From a bacterium (GTDB lineage Bacteria > Sumerlaeota > Sumerlaeia > SLMS01): DNA of 64,000 nucleotides. The stretch covers positions 54,583-118,582 of the forward strand of contig WGMQ01000011.1 in the NCBI GenBank assembly GCA_016125005.1, read 5' to 3'. A program made the translations under genes and the position numbers. Shown here one piece after another: positions 1 through 64,000 of the stretch. Each line of letters opens with the position of its first letter. The first letter of the stretch is position 1. The notes beneath the pieces were generated by a model. That model saw only the letters and a list, made by a program, of their open reading frames with translations, was not told the DNA's origin and made no database searches.

Positions 1-201
1 GCCGGCGCCCTGCTTGGCGGGATCACAAGCGCGCTGGGGGCGGTGGTCGGCGGCCTGCTGATCGGCGTCGCAGAGAACCTCGCAGGCGCCTACCTCGTCG
101 GCACCGACATGAAGCTGGTCTTCATCCTGGCCGTCATCATCTGCATTCTGCTGATCAAGCCAAACGGCCTCTTCGGCCGCAACGTGGTGGTGCGGGTCTA
201 A
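1..201 (+). CDS. Branched-chain amino acid-type ABC transporter permease, LivH family, C-terminal part (truncated by window edge)
   Basis: Frame 1 reads AGALLGGITSALGAVVGGLLIGVAENLAGAYLVGTDMKLVFILAVIICILLIKPNGLFGRNVVVRV*, typical of a LivH C-terminus; stop overlaps the next ATG (TAATG). Confidence 0.85.
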   Translation, partial: AGALLGGITSALGAVVGGLLIGVAENLAGAYLVGTDMKLVFILAVIICILLIKPNGLFGRNVVVRV

Positions 202-1214
202 TGGAAACGAGAAAGCCGGCGCTCTTCATCAATGACACGGGCAATCGCGGCCGTGCACAGAAACTGGCTGTGCCGCTTTTGCTTGTGACCGCGGGCTTCG
301 CGCTCACCTTCCTGCTTGACGGCTATCACCTGCTTCAGGCGACCAATATCATCGGCTTCGCCATCGCGATCCTCGGGCTCAACCTCCTTGCGGGGTACAA
401 CGGCCAGATCTCCGTCGGTCAGGGAGCTTTTCTTGCAATGGGGGGCTACACCTGCGCCATCCTGATGAACCGCCTCGGTCTGCCATTCTGGCTTGCGGTT
501 CCGGCTGCCGGGTGCACCAGCATGCTGCTGGGGTTCCTGATCGCAATTCCGGCCATTCGGCTGGAGCTGCTGTATCTGGCGCTCGCCACCTTTTCGTTAG
601 CCGTAGCGCTTCCTCAATTCGCCAAGAACAAGGTCCTGGCGCCTTGGACGGGCGGCGTCGAGGGGCAATCCATCCAGCGCCCCCAACCCTGGAGCGAGCT
701 GGGGCTGAACCTCGATCAGACCATCTACCTCTATGCGCTGCTGACCGCCGTGGTGCTGTTCTGGCTCGTCCATAACCTGGTGAGCGGACGGTTGGGTCGG
801 GCATTGGAAGCGATCAAGGACCAGCCGCTCGCAGCGGAGACCATGGCGATCGATACACGGGCCTACAAGATCAAGACGTTCTGCGCGAGCGCGTTCCTCA
901 CCGGGGTCGGCGGTGGCATCGGCGCCGTGGCGACCGGCTACATCTCGGCCGACACCTACACGTTCTTCATCTCTATAACGCTGCTCATCGGAGCGGTCAT
1001 CGGTGGCTTCCGCAGCATCCTTGGTGCTGTCTTCGGCGCCGCGTTCATCGTGCTGGTGCCAATGTATGCCGAAAAGGTCGCGCACGGCGTGGCCTGGGCT
1101 TTGTTCGGCGCCGCGACGATCGCCATGATGTGGCTGATGCCGGACGGTTTCGCAGGGTTATGCACTCGGTTGCGCGAGCATGTGCAGCGATTGATTTCAA
1201 GGTCTAGCCTCTAG
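201..1214 (+). CDS. Branched-chain amino acid-type ABC transporter permease, LivM family
   Basis: 337-aa multi-TM ORF with GLNLLAGYNGQISVGQGAFLAMGGY signature; overlaps LivH stop. Confidence 0.9.
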   Translation: METRKPALFINDTGNRGRAQKLAVPLLLVTAGFALTFLLDGYHLLQATNIIGFAIAILGLNLLAGYNGQISVGQGAFLAMGGYTCAILMNRLGLPFWLAVPAAGCTSMLLGFLIAIPAIRLELLYLALATFSLAVALPQFAKNKVLAPWTGGVEGQSIQRPQPWSELGLNLDQTIYLYALLTAVVLFWLVHNLVSGRLGRALEAIKDQPLAAETMAIDTRAYKIKTFCASAFLTGVGGGIGAVATGYISADTYTFFISITLLIGAVIGGFRSILGAVFGAAFIVLVPMYAEKVAHGVAWALFGAATIAMMWLMPDGFAGLCTRLREHVQRLISRSSL

Positions 1215-1226
1215 GGACATGCAGAC

Positions 1227-1991
1227 ATGAATGAAGATATACTGAGCGAGGTGACAGGGCGCGTTCTCACCCTGCGCCTCAACAGGCCGGCAAAGCGCAA
1301 CGCGCTTCGCCGCGACATGTACGACACCCTGGCGGCGCATCTCCGGAAAGCCACGACGCACGACTCGATACGCGCGGTGCTGATCCTGGGCTCGCTGCAA
1401 TGCTTCACCGCCGGCAATGATCTGACCGACGAGGGTGAGATCGAGGGTCTCAATGGCCCGCATGGGCGCTTCATGCGCGCTCTGATGGAATTCCCGAAGC
1501 CGGTGATCGCCGCGCCGAGCGGAATGGCGATCGGAGTAGGCGTCACGATGCTGCTGCACTGCGACCTGGTCTATGCGGCGACCGGCACTTCGTTCTCGGT
1601 GCCCTTCGTCACGCTGGCCACCTGCCCGGAGTTCGGCTCCTCGTACCTTTTCCCGAAGCTGCTCGGCCATCGGCGCGCGAGCGAGATCCTGCTCGGCGGC
1701 CCCCCGTTCGACGCGGCTACGGCTCTTGAGTGGGGTCTCGTGAACAAGGTGCTGCCGGCGGACGAGCTGGAGGAGTTCGCGCAAGAGCGCGCATCGGCAA
1801 TCGCCGCCCTACCTCCGGCGTCAGTTCGGACCACCAAGATGCTGCTCAAGCGCGAAAGCGTCGGCGCCGTGGAAGACGCCATCGCCATCGAGTTCGCTCA
1901 TTTGATGCAGCTCCAGAGGGGCGCGGAAGCACTCGAAGCAGTCGCGGCCTTCCGGGAGAAGCGCCGGGCGGACTTCTCGAAATTCGACTGA
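1227..1991 (+). CDS. Enoyl-CoA hydratase/isomerase family protein
   Basis: Crotonase-fold motifs (LNRPAKRNALR, FTAGNDL, PVIAAPSGMAIGVGVTMLLHCDLVYA). Confidence 0.9.
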   Translation: MNEDILSEVTGRVLTLRLNRPAKRNALRRDMYDTLAAHLRKATTHDSIRAVLILGSLQCFTAGNDLTDEGEIEGLNGPHGRFMRALMEFPKPVIAAPSGMAIGVGVTMLLHCDLVYAATGTSFSVPFVTLATCPEFGSSYLFPKLLGHRRASEILLGGPPFDAATALEWGLVNKVLPADELEEFAQERASAIAALPPASVRTTKMLLKRESVGAVEDAIAIEFAHLMQLQRGAEALEAVAAFREKRRADFSKFD

Positions 1992-2042
1992 TGCCGGCAA
2001 TCGGTACCGACGCGTTCTTCAAACATCACATCACGAGCAAAC

Positions 2043-3596
2043 ATGCGGATCGCTGACTATCTGGAAGCCACGGCTTCGCGTATTCCATCGAAGGAGGCCC
2101 TCGTCTTTGGCGAGGAGCGCATGACCTACGCGCAGATGCTGCGCTGGGTCCACGCCATCGCAACCGGGCTGAGCCGTACGCCCGGATTGCCGGACAATGC
2201 GCATGTGGCCCTGTTCAGTCCCAACGACATTCGCGTGCCGCTCATCCAGGTCGGCATCAACCGGGCCGACATGGTCTGGGTGGCGCTGCACGACAGAAAT
2301 TCGGTCGCTACCAATGCGACCGTCGGCAACTACCTGGACGTGAACGTGGTGTTCTTCCATTCAAAGCACGACCCCATGATGGCCGAGCTGAAGGCAGCCA
2401 TGCCGGCGGTGTCGTACTGGATATGCATCGACCGTGAATCGCCGCACGGCGTGTCGATGGACCATTGGCTGGACGGATGCTGGGAGCCATTCGCATACCG
2501 CCCGTTCGACCTGACGCGACCCGCCGGCCTCTATCCGACGGGTGGCACCACCGGGCCGTCAAAGGGCGTCTGCCATTCTCATGGCGGCATGGCCTTCATC
2601 CTGCACGGGCTGGTGGACGCGATGAAGTTCACGCATGACGCGCGTCTGCTCACGGTGGCGCCGCTCTCGCACGCGGCAGGCATGTTTGCCAATGGCCTTA
2701 TTCCGAACGGCGCGACCAACGTGATCCTGCCGGGTTTCGACGCGGAGCAGGTCTTGAAGGCCATTGAATCCGAACGCATCACCCACCTGTTTCTTCCACC
2801 GACGGCGCTCTACGCACTCATGGCACATCCGAAGGTTCGTCAGACGGATGTGTCGTCCCTGCGCTGTATTCTGATCGGTGCTGCGCCCGTGTCACCGGAC
2901 AGGATCAAGGAAGCGGTCTCGATCTTTGGTCCGGTGCTGCATGAGGGCTACGCGCAGTCGGAAACAGGCATTCCTGTGCTCACCAAATATCCGTCCGACT
3001 ATCTGCTGCCGGACGGATCGTTCAATGAACAGGTTCTGCGAAGCGCCGGGCGAGCGGGCGGCTTCGTCCGCGTGGAGATCGTGGACGACGAGGGGATTCC
3101 CGTGCCACGCGGCGAACGCGGCGAGATCGCCGTCCGCTCTCCCCAGATCATGCTGGGCTACTACAACCGCCCGGCGGAGACGGCCGCGGTCTCCCGCAAC
3201 GGGTTCCACCTCACCGGCGACGTCGGCGTCATGGACGAAGCGGGCTATGTCACGGTCGTCGACCGGAAGAAGGACATGATCGTCACCGGCGGCTTCAACG
3301 TTTTTCCGGCCGAGGTCGAGTCCGTGCTCTACTCCCATGACGCGGTGCAGGACTGCATCGTGATCGGGGTGCCTGACGAGAAATGGGGGGAGGCGATCCG
3401 TGCCTTGGTTCAGCTCAAAGCTGGCCGCGTGGCCACGCCGGAGGAATTCATCGCCTTTTGCAAGACGCGTCTTGGAGGCGTGAAGACGCCCAAGGCCGTC
3501 GAGGTGGTTGCAGAGCTTCCGAGAAGCCCCGTCGGCAAGCTGCTGCGGCGCGAGGCGCGTGCGAAGTATTGGGAAGGACATTGGCGCTCGGTCTGA
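2043..3596 (+). CDS. AMP-dependent acyl-CoA synthetase/ligase
   Basis: YPTGGTTGPSKGVCHSH P-loop-like motif, GYYNRP, LTGDVG, DRKKDMIVTGGFNVFPAEVE, PRSPVGKLLRR. Confidence 0.95.
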   Translation: MRIADYLEATASRIPSKEALVFGEERMTYAQMLRWVHAIATGLSRTPGLPDNAHVALFSPNDIRVPLIQVGINRADMVWVALHDRNSVATNATVGNYLDVNVVFFHSKHDPMMAELKAAMPAVSYWICIDRESPHGVSMDHWLDGCWEPFAYRPFDLTRPAGLYPTGGTTGPSKGVCHSHGGMAFILHGLVDAMKFTHDARLLTVAPLSHAAGMFANGLIPNGATNVILPGFDAEQVLKAIESERITHLFLPPTALYALMAHPKVRQTDVSSLRCILIGAAPVSPDRIKEAVSIFGPVLHEGYAQSETGIPVLTKYPSDYLLPDGSFNEQVLRSAGRAGGFVRVEIVDDEGIPVPRGERGEIAVRSPQIMLGYYNRPAETAAVSRNGFHLTGDVGVMDEAGYVTVVDRKKDMIVTGGFNVFPAEVESVLYSHDAVQDCIVIGVPDEKWGEAIRALVQLKAGRVATPEEFIAFCKTRLGGVKTPKAVEVVAELPRSPVGKLLRREARAKYWEGHWRSV

Positions 3597-3703
3597 CCCG
3601 GAGCGCCATTCGTCGACTCAAGCGCGAACGGAGCGGAAGAGCGAAGCCCCTCCGCCCTTTGCCCTGCTCAGGTTGACGGCGTGGCGCAGCCGGAATGCAT
3701 GGG

Positions 3704-4075
3704 CTAAGGCTGCCGAACCGGGGGAGCAAAGGTGGTGATGCTCACGATCTTTCCGTCCGGTGAGACACGCATCTGGTCGTGACCTCTGGCGAACACGGTT
3801 CCGTCGGCCTGCACGATGATCCAGGTCAAGAGCGCGACGTCGTGGTGAGCCGACACGTCTCCAATCTCGATGTGCCCACCAGGAAACTGAGTCTGAAACG
3901 CTCCCATGCGCGCAATGATGCTATTGCGATCGCCAGATTCGAGGATCGGACTGGAGTACCGGGCGTCCTCAGATATGATGGAATTCGCAAGCTCTAATCG
4001 TTTCTCCTGCGAAATCGGCTTCCAAGGCTCAATATACTTTTCATAGATCGACCACGCCTGCTGATTTGTCATCAT
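3704..4075 (-). CDS. SnoaL/NTF2-like domain protein
   Basis: 123-aa ORF with small NTF2-like fold character (WSIYEKYIEPWKPIS...; FARGHDQMRVSPDGKIVSITTF). Confidence 0.65.
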   Translation of the reverse strand: MMTNQQAWSIYEKYIEPWKPISQEKRLELANSIISEDARYSSPILESGDRNSIIARMGAFQTQFPGGHIEIGDVSAHHDVALLTWIIVQADGTVFARGHDQMRVSPDGKIVSITTFAPPVRQP

Positions 4076-4099
4076 CTCAAGCTTTTCCTTCTGAAGATA

Positions 4100-5116
4100 T
4101 TATTGATCATATCCAGTCGCGGGTTGAGACACTTCACCCTTGACGGGATAATCGGCGCCCAGGAAATTCAGGAGCGCCGCGTTCACTTCGGTCGGCCGCT
4201 CCTGCTGGATCCAGTGCCCGCCGCCTTCGATCAGGACAACGTCGCGCAGATTGGGCACGCTGGAGGCCAGATTTTCCAGCGCGCCGCGTCCCATCGGCGA
4301 GTCGATGACCACATCGCGCGTACCGGCAATGAACAGAGCTGGCGGCGTGACCTTGGCGCCCTGGAACGGGGCAAGCAGCGTCCAGTTGCGATCGATGTTG
4401 CGATACCAGTTGAACGGCCCACGCAGGCCATTCCTGCGAAACGACCCGGCGAACACGTCGAGGTCGGCTTCGCCCAGCCATGCCGGCAGCGTCTCTGGGG
4501 AGGTCATATGATCGAGGAAGCCGACGCCCGGCGCAAGAGTGAGGGACATTCTGGTGTCGGGCGTCGCATCGCCCGAGCCCGCGAACAGGACCTTGCGGAT
4601 GGAAGAACGAATGTCGCGTTCGAACTCCGCTTCGGGCAATCCGTCCTTGCTGAAGTAGAACCAGTAGAAATCGCTGCTTCCTGAGTCACGCAGCAGCGTC
4701 AGCGGTGCCCCGAGGGGGTTGCGCGGCCGGTGTGGCACGCTCAGCGCGGCCACGGCGCGGAACAGGTCAGGCCGCATCAGCGCGGCACTCCAGGCGACGT
4801 TCGCGCCCCAGTCGTGGCCGATGATGCACGCCCGCGTCTCGCCTAGCGCCGCGACCAGCGCGACCATGTCGCCCACGAGATCGGTGATGGCATAGGCGAC
4901 CACGTCGGCGGGCACCGAACTGCCGCCATAGCCGCGCATGTCCGGCGCAACGACGCGGTAACCCGCCCGGGCCAGTGCCGGGATCTGGTGCCGCCACGAA
5001 TAGGCCAGCTCGGGCCAACCATGGCACAACAGCACCAGCGGCCCGCCGCCCTGCTCGGTTACATGCAGGGTGATTCCGTTGACGGATATGTCGCGCTCGG
5101 TGCGTTCTTCGCTCAC
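4100..5116 (-). CDS. Alpha/beta hydrolase (epoxide hydrolase-like)
   Basis: HGWPELAYSWRHQIPALARAGYRVVAPDMRGYGGS and GHDWGANVAW nucleophile elbow. Confidence 0.9.
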   Translation of the reverse strand: MSEERTERDISVNGITLHVTEQGGGPLVLLCHGWPELAYSWRHQIPALARAGYRVVAPDMRGYGGSSVPADVVAYAITDLVGDMVALVAALGETRACIIGHDWGANVAWSAALMRPDLFRAVAALSVPHRPRNPLGAPLTLLRDSGSSDFYWFYFSKDGLPEAEFERDIRSSIRKVLFAGSGDATPDTRMSLTLAPGVGFLDHMTSPETLPAWLGEADLDVFAGSFRRNGLRGPFNWYRNIDRNWTLLAPFQGAKVTPPALFIAGTRDVVIDSPMGRGALENLASSVPNLRDVVLIEGGGHWIQQERPTEVNAALLNFLGADYPVKGEVSQPATGYDQ

Positions 5117-5214
5117 GGAATGGTCCTGGGTGGTGGGCGACGGCGGTGTGGGTGATGGTGTCTCAAATGGCCGGTGCCCGCGTCAACAGCGATATGTTGT
5201 CCTCATATAATATT

Positions 5215-5230
5215 TTGACTTTTACGTCAA
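5215..5230. promoter_or_regulatory. Putative operator TTGACTTTTACGTCAA (TGAC-N6-GTCA class)
   Basis: Dyad in the divergent intergenic region between the hydrolase (start 5116) and NMO-like gene (start 5367); recurrent motif in the window. Confidence 0.6.
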
Positions 5231-5366
5231 TTTAATCCATCACGTATCGAATTCGGAGCCGGACTGCCGGGGCTCCGACGAAGTCGGGGCGATGGTTTCG
5301 AGGCCTTTCGGGACACTTCGGTTCGGCATGCCGGCGACAGCCGCGATCAGATGAGGAGGAGACGAC

Positions 5367-6317
5367 GTGACCACGACAGCAATGGCCCAAACCCTGGGCA
5401 GCCTGCGCATTCCCCTCGTCGCAGCACCGATGTTCATCATCTCAGGGCCGGAGCTGATCATCGCCGCGGCGCGCGCCGGCATCGTCGGCGCCATGCCGGC
5501 GCTGAACGCCCGGACGCCTGAGATCCTCGACAGCTGGCTCGGCCAGATCAGTTCGACGCTCGACGCGGACAGGAAGGCGGGGCGCCAGGTCGGCCTGCCT
5601 GCCGTGAACATCCTGATGCACAAGTCGAACGAGCGGTTCGCAGCCGACGTGGACGTCTGCATCAACCATCGGGTGCCCATCGTCGTCGCCGCGGTCGGCA
5701 ACCCGGAGCGCATCATCGAACCGGTGCATCGATATGGGGGGCTTGTTCTGGCCGATGTGTCGAGTGTCGCGCACGCCCGCAAGGCGGCGGCCGCGGGCTG
5801 CGATGGTCTGGTCCTGCTGTGCTCGGGCGCCGGTGGCAATACCGGTCGCCTCAATCCGTTCGCCTTCGTCGATGAGGTTCGAAGCTTCTTCGACGGCCCG
5901 ATCGGCGTGGCAGGCGCGGTCTCCAACGGCCGTGCCCTGCGGTCGGTGGAAGTGATCGGCGCCGATTTCGGTTATGCCGGAACGTCCTTCCTGGCATGCC
6001 AGGAAGCCGCATCCGAGCCGGCGTATCGGGACATGGTCGTGGAGGCCGGCGCCGACGACATCGAGGAAAGCCGCCAGATCACCGGAATTCCGGCCAACTT
6101 CCTGCGCCGCAGCCTCGACAAGGCCCGGGACCAGCTCGACAGCGCCCACAACGGCTTCAGCGTGGTGATCGAATTGAAGAACCTCAGGCGCTGGAAGGAC
6201 ATCTGGGCTGCCGGCCATGGCGTCGGATCGGTCGGCGCCGTCGAGCCTGCATCGGCGATCGTGGACCGCTTCGAACGCGAGTACCGCGAGGCCGGTGGCC
6301 AATCGGGCTTGCGCTGA
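5367..6317 (+). CDS. Nitronate monooxygenase-like (NMO/2-nitropropane dioxygenase family) flavoprotein
   Basis: TIM-barrel FMN protein features (VAAPMFIISGPELIIAAARAGIVGAMPA; GYAGTSFLA). Confidence 0.85.
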   Translation: MTTTAMAQTLGSLRIPLVAAPMFIISGPELIIAAARAGIVGAMPALNARTPEILDSWLGQISSTLDADRKAGRQVGLPAVNILMHKSNERFAADVDVCINHRVPIVVAAVGNPERIIEPVHRYGGLVLADVSSVAHARKAAAAGCDGLVLLCSGAGGNTGRLNPFAFVDEVRSFFDGPIGVAGAVSNGRALRSVEVIGADFGYAGTSFLACQEAASEPAYRDMVVEAGADDIEESRQITGIPANFLRRSLDKARDQLDSAHNGFSVVIELKNLRRWKDIWAAGHGVGSVGAVEPASAIVDRFEREYREAGGQSGLR

Positions 6318-6390
6318 CCGGGAGGCGCCCTGAAATCGGTGCTCGCCCGCCTTCAGGGGTGAAGATCGCAGCCGCCGCATCAAGCGGCTG

Positions 6391-7446
6391 TCACCTGGTC
6401 ACTTGTGCCTCGCTTGAGATGCATTTCCGGATCCCGTCGACATCGATCTGCTCAAGTTCTCCCAGGTCGATCAGGTAGTTCACATGTGCGTGGACCTCGT
6501 CGAAGGCGAAGCCGAGCTGGTGAACGTCCTCGACGTGCGGAAACAGCGGAGGCACCAGTTCGGCCACCGACCGCGGGCGGTCTCGGCAGGCTTCGACGAT
6601 CCGGTCGCAACGCTCGCGATGATGGATCGCCAGTTCTTCGCAGCGCCCGTGCAATCCATGAAACGGCAGGTGGTGACCGGGCAGAACCAAGGCCTGATCA
6701 TCGATCTCCTCGGTGATCTTGCGCAGACTGCGCAAGTAGCGGCTCAAGGGATTGCCATCCGGCTCAACCGACCAGACGCCGATATTCGGCGTGATCTTGG
6801 TCAGGACCTCGTCGGCGGCGAAGAAGATCCCGTCGTCGCGGCTATGGAGCATGACCTGCTCATGAGCATGTCCCTCTCCGGTAAGCACGTCGAAGTTGCG
6901 CCCGCCAATCACCAGCGTGTCGCCATGCATGATACGCTGAAACGTCCTGGGCAACGGGCTGACCAGCCGCAGATAGCCATGTCCGAGCGACCGCACGGCG
7001 GCGGCGACGTCTTCCGCCATGCCATGGGCACGGTAGAATTCCTGGTAGATCTGCTGTTCCATCGCGCCGGGATCGAGCGAAATCTTCAGACAGCCGAGAT
7101 AGGAGCCCAGGCTGGTCAGAAGCGGGATGTTCAATTTCTCGCACAGCCAGCCAGCGAGGCCGATATGGTCGGGGTGGGCGTGCGTCACGATCAGCCTCGT
7201 GAACGAAGCGCCGGCCAGCGACCCCGCGAGCAATGATTCCCATGCCTCCCTGCACCCCTCCTGGGCAAGACCCGCATCGAAAATCGCCCAGCCGCCGGCG
7301 TCCGCGATGAAGTAGACGTTGACGTGATCCAGGCGGTACGGAAGCGGCATGCGCGCCCACAGGATGCCGGGCGCGACCTCTACGGCCTCGCCGATCCGTG
7401 GCGGCGTGCTGAAGGGGAACCGCTGCATGTTGTCAGGAACATCCAT
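6391..7446 (-). CDS. MBL-fold metallo-hydrolase
   Basis: THAHPDHIG metal motif, GEGHAHEQ, LPGHHLPF; likely start MDVPDNMQRF at 7446 rather than the longer ORF start. Confidence 0.88.
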   Translation of the reverse strand: MDVPDNMQRFPFSTPPRIGEAVEVAPGILWARMPLPYRLDHVNVYFIADAGGWAIFDAGLAQEGCREAWESLLAGSLAGASFTRLIVTHAHPDHIGLAGWLCEKLNIPLLTSLGSYLGCLKISLDPGAMEQQIYQEFYRAHGMAEDVAAAVRSLGHGYLRLVSPLPRTFQRIMHGDTLVIGGRNFDVLTGEGHAHEQVMLHSRDDGIFFAADEVLTKITPNIGVWSVEPDGNPLSRYLRSLRKITEEIDDQALVLPGHHLPFHGLHGRCEELAIHHRERCDRIVEACRDRPRSVAELVPPLFPHVEDVHQLGFAFDEVHAHVNYLIDLGELEQIDVDGIRKCISSEAQVTR

Positions 7447-7448
7447 AT

Positions 7449-8126
7449 TCAAAGACCCGAGAGAAGGTGGCCGCCATCCACGGGAAGATCGATCCCGGTG
7501 ATATGCTTTCCGGCGTCCGATGCGAGCAGCAGCGCGGCCGCTTCGAGATCGCCCACCGCCCCCAGCCTGCGCGTCGGGGTGCGGGCGACCCGCGCCTTGC
7601 CCTCGGCCGTTTCGTAATACCCCACGGTCATCTCGGTGCTGAAGAAGCCCGGGCAGATGGCGTTGACGCGGATTCCGTATCGCGCCCACTCGAGCGCCAG
7701 CACTTTGATTAGGTGTGACACGGCTGCCTTCGAGGTTGCACAGGCCGCGATCCCCTTGAGCGGTCGCATTCCCGTAATCGACGAGATGCTGACGAGCGTA
7801 ACCGGACGCCCATGGTCCCTCACGCGGCGGGCGGCCGCCCACGCCATGAAGAACAGCCCCCGCAAATTGGCATCGAAGGTTTCGGCCCAGGTCTCGGGCG
7901 TCATCTCCAGCGCAGGGACGATCGAGGAAATCCCGGCGTTGTTGACGAAGATGTCGATTCCACTCTCTTTCTCGATGTCCGCTTTCAGGGCTTCAAGCGC
8001 GCCCAGGCGGCGTGCACCAAGCGCCACATCCGCGCCATAACGGGCGAACAGCCGCGCGAAGTCGCTGCCCATGGTGCCGGAGGCACCTGTGACAAACACG
8101 GTTTTCCCGATGATATCCTGGTACAC
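7449..8126 (-). CDS. SDR family oxidoreductase
   Basis: TGASGTMGSDFARLFA, NNAGISS, SKAAVSHLIKVLALEWARYGIRVNAICPGFF; probable GTG start (VYQDIIGKTVFVTG) at 8126. Confidence 0.85.
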   Translation of the reverse strand: MYQDIIGKTVFVTGASGTMGSDFARLFARYGADVALGARRLGALEALKADIEKESGIDIFVNNAGISSIVPALEMTPETWAETFDANLRGLFFMAWAAARRVRDHGRPVTLVSISSITGMRPLKGIAACATSKAAVSHLIKVLALEWARYGIRVNAICPGFFSTEMTVGYYETAEGKARVARTPTRRLGAVGDLEAAALLLASDAGKHITGIDLPVDGGHLLSGL

Positions 8127-8180
8127 GCTTCCTCCCGAAAGCGGCCATTGTTGCCGCCTTGAAACCGGTCTATATAAAAA

Positions 8181-8194
8181 TGACTTTATAGTCA
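8181..8194. promoter_or_regulatory. Putative operator TGACTTTATAGTCA
   Basis: TGAC-N6-GTCA dyad in divergent SDR/MFS promoter region. Confidence 0.65.
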
Positions 8195-8216
8195 AAACTC
8201 AAGATTGCGGTTCCCG

Positions 8217-9452
8217 ATGCACGCTTCGAAAAGCCAGGCGAGCAAACCCCTGTTGCTCTTCATGCTGATCGTGGCTTCTTCCATCGGTTCGCTGACGATG
8301 CTGGTTCTGATCCCTGGCATCCCCGGCATCCAGTCCAGCTTCGGTGTCAGCTACGCGGCAGCGCAACTGGCGCTCACCACGTACCTCGTCGCGCTCGCAG
8401 CCGGTCAGCTGGTCTTCGGGCCGCTATCGGACACGATCGGCCGACGGCCGGTCATGGTCGCGAGCATCACGATCTTCGCGCTTGGCGGTGTCATCGGCGC
8501 GCTTGCCCCGAATCTGTCCGTCCTGCTGTTGGCCCGGGTTCTGCAGGGGATCGGCGCTTGCGGGGCGATGGTGCTGAGCCGGGCCATCGTTGCCGACATC
8601 TACAAGGGCAACAGGGCGGCCAGTGTCCTGGGCTTTGTGATCATGGCCTGGTCGACCATTCCAATGTTCGGGCCTTTGGTGGGCGGCGTTCTCACCGAAA
8701 GTTTCGGGTGGCGCGCAATCCTCTGGTTCACGGCCATTTTCGGCCTGGCGCTGCTCCCGCTCGTCTATTTCCGTCTGGCGGAGACGAACTTCGACCGTAT
8801 CGCCTTCAAGGGGGGCGGGGTGCTGCTCAAGGAGACCTGCGAACTCGTTGCCGACCGGATGTTCTTCACCAACACGGTCCATGTGGGAGCGACCGCGTTT
8901 GCGTTTTATGCCTTCATGGCCGGTTCGGCCATCATCGCTTCCCAGATGGGCGGATCCGGCATGGTCTACGGACTGTACTTCCTGCTCGTGGCAGGCGGTT
9001 ACACGGTCGGCAATCTGATCACCGGGATGCTGGCATCGCGCATCGGCTCCCGGCCACTGATCATAATCGGCGCGAGCATTGTGCTCGCCGGAGCGAGCGT
9101 GACATTGGCCATGTTTGTGCTGGACGCCGCGACGTTCCCGGGCTTCTTCGGCGTGATGACTATCTTCGCCTTCGGATGCGGCCTCCTCGTGCCCACGGGT
9201 ATTTCCGCCGCGACAGGCGCCCGGCCGCGTCTCGCAGGCACTGCCTCGGCCCTGACCGGGTCGCTCCAGATGGCGCTTGGCGGGCTGGCCACGCTCGTTA
9301 TCGGCATACTCCAGCCGGATCACATGATTGCCACCGCCGCGGCGATGCAGATAGGCGCATCGATCGTCTTTGTGGCGGCGCTACTGACGCCCCGCTTCTA
9401 CGCCACGACCGGCGACAAGCCTGTATCCGCCGAGGGTGACACATCCTCCTGA
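8217..9452 (+). CDS. MFS transporter, Bcr/CflA-type drug exporter family
   Basis: 12-TM ORF, FGPLSDTIGRRPVM motif A, RVLQGIGACGAMVLSRAIVADIY; ATG at 8217 preferred over TTG at 8205. Confidence 0.88.
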   Translation: MHASKSQASKPLLLFMLIVASSIGSLTMLVLIPGIPGIQSSFGVSYAAAQLALTTYLVALAAGQLVFGPLSDTIGRRPVMVASITIFALGGVIGALAPNLSVLLLARVLQGIGACGAMVLSRAIVADIYKGNRAASVLGFVIMAWSTIPMFGPLVGGVLTESFGWRAILWFTAIFGLALLPLVYFRLAETNFDRIAFKGGGVLLKETCELVADRMFFTNTVHVGATAFAFYAFMAGSAIIASQMGGSGMVYGLYFLLVAGGYTVGNLITGMLASRIGSRPLIIIGASIVLAGASVTLAMFVLDAATFPGFFGVMTIFAFGCGLLVPTGISAATGARPRLAGTASALTGSLQMALGGLATLVIGILQPDHMIATAAAMQIGASIVFVAALLTPRFYATTGDKPVSAEGDTSS

Positions 9453-9501
9453 GGGACTGAAATTCGCAGGCTCGGGGTCGACCGGCCGACCAGCCCAGAA
9501 C

Positions 9502-10278
9502 CTAGTAGGGCCGTTCAAACCGTGGCTGGCGCTTTTCCAGGAACGAGCGCATGCCTTCCTCGGCTTCGGGGTGGCCAAAGCAGGTGCCCTGCATCTCGAC
9601 TTCGAGCTTGAGGTATTCGGAAAGGTCGCCCCAGGCCTTGCGGATGAGGACCTTCGTCTGCGCAAGTGCGTTCGGCGCGAGCGCGGCCAACTCGCCGGCC
9701 AGCAGCACGGCCTTGTCCTGAAGTTCGTCGGAGCCGACCAGTCGGTCGCACAGCCCCATGTCATGCGCCCGCGTGCCCGCGATGACGCTGCGCTCGAAGA
9801 TCATGCGCCGGGTGGCCTGCACGCCGATGCGGTTGATGAGGCCGGGAATGGTGCCAATGTCGGGCACGAGACCGATGCGCAGGAATGGGGCTGTGAACTT
9901 GGCCCTCGCGGTCGCGACGATGTAGTCGCAATGCAAGGCGTAGCCAAGCGCGCCGCCGGCGGCGACGACGTCGACCGCCGCGATGATCGGCTTGCCAGCG
10001 CATGCCACGCGCTCGACGAGGTCGACGCTCCTCGCAAAGCGCACCTCGTATTCCTCCCTGGTCTGGGTGGGCATGTAGTTGATGTCACCCCCGGCGGAGA
10101 AATGCCCGCCCGCGCCGGTCAGGATAATGGCGGACGCCTTGGGATCATCGATCGCCTCCAGCATCGCCTTCTGCAATTCGTCATTCAAAGCCGCATCGAA
10201 CGCGTTGAGTACATGCGGCCTGTTCATGACCAGACGGACAATTCTCTCCTCGGGCCATTCGACCAGCACCGTTTCCAT
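9502..10278 (-). CDS. Enoyl-CoA hydratase/isomerase family protein
   Basis: MNRPHVLNAFDAALNDELQKAM, GAGGHFSAGGDI, GGALGYALHCDYIVA; start METVLVEW. Confidence 0.9.
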   Translation of the reverse strand: METVLVEWPEERIVRLVMNRPHVLNAFDAALNDELQKAMLEAIDDPKASAIILTGAGGHFSAGGDINYMPTQTREEYEVRFARSVDLVERVACAGKPIIAAVDVVAAGGALGYALHCDYIVATARAKFTAPFLRIGLVPDIGTIPGLINRIGVQATRRMIFERSVIAGTRAHDMGLCDRLVGSDELQDKAVLLAGELAALAPNALAQTKVLIRKAWGDLSEYLKLEVEMQGTCFGHPEAEEGMRSFLEKRQPRFERPY

Positions 10279-10369
10279 ATTGCCCACTTCCTTGACCTGA
10301 TGTTCCGACTGACCTGTTCGAGGACACGGCCGAAATTGCGCATGCCGTCCAGGCACGCGATCACCGCTA

Positions 10370-11957
10370 TCAATGGATGGTCGCGTACATGACCTTTTCT
10401 TCGGTCGCATCTTCGGCCGAGAACTCCTCGACGATGCGCCCGGCGCGAGTTACGACGATGCGGTCGGAGACCGCGAGGACTTCGTTGAGGTATGAGGAGA
10501 TGACTACGACAGCCTTTCCCTCCGACGCAAGATCGCGAATCGACTTGTGGATGTGAGGGATCTAGCGAAAATCACCAGTCCCGGCCGCTGGACAAGCGAC
10601 TTGGCGACGACCACCTTCTGCTGGTTGCCGCCGGAATATTCGGCGATCCGCAAGGTTCGCTTGAGCGCCGAAACCGCCGTGCTGGCAATCCCATGGTCCG
10701 CGACCCTCTTCTGCTGCCTGCGGGAATAAAGAAATCTCGCGAACTGCGGCACGACCAGGTAGCCTAGATAGATGTTCTCATTGGAGGTCATCATCTCGAA
10801 GAAGCCGTCGGACTTCCGATCCTCGGTGATGTAGACGATGCCTTCCTCGATGGCCTGCCTCGGGGTTCGGTAGCGGATCGGCCTGCCGTGCAAATAGATG
10901 AGGCCGCCGCCAAGGAAATTCCGTTTGCGCGCGCCGCAGATGATCTGGGCGATCTCGCTCCTGCCAGCGCCGACAAGACCCGCCATCCCCAGCGCCTCTC
11001 CGGGCGCGGAAGTGCAAAATTATCGAGGATGACGGCCAGCAGCAGGACAGCGCCCTTGATGATGTTCTGCGTCTGGATATCGAAATTGAGGATCGTCATC
11101 GCATTGAGCGTGACGCCGATCGGCAAGATACCCGCGACCACGCTGAACGCGTTGCCAAACCCGACGGCGAGGCTGATGCCGCCCAACATGGCCACCAGAA
11201 TCACGTCGAAGATCATCGTCGATTCAGCGATCTGCATGTACATCAGCGAGGTCGAGGCCACGATCATGATGCCTCCGAGACAGCCGATCGCCGCGGAGAT
11301 GCAGTATTCGAGGATCGTCAGGCGGCACACCGCGATGCCCGAAAGCTCTGCGGCCTGCGGATTGTCGCCATGCGCATAGATGAACCTGCCCGCGACCGTC
11401 CCGCCGAGCTTCAGGAACCAGTCATGTCCAGGCTCGAGACATACCTGGTTGTGGGGCATCACCAGGACCCGGGTTACCGCCAGCATGAAAATGCCGGTGG
11501 CAAGCGTCGTGAAGATTGCCGGAATGTCGACGATCGAAATCAACACGCCGTTTATGACGCTGATCGCCAGTGGGAGAGCCGGTCCGAAAACGAGCGCGGC
11601 CGCCAATGGCATGCCGGCATTGACCAGCGTGACGCTGATGGCGGAGCGGACCGCCAACGTGACAATCTGAGACAGATCCAGGCCACGGCCAGTCACGACT
11701 ACGGCCATGCCGAGCGCAAGGATGCCGAGGATCGAAATTCCGCGTGCCAGGCAAACCGATTGCAGAGGCCGAGGAAGCCGGGCAGGGCGATGCTCAGCCC
11801 GGTGGACAGCGCGAGCGCCACTGCGAAGACCAGCATGGCCTGATCGCGTTGCGCGACCGCCCATTTTTGCGCTCCTGAAGAAATTCTCACCAGCGGGCCC
11901 TCCCCGCATTCGCTGGACCACACGAATGTTCGTGACCAAATTCTGACGATATTGCAT
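10370..11957 (-). pseudogene. Decayed sugar-type (RbsC/RbsA-like) ABC transporter: permease fused by deletion to the second half of the ATPase
   Basis: Permease frames (ILGILALGMAVVVTGRGLDLS...IIKGAVLLLAVILD) with an N-terminal frame change near 11750; then APGEALGMAGLVGAGRSE...EYSGGNQQKVVVAKSLVQRPGLVIF lacking the ATPase N-terminal half and the Walker B/DEPTRGID segment; tail (HIHKSIRDLASEGKAVVVISSYLNEVLAVSDRIVVTRAGRIVEEF...ATIH*) in another frame. Confidence 0.75.
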
Positions 11958-11963
11958 AATTAA

Positions 11964-11979
11964 TCAACTCAAAAGTCAA
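11964..11979. promoter_or_regulatory. Degenerate operator-like site TCAACTCAAAAGTCAA
   Basis: One intact half-site (GTCAA) of the TGAC-N6-GTCA motif, directly upstream of the decayed ABC transporter. Confidence 0.3.
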
Positions 11980-12184
11980 TTCCGAACCCATTGCAACTGC
12001 CAGCCAGCAGGCGTCTGCGGGTTTGGCGGTTTCGAGCCGAAAGGTATTGGAAATGAATGAAATATCCCGACCTGGATTTCCTGACTGGCCACGTCCGGAG
12101 TTTTTCGAAAGCCATCCTGGGTGATTTCTCCGGGAACCCGGGGGGCGCCGGCATTCCTGCTTCACATATCTGCCGAGACGATAT

Positions 12185-12198
12185 TGACTATATAGTCA
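12185..12198. promoter_or_regulatory. Putative operator TGACTATATAGTCA (perfect 14-bp palindrome)
   Basis: Intergenic, about 90 bp upstream of the enoyl-CoA hydratase start. Confidence 0.65.
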
Positions 12199-12274
12199 TC
12201 AAAATCTACGAGATATCGAACCACTCGGTATCAATGCAAAGGCGCAACGGCCCGCCGGGTCAATCAGGCGGCAG

Positions 12275-13063
12275 GTGGCGGAGGGACCCATGGACGGAAC
12301 AATGCAAAAAGTGACCACGGAACGCCGTGGACACGCTCTGATCATCACGATCAATCGTCCTGGCGCGCGCAACGCCGTCGATCTGGAGACCGCGGTACAG
12401 ATGGAGGCGGCGATCGATCTGCTCGACGCCGAAAACGACCTGCGAGTCGGCATCGTGACCGGTTCCGGCGGCACGTTCTCGGCTGGCGCGGATCTGAAGG
12501 CTGCTGCCCGAGGGGAGAGCGGCATAACCGAGCGCAGGGGCGGCTTCGGCGCGTTCGAGCGCCCGTCGATCAAACCGATGATCGCTGCCGTCGAAGGCTT
12601 TGCAGTGGGCGGTGGGTTCGAGATGTGCCTGTCCTGCGACCTGATCGTCGCGGCCCGCAGCGCGAAATTCGGCCTGCCCGAAGTGCGTCACAACGTGGTC
12701 GCCGTCGGCGGCGCACTTTTCCGCCTGCAGAAGCGCATGCCTTACAATCTGGCCACAGAACTGGCGCTGACAGGCCGATTCGAGGGCGCCGAGTTCTTCC
12801 ATCACTGGGGCGTCGTCAACCGGTTGGCCGACGAAGGCAAGGCGGTGGATGTGGCGTTGGAACTGGCCGAGGAGATCCTGGTCAACGGGCCGACAGCGGT
12901 GTGGGCGAGCCGGGAAATCATGTTCCAGTCGAACAACTGGACGGAGAAGGAAGCCTGGAAACTCCAGTGGGACCTGGCACGGCCCGCTCTCGACAGCGAC
13001 GATTCCAAGGAAGGCCTCCGGGCCTTTGCGGAAAAGCGCAAGCCCGAATGGAAGGGCAGATAG
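12275..13063 (+). CDS. Enoyl-CoA hydratase/isomerase family protein
   Basis: INRPGARNAVDLET, SGGTFSAGADLKAAARG, GFAVGGGFEMCLSCDLIVAA; GTG start at 12275 or ATG at 12290. Confidence 0.9.
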   Translation: MAEGPMDGTMQKVTTERRGHALIITINRPGARNAVDLETAVQMEAAIDLLDAENDLRVGIVTGSGGTFSAGADLKAAARGESGITERRGGFGAFERPSIKPMIAAVEGFAVGGGFEMCLSCDLIVAARSAKFGLPEVRHNVVAVGGALFRLQKRMPYNLATELALTGRFEGAEFFHHWGVVNRLADEGKAVDVALELAEEILVNGPTAVWASREIMFQSNNWTEKEAWKLQWDLARPALDSDDSKEGLRAFAEKRKPEWKGR

Positions 13064-13122
13064 CGCAATCAGCAGCGGCCGCCACCTCAGGCGATCCGCT
13101 TTTCAACGAGGACTTTACGCGC

Positions 13123-14148
13123 ATGGAACGACCGCTCATCATCGCCGGCGCGCCGGGATCGCCCTACACGCGGAAGGTCATCTCGGCGGCGCGTTACTGT
13201 CACGTTCCCTATCGTTTTCTTAGTGAGCTCTCGGCTACCAACAAGCTGCCGCAGCCAAGGATCAAGCTTTGGCCCACGTGCTATTTCCCCGATACAGAGG
13301 AACTGGTTCCCGAGACGGATTCCACGCCCTTGTTGCGCAAGCTCGAAACGTTTGCACCGAACCGCAAACTCGTGCCGACCGATCCGCGACTGGCGTTCAT
13401 CGACGCCCTGATCGAGGATTACGCGGACGAGTGGATGACCAAGACGATCTTTCACTATCGCTGGACCCATAGTGCGGACATCGCCAAGTCGACGCGAATC
13501 CTGCCTCTCTGGTTCGAGTTTCCGCTGGCCGACGAGGCCCTGAAAGCCGCGGGCGAGGCTTTCGCCCAGCGTCAGATCGGTAGACTTGGTCTCGTGGGAT
13601 GCAACCCGATCACAGCGCCGACGCTCGAAGAAAGCTATGAGCGGCTGGTTGTCTGTCTGGCGCGCTGCCTGACAGATACACCTTTCATGTTCGGCACGCG
13701 CCCATCCCCCGCCGATTTCGGCTTGTATGGACAGCTTTCACAGGCCGCGATGTTCGATCCCTCGACGCGCGCGATCGTCGACGAGCTTGCACCAAGGGTG
13801 ACCGCATGGACCATCGCCATGGAAGACCTGACCGGCGTGGACGGCGGCGACTGGATGGCGTTCGATGACCTGCCGGCATCAGTTCACGACTTGCTTCGCG
13901 AGATCGGCGACACCTACGCGGTCTTTCTCCTCGCCAACGAGGCGGCAATCGATGCGGGCGAGGAGATGGTGCGCACCATGATCTCGGGGCGGGCGTGGGA
14001 ACAGCCCGCGTTCCGGTACCAGAAGAAATGCCTTGCGGTCTTGCGTGAAATGTACGCCGGACTGGGCGCTGCGGATCGCGCATCCGTCGACGGACTGCTT
14101 CGCGGGACCGGATGCACGAAGCTCTTCGACGACGGCGCCGCCGCTTAG
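13123..14148 (+). CDS. Glutathione S-transferase family-like protein
   Basis: N-terminal thioredoxin-fold-like segment (MERPLIIAGAPGSPYTRKVISAARYCHVPY; ELVPETDSTPLLRKLE) plus helical domain (GTRPSPADFGLYGQLSQ); ORF opens further upstream but overlaps the ECH in another frame. Confidence 0.7.
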   Translation: MERPLIIAGAPGSPYTRKVISAARYCHVPYRFLSELSATNKLPQPRIKLWPTCYFPDTEELVPETDSTPLLRKLETFAPNRKLVPTDPRLAFIDALIEDYADEWMTKTIFHYRWTHSADIAKSTRILPLWFEFPLADEALKAAGEAFAQRQIGRLGLVGCNPITAPTLEESYERLVVCLARCLTDTPFMFGTRPSPADFGLYGQLSQAAMFDPSTRAIVDELAPRVTAWTIAMEDLTGVDGGDWMAFDDLPASVHDLLREIGDTYAVFLLANEAAIDAGEEMVRTMISGRAWEQPAFRYQKKCLAVLREMYAGLGAADRASVDGLLRGTGCTKLFDDGAAA

Positions 14149-14302
14149 CTACGCTTAATTCCAGGCGGCGGATCCGCACCGAAGCTCCTGGCGAGACGCC
14201 TCATGCATTCGATTCGGGGTCACTACGTATTGCGGCGAGGGCGTGCCGACGGAAAAACTTTCGGTTGATCAAACGGCGCGATCTGCGCTAAGTGACAGAA
14301 AA

Positions 14303-14336
14303 TGACTTTAAAGTCGATTTTATGACTTTAATTTCA
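14303..14336. promoter_or_regulatory. Two tandem operator-like sites: TGACTTTAAAGTCG (14303-14316) and TGACTTTAATTTCA (14323-14336)
   Basis: Same TGAC-N6-GTCA motif, repeats offset by 20 bp, upstream of SDR start 14437. Confidence 0.6.
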
Positions 14337-14436
14337 GATTTTGATGGGGAGCTGTGGCCGTCAAGGCACGTCGCGACGTGCGATGAAGTCAGCGGCTTGC
14401 CAGCCATGGCGTCGGCGGAAGACATGGGGGGAGGAC

Positions 14437-15213
14437 ATGAACTTGCTTGATCTGAGCGGCAAGGCCGCGATCGTAACCGGATCGTCCCGGGGTATCGGCA
14501 AATCCATCGCCGAATGTCTGGCGGCCAGCGGTGCCAAGGTCGTCATCTCCAGTCGGAAGATTGACGCGTGTGACGCGGCGGCACAGGAGATCAACTCCCG
14601 TCACGGCGATGGAACTGCGCTGGCCGTCGCGGCGAACATTTCCTCCAAGCCGGACCTTGAGAACCTGGTCCATAGCACCCGGTCCGCATTCGGCCGGATC
14701 GACATCCTCGTCTGCAACGCCGCCAGCAATCCCCATTACGGGCCGCTCTCCGGTATCTCGGACGAGGCGTTCCGGAAGGTCCTGGATAACAACGTCATTT
14801 CCAACCACTGGCTGATCCAGATGGTCGCGCCCGAGATGTCGGAGAGGAAGGATGGCGCCATCGTCATCGTGTCCTCAATCGGCGGAATGATCGGATCCGG
14901 GGTCATTGGCGCGTACAACATTTCCAAGGCCGCTGACTTCCAACTGGCCCGAAACCTGGCCGTAGAACTCGGACCACATAACGTCAGGGTCAACACGATT
15001 GCCCCCGGTGTCATCCGCACCGAGTTCGCACGGGCATTGTGGGACAGTCCGGCAGCCGAGAGCCGCCTGCGCTCCATGACCCCGCTGGGCCGCATAGGCG
15101 AGCCGCGCGACGTCGCGGGAGTGGCGGTCTTTCTCGCTTCGCCTGCGGGTTCTTACATTACCGGGCAAACAATCGTCGTCGATGGCGGGTCGACCATAAC
15201 CGGGCCTCTCTAG
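14437..15213 (+). CDS. SDR family oxidoreductase
   Basis: [72 protein letters not shown]. Confidence 0.9.
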
Positions 15214-15290
15214 GCAGCGATCTTCGCCGATTGCTAGAGAACCGAACTCCCCGTTCAAACCAATACCGCGCGAACTGAAAAGACTGCGAC

Positions 15291-17318
15291 ATGATCGATA
15301 AGAAGCTCCACGGTGACGTCGTCGAACTCACTCTCGACAACCCGCCCGTCAATGCCCTTGGCGTGGAGGTGCGGCGCGCCCTGATGGCTGCCGTCGTATC
15401 GGCGGACGCCGACCCGGATATCAAAGCCATTGTCATTCGCGGAGTGGGCAAGATGTTCTCCGCGGGTGCGGACATCAGCGAGTTCGGCAAGCCTCCCGTT
15501 TCCCCCTGGCTGCCGGACGTGGTGGCAAGGATCGAGACCTGTTCGAAACCCGTGATCGTCGCCATCCACGGGACGGCTCTCGGGGGCGGCCTGGAAGTGG
15601 CTCTTGGCGCGCATCACCGCATCGCAACGCCCGATGCCAAACTCGGCCTTCCCGAAGTGAAGATCGGACTCCTGCCGGGGGCCGGCGGGACCCAACGTCT
15701 CCCGAGACTGACCGGCGTTGAAGCAGCGTTGAATATCATCGTTTCCGGCGATCCGGTTTCGGCCGAAAAGGCTTTGGAACTGGGTCTGATCGACAAGATC
15801 GTCAGCGAAGACGATCTGCTCGAAGAGGCACTGGTTCTTGCACGCACCACGCCCCCCGTCCGACGCGTGAGCGAGCTGAAGGCATGTGCCGACCCGGACG
15901 TCTTTGCGAAGTTTGCCGAACGGAACGCCGGCATCATCGGCAGGCTCGATGCGCCAGGGGCGTGCATCGAAGCAGTCAAGGCCGCGACCGAATTGTCCTT
16001 GGCCGACGGGCAGACCAGGGAGACCGAGTTGCTCGCCAAGCTTGTCGCGGGCACGCAGTCCACCGCTCTGCGCCACGCCTTCTTCGCGGAGCGCGCCGCG
16101 GCCAAGATCAATGATCTGCCGGCGGATACGAAGCCCCGCGCGATCAGGCGAGTCGGCGTGCTCGGCGCGGGCACGATGGGCGGCGGCATCTCGATGAATT
16201 TCCTTTCCGCGGGGATTCCGGTCACCATCGTCGAGACGAAGCAGGATGCACTGGACCGCGGCGTCTCGCTCATGCGCAGGAACTACGAAGCCAGCGCAAC
16301 AAAAGGACGCATCACATCGGCCCAGGTCGAAGGCGCGATGAGCCTGCTGACGCCGACCCTCGACTTCGAGGCTCTCGGCACGTGCGACCTGGTGATCGAG
16401 GCAGTCTACGAAAACATGGACCTGAAAAAGCAGATATTCGCGCGCCTCGACGGGATTGCGAAGCCGGGCGCCATACTCGCCTCGAACACCTCCTATCTGG
16501 ACATCGACGAAATCGCGGCCGTGACATCAAGGCCCGGCGAGGTGGTCGGGATGCATTTCTTCTCGCCCGCGAACGTCATGAAACTGCTCGAAGTGGTGCG
16601 CGGCGCCAAGACAGACCCCGCCGTGCTGCAGACGGCGATGACTGTCGGACGCAAGGTCGGTAAGGTGCCCGTGGTTTCGGGCGTCTGTTACGGCTTCATC
16701 GGCAACCGGATGCTCGAGCCGCGCCAGGCGCAAGCCGACATGCTGCTCCTGGAAGGAGCCCTGCCTCATCAGATCGACAAGGTCCACACCGATCTGGGCA
16801 TGCCGATGGGACCCTATCAGATGTGGGATCTGGCCGGCGTCGACATAGGATGGCATCGCGACCCCAACCGCACCGACACCATCAAGGACGCGCTGTGCGC
16901 ACAGGGGCGATGGGGCCAGAAGACCCAGAAGGGCTACTACGACTACGACGAAAAACGCCGGCGGACTCCCTCGGCCATCACCGAAGAGACCATCAACGCA
17001 TATCGGGCCAAGGCCAACAAGACACCGCGCGAAATCTCCGACGAGGAGATCACCGTTCGTACGCTTTACACCATGGTCAACGAGGCCGCCCTGATCCTCG
17101 AGGAGGGGATCGCACAGCGCGCCTCGGACATCGATGTGGTCTGGCTTTACGGCTATGGCTGGCCCCGCCATCGCGGCGGTCCGATGTTCTGGGCGGACAC
17201 CCTGGGTCTCGACGCCATCGTCTCCGGTCTCGAGCGCTACGCCGATGCGATGGGTCCCGGTTTCAAGTTCTCCGAACTGTTGAGGCAGAAAGCCAGGGCC
17301 AACGAGACGTTCGTCTGA
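15291..17318 (+). CDS. Bifunctional enoyl-CoA hydratase / 3-hydroxyacyl-CoA dehydrogenase (FadB/FadJ-type)
   Basis: N-terminal crotonase domain ([28 protein letters not shown]) and HAD NAD-binding domain ([47 protein letters not shown]). Confidence 0.93.
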
Positions 17319-17460
17319 TGCCTGGGCGAGGCCGGCATGTCCGTCGCCGCCTTGCCTGAAATCACAAGACCGCATCGATCGCATCTGATTTCGAGAGAAC
17401 CAGACGTTCGACGCGCGACGGCAGCGTGAAACACAACCGAACCAGGCAGGGAGCGGCACG

Positions 17461-18438
17461 ATGAAGACTAGAATTACTGAGTTGTTCGGAATTGAACATC
17501 CGATCGTACAGGGCGGCATGCATTATGTGGGCTTGGCAGATCTCGCCGCCTCGGTATCGAATGCAGGTGGACTCGGTTTGATTACCGCACTCACCCTGGG
17601 TTCTCCGGAGGCGCTCGCCAAGGAGATCGCCAGGTGCCGGGACATGACCGACAGGCCGTTCGGGGTGAACCTGTCCCTCCTGCCCGCCATCAACGCGGTC
17701 AACTACCCCGCCTACGTCAAGGCGATCATCGACGGCGGCGTCAGGATCGTCGAAACCGCCGGGAACAACCCTGCATCGCTGATGCCCTTGTTCAAGGAAG
17801 CCGGGGTCAAGGTCATCCACAAATGCACGTCCGTGAAACATGCCCTGAAAGCCGAGGCGGTCGGGTGCGACGCGGTCAGCGTCGACGGCTTCGAATGCGG
17901 CGGACATCCTGGCCAGGACGACGTGCCGAACATGATCCTGCTGCCGCGGGCCGCGGAGGAGCTGAAAATCCCGTTCATTGCGTCGGGCGGCATGGCTGAT
18001 GGCCGTTCGCTCGTGGCGGCGCTTGCCCTGGGGGCAGACGGCGTCAACATGGGCACCCGCTTCATGGTGACCAAGGAGGCCAAGGTGCATGACAACGTCA
18101 AAAAGGCGATCCTGGCAGCGACCGAGTTGGATACGCGGCTCATCCTGCGTCCGCTAAGGAACACGGAGCGCGTCCTGAATAACCCGGCGGTCGAGCGTGT
18201 CATTGCCACGGAAAAGAGGCTCGGCGACACCATCACATTCGAGGATGTCCGTGCCGATGTCGCGGGCGTCTACCCGAAGATCATGCTCGAAGGCGATCTG
18301 GATGCCGGCGCGTGGTCCTGCGGCATGGTCGTCGGCCTGATCAACGACATCCCGTCGGTGGCCGAACTGATCAACCGAACCATGGCGCAGGCGGAAGCCA
18401 TCATTACGAAGAGGCTTACCGGAATGCTCACTGCCTAG
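17461..18438 (+). CDS. Nitronate monooxygenase-like (NMO family) flavoprotein
   Basis: TELFGIEHPIVQGGMHYVGLADLAASVSNAGGLGLITA, ECGGHPGQDDV, IASGGMADGRSLVAALALGADGVNMGTRFM. Confidence 0.92.
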   Translation: MKTRITELFGIEHPIVQGGMHYVGLADLAASVSNAGGLGLITALTLGSPEALAKEIARCRDMTDRPFGVNLSLLPAINAVNYPAYVKAIIDGGVRIVETAGNNPASLMPLFKEAGVKVIHKCTSVKHALKAEAVGCDAVSVDGFECGGHPGQDDVPNMILLPRAAEELKIPFIASGGMADGRSLVAALALGADGVNMGTRFMVTKEAKVHDNVKKAILAATELDTRLILRPLRNTERVLNNPAVERVIATEKRLGDTITFEDVRADVAGVYPKIMLEGDLDAGAWSCGMVVGLINDIPSVAELINRTMAQAEAIITKRLTGMLTA

Positions 18439-18587
18439 CCGGGCAACGACGCCGGGCGAGTTCGCCTGTTGACGACGAGTCCCGCCGCTCGGAACCACAT
18501 CCGCCCGCCCGAAACTCCGGAGCGGGTGGGTTTGCTCCTGGCTCCGCCGCGTGTCCCGGCCTGTCGGCGTCCGCAGCTTTCGCCGTG

Positions 18588-19764
18588 TCAGGGCGTGATC
18601 AGATATTTCTCGCCTGTCCGCTTGGCCACATAGGCGGCGATGATCTCGGGATCGAGCGCCTCGGACAGCGAGATTTCGTGGCTGTAGCTGCTGGCAAAGG
18701 TCGAGTGCAGCTCGGCAATCACGCGCGCGCAATCGACGGGCGGCGTCCTCTCCCACGCGCCGGAGAAACGGGAACAGCAACCAGCCGGAAACCGACCAGC
18801 CGAATCCCCATTGTCCCCTGGCCAAGGTCGTGGGGGATGGATCCAGTCCACCATAGATGTAGAGCTGCTTGAACACATCGGAACCATACGTGTTGTAGGT
18901 CGTCATCCGCGACCTTGCCACCGCTTCCATTGCGGCGAGTATCTCTCCCCCCGGCTTGCCACCCGCAACCGCGTCGAAAGCGACGGTGGCGCCTGTCTCA
19001 GCGACGGCATCGATCAACTCGGAGCGGAATTCGGGGTTGTCCGAGTTGAGGACATGCCGGGCGCCCTGGGCCTTGAGCAGCGCCACGTGTTCGTCCTTGC
19101 GGACGATGTTGACCAGCGGAATGCCGTCCGCCATGCAAATGCGATTGAGCATCTGGCCGAGATTGGAAGCCGCCGCTGTATGGACGATGGCCCTGTGGCC
19201 TTCGGTCTTCGCCGTCTCGACGAAGCCGAGCGCGGTCAAGGGATTGATGAAGGCGGAGGCTCCGTCCCGCGGATCGGTGCGGTCCGGCAACGCCAGGCAA
19301 AGGTCTGCCGGCATCACCCGATATTGCGCGAACATGCCATCGCCGATAGCGGCCACGGTCTTGCCCAGCAAGGCCCTCGCCTTGTTCGAGGAACCGGTTC
19401 TGACCACGACGCCGCTGCCTTCGCTGCCGACAGGCATCGGCGTACCCAGACGTCCCGCCAAGGCCCGCAGGACACCTGCGGCGATAGGCGCGGTCAGGAC
19501 CGGCAGCCCGTCACGCTCGGAGCGTTTCGCGGCGGCCAGATCGGCACCGGCGAAGAGCAGGAACTGATCCGTTGGATTGATCGGCGCCGCCGCGACCTTG
19601 ATAAGAACCTCATCATTTCCCGGCGGCGGAATGCGGGTACGGGTCAGGGACAGCTCGAGTTCTCCATCCCTCCTGACGAGCGATGTCAACGAAATAGTCG
19701 TGTCGGGAAAACCGGTCACAGCTCGACTTCCACCATAACGTCGCCCTGGCTCCAAATGCGACAA
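18588..19764 (-). pseudogene. Zinc-binding dehydrogenase (MDR/quinone oxidoreductase-like) with a frameshift near the C-terminus
   Basis: MDR motifs (NPTDQFLLFAGADL, GSEGSGVVVRTG, HTAAASNLGQML); the homologous tail (VIAELHSTFASSYSHEISLSEALDPEIIAAYVAKRTGEKYLITP*) is in the frame ending at 18588, so the reading frame changes at about 18735-18765; the long ORF to 18154 is then out of frame. Confidence 0.7.
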
Positions 19765-19814
19765 GGCTTATTCCTCAGGCCACCAACCTGGAGCAGGGAA
19801 GCCGACCTGGGAAA

Positions 19815-19828
19815 TGACTTCAAAGTCA
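19815..19828. promoter_or_regulatory. Putative operator TGACTTCAAAGTCA
   Basis: TGAC-N6-GTCA dyad just upstream of the MDR gene start. Confidence 0.6.
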
Positions 19829-20005
19829 CCCCAAGTCAATCGGCGTCAAGATCAAACGCTGAGCGAAGCATGGCCAAGGCGATTCCAAACTCAATCGCTT
19901 GAGGTCGACGAAGCATGCGGACGCACTTGGTTCAACTTCACTACAGAGATGTTCGACGCTGGGATGACGGGTCGAGCTAAACAACGGTAACCTTGCAACG
20001 ATTTT

Positions 20006-20017
20006 GTACGATCGTAC
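20006..20017. promoter_or_regulatory. Palindrome GTACGATCGTAC
   Basis: Perfect 12-bp palindrome; same GTACG-N2-CGTAC architecture as at 26962. Confidence 0.45.
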
Positions 20018-20020
20018 CAT

Positions 20021-20032
20021 TAACGATCGTTA
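20021..20032. promoter_or_regulatory. Palindrome TAACGATCGTTA
   Basis: Perfect 12-bp palindrome identical to the core at 22690-22701. Confidence 0.5.
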
Positions 20033-20794
20033 TTAGATCGCTACACCACCGGCAACGCTGATGGCCTCGCCCGTGATGTAGCCAGCCGACGGCCCGGCAA
20101 GGAAGCAGATGGTCTCGGCCACCTCCTCGACCGTCGCAATGCGGCGGATCGGGTGCAGGTCCAGGATCAGCTCGCGGTCCGGAAGTTCACCGGAGACGCC
20201 CGCGGCCATGTCTGTCGGCATGATGCCGGGCTGTACGACGTTCACTGTGATGTTGCGGGGGCCAAGATCGCGCGCGACGCCCTTCGCATATCCAACGAGC
20301 GCTGTTTTGGTTCCAGCATAGTCGGCGACACCCTTGAAGGGGACGTTGGTGCCAAGGCGAGAGCCTATGAAGATGATCCGGCCGCCATCGCTCAGTCTGG
20401 GCGCCGCTGCGCGGGTATTGGCGATCGTGCCCAAGACATTGACCTGCCACTGATGATTGTATCTCTCGCCATCGAGGTCGGGATCGTCGATCGACTGACC
20501 CTGGATCGCCACGCCGGCATTGTTGACCAGGATGTCGAGCTTGCCGAACTCGGCAATGACCTTGTCGATCAGGGGTCTGGCCGAAGATAGCTCGGATTGG
20601 TCGCTTTCGATCGCGATGGCGCGGACGCCTCTTGCCTTCAGCCTTCCGACTACGGCTTCCGCCTTTTCGGCCGAGGTCGCATAGCTGATCGCAACATTCG
20701 CGCCGCGGTCGGCGAACGCTTCTGCCGTCGCGGCGCCAAGGCCCCGCGATCCGCCGGTGATCAGGGCGACCTTGCCTTCGAACGTTTTCTGCAT
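20033..20794 (-). CDS. SDR family oxidoreductase
   Basis: ALITGGSRGLGAATAEAFADRGANVAISYA, NNAGVAI, YAGTKTALVGYAKGVARDLGPRNITVNVVQPG. Confidence 0.92.
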   Translation of the reverse strand: MQKTFEGKVALITGGSRGLGAATAEAFADRGANVAISYATSAEKAEAVVGRLKARGVRAIAIESDQSELSSARPLIDKVIAEFGKLDILVNNAGVAIQGQSIDDPDLDGERYNHQWQVNVLGTIANTRAAAPRLSDGGRIIFIGSRLGTNVPFKGVADYAGTKTALVGYAKGVARDLGPRNITVNVVQPGIMPTDMAAGVSGELPDRELILDLHPIRRIATVEEVAETICFLAGPSAGYITGEAISVAGGVAI

Positions 20795-20809
20795 GGGATG
20801 ATTTCCTGT

Positions 20810-21484
20810 TTATGAGGAGGTTGATTGGTTCTTTGTAGAAGGGAGGCGGCGTGCCATTGCCAGGTTCGCCGCCAACTCTGACTGCGTCTGATGCACATGG
20901 GCGTTCCAGGCAGGCTGGCCGGGGCCACTCCGCCAAGACTCGCTGAGTGGGCTGTTGTCGACGGTGTCAAAACCGAACTGATCGTAAAGCCGTGTCACGA
21001 GTTCCACGGCTTCGGGATGGTTGCTCGAGACCGACAGGGCATGCCGGTCCGGGGCGCCGGTGGGCTTTGCCGAGATGAAGAGGCGAGGCGCCTGGATATG
21101 GGTAAAAGCCTTCGCCACCTTCGATAAAGGCAACTGCTCCTGGCGAAGCTCGTGAACCGTCTTCTCACCCGAGTCGACAACCATGAAGTTGCCGTCGCGC
21201 CAGGGCATGTAGTTGTTCGTGTCAATGACGATTTTCCCGGCAAGCTCCGCCACGGGCATGTCGTTGTTCAACTTGAGGGGAACGGCAATGACGACGAAAT
21301 CGCCGGCCTTCGCCGTCTCCGCCGCGGTCGCAGCGCGTGCCGCCTGACCGAGTTCGGCGATGAGCCCGGCGAGTGTTTCCGGTCCACGCGAGTTGGCGAT
21401 GACGACCCGGTAGCCGCAAGCAATAGCCGCGCGTGCGATCTGGCTGCCGACCTCGCCGGCGCCGATGATGCCGATCGTAGGCAT
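20810..21484 (-). CDS. NADPH-dependent F420 reductase-like / NAD(P)-binding oxidoreductase
   Basis: MPTIGIIGAGEVGSQIARAAIACGYRVVIANSRGPETL, DFVVIAVPL, GKIVIDTNNYMPWRDG. Confidence 0.85.
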   Translation of the reverse strand: MPTIGIIGAGEVGSQIARAAIACGYRVVIANSRGPETLAGLIAELGQAARAATAAETAKAGDFVVIAVPLKLNNDMPVAELAGKIVIDTNNYMPWRDGNFMVVDSGEKTVHELRQEQLPLSKVAKAFTHIQAPRLFISAKPTGAPDRHALSVSSNHPEAVELVTRLYDQFGFDTVDNSPLSESWRSGPGQPAWNAHVHQTQSELAANLAMARRLPSTKNQSTSS

Positions 21485-21486
21485 CG

Positions 21487-22569
21487 CTAACCCCGTGTCT
21501 CGCGAACGAAGTCGACGACGTGCCGACTAACCTCATCCGGCTGCTCCATCTGCGCGAAGTGTCCGCAATTCCCGATCCAGATCGTCGGCTGGCCTTGCGG
21601 CAACCAGTCGTGCTGCGCGGCAAACACGTCACGCATCCCCGGCATCCCGACCACCAAATCCTTGTCGCCGACGATGGTACGGGCAGGAACGGCGGGAACG
21701 AAATCAGACCAAGCGGCCATCAGTTCCCAGCTTCTGTGAAGACTGCGATAGGCATTGAAAGCGGAGGTTGCCCCGGACTTCCTGAACGCCTCGACGTAGA
21801 TCGCGAGTTCATCATTGGGTAGAAACCTCATCTCGCCCGGAGGCTCTTCCAATCCCACGATAAGCGACCCGCCAATCGTCAACATTGCGGGCGGCGCGTC
21901 ACCTGAGCGCTCCGCCGAGTTGGTGAAGAAGATGCGACGCAGAAACGTCTCGGGATCGGCGTTGAACTCTGCATCGGGCGGTCCCTCGGTGAGGAACCAC
22001 GGAAGGTAGTATTCGGCCGGCGCTTCTTCCCGGAGAATCTGCGGAAGTGAGCGGTCTCCATGTGGCAACCAGGGTACGGATACCGCCATGATCCCTACAA
22101 ACCGGTCGGGCCGCAACTGCACCGCAGCCCAGCCGGCATTGGTTCCCCAATCATGCGCCACCACCGTCACCTGGGCGACGCCAAGGTGATCGAGGATGGC
22201 GATAAGGTCGCCCATGACGTCGACCGAGGTGTAGCTTTGCGGATCTGCGACGCCCTCGGTTTCGCCGAAACCACGCAGATCCGGCGCGATCGCCATGTAG
22301 CCTGCATCGACAACGGCGCGCATCTGGGCCCGCCAGGTCCGCCACAAGTCGGGGAAGCCGTGAAGGAAGAGCACAGCCTTGCCCGCCCCCGCGGTGACGA
22401 AATGCTGCTGGCGGCCGTTCAGCCGTTCATGGTGGTGCTTGAAAGCGGGCTGTTCCTCGATGGGCCTCGCGCTTGTCGTGGCAGCCTCTTGCGCGAAAGA
22501 GGGCATGGCGGCGGCAGCAGCGGCTGCGCCGAGCCCGGCGAGGAACGCTTTGCGAGAGATAACCAGCAT
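21487..22569 (-). CDS. Exported alpha/beta hydrolase (epoxide hydrolase/haloalkane dehalogenase-like) with N-terminal signal sequence
   Basis: SRKAFLAGLGAAAAAAAMPSFAQEA leader; LFLHGFPDLWRTWRAQM, VVAHDWGTNAGWAAVQ. Confidence 0.88.
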   Translation of the reverse strand: MLVISRKAFLAGLGAAAAAAAMPSFAQEAATTSARPIEEQPAFKHHHERLNGRQQHFVTAGAGKAVLFLHGFPDLWRTWRAQMRAVVDAGYMAIAPDLRGFGETEGVADPQSYTSVDVMGDLIAILDHLGVAQVTVVAHDWGTNAGWAAVQLRPDRFVGIMAVSVPWLPHGDRSLPQILREEAPAEYYLPWFLTEGPPDAEFNADPETFLRRIFFTNSAERSGDAPPAMLTIGGSLIVGLEEPPGEMRFLPNDELAIYVEAFRKSGATSAFNAYRSLHRSWELMAAWSDFVPAVPARTIVGDKDLVVGMPGMRDVFAAQHDWLPQGQPTIWIGNCGHFAQMEQPDEVSRHVVDFVRETRG

Positions 22570-22687
22570 GATTCACCTGTTAACGTTCTTGCGGTTGGCG
22601 CCGCTGTTGCGTGGATGGAGAGCGGAATGCCGTTGTCGTCTTTCGATCTTTGAGCCAATCCCAACGGGTTCCATCGGCGTGCGAAAT

Positions 22688-22703
22688 GATAACGATCGTT
22701 ATC
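22688..22703. promoter_or_regulatory. Palindrome GATAACGATCGTTATC, with variants TAACGATCATTA (22705-22716) and TAACGATGATTA (22750-22761)
   Basis: Perfect 16-bp palindrome in divergent promoter region between hydrolase and TetR. Confidence 0.7.
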
Positions 22704-22786
22704 GTAACGATCATTAGCCATCATTGACGCACGGCGTCAAGTGATTTAGTAACGATGATTATCGAAACGTATTCGGGTGGGAGCTG

Positions 22787-23398
22787 ATGGGTCGCCATCG
22801 CGAATTTGACGTTGGGGAAGCACTCGACGCGGCGCTGTGTGTTTTCTGGCGCAAGGGCTATGAGGGTACATCATACACCGACCTGACGGAGGCCGCCGGC
22901 ATAGACAGGCCCGCCTTCTATTCTGCGTTCGGCAACAAGGAATCGCTCTTCCGCAAGGCGCTGGATCGCTACTACGAGCGCTACATGGACTATATTCCGG
23001 ACGCGCTTGAACTTCCGACCGCAAGGGCGGTTGCCGCTCACCTCCTGTACAGCGCGGTCGACCTCAATACGCGATATCCCGACCATACAGGGTGTCTCGC
23101 CCTCCATGGTGCCTTGGCCGGATCGGATGACGCCGAGCCGGTGCGACAAGCGCTAATCGACGCTCGGGCAGTCGGTGAGGCGCAGTTGCGCGAACGTTTC
23201 GAACGCGCCAAGGCTGAGGGCGACCTACCGCAGCGCTCCAGGCCCGAGGTCCTGGCGGCATTCGTGATGGCGGTCCTTCACGGCATGGCCGTTCAGGCCA
23301 AGGCCGGATTCAGTCGGGCGAAGCTCGAGGCTGTTGCAGAACAAGCGCTTTCCGCTTGGCCTGCGAATGACTCGCCAATTGCCAGATCGCCGCCTTGA
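22787..23398 (+). CDS. TetR/AcrR family transcriptional regulator
   Basis: MGRHREFDVGEALDAALCVFWRKGYEGTSYTDLTEAAGIDRPAFYSAFGNKESLFRKAL. Confidence 0.92.
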   Translation: MGRHREFDVGEALDAALCVFWRKGYEGTSYTDLTEAAGIDRPAFYSAFGNKESLFRKALDRYYERYMDYIPDALELPTARAVAAHLLYSAVDLNTRYPDHTGCLALHGALAGSDDAEPVRQALIDARAVGEAQLRERFERAKAEGDLPQRSRPEVLAAFVMAVLHGMAVQAKAGFSRAKLEAVAEQALSAWPANDSPIARSPP

Positions 23399-23540
23399 CC
23401 GCTGGATGCAGAGAAGCGCTAGCGGCTCCCCATTCGCGAGAAAGTCCTGCACATCGTCACGAGGGGTTTGGCCAGTTTCGAGGATCCTTGAGCGCCGTCG
23501 AAAAGATCGCGTTGCCCTCATCCAGGGTGATCGCGGCTAG

Positions 23541-23590
23541 AGTATATTCCCGAAAAGTTGGTCGACTTTTCGGATAAGAATATGCGTGAA
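23541..23590. repeat. Rhizobiales-like extragenic palindromic repeat (ATTCCCGAAAAGTTGGTCGACTTTTCGGATAAGAATATGCG)
   Basis: Perfect 9-bp arms CCGAAAAGT/ACTTTTCGG (23550-23558 and 23565-23573) in intergenic DNA; resembles the abundant CCCGAAAAGT...TTTTCGG palindromes recalled from Rhizobiales genomes. Confidence 0.5.
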
Positions 23591-23757
23591 AACACATCGT
23601 TAGGGCGGGTCTCCCGACTCTGTGTTCGCGAAACCCGCTCCAGTTCGACGACCTATCGCCAAGCTGAAAGACTGGAGGCGCCTCGCCATCTGCGACGACC
23701 GATGCGATCGGGCCTCGTTCTCCGGATCGAGGCCACAGTCCTTCTTGCTCTGGTCAA

Positions 23758-25041
23758 TCAGTCGTGAGCCTGGATCCAGTATCTGCCTTCGACGATTTGC
23801 CGGATATCACGCGCAAACTCGCTGCGTGCTGCAACCAGGTCAGCGGTGCGCGCGCCGGTCGACAGGATGCGGATCGACTTCCCTATGAAAAGCGCCTGAA
23901 GGAGCAGCCCATCGAGCGATCTGTGATGCCTGGACAGCGGTGCAACGAGGCTGTTCCAGGCCTCGCATTGGTCGGCCACAGCGCTCCACACCATCGGCTG
24001 AAGATCCGCCCGCCGCGCCGCTTCGATCCAGATCGTGTAGCTTGCGAGGTTGCGCTTCCCATGCTCGATCACCTCGCGCACGAAGACGACATTGGTCACT
24101 TCGATAATCTGCTCGATGTCGGCGTTCCTGAAGTCGAAGCCGGCCATCGCCGAGCGATAGCGATCCTTGGAACGTTCGAAGAGCTCCGCTTGCGCGATCT
24201 GCAGGATGTCGTCGATACAGGCGAAATAGTATGATGGCGTCGTATTCGAGACGCCGGCCCTTACCGCGATGCTGCGATGGCTCAGCGCGGCCGCGCCATC
24301 GGAAATAAGGATTTGGATCGCTGCGTCGATCAGCGCCCTACGGGTGTGTGCCCCCTTGCTGTCGCCACGCTCTTTCCTGGTCGCTGAACATTCCTTCGTG
24401 CCGCCGCTGGACCACGCCTCGAATGGATTGCTATGCCCCCGCAAAAGCAGGCCGATTTCCTCCGCGTTCAAGTGAAGCCCGATGCACATGAAAAGCAGCC
24501 CGACGACCAGATCGATGCCGGACTGAGCGGTTTCGGGAGCATTCGCGACGTTCAGGGCGAGCGCAATGTCCGTCCAAAGCAACTTGAGCCTGTCATGCCA
24601 TTCCCGGGTGAGACGGAGGCTCTCTTCGTGGCGAACCGCATCAAGCGTGATTTCCCCCCACGAGAGCACGCCATGCCAATGGGGACCAGAGGAGTTCTGC
24701 ACTCTCTCGATTGCAAAATCACGGAAACTGGGTAGCCTGGATTCGCCCGCGCGAATTCTTGTCGCCATTTCGGAAAAGGCTTCCGAGTAATCGTCCAGCA
24801 CCATCGCGGCGGCAGCCGCCACGATGTCGGCCTTGCTGGAAAAATAGTATGTCGTCGCCGACAGCGAGACATTCGCCCGCCGAGCGACAATTCTGTGGCT
24901 GAGGCCAGCGATCCCGGCTTCGGCCAGGATTTCAACCGCAGCTTGGGTGATCTTCAGGCGGGTCTCCCGCGATCGCTGCTGCTTCGGCACGCGTGCGCCG
25001 ACATAGTCTGCACCAAGTGATGAGCTTGAGCTTTCGTCCAC
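23758..25041 (-). CDS. Tandem TetR-like transcriptional regulator (two TetR units in one polypeptide)
   Basis: First HTH: RLKITQAAVEILAEAGIAGLSHRIVARRANVSLSATTYYFSSKADIV; second HTH: RRALIDAAIQILISDGAAALSHRSIAVRAGVSNTTPSYYFACIDDIL from about residue 232; no stop between. Confidence 0.88.
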   Translation of the reverse strand: MDESSSSSLGADYVGARVPKQQRSRETRLKITQAAVEILAEAGIAGLSHRIVARRANVSLSATTYYFSSKADIVAAAAAMVLDDYSEAFSEMATRIRAGESRLPSFRDFAIERVQNSSGPHWHGVLSWGEITLDAVRHEESLRLTREWHDRLKLLWTDIALALNVANAPETAQSGIDLVVGLLFMCIGLHLNAEEIGLLLRGHSNPFEAWSSGGTKECSATRKERGDSKGAHTRRALIDAAIQILISDGAAALSHRSIAVRAGVSNTTPSYYFACIDDILQIAQAELFERSKDRYRSAMAGFDFRNADIEQIIEVTNVVFVREVIEHGKRNLASYTIWIEAARRADLQPMVWSAVADQCEAWNSLVAPLSRHHRSLDGLLLQALFIGKSIRILSTGARTADLVAARSEFARDIRQIVEGRYWIQAHD

Positions 25042-25098
25042 GCCGCAATCCTGAATTCACTTCGATCTCACGCCGCGCTGACCAACGAACGCGGAGTT

Positions 25099-26895
25099 TC
25101 AGTAATAGTCAGAGCGCATCGATTCACACGTATCGTCTAGAGCCGCCACCAGCTTCAGCGTGGCATGCACTTGAGGCAGGACATAGCGGAAATGGTAATG
25201 CAGCGCTGCCACTTTCCCGCGATAAAAGGCGATATCCCCCTCATGTACATGGCTTTTCTCCAAAGCTTCTTGCGCCACGATCCCTTGCCATAGCCACAAC
25301 CAGGCGATCACGATGGTTCCAAAGGCGTCCAGATAGAGGGTTGCATTGGCCAGTGCGACATCCCGGTCCCGAGCGTGGATCACGGCGTTCGTCGCACCCT
25401 TCAGCTCTCCAAGCGCATTTTCAAGCGCCTCGACCTCGCTCGACAGCGCCGGCACCCGCTGGGCCTCAGCCAAGGTCGAACCGATTCGGGATATCAGGAG
25501 AGACAGCCCGCGGCCGTCCTCCAGCCGGATCTTACGGCCGAGCAGATCGCGACCCTGGATACCGAAAGTCCCCTCATGGATGTGGTTGAGGCGATTGTCC
25601 CGGTAAAGGCGCTCCACCGGAAAATCCACCGTGTAGCCATAGCCGCCAAGAACCTGGATGGCCCACTTGTTTGCCTCCAGGCAATGTTCCGCCGGCCAGC
25701 TCTTGGCGACCGGCGTCAGGACGCCGAGCAGCAGTTCCAGTTCCTCAACCTCGGTTGGATCCGTCGACAGCCTCAGTTGATCCACGAGCAGTGCGCAAAA
25801 AGTGGTGAGCGCGAGCGCGCCTTCCACCGTCGACTTCTGCATGAGAAGCATGCGTTTGACATCGGCATGCTGGATGATCGGCACCTGAGCCGACGTCGCA
25901 TCCTTGTTGTCGGGCAGGCGCCCCTGCAGACGCTCGCGCGCATAGGACAGGGAATTCAGATAGCCGGCCAATGCCAGCATGACCGCTCCCTGCCCGACAC
26001 CGACGCGCGCTTCGTTCATCATGTGGAACATGTTCGACAGACCCTTGTTCGGCTCGCCGACAAGCTCGCCGATACAATCGCCGCCCTCGCCAAAATTGAG
26101 GAGGCAATTGACCGTCGCTCGCTGGCCCATCTTGTTGTTGAGACCCGCCAGCGCGATGTTGTTCCACTGCCCTGGTCTGCCCTCCGAATCCAGGCGGTAG
26201 CGCGGGACCAGAAACAGCGAAATGCCCTTGACGCCCGCCGGTGCGCCGTCGATGCGCGCCAACACGAGGTGCACGATGTTCTCCGACAACTCGTGATCTC
26301 CGCCGGAGATCCACATCTTGCTCCCGCTGATCCGGTACTGTCCGTCGCCTGTCGGCGTTGCCTTGGTGGTGATGTCTCCGAGCGAAGACCCAGCCTGCGG
26401 TTCCGAAAGGCACATCGTTCCAAACCAGCGCCCTTCAAGCATGGGGGGAAGAAACGCCGACCGCTGGTTTTCCGACCCGAAAACGCTGATCAGATTGGCC
26501 GCCGCGATCGTCAGAAACGCGTAGTTCACCACCGGCAGGTTGGCGGCCATGAAGATACCCATGGCTGACTGCGTGACGACCCAGGGCAGTTGCAGCCCGC
26601 CGTCGGCCTCGCTGAAGCTTGCAGCGAACATGCCGGCTTCGGCAAATTCGGTTAGCGCCGTCTTGATTTCCGGGAGCGTCCGGACCCGCCCGTCAACGAA
26701 GGTCGGCTCCTGGGCATCGGCGATCGCGGCCAGGGGCAGAAAGCGATTCTCGGCCATGGACTCGGCCAGATCAAGGGTGGCGTCGACGATCTCGCGATCG
26801 TGCGCGGCGAATCGCTCATGGGCAAACAGCTGCGCGACATCCAGCAACTCGTGAAGCACGAAGCTGAGATTGCGGCGATCGACGATGAGCGACAT
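25099..26895 (-). CDS. Acyl-CoA dehydrogenase (about 600-aa type with C-terminal extension)
   Basis: MCLSEPQAGSSLGDITTKATP, GSKMWISGGDHELSENIVHLVLARIDG, VLGGYGYTVDFPVERLYRDNRLNHIHEGTFGIQGRDLLGRK. Confidence 0.93.
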   Translation of the reverse strand: MSLIVDRRNLSFVLHELLDVAQLFAHERFAAHDREIVDATLDLAESMAENRFLPLAAIADAQEPTFVDGRVRTLPEIKTALTEFAEAGMFAASFSEADGGLQLPWVVTQSAMGIFMAANLPVVNYAFLTIAAANLISVFGSENQRSAFLPPMLEGRWFGTMCLSEPQAGSSLGDITTKATPTGDGQYRISGSKMWISGGDHELSENIVHLVLARIDGAPAGVKGISLFLVPRYRLDSEGRPGQWNNIALAGLNNKMGQRATVNCLLNFGEGGDCIGELVGEPNKGLSNMFHMMNEARVGVGQGAVMLALAGYLNSLSYARERLQGRLPDNKDATSAQVPIIQHADVKRMLLMQKSTVEGALALTTFCALLVDQLRLSTDPTEVEELELLLGVLTPVAKSWPAEHCLEANKWAIQVLGGYGYTVDFPVERLYRDNRLNHIHEGTFGIQGRDLLGRKIRLEDGRGLSLLISRIGSTLAEAQRVPALSSEVEALENALGELKGATNAVIHARDRDVALANATLYLDAFGTIVIAWLWLWQGIVAQEALEKSHVHEGDIAFYRGKVAALHYHFRYVLPQVHATLKLVAALDDTCESMRSDYY

Positions 26896-26961
26896 GGTTC
26901 AACTCCCAAGATTGGCTATGCCCGCACTAAGCCAGTCGCCGCTGCCTCTCAAGCAATTTTT

Positions 26962-26973
26962 GTACGTTCGTAC
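26962..26973. promoter_or_regulatory. Palindrome-like operator GTACGTTCGTAC
   Basis: GTACG-N2-CGTAC dyad 67 bp upstream of acyl-CoA dehydrogenase start, i.e. promoter of the gene pair ending with the tandem TetR. Confidence 0.5.
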
Positions 26974-27145
26974 TTTTTCTTTCCTTCTCCCTCCCGGTAT
27001 GCATAAAGAAGGGTCAGAGGTGGGGGGTGAGGATGAAGCATTGCGCACATGGAGACGCCTGCGCGCCGCCACCTCAGGACGTGCATCTGACCGACCGGGC
27101 CGGCGGTCCTTTCCCTCGCCAGATCAATCACTGTTGGAGATTTTC

Positions 27146-28321
27146 ATGGACAATATCGTCATTCTTGGCGGCGCACGCACGGCCATCGGCACGTTCGGAG
27201 GCAGTCTGGCTTCGATCAAGCCGTCGCGGCTGGGCGCCATCGCCACGAAGGCAGCCCTTGAACGCAGCGGCGTGTCGCCAAGCCAGGTCGGCCACGTGGT
27301 CTTCGGGCATGTGATCAATACGGAGCCCAAGGACCTGTACCTGAGCCGCATCGCCGCCATGGAGGCGGGAATTTCCGATTCCACGCCGGCGATGAATGTC
27401 AATCGCCTTTGCGGATCCGGCGCTCAGGCCATCGTCTCCGCAGTGCAGTCTCTCACCTTGGGCGACGCGGATTTCGCGGTCGCCGGCGGTGCCGAGAGCA
27501 TGTCGCGCGCACCCCATCTTCTGTCGCAGGCGCGTTGGGGCCAGAGGTTGGGCGAACTTGTTTCGCAGGATATGCTGCTGGGTGCGCTCAACTGTCCGTT
27601 CGACACCGGCCATATGGGGGTCACCGCGGAGAACGTGGCATCCGAATTCGGCGTATCGCGGGCCGACCAGGACGCTTTCGCCCTGGAGAGTCAGGAGCGG
27701 GCAGCAAGAGCCATCAGCGAAGGCCGCTTCGCCGACCAGATCACGCCGGTTGAGATCACGAGCAAGCGCGGACAGATCGTGTTCGTCACCGACGAGCATC
27801 CGAAGAGCACGTCGCTGGAGGCTTTGGCCGGACTGCGCCCGGCATTTCAGAACGACGGGTCTGTCACGGCGGGAAATGCCAGCGGCATCAACGACGGCGC
27901 GGCGGCGATCGTGCTGGCGCGAGCCAGTGCTGCCGAGAAATCGGGGCTCAGGCCGGTGGCGCGCGTACTGGGTTACGCGCATGCGGGCGTACGCCCGGAC
28001 GTCATGGGGATCGGTCCCATTCCAGCCGTGCGCAAGCTCCTCGGCAAGACCGGGCTCTCCGTCTCCGACTTCGATATCATCGAATCCAACGAGGCATTCG
28101 CGTCCCAGGCACTCGCCGTCTCCCGCGAGCTTGGATTCGACCCGGCAAAGGTGAACCCCAATGGCGGCGCCATCGCGCTTGGTCATCCAGTGGGCGCAAC
28201 GGGCGCCATCGTCACCGTCAAGGCACTCTACGAGTTGGTCAGGATCAACGGGCGGCGCGCGCTCATCACCATGTGCATCGGTGGCGGGCAGGGCATCGCC
28301 ATCGCGATCGAAAGGATCTAG
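27146..28321 (+). CDS. Thiolase (acetyl-CoA C-acyltransferase family)
   Basis: MNVNRLCGSGAQAIVSAVQSL, GGAESMSRAPHL, NPNGGAIALGHPVGATGAI, MCIGGGQGIA; start MDNIVILGGARTAIG. Confidence 0.95.
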   Translation: MDNIVILGGARTAIGTFGGSLASIKPSRLGAIATKAALERSGVSPSQVGHVVFGHVINTEPKDLYLSRIAAMEAGISDSTPAMNVNRLCGSGAQAIVSAVQSLTLGDADFAVAGGAESMSRAPHLLSQARWGQRLGELVSQDMLLGALNCPFDTGHMGVTAENVASEFGVSRADQDAFALESQERAARAISEGRFADQITPVEITSKRGQIVFVTDEHPKSTSLEALAGLRPAFQNDGSVTAGNASGINDGAAAIVLARASAAEKSGLRPVARVLGYAHAGVRPDVMGIGPIPAVRKLLGKTGLSVSDFDIIESNEAFASQALAVSRELGFDPAKVNPNGGAIALGHPVGATGAIVTVKALYELVRINGRRALITMCIGGGQGIAIAIERI

Positions 28322-28594
28322 AGCGTTTCCACCCAATGCCGGGTCATTCTGACGGAGCGATTTTGTGACAGGATCAAGGAAAGGCCTGCAGGCCATATCC
28401 GGCGATACGGCCAAGGGGCTTTGCGCCGATATTGGCGCAAAAGCGCCCGTCCCTTCGGGTTTCCGATTGGCGGGCGCCCGATGGCGAACCGGCCTTGCCC
28501 GATGCCAGGCATCGCGCTGCGCCCGTTTCTCCAACGGATCGCACACGCCAGTCGGGAAACAGAATTGACCCATCATTGGGTGGAAACGCTCTAG
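28318..28594. mobile_element. MITE-like non-coding element with perfect 21-bp terminal inverted repeats
   Basis: CTAGAGCGTTTCCACCCAATG (28318-28338) and its exact reverse complement (28574-28594); inner dyads TTGCGCC-N6-GGCGCAA (28421-28440) and GGCCTGCAGGCC (28383-28394). Confidence 0.65.
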
Positions 28595-28661
28595 AGCGGC
28601 GCAGAGCCAGACTGTCCTGTTCCAGCCGATCTCGGTTTTCCATGATCTGTCGCGCGGCACC

Positions 28662-28686
28662 AAAAATGGCCCGGTCCATCGGGCCG
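28662..28686 (-). terminator. Putative intrinsic terminator for the phosphotransferase/acyl-CoA dehydrogenase operon
   Basis: On minus strand: GGCCCG-ATGGAC-CGGGCC followed by ATTTTTGG, just 3' of the gene ending at 28715. Confidence 0.6.
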
Positions 28687-28714
28687 GGCGAGTCGATCTA
28701 TATCTAGACACGCC

Positions 28715-29806
28715 TCAGGCCGGTCGGGGTAGTGCCTTGCCGGCCTGCCCAAAGCTCTCGCCATATTCCACCCGATTTGCCTTGCCGGTGACCGCTTCGC
28801 GAGCGCGTTCTGCAAATCTGCGCGCAAGAAGCCCGACCTGCGCTGCGTTCTCGGAGGACGCATTGCCGGACCTGGCCCTGTCGGCAATGCCGTAAAAGAT
28901 CACCGAAAAGCGGAACAACGCGAACACGACATGGAACCTCTGCAGAGCAGATGTCGGTATCGCGCTGCGGAAGTACCGCGCCACATAGTGGGCCTCGTCC
29001 GGAATGCCCAGTGCGGCCTGGTCCAGCCCCCGGATTCCCCCGTACTCTTCGGGCCTGCTGTGCCAGGGAATGCAACTGAATGCGAGGTCGGCCAGGGGAT
29101 GTCCGAGTGTGGCCAGCTCCCAGTCCAGAATGCCGATAACCTCCGGACGGTCGGGATGGTACATCATGTTTCCGATACGGAAGTCGCCATGGGCAATTGA
29201 CACCCGTTCATCATCGGCGGGCAGATTGCGGGTCAGCCAGTCGATGACCTCGTCGAGAGCTGGGATGTCATCGCTTTCCGAGTCCCGGTATTGACCTGAC
29301 CAGCGCCTGATCTGGCGCTCGAAGTAATTCCCCGGTTTGCCGAAATCGCCCAGACCGACCTTTGCGGGATCAACAGAGTGCAGCTTCGCCATTGCATCGG
29401 CGAGACCATAATAGATGCCGGCGCGTTGCGACCGATCCAGCTCGGGCAAGGAGCAGTCGGCGAAGACACGCCCCTCGAGCCGTTCCATCAAATAGAAGGG
29501 CGTACCGAGAACGGCACTGTCCTCACACAGGACCAGCGCATGCGGAACCGGCACGTCGGTCGCCTGAAGGGCCCTCATGACGCGGAATTCGCGTTCGACC
29601 GAATGGGCGCCGGGGAGAATTTGGCCAACCGGCTTCTTGCGCAAGACCATCCGCTCGGACCCGAAATTGACGAAGTAGGTCGGGTTTGACTGACCGCCTC
29701 CGATCCGGGCGACATCCATAACCGCCGATTGCGTGCCAAGGAACTCGCGAAGAAAGCCCCGCAGGCTCTCGATCCGGAAACCGATCCGTGAAGAGGCGCT
29801 ACTCAT
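28715..29806 (-). CDS. Aminoglycoside phosphotransferase-like (APH family) protein of the acyl-CoA dehydrogenase-associated type
   Basis: SIAHGDFRIGNMMYHPDRPEVIGILDWELATLGHPLADLAF; translationally coupled (ATGA) to the acyl-CoA dehydrogenase. Confidence 0.92.
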   Translation of the reverse strand: MSSASSRIGFRIESLRGFLREFLGTQSAVMDVARIGGGQSNPTYFVNFGSERMVLRKKPVGQILPGAHSVEREFRVMRALQATDVPVPHALVLCEDSAVLGTPFYLMERLEGRVFADCSLPELDRSQRAGIYYGLADAMAKLHSVDPAKVGLGDFGKPGNYFERQIRRWSGQYRDSESDDIPALDEVIDWLTRNLPADDERVSIAHGDFRIGNMMYHPDRPEVIGILDWELATLGHPLADLAFSCIPWHSRPEEYGGIRGLDQAALGIPDEAHYVARYFRSAIPTSALQRFHVVFALFRFSVIFYGIADRARSGNASSENAAQVGLLARRFAERAREAVTGKANRVEYGESFGQAGKALPRPA

Positions 29807-31008
29807 TTTCCGACTGACCAGGACCAGAAATCACGGCCTTCTTTTCCCAGTGCGCGGCTCAGCACCATTTTGTGCACTTCGTCCGCACCGTCGACCAACC
29901 GAGCCTGACGGGCATAGCGGTATATCCATTCGAGAACCGTGTCCTTTGAGTAGCCCCGGGCACCGTTGATCTGGATAGCGGTGTCAGCCGCCTTATGCAG
30001 AACGTTGGCCACATGGATTTTCGCCATGGACACTTCCTTGCGGGCGAATCCACCCTGGTCGAGTTCCCATGCAGCGCGCATCACCAGGAGCCGTCCGATC
30101 TCGATCTGGTGGGCGAGTTCACCCAGCATCATCTGCACACTCTCCCGGTCGGCGAGACGCACACCGAAGCCATATCGACGACCGGCATATTCCAGAGCGA
30201 TCTCGACGCTGCGTTTGGCAAGTCCAAGCCAGCGCATGCAGTGGGTGAGACGCGCCGGCCCGAGGCGGATCTGGGTGGCCTTGAGCCCTTGCCCCTCGCC
30301 AAGCAGGACGTTTTCTTCGGGAACCTCGAGGCCATCGAAAACGAGTTCACAATGCCCGCCGTGCTCTTCGGGTCCCATGATGCCGATACGGCGTTCAATC
30401 GACCAGCCGGGTTGATCGCCGTCGTAGAGGAAAGCCGTCAGCCCATGGCGGGGATCATCGGAGGTACGCGCCATGACAATGAATTTTTGTGCGGCCGCGG
30501 CGCCGGAGATGAACCACTTGCGCCCGGAAATGACGTACTTGCCTCCTTTCTTGATCGCCGTGGTGGCGATCATGGAAGGATCGGACCCGCCGCCGGGCTG
30601 CGGCTCGGTCATGGCAAAAGCCGAGCGCTGCTTGCCCTCCACAACCGGTTTCAGCCACCATTCCTTTTGGGCATCTGTACCAGCCGCCTCCAGAAGCATC
30701 ATGTTGCCGTCATCAGGCGGAGCCGAATTGAAGACTGCCGGGCCGAAGATGGACCTGTTCATCTCCTCGTAGCAAGCGGCCATGCCGACACGGCCGAAAC
30801 CCTGCCCGCCCGTGTCAGGCTTCAGCTGCAAACACCAGAGACCCGCTGATCGAGCCTTGGCCCGCAGTTCATCCAGCAATTCAGGACGAATGTTCTCATA
30901 TGGATCGTAGGCACCAGCATCGGCTTCCAGGGGCAGCACTTCCTTGGCAACAAATGCAGCTATCCGCGCTCGGAAGTCTTCTATGCGGGGAGAGACAGTG
31001 AAATCCAT
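29803..31008 (-). CDS. Acyl-CoA dehydrogenase
   Basis: AMTEPQPGGGSDPSMIATTAIKKGGKYVISGRKWFISGAAAAQ, INGARGYSKDTVLEWIYRYARQARLVDGADEVHKMVL; start MDFTVSPRIEDF at 31008. Confidence 0.92.
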   Translation of the reverse strand: MDFTVSPRIEDFRARIAAFVAKEVLPLEADAGAYDPYENIRPELLDELRAKARSAGLWCLQLKPDTGGQGFGRVGMAACYEEMNRSIFGPAVFNSAPPDDGNMMLLEAAGTDAQKEWWLKPVVEGKQRSAFAMTEPQPGGGSDPSMIATTAIKKGGKYVISGRKWFISGAAAAQKFIVMARTSDDPRHGLTAFLYDGDQPGWSIERRIGIMGPEEHGGHCELVFDGLEVPEENVLLGEGQGLKATQIRLGPARLTHCMRWLGLAKRSVEIALEYAGRRYGFGVRLADRESVQMMLGELAHQIEIGRLLVMRAAWELDQGGFARKEVSMAKIHVANVLHKAADTAIQINGARGYSKDTVLEWIYRYARQARLVDGADEVHKMVLSRALGKEGRDFWSWSVGK

Positions 31009-31016
31009 GCGACCTC

Positions 31017-31285
31017 CTACGGTGATGAGACACGATGGCCGCCGTCGACGACCACATCGGATCCGGTCATGTAACTGCTCGCGTCCGAACAAAGCGGTAG
31101 CGGTGGAGCCTCGATCGACTGCGCCTGACCCAAACGCGCTGCGGGATGCGGCTGCGCGTTTTCCCGATGTCGTTTGAGAAAAACTCGCGGTTGATGCCCG
31201 TTTCGACATTCTCTGGGCAAAGCGCATTCACAAGGTGCCCCTCGGCCTGAGGAGCGACCGGCACTCTGCCCCCTTTGAACAACCT
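31017..31285 (-). pseudogene. 3'-terminal remnant of an SDR gene, frameshifted
   Basis: Frame A: GHLVNALCPENVETGINREFFSNDIGKTRSRIPQRV; frame B: SDASSYMTGSDVVVDGGHRVSSP*; N-terminal two thirds absent. Confidence 0.7.
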
Positions 31286-31341
31286 ACGGCCCCTTCAGCG
31301 GCATCGAGTTTTGGCAATGCACGGTCCACACATCGCAGTTC

Positions 31342-31376
31342 TGACTTTTATGTCACATAAAATGAACTGAACGTCA
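31342..31376. promoter_or_regulatory. Two tandem operator-like sites: TGACTTTTATGTCA (31342-31355) and TGAACTGAACGTCA (31363-31376)
   Basis: TGAC-N6-GTCA motif, 21-bp offset, upstream of SDR remnant and acyl-CoA dehydrogenase operon. Confidence 0.6.
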
Positions 31377-31493
31377 ATTTCTTGTTCACTGCTGACGCGC
31401 GGAGCGTGTCGGCTTGATCCCGAGACCTGGTTGCCATGTGCGTCCATCGCTGTCGTCGGCCCGACGTCCGGCTTCGCTCGGGACGCGGTCCGG

Positions 31494-31922
31494 CTAGAGC
31501 GGGATGGCGACCATCAGCATGCAGGCGATGAGGTTCGCGACCAGAAAATAGGGAGCGTTCAGCAACCCGTACTGGATCGGGCGCGGAAAGAGCGGGTTGA
31601 TGGCGATGTTGAAGGTCATCGGGACGAGGAGGCCAAGGCCGACGATCAGCCCCAGAACTGCCGCGTCGGCAACGGACCCGATTCCGAGAGCTGCCAACAG
31701 ATAGGCATCGGCGATGACGACGATCAGTGAGCACAAGAGGGGGCCGACGACGAAAATCGCGCCTGACACCTCCTGCTGTTCCTTCGGAAGGTTCTCCCGG
31801 CCGGTGACATAAAGATACTGCTTCGGCACCAGCGCCATGAAGTAAAGTCCGCCGAGGACGGCGAAGACCATTGTTCCTGCGACCACGGCGATCCAGTGAA
31901 TTTCGGCGAAGGCTGCCAGCAT
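31494..31922 (-). CDS. DUF1761-like membrane protein
   Basis: Four-TM ORF of 142 aa (IHWIAVVAGTMVFAVLGGLYF...). Confidence 0.65.
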   Translation of the reverse strand: MLAAFAEIHWIAVVAGTMVFAVLGGLYFMALVPKQYLYVTGRENLPKEQQEVSGAIFVVGPLLCSLIVVIADAYLLAALGIGSVADAAVLGLIVGLGLLVPMTFNIAINPLFPRPIQYGLLNAPYFLVANLIACMLMVAIPL

Positions 31923-31997
31923 GCTCTATCCTTTTTGCTGAAGTTTCGATGGAATTGTCATAGACCTTCGCAACTGACAATTTGCGGCAGTTGGACG

Positions 31998-32711
31998 ATG
32001 GCGCGTACAGACAGGCTTTTGCGTCTTCTTCAGGCGATGCGGACGATGCCGGCGCCTATCACGGCGGCTCGGTTGGCCGGTGAGACAGGTGTGTCGCTTC
32101 GTTCGCTCTATCGCGACATCGACAGCCTGCGGGCGGCGGGCGCTCGGATCGAAGGCGAGCGCGGCTACGGGTACAGGCTGACGGAAGACTTTGCGCTTCC
32201 ACCACAGACGTTCAGCCGTGAGGAAATCGAGGCCATTGCGCTCGGCATGGCCGAGGTCAGGCACATGGGAGACCCGAACCTGGCGAAAGCCGCCACTAGC
32301 GTGCTGGCGAAAGTTGCCGCGTCTCTACCCGACGATGGCGAACAGCATCTCTTCCATGCTGTCTCCCAGGTCTATCGTCCGGACGCGCGCTATGCCGAAA
32401 CGGATCATGTCGACGCCATCCGCCAAGCCACATGGAACGAGGAGATGCTGGAAATCCGATACCGGGATAAGAGTCAGTCCGTCAGCAAGCGTACGATTCT
32501 GCCACTTGCGATCATCTACACAGACAGAACGCTGACCGTGTTGTCCTGGTGTTGCCTTCGAGAGGATTTTCGAATGTTCAGGTTAGACAGAATCATGGAC
32601 GCCAAGGCAACAGGCAGAAGCTTCAGGCCGAGACGTGCATCCCTGTTGCGAGACTACTCGGCCAAACTCCGTGACGACGACAAGGCCGGTTCGGCTGGCG
32701 AACAATCGTGA
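31998..32711 (+). CDS. YafY-type HTH/WYL domain transcriptional regulator
   Basis: ARTDRLLRLLQAMRTMPAPITAARLAGETGVSLRSLYRDIDSLRAAGARIEGERGYGYRL and WYL-like C-terminus. Confidence 0.88.
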   Translation: MARTDRLLRLLQAMRTMPAPITAARLAGETGVSLRSLYRDIDSLRAAGARIEGERGYGYRLTEDFALPPQTFSREEIEAIALGMAEVRHMGDPNLAKAATSVLAKVAASLPDDGEQHLFHAVSQVYRPDARYAETDHVDAIRQATWNEEMLEIRYRDKSQSVSKRTILPLAIIYTDRTLTVLSWCCLREDFRMFRLDRIMDAKATGRSFRPRRASLLRDYSAKLRDDDKAGSAGEQS

Positions 32712-32820
32712 TGCCTCCTGGGGATTGTGTCCCATCGCGCTCTCTACGCTGGCCGGGTATTGCAGCCTGTCCCGTGCGCATCCTTGCACATGATCGACAG
32801 CCATTTGAAGAGGATCGAAC

Positions 32821-33375
32821 ATGCAGATCATTGAGACCGGGCGCCTGACCCTGAGGCCCTTCGGGGAGGGCGATGCAGCGGACCTCTTCGCCTATCTGCG
32901 CGCGCCCACGGCCCCCTGCTTCCTCTCGCTCAAGCTCGCAGACCTCGCTGAGGCGGAGATCGAGGTCAGGAAACGCGCCCTCGACGAGGGCAGCGTGGCG
33001 ATATGCCTGAAACAGACCGGCCAGGTCATCGGCGATCTGTTCGGCGGCGCCGGAGAAGATGAGGAGGACGAGACGACCTCGGTCGGCTGGCACCTCAATC
33101 CGCAATTCTGTGGCCGCGGATATGCCTTCGAAGCCGCAAGGGCGCTGCTCGACCATCTTTTCCGGGCAAAGGGTTTTCGCCGGATTTATGCCTATGTCGA
33201 AGACCACAACACGCCCTCGCAGCGCCTCTGCGAAAAGCTCGGCATGCGCCGGGAAGGCGTGTTCGTCGAGTTCGTATCGTTCACCAAGGACGATGCGGGC
33301 AATCCGATCTACGAAAACACCATGCAATACGCCATCCTGCGGCGCGAGTGGTTGTCTGGTGTTCCAGCAATCTGA
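32821..33375 (+). CDS. GNAT family N-acetyltransferase
   Basis: IIETGRLTLRPFGEGDAADLF, GWHLNPQFCGRGYAFEAARALLDHLF, SQRLCEKLGMRREG. Confidence 0.93.
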   Translation: MQIIETGRLTLRPFGEGDAADLFAYLRAPTAPCFLSLKLADLAEAEIEVRKRALDEGSVAICLKQTGQVIGDLFGGAGEDEEDETTSVGWHLNPQFCGRGYAFEAARALLDHLFRAKGFRRIYAYVEDHNTPSQRLCEKLGMRREGVFVEFVSFTKDDAGNPIYENTMQYAILRREWLSGVPAI

Positions 33376-33397
33376 CCAGCGCCTGGCAGGACCGGCT

Positions 33398-33853
33398 TCA
33401 GGCACCGGCCTTGCGAGGGCGTTTGAGCGACAGAAGCTCGGTGACGTCCTTCAGTTCTTCTGCCGAAGAGATGCCGATCTTCAGCCATTTGCCATCTCGA
33501 TATGTCTCCGCCTCATCATAAAGCGCCATGAGGCGGGGGCTCAGTCTGTCGCGCCGCGCCTCGACCTTCTCCCGCTCTGCCTTTCCCAACACGACGACAG
33601 CAGAGAAGGCCTGGTATTCGGGCAGGAACGTACAGAAGGCCTTGGATTTCTTGTAGCGCAGGGACCAGCCGTGCTTCCTGCCGCCATAGATCCAGTCGGG
33701 AGTGAAGACGCCGGGATATGCTGCCTCGATCCAATCCCGCAACGCGGCCCACTGCTTGAACGCGTCCGGCCCGATCCAGTCGCGGATAGCCATATCGTCT
33801 GGCGGCGCTGATTTGTCGGTGATCCGGCTTCCGGCCTGGGGCGAATGTTCCAT
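33398..33853 (-). CDS. DUF3788-like protein
   Basis: WIYGGRKHGWSLRYKKSKAFCTFLPEYQAFSAVVVLGKAEREKVE. Confidence 0.7.
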   Translation of the reverse strand: MEHSPQAGSRITDKSAPPDDMAIRDWIGPDAFKQWAALRDWIEAAYPGVFTPDWIYGGRKHGWSLRYKKSKAFCTFLPEYQAFSAVVVLGKAEREKVEARRDRLSPRLMALYDEAETYRDGKWLKIGISSAEELKDVTELLSLKRPRKAGA

Positions 33854-34170
33854 GCAGCAATCCCTCTTGTCCGCGGGAGCCTCGCAAATACGGCGAGAAC
33901 AGGAAAGGGTCATGAATTCCCGGTGGGCATCGCACCGGTAATGATCCGCAAAGGGGTCGCATCCGGCCGTCGCCGGCCATCATATGCGTTGGGCTGAATG
34001 TCGGCGGTGAAAAAGCTCGAATCGCTCGCGGTCGAATGGCGTTTGACCAGGGTGGCGATTGCGTCCTCGGATGGCCGGCACCAAAAGCGATCCGAGGCGG
34101 ACGATGTCGCAAAGGATGTGGAAAGCTGTTGATTCCGTGTTCTTTGCGCGATCCCGCCGAAATCGCCGTC

Positions 34171-35421
34171 TCAGGGCGTTTGCAGACCGGGGGCTCTTTC
34201 GTCGTCCGCCGTCAGTTGCAGAAGCGTGGCAAGGGTTCCCACGACGATCAGGCTTATCCAACTGAGCGAATAGCTGCCGCTCAACTGGTAGCTCAAGCCG
34301 CCGAGCCACGCGCCGAGAAAGGCGCCGACCTGATGGCTGAGGAACATCACGCCGAACAGGGCGCCGAAATTGGCCGGTCCGAACAGGCTGTTGATAAGGC
34401 CGCTGACGGGCGGAACGACGCTCAGCCAGAGAAAGCCCATCGTCGCAGCGAACACAAGTGTCGTCTCGATACTGACCGGCAAGGCGAAGAAGACGGCGAT
34501 GGACGCGGTCCGCAGCAGATATATCAATGCCAACACGTTCCGGTTGCCCCAGCGTTGGCTGAGATAGCCGGCGATCAGCGTGCCGAAGGCGTTGCATATG
34601 CCGATGAGCGCGATCGCCTGGGCGCTGACGGACGGTGGCAGGCCGCAAATGCCGATGAAGTTCGGCAGATGGGTCGCGATGAATATCAATTGGAACCCGC
34701 ACGCGAAAAAGGCCAGGGTGGTGATCACGAAAGTGCGGTTGGCGAGTGCTTCGATGATCGCGCGGCGGGCATCGACCGATTGGGACGGCGCCGCTGCACG
34801 TGCCTCAGCTTTGCCGCGCCGGAACAGCAGCGCAACCGCTGCCATCGACGCGGCAAGCAGCGCCAGCCCGCTCATGGAGGCCTGCCAGGACCAGCCTTCG
34901 ATCATCGCCTGCGCTGTCGGCGCGATGACGAAGGTGCCGAGTGAGCCGACCGCCGCAAGGATGGAGATTGCCGTCGCGCGCACCGCCGGCGCGGCAAGGC
35001 GCGACACCATGCCGACGAGCACGCCATGCGAGGTTCCCGCGACGGCGAGCCCGATCAGCAGGCCGCCGCCGAGATACAGCCCGACATGGCTGCCCGACGC
35101 GGTCAGATAGAGGCCGGCGCAATACAGCACCGACGCGATGACGACGACGAGGCGCCCGCCGAAGCGGTCACACAGAGCCCCCATGAAGGGTTGCCCGATG
35201 CCCCAGGCCAGATTCTGAATGGCCATGCCGAATCCGAAGGTCGCGACCGTGATGCCTGTGTCGCGCACAATCGGTTCCACGAACAGCCCGAGGCTTTGCC
35301 TGAGTCCCATGGAAAGGGAGAGGATGGTACCCGCGGCGACAAGCGAAAGGATCAGCGTTGGAGTCCACAGTCCGGCATGGCGGTTCGGCAAGGGCTTCCT
35401 CCTTATAAGAGAGGCCCTCAA
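34171..35421 (-). CDS. MFS transporter
   Basis: 12-TM ORF; PFMGALCDRFGGRLVVV motif, oxalate/formate antiporter-like N-terminus. Confidence 0.85.
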   Translation of the reverse strand: MRASLIRRKPLPNRHAGLWTPTLILSLVAAGTILSLSMGLRQSLGLFVEPIVRDTGITVATFGFGMAIQNLAWGIGQPFMGALCDRFGGRLVVVIASVLYCAGLYLTASGSHVGLYLGGGLLIGLAVAGTSHGVLVGMVSRLAAPAVRATAISILAAVGSLGTFVIAPTAQAMIEGWSWQASMSGLALLAASMAAVALLFRRGKAEARAAAPSQSVDARRAIIEALANRTFVITTLAFFACGFQLIFIATHLPNFIGICGLPPSVSAQAIALIGICNAFGTLIAGYLSQRWGNRNVLALIYLLRTASIAVFFALPVSIETTLVFAATMGFLWLSVVPPVSGLINSLFGPANFGALFGVMFLSHQVGAFLGAWLGGLSYQLSGSYSLSWISLIVVGTLATLLQLTADDERAPGLQTP

Positions 35422-35479
35422 GATAGAGGTGAGCCGAGATCGGGAAACTCACTATTGAGTATACATCGGGGCCCGCACT

Positions 35480-36079
35480 TCAGGCCATCTGCGTCTCCGG
35501 CGGGGGCGGCGCTTCGCAAAGCCCGGCTGACACGAGTGCGACCGCCGCCTTGCCTGCAGCCAGTGCGTAGGAGACATCACGGTGGATCAGCATGTGGGCG
35601 ATGGCGCCCTCAAGGAGGATCATGACCTGCCGTCCCGCCAGCGCCGGGTGTGAAACGCCGCCGCTCGCCAATTCCTCCGCAAGCCAGTGCTCGAACCGCT
35701 TCTTGTGATCCGCCGCCATCACGACAGCCGGATGCCCAGGCTGACCGGCGAGTTCCACCGCAGCGCGGGTGAACCCGCAACCGCGCCAATTCGGCCTGCC
35801 TGCATACTCCGCCAGCGCGCAGAACATCGCCATGATTCGATCGGGCAACGGCCTGTCATCGTTGCCCAGCCAGTTTCTATATCGTTCGACCGTCGGGGCA
35901 TCGCGTGCCCCCAGATAGGCGGCGATCAGCGCGTCCTTGCTTTCAAAGTGATAATAGAGGCTGCGTTTCGTGACACCGGCGCGTTCCGAGATCGCGTCCA
36001 CGCTCACACTGCGCAGCCCATGCCCGTAGAACAGAGCTTCCGCAGCGCCGATGATCCTGGATCGAGTCGTTTCTTCCAT
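35480..36079 (-). CDS. TetR/AcrR family transcriptional regulator
   Basis: MEETTRSRIIGAAEALFYGHGLRSVSVDAISERAGVTKRSLYYHFESKDALIAAYL. Confidence 0.92.
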   Translation of the reverse strand: MEETTRSRIIGAAEALFYGHGLRSVSVDAISERAGVTKRSLYYHFESKDALIAAYLGARDAPTVERYRNWLGNDDRPLPDRIMAMFCALAEYAGRPNWRGCGFTRAAVELAGQPGHPAVVMAADHKKRFEHWLAEELASGGVSHPALAGRQVMILLEGAIAHMLIHRDVSYALAAGKAAVALVSAGLCEAPPPPETQMA

Positions 36080-36395
36080 TGGCTTCTGGTTTCTTGAAGT
36101 TGACGAAAACCTGGCGCAGTCGGGATGTCCAATGTACGCTCTTTCAGGGCGATGAGTAGTTCCAATCCGACTTCGATGTCGGCCGTTGCGGGAGAACCAT
36201 CTCTTGGATTGGGGTATCCTTGCCGCATGCCGGCCGGCAATGTCCAATATCTGCGATTGCGGAAGCCCTGGCGCCGGACTTGATGTTCGAACGAACATCT
36301 GCTGCCTGCCAGCGCTGCCATCTCGGCCGGCCATCGCCCGCATCCGCGATCATGTTCGGTTGAATTCGGCAGCTGAAATCTCAAGTGGCAGGTCA

Positions 36396-37046
36396 TCAGC
36401 TGGCGGCTGTTGTTCGCCCCGGCCTGCGGATCGAGCGCACCGTGGCGCTGTCTCCACCTCCGCAGAAAAAGCGATCGCCGCCATCGGATTCGAGCCCCGA
36501 AACCCCGGTCCCCACCGGCATGGCCAGCCGCTCCAGCACTTCCCCGCTCGAAGGATCGATGCGGCGGATATCGCTTTCATTGTCCTCCCAGGTGCCATGC
36601 CAGAGCTCGCCGTCGACCCAGGTGACGCCCGTGACGAAGCGATCGGTTTCTATCGTGCCGAGCACCGTGCCCGTTTCGGGGTCCACCTGATGGATCTTGC
36701 GACCGCGATGCTGCCCGACCCAAAGGCAGCCTTCCGCCCAGGCAAGGCCGGAATCGCCCCCATCGCCGGGTGCCGGGATCGTGGCCAGCACCTCGCCGGT
36801 CTTTGGATCGATCTTCCGTATCACCGCGTTCGCGATCTGGAACAGGTGCTTGCCATCGAATGCGGTGCCGGCATCGGCGGCAACATCGAGCGAGCCCAGC
36901 ACATCCCCGGTGTCCGGATCGAAAGCGTTCAGCCTGGCGCCTGTCGCCATCCAGACCCGGCGGCCGTCAAAGCTGACCCCATGCACATTATCCACGTCGG
37001 GAAACGGACCGTATTCCCGGATGATTTCGGCGACTGTGTGTTTCAT
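36396..37046 (-). CDS. Beta-propeller (YncE/PQQ-repeat-like) protein
   Basis: Repeated blades: IDPKTGEVLATI, VDPETGTVLGTIE, IDPSSGEVLERL. Confidence 0.75.
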   Translation of the reverse strand: MKHTVAEIIREYGPFPDVDNVHGVSFDGRRVWMATGARLNAFDPDTGDVLGSLDVAADAGTAFDGKHLFQIANAVIRKIDPKTGEVLATIPAPGDGGDSGLAWAEGCLWVGQHRGRKIHQVDPETGTVLGTIETDRFVTGVTWVDGELWHGTWEDNESDIRRIDPSSGEVLERLAMPVGTGVSGLESDGGDRFFCGGGDSATVRSIRRPGRTTAAS

Positions 37047-37055
37047 GTCTTCATC

Positions 37056-38276
37056 CTAGCCCGCAATTCCGTTGGCGGGGAGCAACAAGCTTGTCGGGAA
37101 ACCCGGAACGCTCGTTGCGATCCAGCGACGTGCGCGTCCCTGGCCGAACCATTCAACCTTACCGCCTTCCGCAAGGGCTTCGAGCGCGCGCTGCACCGTG
37201 CGCGCACTGACGTCGAGCGCCAGCGCCAGCGCGGAACTGGACCAGGCCTCGCCATCGGCGAGAAGCGCCAGCACGTCGCCATGCTCGACTTCGACGGGCG
37301 GGGCAAGAACTGCGGCCCCGCCGGCTTCATGTGGTTCAAGTACAAAGCCTCGTTCGGTGGCGCGTATCTCCGCCAGCAGGCTGATCGCTTCGCGCAAGCG
37401 CCCGATCTCAACCCGCAGTCGCGCGCGGTGCGATTCATCTGCATCCCGGGCACGAAAGGCGCGGGCGAGGAGTTGTTCCCGCGAGGCGTCTTCCGGCCAG
37501 GACTCGCCGAGCGCACGCGCAAGTGCGAACAGGACCGGACGACTGGCCAGGGAAATGGTGGCCGTCCTGGCGCGCACGACATTCCGGCACGCATCGACGA
37601 TGAGCGTATTCGATGCCATCATCGCCTCGACCTCTTCTATCCGAAGCAGCCGTTCGCCATCGCGCCCAATCAGCCGCGCGGCCGGCGCCTCGAACGCCCG
37701 CACGGCTCGATCGACCTCGACCTTCAATGCGGCATTTCCAACCCTGGCGGCGGCGCGTCGTGCGCGATCGATGGCATCACGCGCCGGGCTGGCGCGAATG
37801 CGGCGTATTGCAATGCCGACGGCTACCAGTTCGCAGCCCGCGCGCGACGTCACCGGCAATGCGCCGACATCGAACTCGCCTAGGATCTGCTCCGCCTCGT
37901 CGAGGCGGCCGATCAACAGCAGGCGCCTTGCCTCGAGATAGGCGGCATGCGCGGCGTTCGCGCGGTCTCCATACGCCTCCAGCGTCGACCGGGCGGCGCC
38001 GAGGCCTTCCATGGGCCGGCCAAGATCGCGCGAAACCAATGCGATCTCGGCTTCGGCGACGGTGCATCGCGCGCGGGCCAGGGGCTGTTTGCCGCCGAAA
38101 GCGCGCGCCGCGTTTCCCAACAACTCCCTTGCGCGCACGAGATCGCCCAACTGCGCCATGGCGATACCGCGCAGGGCAAGCGCCGGAGCGTCGTCGCGCA
38201 ATGCGATGCGCTTGAGGGCTGCAAGCGGATCGCCCTTCGCAAGCGAGCGCGCTGCAGAGGCAATCAGAGAGTCCAT
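37056..38276 (-). CDS. Alanine-rich helical-repeat protein with C-terminal HTH domain (putative regulator)
   Basis: ALRGIAMAQLGDLVRARELLGNAARAF (TPR-like) and C-terminal LALDVSARTVQRALEALAEGGKVEWFGQGRARRW. Confidence 0.65.
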   Translation of the reverse strand: MDSLIASAARSLAKGDPLAALKRIALRDDAPALALRGIAMAQLGDLVRARELLGNAARAFGGKQPLARARCTVAEAEIALVSRDLGRPMEGLGAARSTLEAYGDRANAAHAAYLEARRLLLIGRLDEAEQILGEFDVGALPVTSRAGCELVAVGIAIRRIRASPARDAIDRARRAAARVGNAALKVEVDRAVRAFEAPAARLIGRDGERLLRIEEVEAMMASNTLIVDACRNVVRARTATISLASRPVLFALARALGESWPEDASREQLLARAFRARDADESHRARLRVEIGRLREAISLLAEIRATERGFVLEPHEAGGAAVLAPPVEVEHGDVLALLADGEAWSSSALALALDVSARTVQRALEALAEGGKVEWFGQGRARRWIATSVPGFPTSLLLPANGIAG

Positions 38277-38382
38277 CGAAATCCCGTCACACTTGTTACT
38301 CCCGTTCTCCTGCCGTTCTACCATACATCTCCGTCATGTTCAGCGCCGCAAGTGGCGGCGACGATTGGCTGGAAGTTCGAGG

Positions 38383-38673
38383 ATGACGATGTTCACACTG
38401 GCAAGAAGACGCCCTCCCGAAGGCCGGCAATCGCGCAATGCCGCAAGCTGGCTCGGTCTTGCCGCTTCGCCGACCTTCGCGCTGATGGCCTGGGTCTCGG
38501 CGAATGACATGCAAGGCATGCTGTGCGCGTCGGGGCCTGGCATTCTGCCCATCGGCGGCATGGCCTTCATGTACCTGCTGATGAGCCTGTTTCACCTGTC
38601 GCCCTGGCTGAAGCTCGCTTCCGCCCCCTCGCGACAACGCACGCAACTAACGTCCCAAACCCGAGGAGACTGA
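38383..38673 (+). CDS. Small membrane protein of unknown function
   Basis: LGLAASPTFALMAWVSAN and ILPIGGMAFMYLLMSLFHLSPWLKLA hydrophobic segments; immediately precedes DUF899 gene. Confidence 0.5.
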   Translation: MTMFTLARRRPPEGRQSRNAASWLGLAASPTFALMAWVSANDMQGMLCASGPGILPIGGMAFMYLLMSLFHLSPWLKLASAPSRQRTQLTSQTRGD

Positions 38674-38675
38674 TC

Positions 38676-39383
38676 ATGCAACACGCAATCGTTTCACGCC
38701 AAGACTGGCTCGCTGCGCGCAGGGCGCTTCTGGCCAGGGAACTCGAGATGACCCACGCGCTCGACGCCCTGCGCGCCGAGCGCCGGCAGATGCCCTGGGT
38801 CAGGATCGAAAAGGGCCATGTCTTCGACGGCCCGGACGGCAAATGCACCCTGGTCGACCTGTTCGGCGATCGCAGCCAGCTCGCAGTTTATCACTTCATG
38901 CTCACGCCGGGCTCGGATCATATTTGCCCGGGCTGTTCCTACACGATGGACCACGTCGACGCTGCGCGCCAGCATTTCGAGCAGGCCGACCTCGCCTTCG
39001 CCGCGATATCGCGTGCGCCTATCGCCCGGATCGAGCAGGTAAAAGCCCGGATGGGCTGGAATTTCCCCTGGGTCTCGTCCGGTGACGGCGACTTCAACTA
39101 CGAGTTCGGTGTGTCGTTCACCGAGGCGGATCGTGCCGCCGGCCGCGCGCTCTACAACTACGACAAGTTCAGGATCCAGAGGTCTGCGGACATGTTCGGC
39201 GTCAGCATCTTCGTCAAGGACGACGATGGCGACATCTTCCACACCTACTCGACCTATCATCGCGGCACCGAACTGCTGATGGGCGCCTTCAACTGGCTCG
39301 ACCTGGCTCCCAAGGGCCGCAACGAGACCGGCGGCACCATGAGCTGGGTTCGTCTGCATGACGAGTACCCGCGAGGCGAATAG
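38676..39383 (+). CDS. DUF899 (thioredoxin-like) family protein
   Basis: WVRIEKGHVFDGPDGKCTLVDLFGDRSQLAVYHFM, CPGCSYTMDHVD, YHRGTELLMGAFNWLDLAPKGRNE. Confidence 0.85.
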   Translation: MQHAIVSRQDWLAARRALLARELEMTHALDALRAERRQMPWVRIEKGHVFDGPDGKCTLVDLFGDRSQLAVYHFMLTPGSDHICPGCSYTMDHVDAARQHFEQADLAFAAISRAPIARIEQVKARMGWNFPWVSSGDGDFNYEFGVSFTEADRAAGRALYNYDKFRIQRSADMFGVSIFVKDDDGDIFHTYSTYHRGTELLMGAFNWLDLAPKGRNETGGTMSWVRLHDEYPRGE

Positions 39384-39437
39384 CCGGTTCGCGCGATATC
39401 CCGGTTCGAACGCACACAATCTGGAGGATCCGGAACC

Positions 39438-40163
39438 ATGACGACATCAGTTGCGACCGGCCGTGAAGGCGAACGGTCCGCAATGCGGACGCCGCCAATC
39501 GTGTCGGCTGAGGAGTGGAAGGCCGCGTGGGAGGAACTGCTAGTGAAGGAGAAGGCGCATACGCGGGCTCGCGACGCGCTTGCCGCCGAACGACGACGGA
39601 TGCCCTGGCTGGCGGTCGAGAAGGATTATGCCTTTGTCGGACCGAATGGCCGCGTGAGCCTCATCGACCTGTTCGATGGCCGCCGGCAGCTGATCGTCTA
39701 TCGCGCCTTCATGGATACCGGTGTCGGGCGCTGGCCGGAGCATGGCTGCATCGGTTGTTCAATGGTCGCCGACCAGGTCGCGCACCCGGCGCATCTGGGC
39801 GCCCGCGACACCAGCCTTGCCTTCGTGTCGCGCGGATCGCAAGGCGACATTCAGCGCCTGAAGACAAGGATGGGCTGGGAACATATTCCCTGGTACACGC
39901 TGACGGACGATTTCGATGCCGACTTCGGCGTGGATGAATGGCACGGCACGAATGCGTTCATTCGCGATGGCAACCGCGTGTTCCGCACCGGCTTCATCAA
40001 CGGCCGTGGCGACGAGCAGATGGGGAGCACCTGGAACTATCTCGACATGACGGCTCTTGGCCGCCAGGAGACGTGGGAGGACTCACCCGAAGGCTATCCC
40101 CGGACTCCGCCATACCAATGGTGGGTCTGGCACGACGAGGCGACGGATCCGCATCGCGAATAG
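39438..40163 (+). CDS. DUF899 (thioredoxin-like) family protein, paralog
   Basis: WLAVEKDYAFVGPNGRVSLIDLFDGRRQLIVYRAF, CIGCSMVADQV, MGSTWNYLDMTALGRQE. Confidence 0.85.
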   Translation: MTTSVATGREGERSAMRTPPIVSAEEWKAAWEELLVKEKAHTRARDALAAERRRMPWLAVEKDYAFVGPNGRVSLIDLFDGRRQLIVYRAFMDTGVGRWPEHGCIGCSMVADQVAHPAHLGARDTSLAFVSRGSQGDIQRLKTRMGWEHIPWYTLTDDFDADFGVDEWHGTNAFIRDGNRVFRTGFINGRGDEQMGSTWNYLDMTALGRQETWEDSPEGYPRTPPYQWWVWHDEATDPHRE

Positions 40164-40327
40164 GGGGTCGGAGCTTTGGAGAAACTGCGGTGCATCGGTC
40201 ATTTGGCAGGCGAAATCACCGCAGGGGCGGCCGGCGCTGATCGCGCGCTTCCTGTCGGCGCCAGACATTCCAATCATCCGTCATGGCTTCGCTTCGCCGG
40301 TGACGTCATGGCGATCATCCAAGACGA

Positions 40328-40642
40328 TCAGATTCCGCCACTGCCACCCCGATACAGTCGGATCGGCTTGGTCAGGCTGCGCGCAATCATCCCCCTGGCT
40401 TCCAGATCGAGCTGAACTGCCTTCAACCACCAGCCCGCAGTTTTGCCTTCCGGGTAGAGATCGCCGGGAAGACGCGGGAGCAGTGCCGACTTGATGTTTG
40501 CGACGGTCGCCCCGGGCGCACGGTCCGGCAGGACCGCCAGCAGCGTCTCGCGCATGGCGTCATATTTTGCGCGGTTCACGCGTTCGGTCCTGCCCGGCGC
40601 GTTGACATTCCGGATCTCGATCTTCTCGTCAGGCGCCGACAT
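40328..40642 (-). CDS. DUF6958-like small protein
   Basis: KIEIRNVNAPGRTERVNRAKYDAMRETLLAVL; ATG at 40642 overlaps the stop of the upstream GFA-like ORF. Confidence 0.55.
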   Translation of the reverse strand: MSAPDEKIEIRNVNAPGRTERVNRAKYDAMRETLLAVLPDRAPGATVANIKSALLPRLPGDLYPEGKTAGWWLKAVQLDLEARGMIARSLTKPIRLYRGGSGGI

Positions 40643-40862
40643 CGAGCACGCCTTCGATGCAACGGACACGATCCTTGCGGAACATCTCCGTCCGTGTGCC
40701 TTCCGTCGTTTCCCGCAGGCGCGGCGCGCCCGGCAAGGCCTCCAGCACGCCTGCCGTGGTCCGGCACGACGTGCACAGGCATTCGGTGCTCATGATCGGG
40801 GTTCCTTCGGCCTCCATTTCAACCGCGCCGCAGCGGCATTGCAGCTTTGTTGCCTCGCCCAT
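40629..40862 (-). CDS. Truncated GFA (glutathione-dependent formaldehyde-activating) domain-like protein
   Basis: QCRCGAVEMEAEGTPIMSTECLCTSCRTTAG...RKDRVRCIEG, then divergent VLDVGA*; lacks the C-terminal half of the family. Confidence 0.55.
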   Translation of the reverse strand: MGEATKLQCRCGAVEMEAEGTPIMSTECLCTSCRTTAGVLEALPGAPRLRETTEGTRTEMFRKDRVRCIEGVLDVGA

Positions 40863-40947
40863 GCTTCAACCTTTCAAACGCGTCAAACAAACCCCGCCAA
40901 TCGACGAAAACCCGCGACGCGCAGGCAGATCGAGTTCCCCGCGACGG

Positions 40948-41712
40948 TCATTGCGCATTCCTCCCCGTTTCGTGTGGGGGCAGTCGATCAGCCACCGTTG
41001 CGGAATCGAACAAGGGTTCGAAGCCCGCCCACATCATCCGCATTCCGTCGAAGGGCATCTGGGACATGTCCATATCGCCCATCTCGGCTTCCATCGCCTT
41101 GGCGGCGGCGTCACAGGTGGCGCGGTCGGGCCAAGCCACCCAGCTGAACATTGGCACTTCTCCTTCTTCCGCCTTGGTTGCACGGTAGAAATCCGTGACC
41201 TTGCCGCGCGGAACGTCTTCTCCCCACCCCTCGACCATGCCAACGGCGCCGCCGTTCTCGAACATCTTCCAGCCCTCGTCGGCCATCGCGGCATAGGCCG
41301 CCTTGTTCTTTTCCGGCACTGCCAGAAGGAAGCCCTGGTAGTATCCTGCCCGATCGCGCGTTCCCCCTTCATAGACCGGGACAAATCCGCCGAAGATCAT
41401 GCGGCCGCCATCGAACGGCATCTCCGGCAGTTTGTTCATGGCCGTCTCGTCCTGCATCTTCTGCCAGGCGGCATCCGCCGTCGCCCTGTCTGGCCATTCG
41501 ATCCGGGAGAACACGATGGTTTCGTCGTTCGCGGCATCCACGGCGCCGTAGAAATCCGTGACCTTGCCCCTGGGCACATCGACGCCCCAGCTCTCGACCA
41601 TGCGGGTGGCGCCGTAGGATTTGAACAGCGGCCAGGTCGCCGCGATATGGTCGGTGTATTTTTCCTTGTTGGCGGTCGGCACCGCCGCCACTGCACCTGT
41701 GAAGTAGGTCAT
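40948..41712 (-). CDS. Tandem DUF1428-like protein (two fused copies)
   Basis: Two homologous halves: VESWGVDVPRGKVTDFYGAVDA...EMPFDGGRMIFGGFVP and VEGWGEDVPRGKVTDFYRATKA...QMPFDGMRMMWAGFEP. Confidence 0.85.
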   Translation of the reverse strand: MTYFTGAVAAVPTANKEKYTDHIAATWPLFKSYGATRMVESWGVDVPRGKVTDFYGAVDAANDETIVFSRIEWPDRATADAAWQKMQDETAMNKLPEMPFDGGRMIFGGFVPVYEGGTRDRAGYYQGFLLAVPEKNKAAYAAMADEGWKMFENGGAVGMVEGWGEDVPRGKVTDFYRATKAEEGEVPMFSWVAWPDRATCDAAAKAMEAEMGDMDMSQMPFDGMRMMWAGFEPLFDSATVADRLPPHETGRNAQ

Positions 41713-41808
41713 CCCTCTCTCCCTTGCGTGGAGCCCTGTCCGGGGGTTTCCGCTTGCCGTTTCAGGCTGCCAGAATTAGTATGAAAAAACAACTGACAGA
41801 ATTGAAAC

Positions 41809-42465
41809 ATGACCAAGCCAATACGGCAATCCCGCATCCGCTATGATGAAGGCTGCCTCGCAGCCCATGCGTTGAACCTGATCGGGGACCGCTGGGCGCT
41901 ACTGGTTGTGCGCGAGCTGGTGTTCGCGCCCAAGCGCTTCCAGATGATCCGGGCCGGCCTGCCGGGGGTCACGGCGAGCGTGCTGACCGGCCGCCTGGCG
42001 CAACTCGCGCAAGCGGGCGTGATCGATCACGACGAACGGCTCGGCATCTACGCGCTGACTGCGGCCGGGCGCGGCCTGTTTCCGGTCCTTGAAGCGCTCT
42101 GCCGCTGGGCTCTGACCGTACCGGGCCACGATCCTTCGCGGTTTATCAGCCCCTCGGCCCTGATGATCTCGATGGGGGTCAATCTGGTGGCCGATCTCGC
42201 AATAGGGCGAAAGGTGTCGGCCGGATTCGACTTTGGTGGCGAAGCATTCGAGATGCGCCTTGCCGAAGGAAAATTGCAGACAATCTCGGCAAGCAAACCC
42301 GAGGCGCCTTTCGTGCTTCGCGGGAATGGAAACACGCTGGCGGTGGCGGTCTATGGTGCGACGCCTCTACCGGTATTGATAACCCGGAGGATGGTGGATG
42401 CCGAAGGCGATACCGCTGCCGCCGAAGACTTTTTATCGCTGTTCAGGCTTGCGCCGCAGACCTGA
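41809..42465 (+). CDS. HxlR-type winged-helix transcriptional regulator
   Basis: CLAAHALNLIGDRWALLVVRELVFAPKRFQMIRAGLPGVTASVLTGRLAQLAQAGV. Confidence 0.92.
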   Translation: MTKPIRQSRIRYDEGCLAAHALNLIGDRWALLVVRELVFAPKRFQMIRAGLPGVTASVLTGRLAQLAQAGVIDHDERLGIYALTAAGRGLFPVLEALCRWALTVPGHDPSRFISPSALMISMGVNLVADLAIGRKVSAGFDFGGEAFEMRLAEGKLQTISASKPEAPFVLRGNGNTLAVAVYGATPLPVLITRRMVDAEGDTAAAEDFLSLFRLAPQT

Positions 42466-42556
42466 TCGCGGACTGGATGGAAAAAATCCACGGGCGTTGT
42501 CGGAACGCCGTGCGGCCGGACGTCTTCAAGACAGATGATCAAGAAAGGATGTCATC

Positions 42557-43000
42557 ATGCCCAACACTGTCCGTCTGCACCGCGTCATCGCCGCCAGGCC
42601 CGAGAAGGTCTATCGGGCGTTTCTGGAACCCGACGCCGTAGCCAGTTGGCTGCCGCCCTACGGGTTCCTCTGCACCGTCCATGAGTTGAAACCCGAGATC
42701 GGCGGCAAGCACAGGATGTCGTTCCGCAACTTCACCACCGGCGGCAGCCACTCATTCGGCGGCGAATATCTCGAACTGGTTCCCGGCGAGCGGCTCGTCT
42801 ACACCGACAGCTTCGACGACCCGAACCTGCCCGGCGAGATGAAGGTCACCGTAACGCTGAAGGCGGTTTCCGTCGGCACGGAAATGTCCGTCGTGCAGGA
42901 CGGCGTTCCCGACGTGATCCCGCTCGAGGCTTGCTATCTCGGTTGGCAGGACAGCCTGCGAAAGCTGGCGAAGCTCGTGGAGCCGGAGATCAACCAGTGA
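42557..43000 (+). CDS. SRPBCC (AHSA1-like) domain protein
   Basis: VRLHRVIAARPEKVYRAFLEPDAVASWLPPYGF...GWQDSLRKLAKLVE. Confidence 0.9.
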   Translation: MPNTVRLHRVIAARPEKVYRAFLEPDAVASWLPPYGFLCTVHELKPEIGGKHRMSFRNFTTGGSHSFGGEYLELVPGERLVYTDSFDDPNLPGEMKVTVTLKAVSVGTEMSVVQDGVPDVIPLEACYLGWQDSLRKLAKLVEPEINQ

Positions 43001-43049
43001 TGCGACATCCCGCCAGGATGCCCAAGATTCAATCGAAGGACCTCATCCG

Positions 43050-43475
43050 ATGACAATTCAACCGATCACCGTCGAAACCACCGTCGAAGCACCTGTCGCA
43101 AAAGTCTGGGATGCCTACACCACCCCCGAACACATCATGCAGTGGAACACACCATCCGCAGATTGGCATACGCCTGCTGCGACGGTCGATCTGCGCGAGG
43201 GCGGCGCCTTTTCCTCCCGGATGGAGGCAAGGGACGCCAGCATGGGTTTTGACTTCGCCGGAACCTACACGAAGATCGTGGAACACAAGCTCATCGAATA
43301 CGATTTCGGCGATCGTCACGCCAAGGTGGAATTCACTCCCGAAGAAGACAGCGTGCGCGTGAGCGTCACCTTCGATCCGGAGACCGAGAACCCGATCGAG
43401 CAGCAGAGCGCCGGCTGGCAGGCGATCCTCGACAGCTTCAAACGCCATGTGGAGGCGCAACAGCCTGCTGCATGA
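43050..43475 (+). CDS. SRPBCC (AHSA1-like) domain protein
   Basis: TVETTVEAPVAKVWDAYTTPEHIMQWNTPSADWHTPAA...GWQAILDSFKRHVE. Confidence 0.9.
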   Translation: MTIQPITVETTVEAPVAKVWDAYTTPEHIMQWNTPSADWHTPAATVDLREGGAFSSRMEARDASMGFDFAGTYTKIVEHKLIEYDFGDRHAKVEFTPEEDSVRVSVTFDPETENPIEQQSAGWQAILDSFKRHVEAQQPAA

Positions 43476-43559
43476 TTCGGCCTCGGCCGATACAGGCGCT
43501 TCCGCGCGACGAAGATCAGGTCGCCTTGGGGGGTCCGGTAACGCACTTGCTTCGCAGCG

Positions 43560-44282
43560 TCATGCTGACCCGGTTGAGCGCGGCGCGAGGCCCGCAGCCT
43601 GATCCAGAAACCGGTAGCCTACGCCTGGTTCGTTCAGGATGAACCGCGGCGCGGCCGGGTCATCGCCAAGCTTGGCGCGAAGGCGGCCGATGAAGACGCG
43701 CAGATATTGGAGGTCGTGCTCATGTGCCGGACCCCACACGTCGGCAAGCAATTGTCGGTGGGTGACGATCCGGCCCGCGTTGCGGGCAAGCAGCGCGAGC
43801 AGGTCGAATTCCTTGCGGGTGAGCCTGACCGGAGCGCCTGCGAGGGCAACCTCGTGGCGTGCGAGATCGATGCTCAGGTCGCCACGAACGATCTCGGCCT
43901 CGGGTACCGTGCCTGATGCGCTGGACCGCAGCAGCGCTCTTACCCGCGCCATCAACTCAGCGATGCCGAAGGGTTTCACGACAAAATCGTTTGCGCCGGC
44001 GTCGAGCGCCGCCACCTTCTCCTCCTCGGCCTGCCGCACCGAAAGGACGAGGATCGGGACCTGCGACCATTCCCGGATGCGGGCGATCACCGCCTTGCCG
44101 TCCATGTCGGGCAGTCCGAGGTCGAGGATGACGAGATCGGGCTGCGCGGTCGCGGCCCTCGCGACGCCGGCCCTGCCGGTCGCCTCTTCGTCCAGGACGA
44201 ATCCCTGCGATTCCAGCGCGACGCGGAGGAATTTCCGGATTCCGGGGTCGTCCTCGACCAGAAGGATACGACCGGAGATCAT
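43560..44282 (-). CDS. kdpE: Two-component response regulator KdpE
   Basis: OmpR-type receiver/winged helix; directly downstream of kdpD with ATGA overlap. Confidence 0.93.
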   Translation of the reverse strand: MISGRILLVEDDPGIRKFLRVALESQGFVLDEEATGRAGVARAATAQPDLVILDLGLPDMDGKAVIARIREWSQVPILVLSVRQAEEEKVAALDAGANDFVVKPFGIAELMARVRALLRSSASGTVPEAEIVRGDLSIDLARHEVALAGAPVRLTRKEFDLLALLARNAGRIVTHRQLLADVWGPAHEHDLQYLRVFIGRLRAKLGDDPAAPRFILNEPGVGYRFLDQAAGLAPRSTGSA

Positions 44283-46969
44283 ATGGCCTCGCCGGAAGCG
44301 CGCGGAATGGCCGGCAGGACAAGGACGATGCGCGTGCCGGTGCCGTCTGCCTTCGCCGCCTCCGCGCGGATCGATCCGCCATGCGCGTCGACAATGCCCT
44401 TGGCGATGGCGAGACCCAGGCCGGTGCCGCCGGGTTGGCCATCGCCCGCGCGCACGCGGAAGAACATGTCGAAGACATCCGCGCGGTCAGGCTCGGGTAT
44501 GCCCGGCCCCTCGTCGGCGACGGCAAGGATCGCGAACTCGCCGGTTGCATCGCCGGAGAGCGTCACCTGGGAGCCTGCGGGCGCGTATTTTGCGGCATTT
44601 TCCAGGATGTTCGTCACCACTTGCTCCAGCAGCACCGGATCGCCGGACACGTCCGGCAAGGAAGCCGGAAGCTCGCGAACGACGCGATGACCGGCGAGAT
44701 CACGGTCCAGTCGTCGCAATGCACGACCGACCACCTCGCGAAGATCCACCGGCTGGCGCGCGATCTTGAGCGCACCGTAGCCGAGCCGGGTCATGTCGAG
44801 AAGGTTCTGGACATAGCGGTTCAGCCGCTCGCCCTCATCGCGGATCGTCTCGGCCATGGCCTGCCTGCCTGCCGTACCGAGCGCCGTGTCCGCCTCCACG
44901 AGCGACGTCGCCGCGCCGATGATCGACACGAGCGGCGTCCTGAGGTCGTGGCTGACCGACGACAGCAGGGCGGCGCGCAGGCTTTCGGTTTCCGCCAGGA
45001 GGCGGGATTGCTCCATGTCGGAGGCAAGCTTCGTGCGTTCGATGGCGAGGCCGACCTGGTCGACAAGCGAATCGAGCAGCCGCCGCTCTTCCGCTGTAAT
45101 GTAGTGTCGCGTCCCGAACTGGACGCCAAGCAGGCCGTAGATCCGGCCTGCGCTCTCCATCGGCAGGAACAGCCAGGTCGCCGACGGCAGGGTCTGGGAC
45201 GACCACCCGGCCGGTTCGCGCTTCTCCCAGGCCCACTCGGCGGCTCCGCGGTCGCGCGGCTCCAACTGGTCCTCGGGCGGCATGCCGCCGACGATCGCAA
45301 GCAGCCCGGAAGCGTCGGGCATCAGGATCATCGAGGAACACCGCATCGTCGAAGCGACATGCGTCACCGCCGCCCACACCACGTCGTCGAGCGAGGCGAC
45401 GCTTGCGACCTTGCGGGAGAAATCGAAGAGGTTCGCCGTACGTTTGGCGATGGCGCGTTGCGCGCGGACCTGGTCGCGCAGTCGTGCGGCGAGGTTGCCG
45501 GTGACGATCGCAACCAGAAGAAACAGGAACAGGGTGAGGACCTGGTCCTGGCTCGCGATCTCGAAGGTAAAGAACGGCTCGGTCAGGAAGAAGTTGTAGC
45601 TGAGGAACGCTGCGCCGCTGGCGAAGATCGACGGCCAGAGGCCGAAACGCGCTGCGATGCCCAATACCGCGACCAGGAAGAAGAGCGACAGGCTTTCGAC
45701 CGGGAACAGGCGGTTCACGAAGATCGCGACGGCCGTCGCGGCGGCGACGGCGGCAGCCGACCAGAGATAGGCCTTCGGATCGCGTTCGGGGACGAGTACC
45801 GCGCCGCGAATGGCAGCCTTTCGCGCCTCGCCCGGATCGGCGGAGATGATCGTCACCTCGAAGTCCTCGGCCTTGCGGACGATCTCCTCGGCGACCGTCT
45901 CGCGCGTGAACCACGCCGTGAACAGGCGCGGCCGCGGACGACCGATGACGATCCGCGAGACGTTGCGGCTGCGCGCGAAGGCGAGGATCTCGTTGGCGAC
46001 ATGGCTCTCGGCATTGATGGTGGCGATATCGGCGCCAAGACTTTCCGCCAGCCGCAATGTCTCGGCGATCGCGTCCTTGGCCGTGTCCGGCAGGTGCTCC
46101 GATTGCGGCGTTGCAACGCTTGCCGCGATCCAGTCCGTTCGCGAGCGCTCGGCCATGCGTCTTGCGGCCCGCACCAGCGTCTTGGAGACCGGCGCCTCGT
46201 TGACACAGACAAGCACGCGGTCCTGCGCAGGCCACGGCCCGGGGATCGCATGGCTCCTCATGTGGGCCACCATTTCGGCGTCGACCCTGTCGGCGGCGAC
46301 CCGCATGGCGAGTTCGCGCAGCGCCGTCAGGTTGCCCTTGGAAAAGAAGTTCTGGATGGCGCGCGCGATCTGCTCGGGGACATAGACTTTGCCCTGCCGC
46401 AGCCGCTCGATCAGTTCCTCAGGCGGAAGGTCGATGAGCTCGATATCGTCGGCGAGTTCCAGCACCTTGTCCGGCACGGTTTCGCGCACCTTCACGCGGA
46501 CGATGCGGGCGACGACGTCGTTGAGGCTTTCGAGGTGCTGGATGTTGAGGGTCGAATAGACGTCGATGCCGGCGGCGAGCATTTCCTCGACGTCCTGCCA
46601 CCGCTTGGCATGACGACTGCCGGGAACATTCGTATGGGCGAGTTCATCGACCAGGGCAAGGCGCGGCCGTCGCGCGAGCAGCCCGTCGAGATCCATCTCA
46701 GCGAGCGGCCGACCGCCATAGGCGATCTGCGTCCGCGGCAGGATCTCGAGGCCGGCGACCAACCGTTCGGTCTCGGACCGGCCATGGGTCTCGACCACCC
46801 CGATCACCACGTCGACGCCATCGGCCTTGCGCCTCTGGGCCGCTTCCAGCATGGCGTAGGTCTTGCCGACGCCTGGGGCTGCGCCGAGGAAAATCTTCAG
46901 CCGCCCGCGTCCTTCCTTGTTCGCTTCCGCGAGAAGGGCTTCAGGCTCGGGACGGCTGTCCTTCTGCAT
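44279..46969 (-). CDS. kdpD: Osmosensitive K+ channel sensor histidine kinase KdpD
   Basis: GRGRLKIFLGAAPGVGKTYAMLEAAQRRKADGVDVVIGVVETHGR, SHDLRTPLVSIIGAATSL, kinase ATPase motifs; start MQKDSRPEPEALL. Confidence 0.95.
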   Translation of the reverse strand: MQKDSRPEPEALLAEANKEGRGRLKIFLGAAPGVGKTYAMLEAAQRRKADGVDVVIGVVETHGRSETERLVAGLEILPRTQIAYGGRPLAEMDLDGLLARRPRLALVDELAHTNVPGSRHAKRWQDVEEMLAAGIDVYSTLNIQHLESLNDVVARIVRVKVRETVPDKVLELADDIELIDLPPEELIERLRQGKVYVPEQIARAIQNFFSKGNLTALRELAMRVAADRVDAEMVAHMRSHAIPGPWPAQDRVLVCVNEAPVSKTLVRAARRMAERSRTDWIAASVATPQSEHLPDTAKDAIAETLRLAESLGADIATINAESHVANEILAFARSRNVSRIVIGRPRPRLFTAWFTRETVAEEIVRKAEDFEVTIISADPGEARKAAIRGAVLVPERDPKAYLWSAAAVAAATAVAIFVNRLFPVESLSLFFLVAVLGIAARFGLWPSIFASGAAFLSYNFFLTEPFFTFEIASQDQVLTLFLFLLVAIVTGNLAARLRDQVRAQRAIAKRTANLFDFSRKVASVASLDDVVWAAVTHVASTMRCSSMILMPDASGLLAIVGGMPPEDQLEPRDRGAAEWAWEKREPAGWSSQTLPSATWLFLPMESAGRIYGLLGVQFGTRHYITAEERRLLDSLVDQVGLAIERTKLASDMEQSRLLAETESLRAALLSSVSHDLRTPLVSIIGAATSLVEADTALGTAGRQAMAETIRDEGERLNRYVQNLLDMTRLGYGALKIARQPVDLREVVGRALRRLDRDLAGHRVVRELPASLPDVSGDPVLLEQVVTNILENAAKYAPAGSQVTLSGDATGEFAILAVADEGPGIPEPDRADVFDMFFRVRAGDGQPGGTGLGLAIAKGIVDAHGGSIRAEAAKADGTGTRIVLVLPAIPRASGEAI

Positions 46970-46987
46970 GGTCACTGGTGGTCCGAT

Positions 46988-47128
46988 TCTGACATTTGCA
47001 TCCCGTTTCAGCCGCCTTGCGAGCAAATGTCAGAGTCTCGAAGACCACCAGCCGATCAATGAATCCAGTGGAATTTTCGGATTTGGCATTTGAGCGATGG
47101 GGCTGCGGCAAGCCGAACTCAAATGTCA
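46988..47128. repeat. Four CAAATGTCA-like elements forming two inverted-repeat pairs between kdpC and kdpD
   Basis: TCTGACATTTGC (46988-46999)/GCAAATGTCAGA (47023-47034), and TGGCATTTGAG (near 47084-47094)/CTCAAATGTCA (47118-47128). Confidence 0.7.
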
Positions 47129-47139
47129 AATTCACGCCA

Positions 47140-47721
47140 CTAGCGCGGTGTCCGCCCGAAGCGCTCGTCGAGCGCGAGGTTGAGGGCCAGCACGTTGACG
47201 CGCCGCTCGCCGAGGAGGCCGAAGGTTCGGCCTTCGACTGCCATCTCGACGACCCTGCGCACGGCCGCCGGATCGATGCCGCGGGCCATGGCTACCCGGT
47301 CAACCTGGATCAGCGCTGCCTCGGGCGAGATGTGCGGATCGAGGCCGGAACCGGAAGCGGTGACGAGATCGACCGGTACACGGGCGCCTCCATTCTCGGC
47401 GCTGACGCGGCCCGCGTCCGCCGTCACGCGCTCGATCAGCGCCCTGGAGGTCGGCCCGAGATTGCTGCCGCCGGTCGAGGACGCATCGTAGCCGTCGCTC
47501 CCTGCCGCAGAGGGGCGGCCGTGGAAATAGGTCGCGCCGGTGAAGGATTGGCCGACGAGCGTCGACCCGATGACGGCGCCGTTCCGCTCGATCAGGCTGC
47601 CGTTGGCTTGCGCCGGAAACAGCGCCTGCGCCGCACCGGTCATCGCCAGGGGATAGGCGAAGCCGGTCAGCACGGTAAAGAGCGCGATCATCGCGACGGC
47701 GGGTCTGAGTTCGGAAAGCAT
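47140..47721 (-). CDS. kdpC: K+-transporting ATPase subunit C
   Basis: [51 protein letters not shown]. Confidence 0.95.
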
Positions 47722-47730
47722 GGGATCACC

Positions 47731-49767
47731 TCACACGATGCCGGCGGCGTTGACAATCATGTCGATCGCCTTGATGCCGATGAAGGGGACGATCAGGCCG
47801 CCAAGGCCGTAGATCAGGAGATTGCGGCGCAACAGGCTCGCCGCTGTCGCGGGCTTGTACGCCACGCCGCGCAGCGCCAGCGGGATCAGCGCGATGATGA
47901 TCAGCGCGTTGAAGATCACCGCCGACAGGATCGCGCTGCCGGGGCTGGCGAGCCGCATGATGTTGAGCGCGTCGAGAGCCGGATAGGCCGCCACGAACAG
48001 GGCCGGAAGGATCGCAAAATATTTCGCCACGTCGTTGGCGATCGAGAAGGTCGTCAGCGAGCCGCGGGAAATCAGGAGCTGCTTGCCGACGAGCACGATC
48101 TCGATCAGCTTCGTCGGGTCCGAGTCGAGGTCGATGAGGTTGCCGGCTTCCCTGGCCGCCGGCGTACCGGTGTTCATGGCAACGCCCACATCGGCCTGCG
48201 CCAGCGCGGGCGCGTCGTTCGATCCGTCCCCGCACATGGCGACGAGCTTTCCCTCGGCCTGTTCCTTGCGGATCAACTCCAGTTTTCGTTCCGGCGTCGC
48301 CTCGGCGAGGAAATCATCGACCCCGGCCTCGGCTGCGATTGCAGCTGCAGTCAACGGGTTGTCGCCGGTGATCATCACCGTGCGCACCCCCATCCGGCGC
48401 AGTTCCGCGAAGCGCTCGCGAATGCCGGGCTTCACGATGTCCTTGAGATGGACCACGCCCAGCACCTGCTTGTCGCGGGCGACGAGAAGCGGGGTGCCGC
48501 CCGACTTGGCGATGCGCTCGACGATGGCGCGCAACTCCGGCGTGCCCGGCATGCCGCACCAGGAGAGGATCGAGTCGGACGCGCCCTTGCGAAGCTGCGT
48601 CCCGTCCGTGAGGTCCGCGCCCGACACGCGGGTGTTTGCGGAAAACGCGATCGCCTTCGCCACCTTGTCGGTGCCGGCGGGCACGCGGCCGATCTGCCGG
48701 CGCGCGAAGTCGACGATGGAGCGGCCCTCCGGCGTCTCGTCGGAGAGAGAGGCGAGAAGCGATGCCTCGGCAAGTTCCCGGGCGCTGACGCCAGGCAGCG
48801 GCTCGAAAGCGTCCGCCATTCGGGCACCGAAGGTGATCGTGCCGGTCTTGTCCAGAAGCAGAACGTCGACGTCGCCGGCGGCTTCCACGGCGCGACCGGA
48901 CTTGGCGATCACATTTGCCTTCACCAGCCTGTCCATGCCGGCGATGCCGATCGCCGAGAGGAGCCCGCCGATCGTCGTGGGGATCAACGTCACCAGCAGC
49001 GCGACGAGGAACACGACGGGGATCTGCGTGCCGGAATAGGCGGTGAAGGGCCGCAGCGTGACGACGACGATCAGGAAGATGATCGTCATGCCCGTGAGCA
49101 GGATGTTGAGCGCGATCTCGTTCGGGGTTTTCTGGCGCTCGGCGCCCTCGACCATCGCGATCATGCGGTCGAGGAAGCTCTCTCCCGGCTTCGCCGTGAT
49201 GCGTATCCTGATCCAGTCGGAGACCACCCGCGTGCCGCCGGTGACTGCAGACCGGTCTCCGCCGGCCTCGCGGATCACCGGCGCGGATTCGCCCGTGATC
49301 GCGCTCTCGTCCACCGAGGCAATGCCCTCGACGATCTCGCCGTCGGCGGGCACGATGTCGTTGACCTCGACCAGCACCAGGTCGCCCGGCTTCAGTCCGC
49401 TACTTGAAACAACCTCGTGGCTCGTCGCGCCGGGGCTGGCGAGCCTCTTGGCCGGCGTCTCGGTCTGCGTGGCGCGCAGGCTGTCAGCGCGGGCCCTGCC
49501 GCGGCCTTCCGCAACGGCCTCGGCAAAATTCGCGAAATAGACCGTGAACCAGAGCCAGGCTGCGATCTGCCCGGTCAGGGCGAGGTCTTGGCCGCTCGTG
49601 ACGAGATCGCGCAGGAAGATGAGCGTGGACAGGGCCGCGACGATCTCGGTGACGAACATCACCGGGTTCTTCGCCATGATCCTGGGGTCGAGCTTGGCGA
49701 AGGCGGCCCTGAACGCGGGTCGGGTTACCCGCCAGTCGAAAAGGGAAGTGTCTTGTTGCTTGCGCAT
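47731..49767 (-). CDS. kdpB: K+-transporting ATPase subunit B (P-type)
   Basis: [18 protein letters not shown] phosphorylation motif, [52 protein letters not shown]. Confidence 0.97.
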
Positions 49768-49792
49768 GGGGATCTCCCGGAAGGCTTCTTGA

Positions 49793-51499
49793 TCAGAAGG
49801 TTTGCCCGGCCAGCATCGAGACGTGCTCGGCGATCGGCCCCAGCGCCAGGGCCGGGAAGAAAGTGAGCCCGCCGAGGATGAGGATCACGGCGACCAGGAG
49901 CGTGACGAAGAGCGGGCCGTGGGTCGGGAAAGTGCCACTGGACGCAGGCGCCGACTTCTTGGCGGCCAGCGAGCCTGCGACAGCGAGCATCGGCACGATA
50001 TAGACGAAGCGCCCGAGCAGCATCGCGATGCCCTGCATCGTGTTGTGATAGGGCACGTTGGCGCCGAAGCCGGCGAAGGCCGAGCCGTTGTTCCCGGTCG
50101 CCGAGGAATAGGCGTACAGAATCTCCGACAGACCGTGCGGGCCGGCGTCCTGGACCGAGGCCAGCGCGATCGGGAGAACCGCCGCAAGCGCGCCGAGACC
50201 CAGCACGCCTACCGGCATGACGAGGAACGCGATCACGGAGAGCTTGACCTCGCGCGCCTCAATCTTCTTGCCGAGATATTCCGGCGTGCGGCCCACCATG
50301 AGCCCGGCGAGGAACACCGTCAGCACCACGAAGGACAGCATGCCGTAGAAACCGGAACCGACGCCGCCGAAAACGACCTCGCCGACCTGCATCAGGAGCA
50401 TCGGGGCGAGCGCGCCGAGCGGCGTGAACGAGTCGTGCATGGAATTGACCGAGCCGTTCGAGGCCGCGGTCGTGGCGATGGCCCAGAGCGCGGAATTGCC
50501 GACGCCGAAGCGGACCTCCTTGCCTTCCATGTTGCCTGCCGGCTGTTCGACGGGAAGCCGCGCGAATGCCGGATTGCCTCCAACCTCGGAGCCGTAGGTC
50601 AGTGCCAGCGCGCCGAGGAAAAGGATGCCCATTGCCGCGAAGATCGCGACGCCCTGACGCATGTCGCGAACCATGCGGCCGAACATTGAGCAGAAGGCGG
50701 CCGGGATCAGCAGGATGGCGACCATCTCGGCGAAGTTGGAAAGCGGCGTCGGGTTCTCGTAGGGCACCGACGAGTTGGCGTTCCAGAAGCCGCCGCCATT
50801 CGTTCCGAGCTGCTTGATCGCGATCTGCGAGGCGGCCGGACCCTGCGCGATTACCTGCTGCGCGCCTTCCACCGTCGTTGCCGTCACCGACGCCAGGAAG
50901 TTCTGCGGCACGCCCTGCCAGACGAGGAAGAGCGTCATGAGTATGGAGAGCGGGAGCAGCACGTAGAGGATGCTGCGGGTCAGGTCGACCCAGAAATTGC
51001 CGATCGCCTTCTGCTCGCGGGCGAAGAAGCCGCGGATGATTGCCGCGCAGACCGCCATGCCGACGCCTGCCGAGACGAAGTTCTGAACTGCAAGCCCCGC
51101 CATCTGGCTGAAATACGACATGGTCGTCTCGCCGCCATATGCCTGCCAGTTGGTGTTGGTGACGAAGGAGACCGCCGTGTTGAAGGCAAGGTCCGGAGCG
51201 AGCGGCCCGAAGCCTTGCGGATTGAGCGGCAGCAGATGCTGAAGACGCAGCGTCGCGTAGAGGAACCCGAAGGATCCGAGGCTGAAGGCAAGCACGCAAA
51301 GCGAATACCGCGTCCAGTGCTGGCCGTGGTCGGCCCTGCTGCCTGCGAGCGCATGGATGGCGCGCTCGACTGGAGCGAGCACCGGCGACGCGAAGGTAGC
51401 GCCGCCTTCGTAGACCCGCGCGAGATAGAGCCCGAGCGGCCAGGCGAGCCCGGTCACGACCGCGGCATAGACGATGAACTGGAGGATGTCGGGTGCCAT
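49793..51499 (-). CDS. kdpA: K+-transporting ATPase subunit A
   Basis: [47 protein letters not shown]. Confidence 0.97.
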
Positions 51500-51520
51500 G
51501 AGCGATGTCCTTGCCGCGCC

Positions 51521-51607
51521 TCAGAACCGTTCCGGCCGGGCGAGCGCGTAGAGCAGATAGACGAAGAGAAGGACGGCAACGCCGCCTGCGATGAGGTCGA
51601 ACGCCAT
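51521..51607 (-). CDS. kdpF: KdpF small subunit (28 aa)
   Basis: Translates MAFDLIAGGVAVLLFVYLLYALARPERF*, immediately upstream of kdpA. Confidence 0.88.
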   Translation of the reverse strand: MAFDLIAGGVAVLLFVYLLYALARPERF

Positions 51608-51615
51608 GGCGCGCC

Positions 51616-51699
51616 TCAAATTCGTTCGAGCAGGCGAACGGATGCCGCCGCGCCGAGGAAGAAGCCGGCGGCAAGGGCGATATAGAGAAGGTCGAGCAT
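51616..51699 (-). CDS. 27-aa single-TM micro-ORF upstream of kdpF
   Basis: Translates MLDLLYIALAAGFFLGAAASVRLLERI*, 8 bp from kdpF start. Confidence 0.6.
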   Translation of the reverse strand: MLDLLYIALAAGFFLGAAASVRLLERI

Positions 51700-51988
51700 G
51701 GGACGCTCCGTCGTTTCGGGAACGTCCTGTCTATGGCCGCGCGGCATCAACGCGCGATGTGCGATCGCCGCGTCCGGCGTAAACGGCGAGTAAACAAGGC
51801 CCGCAGCCCGCACCGAGGCATGGGCACCGAGGCATGGGCGCGGCATCGGCCGATCGTCGTCTCCCCGGTCCGCCGGGGCGGACATGCGATTGACGCCGGG
51901 TTGCGCGCCCGGGCCTAAGTCAAGGTCGGTCAGGGTCGGCAGCCATTCTCCGATATCGTGAAGCGGGCCTCGGCCGGCCGGGGCGAAT

Positions 51989-52714
51989 TCAGCGACCCGT
52001 CCGCTTGCGCCAGGCCTCGTATTTCGCGAGATTCTCGTCCCTGGTGCAGGGATAGAGGCCGATGATGGGCGTGCCTGCCCGCACCTCTTCCAGCACGAAG
52101 TCCTCGAAGCTCTCCATTCCGGCGCAGGCTTCGGCGATCTCGTCCGCCAGATGCGCCGGGATCACCATGACCCCGTCCCCATCTCCCACGATCACGTCTC
52201 CGGGGAACACCGCCACGTCGCCGCAACCGATCGGCACGTTGATGTCGACGGCTTCGTGCTTGGTCAGGTTGGTAGGCGCTGACGGGCCGGCGCAATAGGC
52301 CGGCATGTCGAGCGCGCCGATGCTCTCGGCATCGCGGAAACCGCCATCCGAGACCACGCCGGCGCAGCCGCGCACCGCCATGCGGGTGATGAGTATCGAG
52401 CCCGCCGTCGCCGCCGACGCATCCTTGCGCCCATCCATCACCAGAACCTGGCCCGGCGGGCAGGTTTCGACGGCGACCCGCTGCGGGTGCCCCGGATCGC
52501 GGAACACATCCAGCGTGTTGCGATCCTCGCGCGCCGGGATGTAGCGCAGCGTGAACGCAAGTCCCACCATGTTTTCCGCCTTGCGGGAAACCGGCCGCAC
52601 GCCCTGGATGAACTGGTTTCGCAGCCCGCGCTTGAACAACTGCGTGGCGATCGACGCCGTGGAAGTGCGCTTCAGCCTTGCGAGGGTAGCGTCGGAGAGA
52701 GCGGGGTCGGACAT
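51989..52714 (-). CDS. RraA-like / HMG aldolase family protein
   Basis: VMDGRKDASAATAGSILITRMAVRGCAGVVSDGGFRDAESI, VFPGDVIVGDGDGVMVIPAHLADEIAEA. Confidence 0.88.
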   Translation of the reverse strand: MSDPALSDATLARLKRTSTASIATQLFKRGLRNQFIQGVRPVSRKAENMVGLAFTLRYIPAREDRNTLDVFRDPGHPQRVAVETCPPGQVLVMDGRKDASAATAGSILITRMAVRGCAGVVSDGGFRDAESIGALDMPAYCAGPSAPTNLTKHEAVDINVPIGCGDVAVFPGDVIVGDGDGVMVIPAHLADEIAEACAGMESFEDFVLEEVRAGTPIIGLYPCTRDENLAKYEAWRKRTGR

Positions 52715-52723
52715 GGGAGCCTT

Positions 52724-54457
52724 TCAGAAAATATCGGGTTCGCCGGCGGCGCGACCGAAATCAGATTGCAGGAAATCGAAATCGCAGCCCTGGTCGGCCT
52801 GCGTTACGTGACGGGCATAGATCCAGCCCCAGCCACGCTGAAACCGGGGCTCCGGCGCCTTGAGGAGGCTTCGGCGCGCGTCCAGTTCTTCATCGGACAC
52901 CAGCATGTCGAGCCGCCGGTTCGGCAGGTCGAGCCGCACGATGTCGCCGTTCTTCAACAGCGCCAGCGGACCGCCGACATGGGATTCCGGGCTGACATGC
53001 AGCACGCAGGCCCCGTAGGAGGTGCCGGACATGCGCGCGTCGGAAATGCGAAGCATGTCCCGGTGGCCCTGCTTGATGAGCGCCTTGGGGATCGGAAGCA
53101 TGCCCCATTCCGGAAAGCCGGGACCGCCTTGCGGTCCTGCATTGCGCAATACCATGACGTGGTCGGGCGTTATTTCGAGCGTCTCGTCGTCCACTGCCTT
53201 CTTCATCTGCGGATAGCTGTCGAAGACGAGCGCCGGGCCTTCATGCACATGGAATTTCGGATCGCAGGCCGCCGGTTTCATCACCGCGCCGGAGGGACAG
53301 AGATTGCCCTTTAGAACGGCGAGCGAACCCTCGTGATAGACCGGGTTCGACAGCGGGCGGATCACATCGGCGTTGTAGACGACCGCGCCATCGAGATTTT
53401 CGCCCAGGGTCCTGCCGGTCACGGTCATGCAGGAAGTGTCGAGGCGATCCTCGATCTGCTTCATCAGCGCCCGCAGGCCCCCTGCATAATAGAAGTCCTC
53501 CATCAGATAATCCTTGCCGGAGGGGCGGACATTGGCGAGCAGCGGCGTCAGGCGGCCCAATGCGTCGAGTTCGTCCAGTTGCATGGGCACGCCGGCGCGG
53601 CGCGCCATCGCGATCAGATGCACGACGGCATTCGTGGAGCATCCTGTCGCCATCGCCACGATGGCGGCGTTGCGGCATGCGCCGGGAGTGATGATCCGGT
53701 CTGGAGTCTGACCCTCCCACCCCCTCTCGACGATGCGCCGGCCGCAGGTCGCGGACATGCGCTGGTGGTTGCTGTCGACGGCGGGAATGGACGAGGCGCC
53801 GGGCAGGGTCAGCCCCATGGCGTCGGCAATCGCCGTCATGGTGGAGGCGGTGCCCATCGTCATGCAGGTGCCGGCGGACCGGGCGATGCCGCCCTGCACG
53901 CCAAGCCACTCCGCGTCGGAGATGTTTCCTGCGCGCCTTTCGTCCCAGTACTTCCAGGCGTCCGACCCCGAGCCGAGAATATTGCCCGCGTAATTGCCGC
54001 GCAGCATCGGGCCGGCGGGCAGGTAGATCATCGGGACACCGGCGCTGATCGCTCCCATGACGAGCCCCGGCGTGGTCTTGTCGCACCCGCCCATCAGCAC
54101 GACGCCGTCCAGCGGGTGCGAGCGGATCATTTCTTCCGTCTCCATCGCCAGCATGTTGCGATAGAGCATGGAGGTCGGCTTGATGTTGCTCTCGTCGAGC
54201 GACAATGCGGGCATCTCCACCGCGAAGCCGCCGGCCTGGGCCACGCCGCGCTTCACATCCGCCACCCGGTCGCGGAAATGGCTGTGGCAGGTGTTGAGTT
54301 CCGACCAGGTGTTCAGCACGCCGATCATCGGCTTGTCGCGAAACTCGTCCTCGGAATAGCCGAGCTGCATCATGCGGCTGCGATGGCCGAAGCTGCGAAG
54401 GTCGTCGGGTGCGAACCAGCGGGCGGAGCGCAAATCCTTGGGTGTCTTGCGTTTCAT
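52724..54457 (-). CDS. IlvD/Edd family dehydratase (sugar-acid dehydratase-like)
   Basis: PMIGVLNTWSELNTCHSHFRDRVADVKRGVAQAGGFAVEMPALSL, LMGGCDKTTPGLVMGA, GTCMTMGTASTMTAIADAMGL; start MKRKTPKDLRSARWF. Confidence 0.92.
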   Translation of the reverse strand: MKRKTPKDLRSARWFAPDDLRSFGHRSRMMQLGYSEDEFRDKPMIGVLNTWSELNTCHSHFRDRVADVKRGVAQAGGFAVEMPALSLDESNIKPTSMLYRNMLAMETEEMIRSHPLDGVVLMGGCDKTTPGLVMGAISAGVPMIYLPAGPMLRGNYAGNILGSGSDAWKYWDERRAGNISDAEWLGVQGGIARSAGTCMTMGTASTMTAIADAMGLTLPGASSIPAVDSNHQRMSATCGRRIVERGWEGQTPDRIITPGACRNAAIVAMATGCSTNAVVHLIAMARRAGVPMQLDELDALGRLTPLLANVRPSGKDYLMEDFYYAGGLRALMKQIEDRLDTSCMTVTGRTLGENLDGAVVYNADVIRPLSNPVYHEGSLAVLKGNLCPSGAVMKPAACDPKFHVHEGPALVFDSYPQMKKAVDDETLEITPDHVMVLRNAGPQGGPGFPEWGMLPIPKALIKQGHRDMLRISDARMSGTSYGACVLHVSPESHVGGPLALLKNGDIVRLDLPNRRLDMLVSDEELDARRSLLKAPEPRFQRGWGWIYARHVTQADQGCDFDFLQSDFGRAAGEPDIF

Positions 54458-54485
54458 GCTCTCAATCCGATCAACGCGCCAGATG

Positions 54486-55994
54486 TCACTTGGAGACCGC
54501 GGCGGCGGCGTTCGCACGCCAGGTTTTCCATCCCGCCTTCGCATAGGGCCAGACAATCGTCAGCAATGCCGTGGCCAGCAAGAGGCCTGAGATTGGCCGG
54601 GTAAAGAAGGGCCAGACGCCGTCATTGGTATAGGTGAAGCCCTTGCGCAGGTTCGACTCCAGCATCGGGCCCAGAATGAAGGCGAGCAGGAACGGGCTGA
54701 CGGGAAGCCGCGCCCAGTCCATCGCCAGTCCGATTGCCGCAAAGCCCAGCAATATGATGAAGTTGAACTCCGTGCCCGCTCCGACAAAGACGCCGACGAA
54801 GCAAAGCACCACGATCGCCGGATACAGATAGTGGTAGGGAATACGCAGGATCGCCGGGAACAGGCGCATCCCGAAGAACTGGACAAACAGGATCATGACT
54901 GCGGAAATGAGTGCGGTCAGGAAGAGCGCGTAGACGATATCGGGATTGTTCGTGAAGAGGAGCGGCCCTGCCTGGATGCCGTGTATCATCAGGCCGCCCA
55001 GCAGAATGGCGGTCGTCCCGTCTCCTGGGATGCCCAGCGCCACCATGGGAATCAGCGAGCCGCCGACCGAGGCGTTGTTCGCCGTTTCCGACGCAAAGAC
55101 GCCGTCGATGCAGCCTTTGCCAAATTTCTCGGGATGTTTCGAACTGTTCTTCGCATAGGCATAGGCCACCATGTTGGACAGGCCTGCCCCCATCCCCGGC
55201 AGGAAGCCGATCCACAGGCCTATGGTGAACGAGCGCAGCATGTTGAACGCGTTGCTCGTGAAATCCTTCAGCGACACGCCGAAGCCCTGGATGCTGGATG
55301 TGTCGACCCTGGGGACCGGCTTGCTGCCGCGGGCGAATTCGGTGACCACCTGCTTGATGGCGAAAAGGCCGAGCATCAGCGCGATCAGGTCGATGCCGCT
55401 CGACAAATATAGGCTGCCAAAGGTGAATCGAGGATAGCCGTCGATCGGGGCAAATCCGACAGTGCTGAGCAGCAGTCCGAACGCCGCCGCGGCGAGGCCA
55501 TGAAAGACGCTTTCGCGGGACAGTGCCGCCACAAGCGATATGGCGCAGAAGCCCAGCGAGAAATACTCCCACGGTCCCAGTTTCAACGCGAGGTCGGCAA
55601 GGGCTCGGCTGAGGAACATCGCGATGACGATCGAGAACACCGTTCCGATGAAGGAGGCGACGATCGCGGCGCCCAGGGCCCGGACCGCTTCGCCGTTCTT
55701 CGTCATCGGATACCCGTCGAAGGTGGTCGCGATGGCGGAAGGCGAGCCGGGTATGCCGAGCAGGATCGAGCCGATCATGGCGCCGGACGTGCCGCCGACC
55801 CAGATCGCGATCAGCATGGCGAGGCCGACATGCGGATCCATGCCGAAGCTGAGCGGCAGCAGCAGGGCGACGCCGAGCCCGCCGCTCAGGCCGGGAATGG
55901 CTCCCAGGATGATGCCCACGACGCTGGCGACAAAGATGATCAGCAGTGTGGTCGGGGCAAGCAGATCGGTAAAACTCGTGAGGATGATGTCCAT
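54486..55994 (-). CDS. Tripartite tricarboxylate transporter permease, TctA family
   Basis: GIILGAIPGLSGGLGVALLLPLSFGMDPHVGLAMLIAIWVGGTSGAMIGSILLGIPGSPSAIATTFDGYPM. Confidence 0.95.
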   Translation of the reverse strand: MDIILTSFTDLLAPTTLLIIFVASVVGIILGAIPGLSGGLGVALLLPLSFGMDPHVGLAMLIAIWVGGTSGAMIGSILLGIPGSPSAIATTFDGYPMTKNGEAVRALGAAIVASFIGTVFSIVIAMFLSRALADLALKLGPWEYFSLGFCAISLVAALSRESVFHGLAAAAFGLLLSTVGFAPIDGYPRFTFGSLYLSSGIDLIALMLGLFAIKQVVTEFARGSKPVPRVDTSSIQGFGVSLKDFTSNAFNMLRSFTIGLWIGFLPGMGAGLSNMVAYAYAKNSSKHPEKFGKGCIDGVFASETANNASVGGSLIPMVALGIPGDGTTAILLGGLMIHGIQAGPLLFTNNPDIVYALFLTALISAVMILFVQFFGMRLFPAILRIPYHYLYPAIVVLCFVGVFVGAGTEFNFIILLGFAAIGLAMDWARLPVSPFLLAFILGPMLESNLRKGFTYTNDGVWPFFTRPISGLLLATALLTIVWPYAKAGWKTWRANAAAAVSK

Positions 55995-56002
55995 GACCGC
56001 TC

Positions 56003-56467
56003 TCAGAAAAGGAGGCCTTCAGGCAGGTACGAGCGCAAGAACCAGACGAACAGCAGGTAAAGCGCGCCATAGGTGAGGAGCGCGTAGATCGCGCCGCGCC
56101 ACAGCGAGAACTTCCGTCGTCCCGCGATCGCCGCATAGAAAACGAATGTCATGGTCGGCGTGGCGAGGTGGAAGCCGACGAGCCACAGGGCAATTCCGTA
56201 CAGCGCGAAGACGCCCATCAGGATGGCGCTGCGCGCCCAATCTCCCGGGCTCATGAAGCCCTCTGCCTGCGAGGCGACCCCGGCCCGGCGAAAACCGGTC
56301 GCCATGATGCCGCAGCCGCAAAGGACCAGCATCGCACAGGCAAAATACGGAAACAGATGCGGGCCGGGATCGTCGGTGAAGGTCGAGGACGGCACCTGCG
56401 CCGTCAGCAATGCCCCGGCGACGCCCACCAGAATTGTGAACGCGCCAAGAAAAATGTCTCTGGTCAT
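56003..56467 (-). CDS. Tripartite tricarboxylate transporter TctB family protein
   Basis: Four-TM small subunit between TctA and substrate-binding protein genes; start MTRDIFLGAFTILVG. Confidence 0.85.
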   Translation of the reverse strand: MTRDIFLGAFTILVGVAGALLTAQVPSSTFTDDPGPHLFPYFACAMLVLCGCGIMATGFRRAGVASQAEGFMSPGDWARSAILMGVFALYGIALWLVGFHLATPTMTFVFYAAIAGRRKFSLWRGAIYALLTYGALYLLFVWFLRSYLPEGLLF

Positions 56468-56538
56468 GGCAGGGTCCCTTGTCCGAACAGAATCGCGCCG
56501 CGGGTGATCCCTTTGCGGAAGCACCCGCTTCTACGGCG

Positions 56539-57501
56539 TTATTTTGCCGCAATACCCAGCTTTTCGGCCAGTTGGGCGATGCGCTCGTCTTCCTCGTCGA
56601 CATAGGCGCGGGTCTCCCCGACAGTCCGGTAGACATACGAACTGGACATCTTCTTCAGGCTTTCCCGCATTGCCGGATCATCGGCCATGCCGCGCGTCGC
56701 CTCATTGATTACCTCCACTGTGGCAACGTCCATGCCCGCAGGGCCGAACACGATGAGCGGCGTCTGCCAGGACAGCTTCACTCCCTGGTCGAGCGCCGGT
56801 TTGAAATCGGGAAAATCCGGATTGGGCTCGGGGTCCGTGAGCGCCAGGACCTTCATCTTGTGTTCGGCAACGAACTGCTCGGCCGAGCGTGCGCCCAGAT
56901 TGCCCATGTCGATGTGTCCGCCCTGGATGGCGGCTACCTTGTCGACTTCGGCGCTGGCCTCGACCATCTTGAGCTTGACGTTTTCCGCCTGCTCGATGAG
57001 CCCGGCCATGAAATGCGTCGTGCCGCCCAGCGACACGCCAACCGTCAGCTTGCCGGGATTGGCCCGCGCATCCTCGACAAAGTCCCTGAGGGTGTTCCAG
57101 GGCGCATCGGGCGCGACCGCATAGACTTGGGAAGGATAGATCTGTCCCATGGCGATCGGGGTGAAATCCGACATCGGATGCGGGTAGCGCCCGGTATGGG
57201 CGTGAATCATGATGCTGGTGTGCATGAACAGCAGCGTCTGGCCGTCGGGCCTGGCGGTGCGCACCATCTCGTAGCCGACCGTGCCGCCGCCGCCAGGCTG
57301 GTTGATCACCGCGACCGATGCGCCGGTCTTGCGTTGCAGATAGTCGGCGAAGATGCGTCCCATCACATCGGTGCCGCCGCCGGCCTTGGAGGGAACGACC
57401 AGCTTGATCGTGCCCCTGGGCCAGTTGGCGTCCGCCAGTGCGGGCGCGCCCAGCCCGATGCAGGCCATCGCGGCGAGCGCCAGAATGCTTCCAAGTCTCA
57501 T
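56539..57501 (-). CDS. Tripartite tricarboxylate transporter substrate-binding protein (TctC/Bug family)
   Basis: Signal peptide then NWPRGTIKLVVPSKAGGGTDVMGRIFADYLQRKTGASVAVINQPGGGGTVG. Confidence 0.93.
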   Translation of the reverse strand: MRLGSILALAAMACIGLGAPALADANWPRGTIKLVVPSKAGGGTDVMGRIFADYLQRKTGASVAVINQPGGGGTVGYEMVRTARPDGQTLLFMHTSIMIHAHTGRYPHPMSDFTPIAMGQIYPSQVYAVAPDAPWNTLRDFVEDARANPGKLTVGVSLGGTTHFMAGLIEQAENVKLKMVEASAEVDKVAAIQGGHIDMGNLGARSAEQFVAEHKMKVLALTDPEPNPDFPDFKPALDQGVKLSWQTPLIVFGPAGMDVATVEVINEATRGMADDPAMRESLKKMSSSYVYRTVGETRAYVDEEDERIAQLAEKLGIAAK

Positions 57502-57533
57502 GATATTTCCCCTCCCTGTGGGTCGTCAGGCCT

Positions 57534-58436
57534 CTATTGCAATGCGAATGCCGATTTCAGCGCCTTCACGAAAACCTCCTGCGCGGCGCGATACTGCGCG
57601 ATATTGGCGATCAGGAAACCGTGGTCGCTCTCCTCGAAGCGGTCGACGGTTACCGGAACTCCGGCCCGGCGCAGCCGGACGGCGTAGCGTTCGGCCTCGT
57701 GGCGCAGCGGATCGAGGCCGGCGATCATGATGCGAGCCGGCGGAAGCTGCGCCAGTTCCTCGTCCGCGGCCAGAACCGGCGACATCAGCGGGTTGTGGCG
57801 ATCCGCGGGATCCGGCACGTGCAGGTCGTTGAACGCCTGCAGCCGTTCCGGCGTGAAGATGCTCGGCCCGGCGCCGATCTTTTCCTGCGGCGAGGTGACA
57901 GCGTCCAGGAACGGATAGTCGAGGATCTGCAGGCAGGGCAGCTTTCCGCCCTCCTGCACCGCCATCAGGCAGGCGGCCGCGGCCAGATTGCCGCCGGCGC
58001 TGTGCCCGCCCATCGCGATCCTGGAGGCATCGACGCCGAGCCTGGCGGCATTTGCGAAAGTCCATTGCAGCACGTCGTAGGTTTCGTGCAGCGCCGTGGG
58101 AAACGGGTGCTCGGGCGACAGGCGGTAATCGATGTCAAGCACCCTTGCTCCCAGCGCCTCCGCCAGCAAGGCGCAGAACATCGTGTCGCGCCGCTGATAT
58201 CCCCGGACAAAGCCGCCGCCGTGAATATTGATGAAGAGCGGCGCGCCGTCGACGCCTCCCGCAGGCGAGACGAGGATGCAGCGCGTGTCTCCGGCCCGGG
58301 TGGGGATGAACAGTTCGCTCGCTATCACGCGCTCCAGACGGGCCAGCATCTCTTCAGGGAACACGGTCTCGACAATCGTGTTCGCGCGAAGCCGCGCCGC
58401 CATTTCGGCCTTTTCGTCCTGGGAGAGCATCAGCAT
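57534..58436 (-). CDS. Alpha/beta hydrolase (hormone-sensitive lipase-like)
   Basis: INIHGGGFVRGYQRRDTMF, DIDYRLSPEHPFPTALHETYDVLQW, GGHSAGGNLAAAACL. Confidence 0.93.
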   Translation of the reverse strand: MLMLSQDEKAEMAARLRANTIVETVFPEEMLARLERVIASELFIPTRAGDTRCILVSPAGGVDGAPLFINIHGGGFVRGYQRRDTMFCALLAEALGARVLDIDYRLSPEHPFPTALHETYDVLQWTFANAARLGVDASRIAMGGHSAGGNLAAAACLMAVQEGGKLPCLQILDYPFLDAVTSPQEKIGAGPSIFTPERLQAFNDLHVPDPADRHNPLMSPVLAADEELAQLPPARIMIAGLDPLRHEAERYAVRLRRAGVPVTVDRFEESDHGFLIANIAQYRAAQEVFVKALKSAFALQ

Positions 58437-59284
58437 GCCGGATCCAGTTTCGAACTGGCGATCAGTTCCTGCACCTGCCGGGTGCGCTGGTCGATCAGCC
58501 ATTGCCAGACCGACGGATCGTCGAAGGGATTGAAATCCGGTGCGATCAGGGGAACCTTCGACAGCATGTCGACCTGCGCGGGATGCGATCCCAGGGTGAT
58601 GTCCACATGCAGGCCGCGCAGCCGTCGCATCGAGTCCAGATAGTCCGTGCGCGCCGTGACCGGCATGCCGTATTCGGTCAGGAAATCGTCGCCGAGCGTG
58701 TTGAGGCCGATGCCGCCATGCAGGCCGCAGCGCTTGGTGACGCCGCTCTCATCGGTTGCGTCGAAGAAAAACGATGTGGTCCCAGGGGTGTGGCCCGGAG
58801 ACAGGACGGTGTCGATCCTGCGGTCGCCGAACACCACCGGCTCGTTGTCATTGTAATGCTCGTGCACCTCGAAATCGCCATAGGCATAGCCGGATTCGAA
58901 AAGCTGGTCAGGCCGCTCGGCAAGGAACGCGACGTCCTCACGGCTCATCATGATCCTTGCTCCGGTATGCTCGGCGATCACGCGCGCACCGCCCACGTGA
59001 TCGTAATGCATGTGCGTCAGCATCAGCAGCTTCACGTCCGCGGGATCGAACCCCAGCTTCCGGATCGCCTCGAACACCAGATAGACCTGTGGCTGCATCG
59101 TCGAGTCGAAGAGAATCAGCCCCTCGCTGGATTCGAGCAGATAGGCGCCTACCCAGGCATTTCCGACATAATAGGTTCGCGGCGCCACCTTGAACGGATC
59201 GATCGCCACCTCCCACGGGCGTTCACACCCCTGGCGCAGATATTCGATCGGATCCTTGAATTGCGGAGAGGTGAGCATCGACAA
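58430..59284 (-). CDS. MBL-fold metallo-hydrolase
   Basis: LTHMHYDHVGGARVIAEHTGARIMMSREDVAFL, LSPGHTPGTTSFFFD. Confidence 0.93.
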   Translation of the reverse strand: MSMLTSPQFKDPIEYLRQGCERPWEVAIDPFKVAPRTYYVGNAWVGAYLLESSEGLILFDSTMQPQVYLVFEAIRKLGFDPADVKLLMLTHMHYDHVGGARVIAEHTGARIMMSREDVAFLAERPDQLFESGYAYGDFEVHEHYNDNEPVVFGDRRIDTVLSPGHTPGTTSFFFDATDESGVTKRCGLHGGIGLNTLGDDFLTEYGMPVTARTDYLDSMRRLRGLHVDITLGSHPAQVDMLSKVPLIAPDFNPFDDPSVWQWLIDQRTRQVQELIASSKLDPAC

Positions 59285-59385
59285 AATGATCCTGCTTACC
59301 CGGGGGCGCCGGGTCGGTTGAGGCGTGGCCTGTTTCAGGGACCGCGAAGGGCCCGGCCGCCGGGATGCCAGCGGCCGGGGATGCG

Positions 59386-60393
59386 CTATTTGCTGAGGCC
59401 GATTTCGGCAGCCAGTTCACCGACCTTCGTTTCGGAAGCGGCAAGACGTTCCGCGCCGGCGGCCTGATCCAGGAACTGAAGAGGCAGCTTCATCTTGGCG
59501 AGCTGCTCGCGTACCGTCGGGCTCCCGGCCACCTCGCCGAGAACCTCGTTGATCCGGACGGCAAGTGCCTGATCCATGTCCCTGGGGCCGAGGACAAGGA
59601 AATCGAGGCCATAGACCGTATTCTTGTAGCCCAGTTCGGCCATGGACGGATATTGCGGAGCGCCCTGATCGCGCTCGGGCGTGCCGGCGATGGTGCCCAG
59701 GACCCGCAGCTTTCCCGCCTCGGCATATTGCAGCGCGCCGGGCGTATTGACGATCGCCGCGGCGATGTTGCCGCCCTGCAGGGCTGTCAATTTGTCCGCG
59801 TCCGATCCGGCTTCGACAAGACGGAACGGCGCGCCGGCATCCTTTATCAGCAGGGCCGCCATGAAATGGCTCGCGCCCTTGAGCTGGACGCCCAGCGTCA
59901 CGTTGTCCGGATCGGATTTTGCGGCCTCGACCAGGTCCTCGACGCTCCTGGTCTTCGAGTCGGGACCGACCACCAGCGACTGGCTGCCTTCCACAGGCAT
60001 CACGGCGACGGCGGTAAACTCCGTCGCCGGATTGTGTGCGTAGACACCTGAATGATAGCTGGAAAGAAGCCCGGTGTGGTAGAAGAGCAAGGTCGCGCCG
60101 TCGGCGCGCGCGGTGCGCACGGTCTCCGCCGCAACGCTTCCCCCGCCTGTCGGCTGATTGACGATGACGAAGGCCTGGCCGGTTTCCTTTTCGAGTTCCG
60201 CCGCAAGAAAGCGGGCGACGGCATCGGTACCGCCGCCGGGCTTGGCCGGGACGATCAGCTTGACCGGACGCGCCGGCCAATCCTGCGCGAACGCGGCCGA
60301 AGGCAATCCGATGGTTGCCGCGACCGCTGTCGCGGCCAAGAAGGACCCGGTGGCGAAGAGTAAACGCCGCCGTGCTCTGAATCTGGTTGTCAT
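59386..60393 (-). CDS. Tripartite tricarboxylate transporter substrate-binding protein (TctC/Bug family), second copy
   Basis: Signal peptide then DWPARPVKLIVPAKPGGGTDAVARFLAAELEKETGQAFVIVNQPTGGGSVA; start MTTRFRARRRLLFATG. Confidence 0.93.
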   Translation of the reverse strand: MTTRFRARRRLLFATGSFLAATAVAATIGLPSAAFAQDWPARPVKLIVPAKPGGGTDAVARFLAAELEKETGQAFVIVNQPTGGGSVAAETVRTARADGATLLFYHTGLLSSYHSGVYAHNPATEFTAVAVMPVEGSQSLVVGPDSKTRSVEDLVEAAKSDPDNVTLGVQLKGASHFMAALLIKDAGAPFRLVEAGSDADKLTALQGGNIAAAIVNTPGALQYAEAGKLRVLGTIAGTPERDQGAPQYPSMAELGYKNTVYGLDFLVLGPRDMDQALAVRINEVLGEVAGSPTVREQLAKMKLPLQFLDQAAGAERLAASETKVGELAAEIGLSK

Positions 60394-60486
60394 GTTCTCC
60401 TCCCTATGAAGAACTCCACTAGACAGAACCGGTGGCATATCGAAAAATAAAATTGACGCCCTCGCTATAAGAAAACCGTATATCGC

Positions 60487-61419
60487 ATGGTCGACTCTCT
60501 GGTGCTTTTCAATCGCCTGACCTCGCGGACGAAATTGCGCCACATGCAAGCTCTGGTCCGTCTGGTCGAACTGCGCAACATGGCGCGCGCGGCGCGGGAC
60601 ATCGGCATCACGCAACCGGCCATGTCGCAACTCGTCGCCGATCTGGAGCGGCTTCTTGAAACCCAGCTGTTTCTGCGCCATTCGCGCGGCATCGAGCCGA
60701 CGCCCCTCGCCTTCGATCTGGCCGAGATCGCGCAGCGGATTATGACCGCCGTCGAAGACGGTACCGAACTCGTCGCCTTGAAGATGAATTCCGAGCAGTC
60801 CTTTGTCCGGGCCGCCTACACCCTGTCCGCCTATCACGCCATCCTGGATCGGGCGCTGCCCGAATACGTACGGCAATATCCCTCCTGCCGCGTCCAGCTC
60901 GACGAGGTCATCGGGCATTCCCTCAACACGGCCTTCGCCAGTGGCGACTACGACCTGGTGTTCTGCCGCAGGACCGACCTGGTCGGCGGCGGCTGGATCT
61001 TCGCGCCCTGTGCGGAAGACCGCCTGATCATCATCTGCGGCCCGGATAATCCGCTGGCGCGCAAGTCTCGCCTGACGGATGAGGACCTGCGTAACGCGAC
61101 CTGGGTCGCAGGGCATGTCGCGACGCAGGTGCGGCGCGGCTACGAGACGCTGCTCAACGCAAGGGGGTGGACGGCGGGCAAGGAGGTCCAAGTGATCTCG
61201 CGATCCGCTCAGGTGCTTCTCACAATCATCCGAAGCGGCAACAGCATCTCGCTGATGCCGCAGAGCATCGCCCGGGCCTGGTGCCGCGACGGCCTGGCCG
61301 CGGAATTGCCTTTCGAGACTGGTACCGTGCTGGAAACGCTTGGCTTCTACTGGAAACCGTCGACTGCTTCGGTAGCCGTGCGGCGTCTCGCGAACGTGAT
61401 TTCGTCAGGCCTTGGGTGA
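60487..61419 (+). CDS. LysR family transcriptional regulator
   Basis: TKLRHMQALVRLVELRNMARAARDIGITQPAMSQLVADLERLLETQLFLRHSRGIEPTPLA; divergent from Bug/TctC gene. Confidence 0.93.
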   Translation: MVDSLVLFNRLTSRTKLRHMQALVRLVELRNMARAARDIGITQPAMSQLVADLERLLETQLFLRHSRGIEPTPLAFDLAEIAQRIMTAVEDGTELVALKMNSEQSFVRAAYTLSAYHAILDRALPEYVRQYPSCRVQLDEVIGHSLNTAFASGDYDLVFCRRTDLVGGGWIFAPCAEDRLIIICGPDNPLARKSRLTDEDLRNATWVAGHVATQVRRGYETLLNARGWTAGKEVQVISRSAQVLLTIIRSGNSISLMPQSIARAWCRDGLAAELPFETGTVLETLGFYWKPSTASVAVRRLANVISSGLG

Positions 61420-61629
61420 CGGACGACGCTGATCGCGGCAGCCGATCGGCGGCTGAAACATGCAATGGCCATTGATCGCGCGAGGCGCATCCGGGTCATC
61501 GCCAGATACGCTGGGCGGCAGTTCCGCAATGCCGCCCGCCCTGGCAAACCGGCCCCCGAAATTGCGGATGCGCCTTGAAGCCGCGCGCCAGGCGCGGCAC
61601 AACGTCGGGGATGCCGGCCGGCGCGCGGC

Positions 61630-62871
61630 TCACACCACGCCGCCGGCCTCCAGTTCACCCAGTTCGCGCGAGCCGATCCCCAGAAGCGAGCCATAGACCT
61701 CGGCATTGTCCTTGCCGGGTTTTTCCGCGCCGAGCCAGGAAACATCGCCCGGCGTTTCGGAAAGCTTGGGCGCAATGCCCGGGACCGAAATCTCGCCGAA
61801 ACGCGGATCGCTGCGCTTCAGGATCATGTCGCGGGCGTTGAAATGCGGATCGGCGACGATGTCGGCGATCGAGTAGATCGGCCCGCAGACGACCCCGTTT
61901 TCCTCCAGCGCCGCGCCCAGTTCCTCCTTGGAGAGCGTGCGCGTCCATTCCCCGATCATGCCGTCGAGCAGTTCGGCATGGTGACCGCGCGCCACATGGG
62001 TGGCGAAGCGCTCGTCCCTGGCCAGTTCGGGCTGGCCCATCGCCTGGCACAGGCGGCGGAACATCGGATCGACATTGGCGGCGATCACCATGTAGGAGCC
62101 GTCCGCCGTCTCGTAGATGTTGGACGGGGCGACGTTCGGCAGGCCGGTGCCCGAGGGCTGGCGCACGACGCCGCATTTGTCGTATTCGGGCAGGGTGCTT
62201 TCCAGCATGGAGAAACAGCTCTCCACGATCGAGGCGTCGACCACCTGCCCCTTGCCGCCGCCGCCCGCGTCGCGCCAGTACAGCGCCATCATCAGGCCCT
62301 CGAAGGCGAACATGGCGGTCAGCGTGTCGCCGAGCGAGATCCCGAAACGCGGCGGCGGCTGATTCGGGAAACCGTTGATATGACGGATGCCGCCCATCGC
62401 CTCGCCGACGCTGGCAAAGCCCGGCTTGTCGGAATAGGGGCCTGTCTGGCCGTAGCCGGAAACCCGCACCACGATCAGGCGGGGATTGTCCTTCTGCAGG
62501 TCCTTCGGCCCCAGCTCCCATTTCTCCAGCGTCCCGGGCTTGAAGTTCTCGACCAGGGCGTCGGCGGTTTGCGTCAGCCGGCGCACCAGATCGCGCCCGC
62601 GCGGATCGCGCAGATTGGCGGTGACGGATTTCTTGTTGCGCGCCAGCGTCGGCCACCAAAGGGAATGACCCTCATAGCGATGGTGGCCCCATTCGCGCAT
62701 CGGATCGCCGACCACCGGCGTCTCGACCTTGATGACCTCGGCGCCGAAATCCGCCAGACGGCTTCCCACGAAGGGACCCGCCAGCAACTGGCCCGCCTCG
62801 ATGGCTCGGATGCCGGCAAGCGGGCCGGAAGGGGCGCCGCCGGAAGGGGCGGGTATGGATGGGGAACTCAT
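61630..62871 (-). CDS. CaiB/BaiF family CoA-transferase
   Basis: GIRAIEAGQLLAGPFVGSRLADFGAEVIKVETPVVGDPMREWG, NKKSVTANLRDPRGRDLVRRLTQTADALVENFKPGTLEKWELG. Confidence 0.95.
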   Translation of the reverse strand: MSSPSIPAPSGGAPSGPLAGIRAIEAGQLLAGPFVGSRLADFGAEVIKVETPVVGDPMREWGHHRYEGHSLWWPTLARNKKSVTANLRDPRGRDLVRRLTQTADALVENFKPGTLEKWELGPKDLQKDNPRLIVVRVSGYGQTGPYSDKPGFASVGEAMGGIRHINGFPNQPPPRFGISLGDTLTAMFAFEGLMMALYWRDAGGGGKGQVVDASIVESCFSMLESTLPEYDKCGVVRQPSGTGLPNVAPSNIYETADGSYMVIAANVDPMFRRLCQAMGQPELARDERFATHVARGHHAELLDGMIGEWTRTLSKEELGAALEENGVVCGPIYSIADIVADPHFNARDMILKRSDPRFGEISVPGIAPKLSETPGDVSWLGAEKPGKDNAEVYGSLLGIGSRELGELEAGGVV

Positions 62872-63725
62872 TGAACGCTCTTGCCTTTCATTTCGTCCAC
62901 TTCGGCCAGGAAGCCGAGCAGCATTTGGGAGAATCTGCCGCGCATCTCGCTTCCCGCGACCACATGCGCGGCGCCTTCCAGCACTGCGCCGCGCGCGCCC
63001 GGAACCAATGCTTCGATCGGCCGGGTCAGCCGCGGCCCTGTGACGGCGTCGAGCGGGCAGTGAATGACCAGCGTGTGGGCCGTAATGCGCGACAGGCGGT
63101 CGGTGACATCATGCGAGAGACAGGCGCGGATCAGGCGCTCATGCGCCTCGACGCGGCCCTTGAGCTCGCGCCACGGCCCCTGCGGGCCGAGAATGCGGTG
63201 ATGGTTTTCCAGATAGAATTGCTCGTCGAAGGACCACAGGCAGACCAGCTTCTGGAACGCCTCCCAGCCCATTTCTCGGTGGACGGCGAGCAGCGTCTCC
63301 ATCTGATGGGCGAACAGGGCGTCGGGCCGGGCCCAGGTGCCCATATTGACCATGGATCGCACCAGATCGGGGCGCGCGATCGCCAGTTCCTGGGCGATGC
63401 AGGCGCCCATGCCGACCAGGCCGATCACATGCGCGTCGCGCCAGCCGAGGTGATCCAGCAGGCCGGCGGCGTCTCCCGCATAGAGCTTCATGCCCGGCTC
63501 GATCGCCGGATCGTCGTCGGATTCGGCGATGCCGCGATGGTCGAAGATCGCAACCGAATAGCGCTCGGTCAGGCCGCGCGCCAGATGGCGTTCGCCGCCA
63601 TGGCAATAGGTGCCCCAGCCGCCCATGCACAGCGCTGGCGGACCGGAACCGTGGATCTCGTAATACATCGAGTGGCCATTGATCTGTGCAATCGGCAAGT
63701 CGTCTCCTCCCTCCTTGTCGCGCAC
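62868..63725 (-). CDS. Alpha/beta hydrolase
   Basis: YYEIHGSGPPALCMGGWGTYCHGGERH, IFDHRGIAESDDDP, VIGLVGMGACIAQELAI; overlaps CoA-transferase start (ATGA); true start may be internal. Confidence 0.88.
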   Translation of the reverse strand: MRDKEGGDDLPIAQINGHSMYYEIHGSGPPALCMGGWGTYCHGGERHLARGLTERYSVAIFDHRGIAESDDDPAIEPGMKLYAGDAAGLLDHLGWRDAHVIGLVGMGACIAQELAIARPDLVRSMVNMGTWARPDALFAHQMETLLAVHREMGWEAFQKLVCLWSFDEQFYLENHHRILGPQGPWRELKGRVEAHERLIRACLSHDVTDRLSRITAHTLVIHCPLDAVTGPRLTRPIEALVPGARGAVLEGAAHVVAGSEMRGRFSQMLLGFLAEVDEMKGKSVQ

Positions 63726-63798
63726 CGCATGACGGCGCGGCCCCGGCGAACGCCGCCGGTCCCGGCCCTGACCCGGACCTACTGCCGGCGAGCCGGCC

Positions 63799-64000
63799 TC
63801 ATCCGCCGAAATCCATCGCCCGGCGCTGGCGCACGAGCTGCGAGGCGGCGACCGCCAGGATCAGCCCGCCGCCATAGAAAAGGTCCTGGACGAAGTTCGG
63901 GATGCCGAAGATCTGCAGGCCGGAAATGCCGGTCGCCAGCAGGAAGACGCCGATGAACGAGCCCCAGGGGTTGAACCGCCCCGGCACGATGCTGGTCGCG
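63799..64000 (-). CDS. Sugar-type ABC transporter permease (RbsC-like), C-terminal part, truncated by window edge
   Basis: VPGRFNPWGSFIGVFLLATGISGLQIFGIPNFVQDLFYGGGLILAVAASQLVRQRRAMDFGG*. Confidence 0.8.
   Translation of the reverse strand, partial: ATSIVPGRFNPWGSFIGVFLLATGISGLQIFGIPNFVQDLFYGGGLILAVAASQLVRQRRAMDFGG

Follow-up and report, generated by a model that had tools for sequence, protein, structure and literature searches.

A tandem TetR gene beside an acyl-CoA dehydrogenase gene: a probable single-chain pseudo-dimeric repressor with a candidate asymmetric operator

Introduction

Regulators of the TetR/AcrR family typically, though not by strict definition, have subunits of about 200 aa that act as homodimers. 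Mce3R, from Mycobacterium tuberculosis, is described as unusual in its double TFR motif. In its cryo-EM complex a four-helix bundle forms within the chain and two non-identical HTHs sit on a non-palindromic site of 25–27 bp; according to its authors, no structure of a duplicated TFR had been solved before (PMC11667970). Engineered single-chain Tet repressors (sc-TetR, sc-rtTA) also fold intramolecularly (PMC1797012). In our literature search, made mostly outside subscription papers, we found no natural double TetR other than Mce3R, which was likewise the only one with a solved structure, and no report of an alphaproteobacterial double-TetR family. The “double TetR” of PMC6561031 refers to TetR-YFP foci, not to a double-unit protein.

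We examined a 64,000-nt stretch of contig WGMQ01000011.1 (the window), from a genome bin assigned to Sumerlaeota, in which one gene had been predicted from the letters alone to encode two complete TetR units in a single chain.

One frame, two TetR units

The gene and its parts map as follows.

23758..25041, minus strand: tandem TetR regulator, 427 aa (open reading frame list; Pfam TetR_N x2 and TetR_C_31 x2; six full-length relatives)
24811..24951, minus strand: first HTH, unit M1, residues 31–77 (Pfam; genome scan)
24202..24333, minus strand: second HTH, unit M2, residues about 237–280 (genome scan, at 78784–78915 of the contig)
24355..24423, minus strand: inter-unit linker, residues about 207–229 (pLDDT, alignments)

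The frame runs from a GTG start at 25041 to a stop codon at 23758–23760. Pfam finds TetR_N twice (E=5.7e-14 for the whole protein, the best stretch being residues 31–77) and TetR_C_31 twice, the latter amounting to two all-helical C-terminal domains, so the prediction of two complete units in one 427-aa chain holds. A scan of the bin’s genome placed both TetR_N matches, each above the curated cut-off, within one 432-codon open frame, the only one of the bin’s 10 TetR frames with two HTHs. With its HTHs above cut-off and its helical C-terminal domains the protein is a member of the TetR/AcrR family, from whose typical build of ~200-aa homodimeric subunits a two-unit chain of 427 aa departs.

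M1 and M2 share 36% identity over 88 aa (E=1e-10), and compared as profiles they match with 97.4% probability over 113 columns; the likeness fades past the HTH and the first helices of the ligand domain. Nearby, 22787–23398 on the plus strand encodes an ordinary TetR of one unit, with a TetR_C_13 domain, which the tree described below places well apart from the tandem protein.

Relatives and origin of the fusion

With the tandem protein as query, nothing close was found in genome contigs, plasmids or 40 genomes of the bin’s phylum; three plasmid matches (H1–H3) that seemed to span the linker proved to be single-unit TetRs. Relatives were reached instead through the neighbouring acyl-CoA dehydrogenase, which as query returned 80 loci, all titled Proteobacteria except one MAG labelled Flavobacteriaceae, whose flanks were then searched in six frames for TetR_N. 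Four tandem TetRs were found there, each adjoining the dehydrogenase on the same strand: in a Hoeflea MAG (L020), a Hyphomicrobiales MAG (L021), a Rhodobacteraceae MAG (L025) and Gemmobacter nectariphilus DSM 15620 (L080). Whole-genome searches added two more, one lying about 7 kb away from the dehydrogenase of Sphingobium chungbukense (L190) and one in a genome from the class of Gemmobacter (L189). The six are 32–36% identical to the window protein over its full length and come from alphaproteobacteria where named. In the first five members 80 positions are invariant, spread across both HTHs and both helical domains; the linker, whose length varies among the natural tandem TetRs, has no invariant residue in that alignment. 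The family is rare: when 385 genomes were drawn evenly from the class of Gemmobacter, members at E<=1e-30 came from just two of them, the centre genome and that of L189.

By tetranucleotide usage the contig carrying the window groups with one other, C105 (0.81–0.83); its agreement with most of the rest, and with the contig bearing rps12, is lower (0.49–0.66). It also bears all four of the bin’s dehydrogenase matches. For the window dehydrogenase the bin’s own class offers nothing close over the full length (38%), against up to 62% in Proteobacteria. The contig is probably alphaproteobacterial and was placed in the wrong bin.

We built a tree of 56 TetR units, following a five-member version; all seven M1 units group together in it, as do all seven M2 units, and both clades have 100/99 support. 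Because each half is its own fully supported clade, the fusion is, going by the tree, old, a single event earlier than the divergence of these lineages. M1 and M2 belong on this tree to one TetR subgroup, with single-unit TetRs from Actinobacteria interspersed between them; forcing M1 and M2 to be sisters costs 7–15 log units (p-AU 0.17 and 0.26). The original prediction had read the two halves as a duplication followed by fusion. The fusion stands, with one frame in all seven members; internal duplication is neither shown nor rejected at these p-AU values.

Acyl-CoA gene neighbourhood

The tandem gene lies 57 bp downstream of the dehydrogenase stop (25099), as had been noted, and the two genes are probably one operon. 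The genes most relevant to its role are these.

25099..26895, minus strand: acyl-CoA dehydrogenase, 598 aa, upstream partner of the tandem TetR (Pfam)
27146..28321, plus strand: BktB-type beta-ketothiolase, divergent from the dehydrogenase (NCBIfam PRK09051, E=7.8e-196, over cut-off)
15291..17318, plus strand: FadB/FadJ-like enoyl-CoA hydratase / 3-hydroxyacyl-CoA dehydrogenase

The locus also carries an enoyl-reductase-like protein and another acyl-CoA dehydrogenase. At 28715–31227 (minus strand) an APH-family kinase-like gene follows a second acyl-CoA dehydrogenase gene, with stop and start overlapping; these two are likely a two-gene unit.

Linkage of the tandem TetR to the dehydrogenase recurs in L020, L021, L025 and L080. 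In L189 a homologue of the FadB/FadJ-like protein (44%) adjoins the tandem TetR, and the tandem TetR, FadB-like, dehydrogenase and thiolase genes stand together on one strand. The link to acyl-CoA chemistry, first suggested by a single neighbouring gene, is thus borne out by a conserved neighbourhood: the tandem gene adjoins this dehydrogenase, lies close to it, or belongs to a beta-oxidation operon.

A candidate operator

By eye, and then with a matrix, we recognised a shared sequence, AAAnnGTACAnnYGTnCAAA, upstream of the dehydrogenase in the tandem TetR loci, with a second site between the tandem gene and an SDR gene in three of them. The matrix was built from seven sites of other loci, several of them from near relatives (L020 and L025), with the window left out. 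It gives two outstanding matches in the window, where the best of 40 shuffled windows reached 16.6.

26954..26979, minus strand: candidate operator O1, GAAAAAGTACGAACGTACAAAAATTG (matrix score 23.1; leave-one-out; genome pattern)
19998..20023, minus strand: candidate operator O2, TTAATGGTACGATCGTACAAAATCGT (matrix score 25.0; genome pattern)

O1 lies about 60 bp upstream of the dehydrogenase ATG, within the divergent interval shared with the thiolase, and no promoter or terminator was recognised near it. O2 is just 3' of an SDR gene and precedes, by about 230 bp, a quinone oxidoreductase-like gene (18154–19764, minus strand), which is itself frameshifted near its C-terminus, its usual ending being in another frame.

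Matrices made with one locus left out at a time rank the known sites first in every locus, the window included. Upstream of the dehydrogenase the site scores 25.9–35.7 in 4/4 tandem loci, whereas among the 76 loci without an adjacent tandem TetR one scores 20.6 and the other 75 at most 12.1. The association of strong site with tandem gene (4/4 vs 1/76; Fisher p=3e-6) is partly circular because the same four loci define the matrix, and the window is the clean test. In each of four relatives’ genomes, sites without mismatch are confined to the tandem locus, and across the bin’s 4.69 Mb the two window sites are the sole exact occurrences of the 15-base core pattern. L189 and L190, the most distant members, have weak sites nearby (17.3 and 17.5, respectively; shuffles reach 20.1). 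The sequence is likely the operator read by the tandem TetR.

Its core, GTAC-N4-GT(A/C)C, is palindromic; its flanks are asymmetric, with AAA-n-n on the left and AAA directly on the right. Mirrored flank positions are complementary in 0/9 sites (−3/14) and in 1/9 (−1/12). Relative to the next gene every site has the same orientation, and it is this orientation that carries the highest information among 256 flips (26.34 bits, with the next-best flip close at 25.35). An asymmetric, oriented site is what two different reading heads would need, and the earlier suggestion that a covalent tandem might read asymmetric sites finds its counterpart in this conserved candidate operator.

Both window sites (26959–26973 and 20003–20017) have G after the first GTAC, where the relatives have A. 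In the recognition helix of M2 (residues about 265–270) the window protein has NTTP, and L020, L021, L025 and L080 have RSGP or RSAP. This co-variation (G/A with NTTP/RSGP or RSAP) might hint that the left half of the site is the one read by M2.

Structure models

AlphaFold2 models, which rest on a five-sequence alignment, were made for the window protein (pLDDT 81.3, pTM 0.81) and for that of L020 (87.5, 0.87). Both show the two halves packed together in one chain; the weak point of the window model is the inter-unit linker, where pLDDT falls below 50 at residues 213–228. A Foldseek search of the PDB put Mce3R (9b7y_A) first for both models (E=2.2e-6 and 4.2e-7, over 412 and 417 columns), and among the matches listed it alone spans both units, the others covering one. 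The superposition of these five-sequence models on Mce3R is loose (TM 0.46–0.53, rmsd 11–13 Å), so the order of units agrees with Mce3R and the relative orientation of the halves differs. That the protein is a pseudo-dimer, as first proposed, is probable given the packing of the single-chain models and Mce3R as their sole full-length fold match, with the loose superposition counting against it.

Proposed regulation and its alternatives

Our main reading, to which we give a probability of about 0.6, is that the protein represses a small acyl-CoA locus as a single-chain TetR pseudo-dimer, so that a switch normally made of two molecules may work here as one. We infer intramolecular pairing: the two non-identical units of one polypeptide would fold together as two subunits normally would, and a single molecule would meet one asymmetric operator, AAAnnGTACAnnYGTnCAAA, with two recognition helices that differ. 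From O1 it would repress its own operon of acyl-CoA dehydrogenase and tandem TetR; a second promoter would probably be repressed from O2, and control from O1 could extend to the divergent thiolase. The ligand releasing the repressor, bound between or within the helical domains, would be an acyl-CoA or related beta-oxidation intermediate, a natural guess from the genes around it.

The units might instead pair between chains, M1 with M1' and M2 with M2'; the resulting dimer would have four heads, would read two palindromic sites such as O1 and O2, and might loop the DNA. The palindromic core could be read by an ordinary homodimer too, two sites stand 3–7 kb apart in 4/5 well-matched loci, and Mce3R itself dimerises further, through the helix after its second HTH (PMC11667970). 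We nonetheless consider this arrangement unlikely: the flanks are asymmetric and the orientation of the sites constant, the single-chain models pack both units at pTM 0.81–0.87, and L080 has only one good site.

Another possibility, which we hold to be distinctly improbable, is that the conserved site belongs to another factor or to a promoter, and that the tandem TetR binds elsewhere. The A-tracts of the flanks could be promoter features, and a Rhodobacter MAG has a site-like sequence (L082:4923–4948, the score of 20.6 above) upstream of its dehydrogenase gene; the stretch examined there contains no tandem TetR. Yet the tandem TetR is the regulator common to the loci with a strong site, and exact sites are found nowhere else in those relatives’ genomes. 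GTAC half sites at such spacing also fit TetR operators, which counts against another factor.

It is very unlikely that one unit no longer binds DNA and is left with a ligand or dimerisation role alone. The second HTH does score lower in the Pfam genome scan (25.1 bits vs 36.1 for the first), and the recognition helix of M2 is the more variable (NTTP vs RSGP); but both HTHs pass the curated cut-off, they are equal (69.0 and 70.4 bits) under a profile trained on these and neighbouring TetRs, and M2 retains Y and F at the end of its recognition helix in 7/7 members.

An assembly artefact, in which a missed stop or frameshift joined two tetR genes encoding the halves separately, might be suspected from the frameshifted gene nearby on the contig (18154–19764), but is refuted by the six other genomes, which keep both units collinear on one continuous frame each.

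Comparison with known systems

The best single-unit matches by sequence and fold are EbrR/EbrA (3hta), SCO1917 (3iuv), PA3699 (3kkd) and SCO7518 (2dg8), ordinary TetRs of ~200 aa whose sequence matches fall on M1. The engineered sc-TetR and sc-rtTA share with the window protein two TetR domains on one chain; they are artificial, with a designed flexible linker, whereas here the chain is natural, with diverged halves and a linker of variable length.

The closest described system is Mce3R (Rv1963c, 9b7y). Likenesses are a single chain of ~400 aa with two TetR units and non-identical HTHs, lipid or acyl-CoA gene targets and asymmetric sites (both predicted here), and likely autoregulation. The two differ in operator sequence, in the relative orientation of the halves in our models, and in setting, an mce transport operon there and a local beta-oxidation locus in alphaproteobacteria here. 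Sequence does not support orthology with Mce3R, which ranks 28th and 53rd among PDB sequence matches and matches through its first HTH alone. Since sequence points to no special kinship between them, this looks like a separate fusion; either the same architecture was reached independently or the split is too old to see. By sequence comparison the tandem TetRs are a new family of known architecture, with a specific predicted operator.

A bolder proposal, which we offer tentatively and regard as somewhat doubtful, is that a single-chain TetR switch evolved separately and naturally in alphaproteobacteria, with two diverged heads on an asymmetric, orientation-specific operator and two non-equivalent pockets possibly sensing different intermediates of one beta-oxidation pathway. 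The short, well-defined predicted operator and culturable, non-pathogenic hosts (Gemmobacter nectariphilus DSM 15620 and Sphingobium chungbukense) make a clean test system, in which one could study how fusion lets two heads and two pockets diverge, and the protein is a possible part for asymmetric operators in synthetic circuits. Set beside Mce3R, a second and apparently separate family would mean that TetR switches of the pseudo-dimer kind have evolved more than once.
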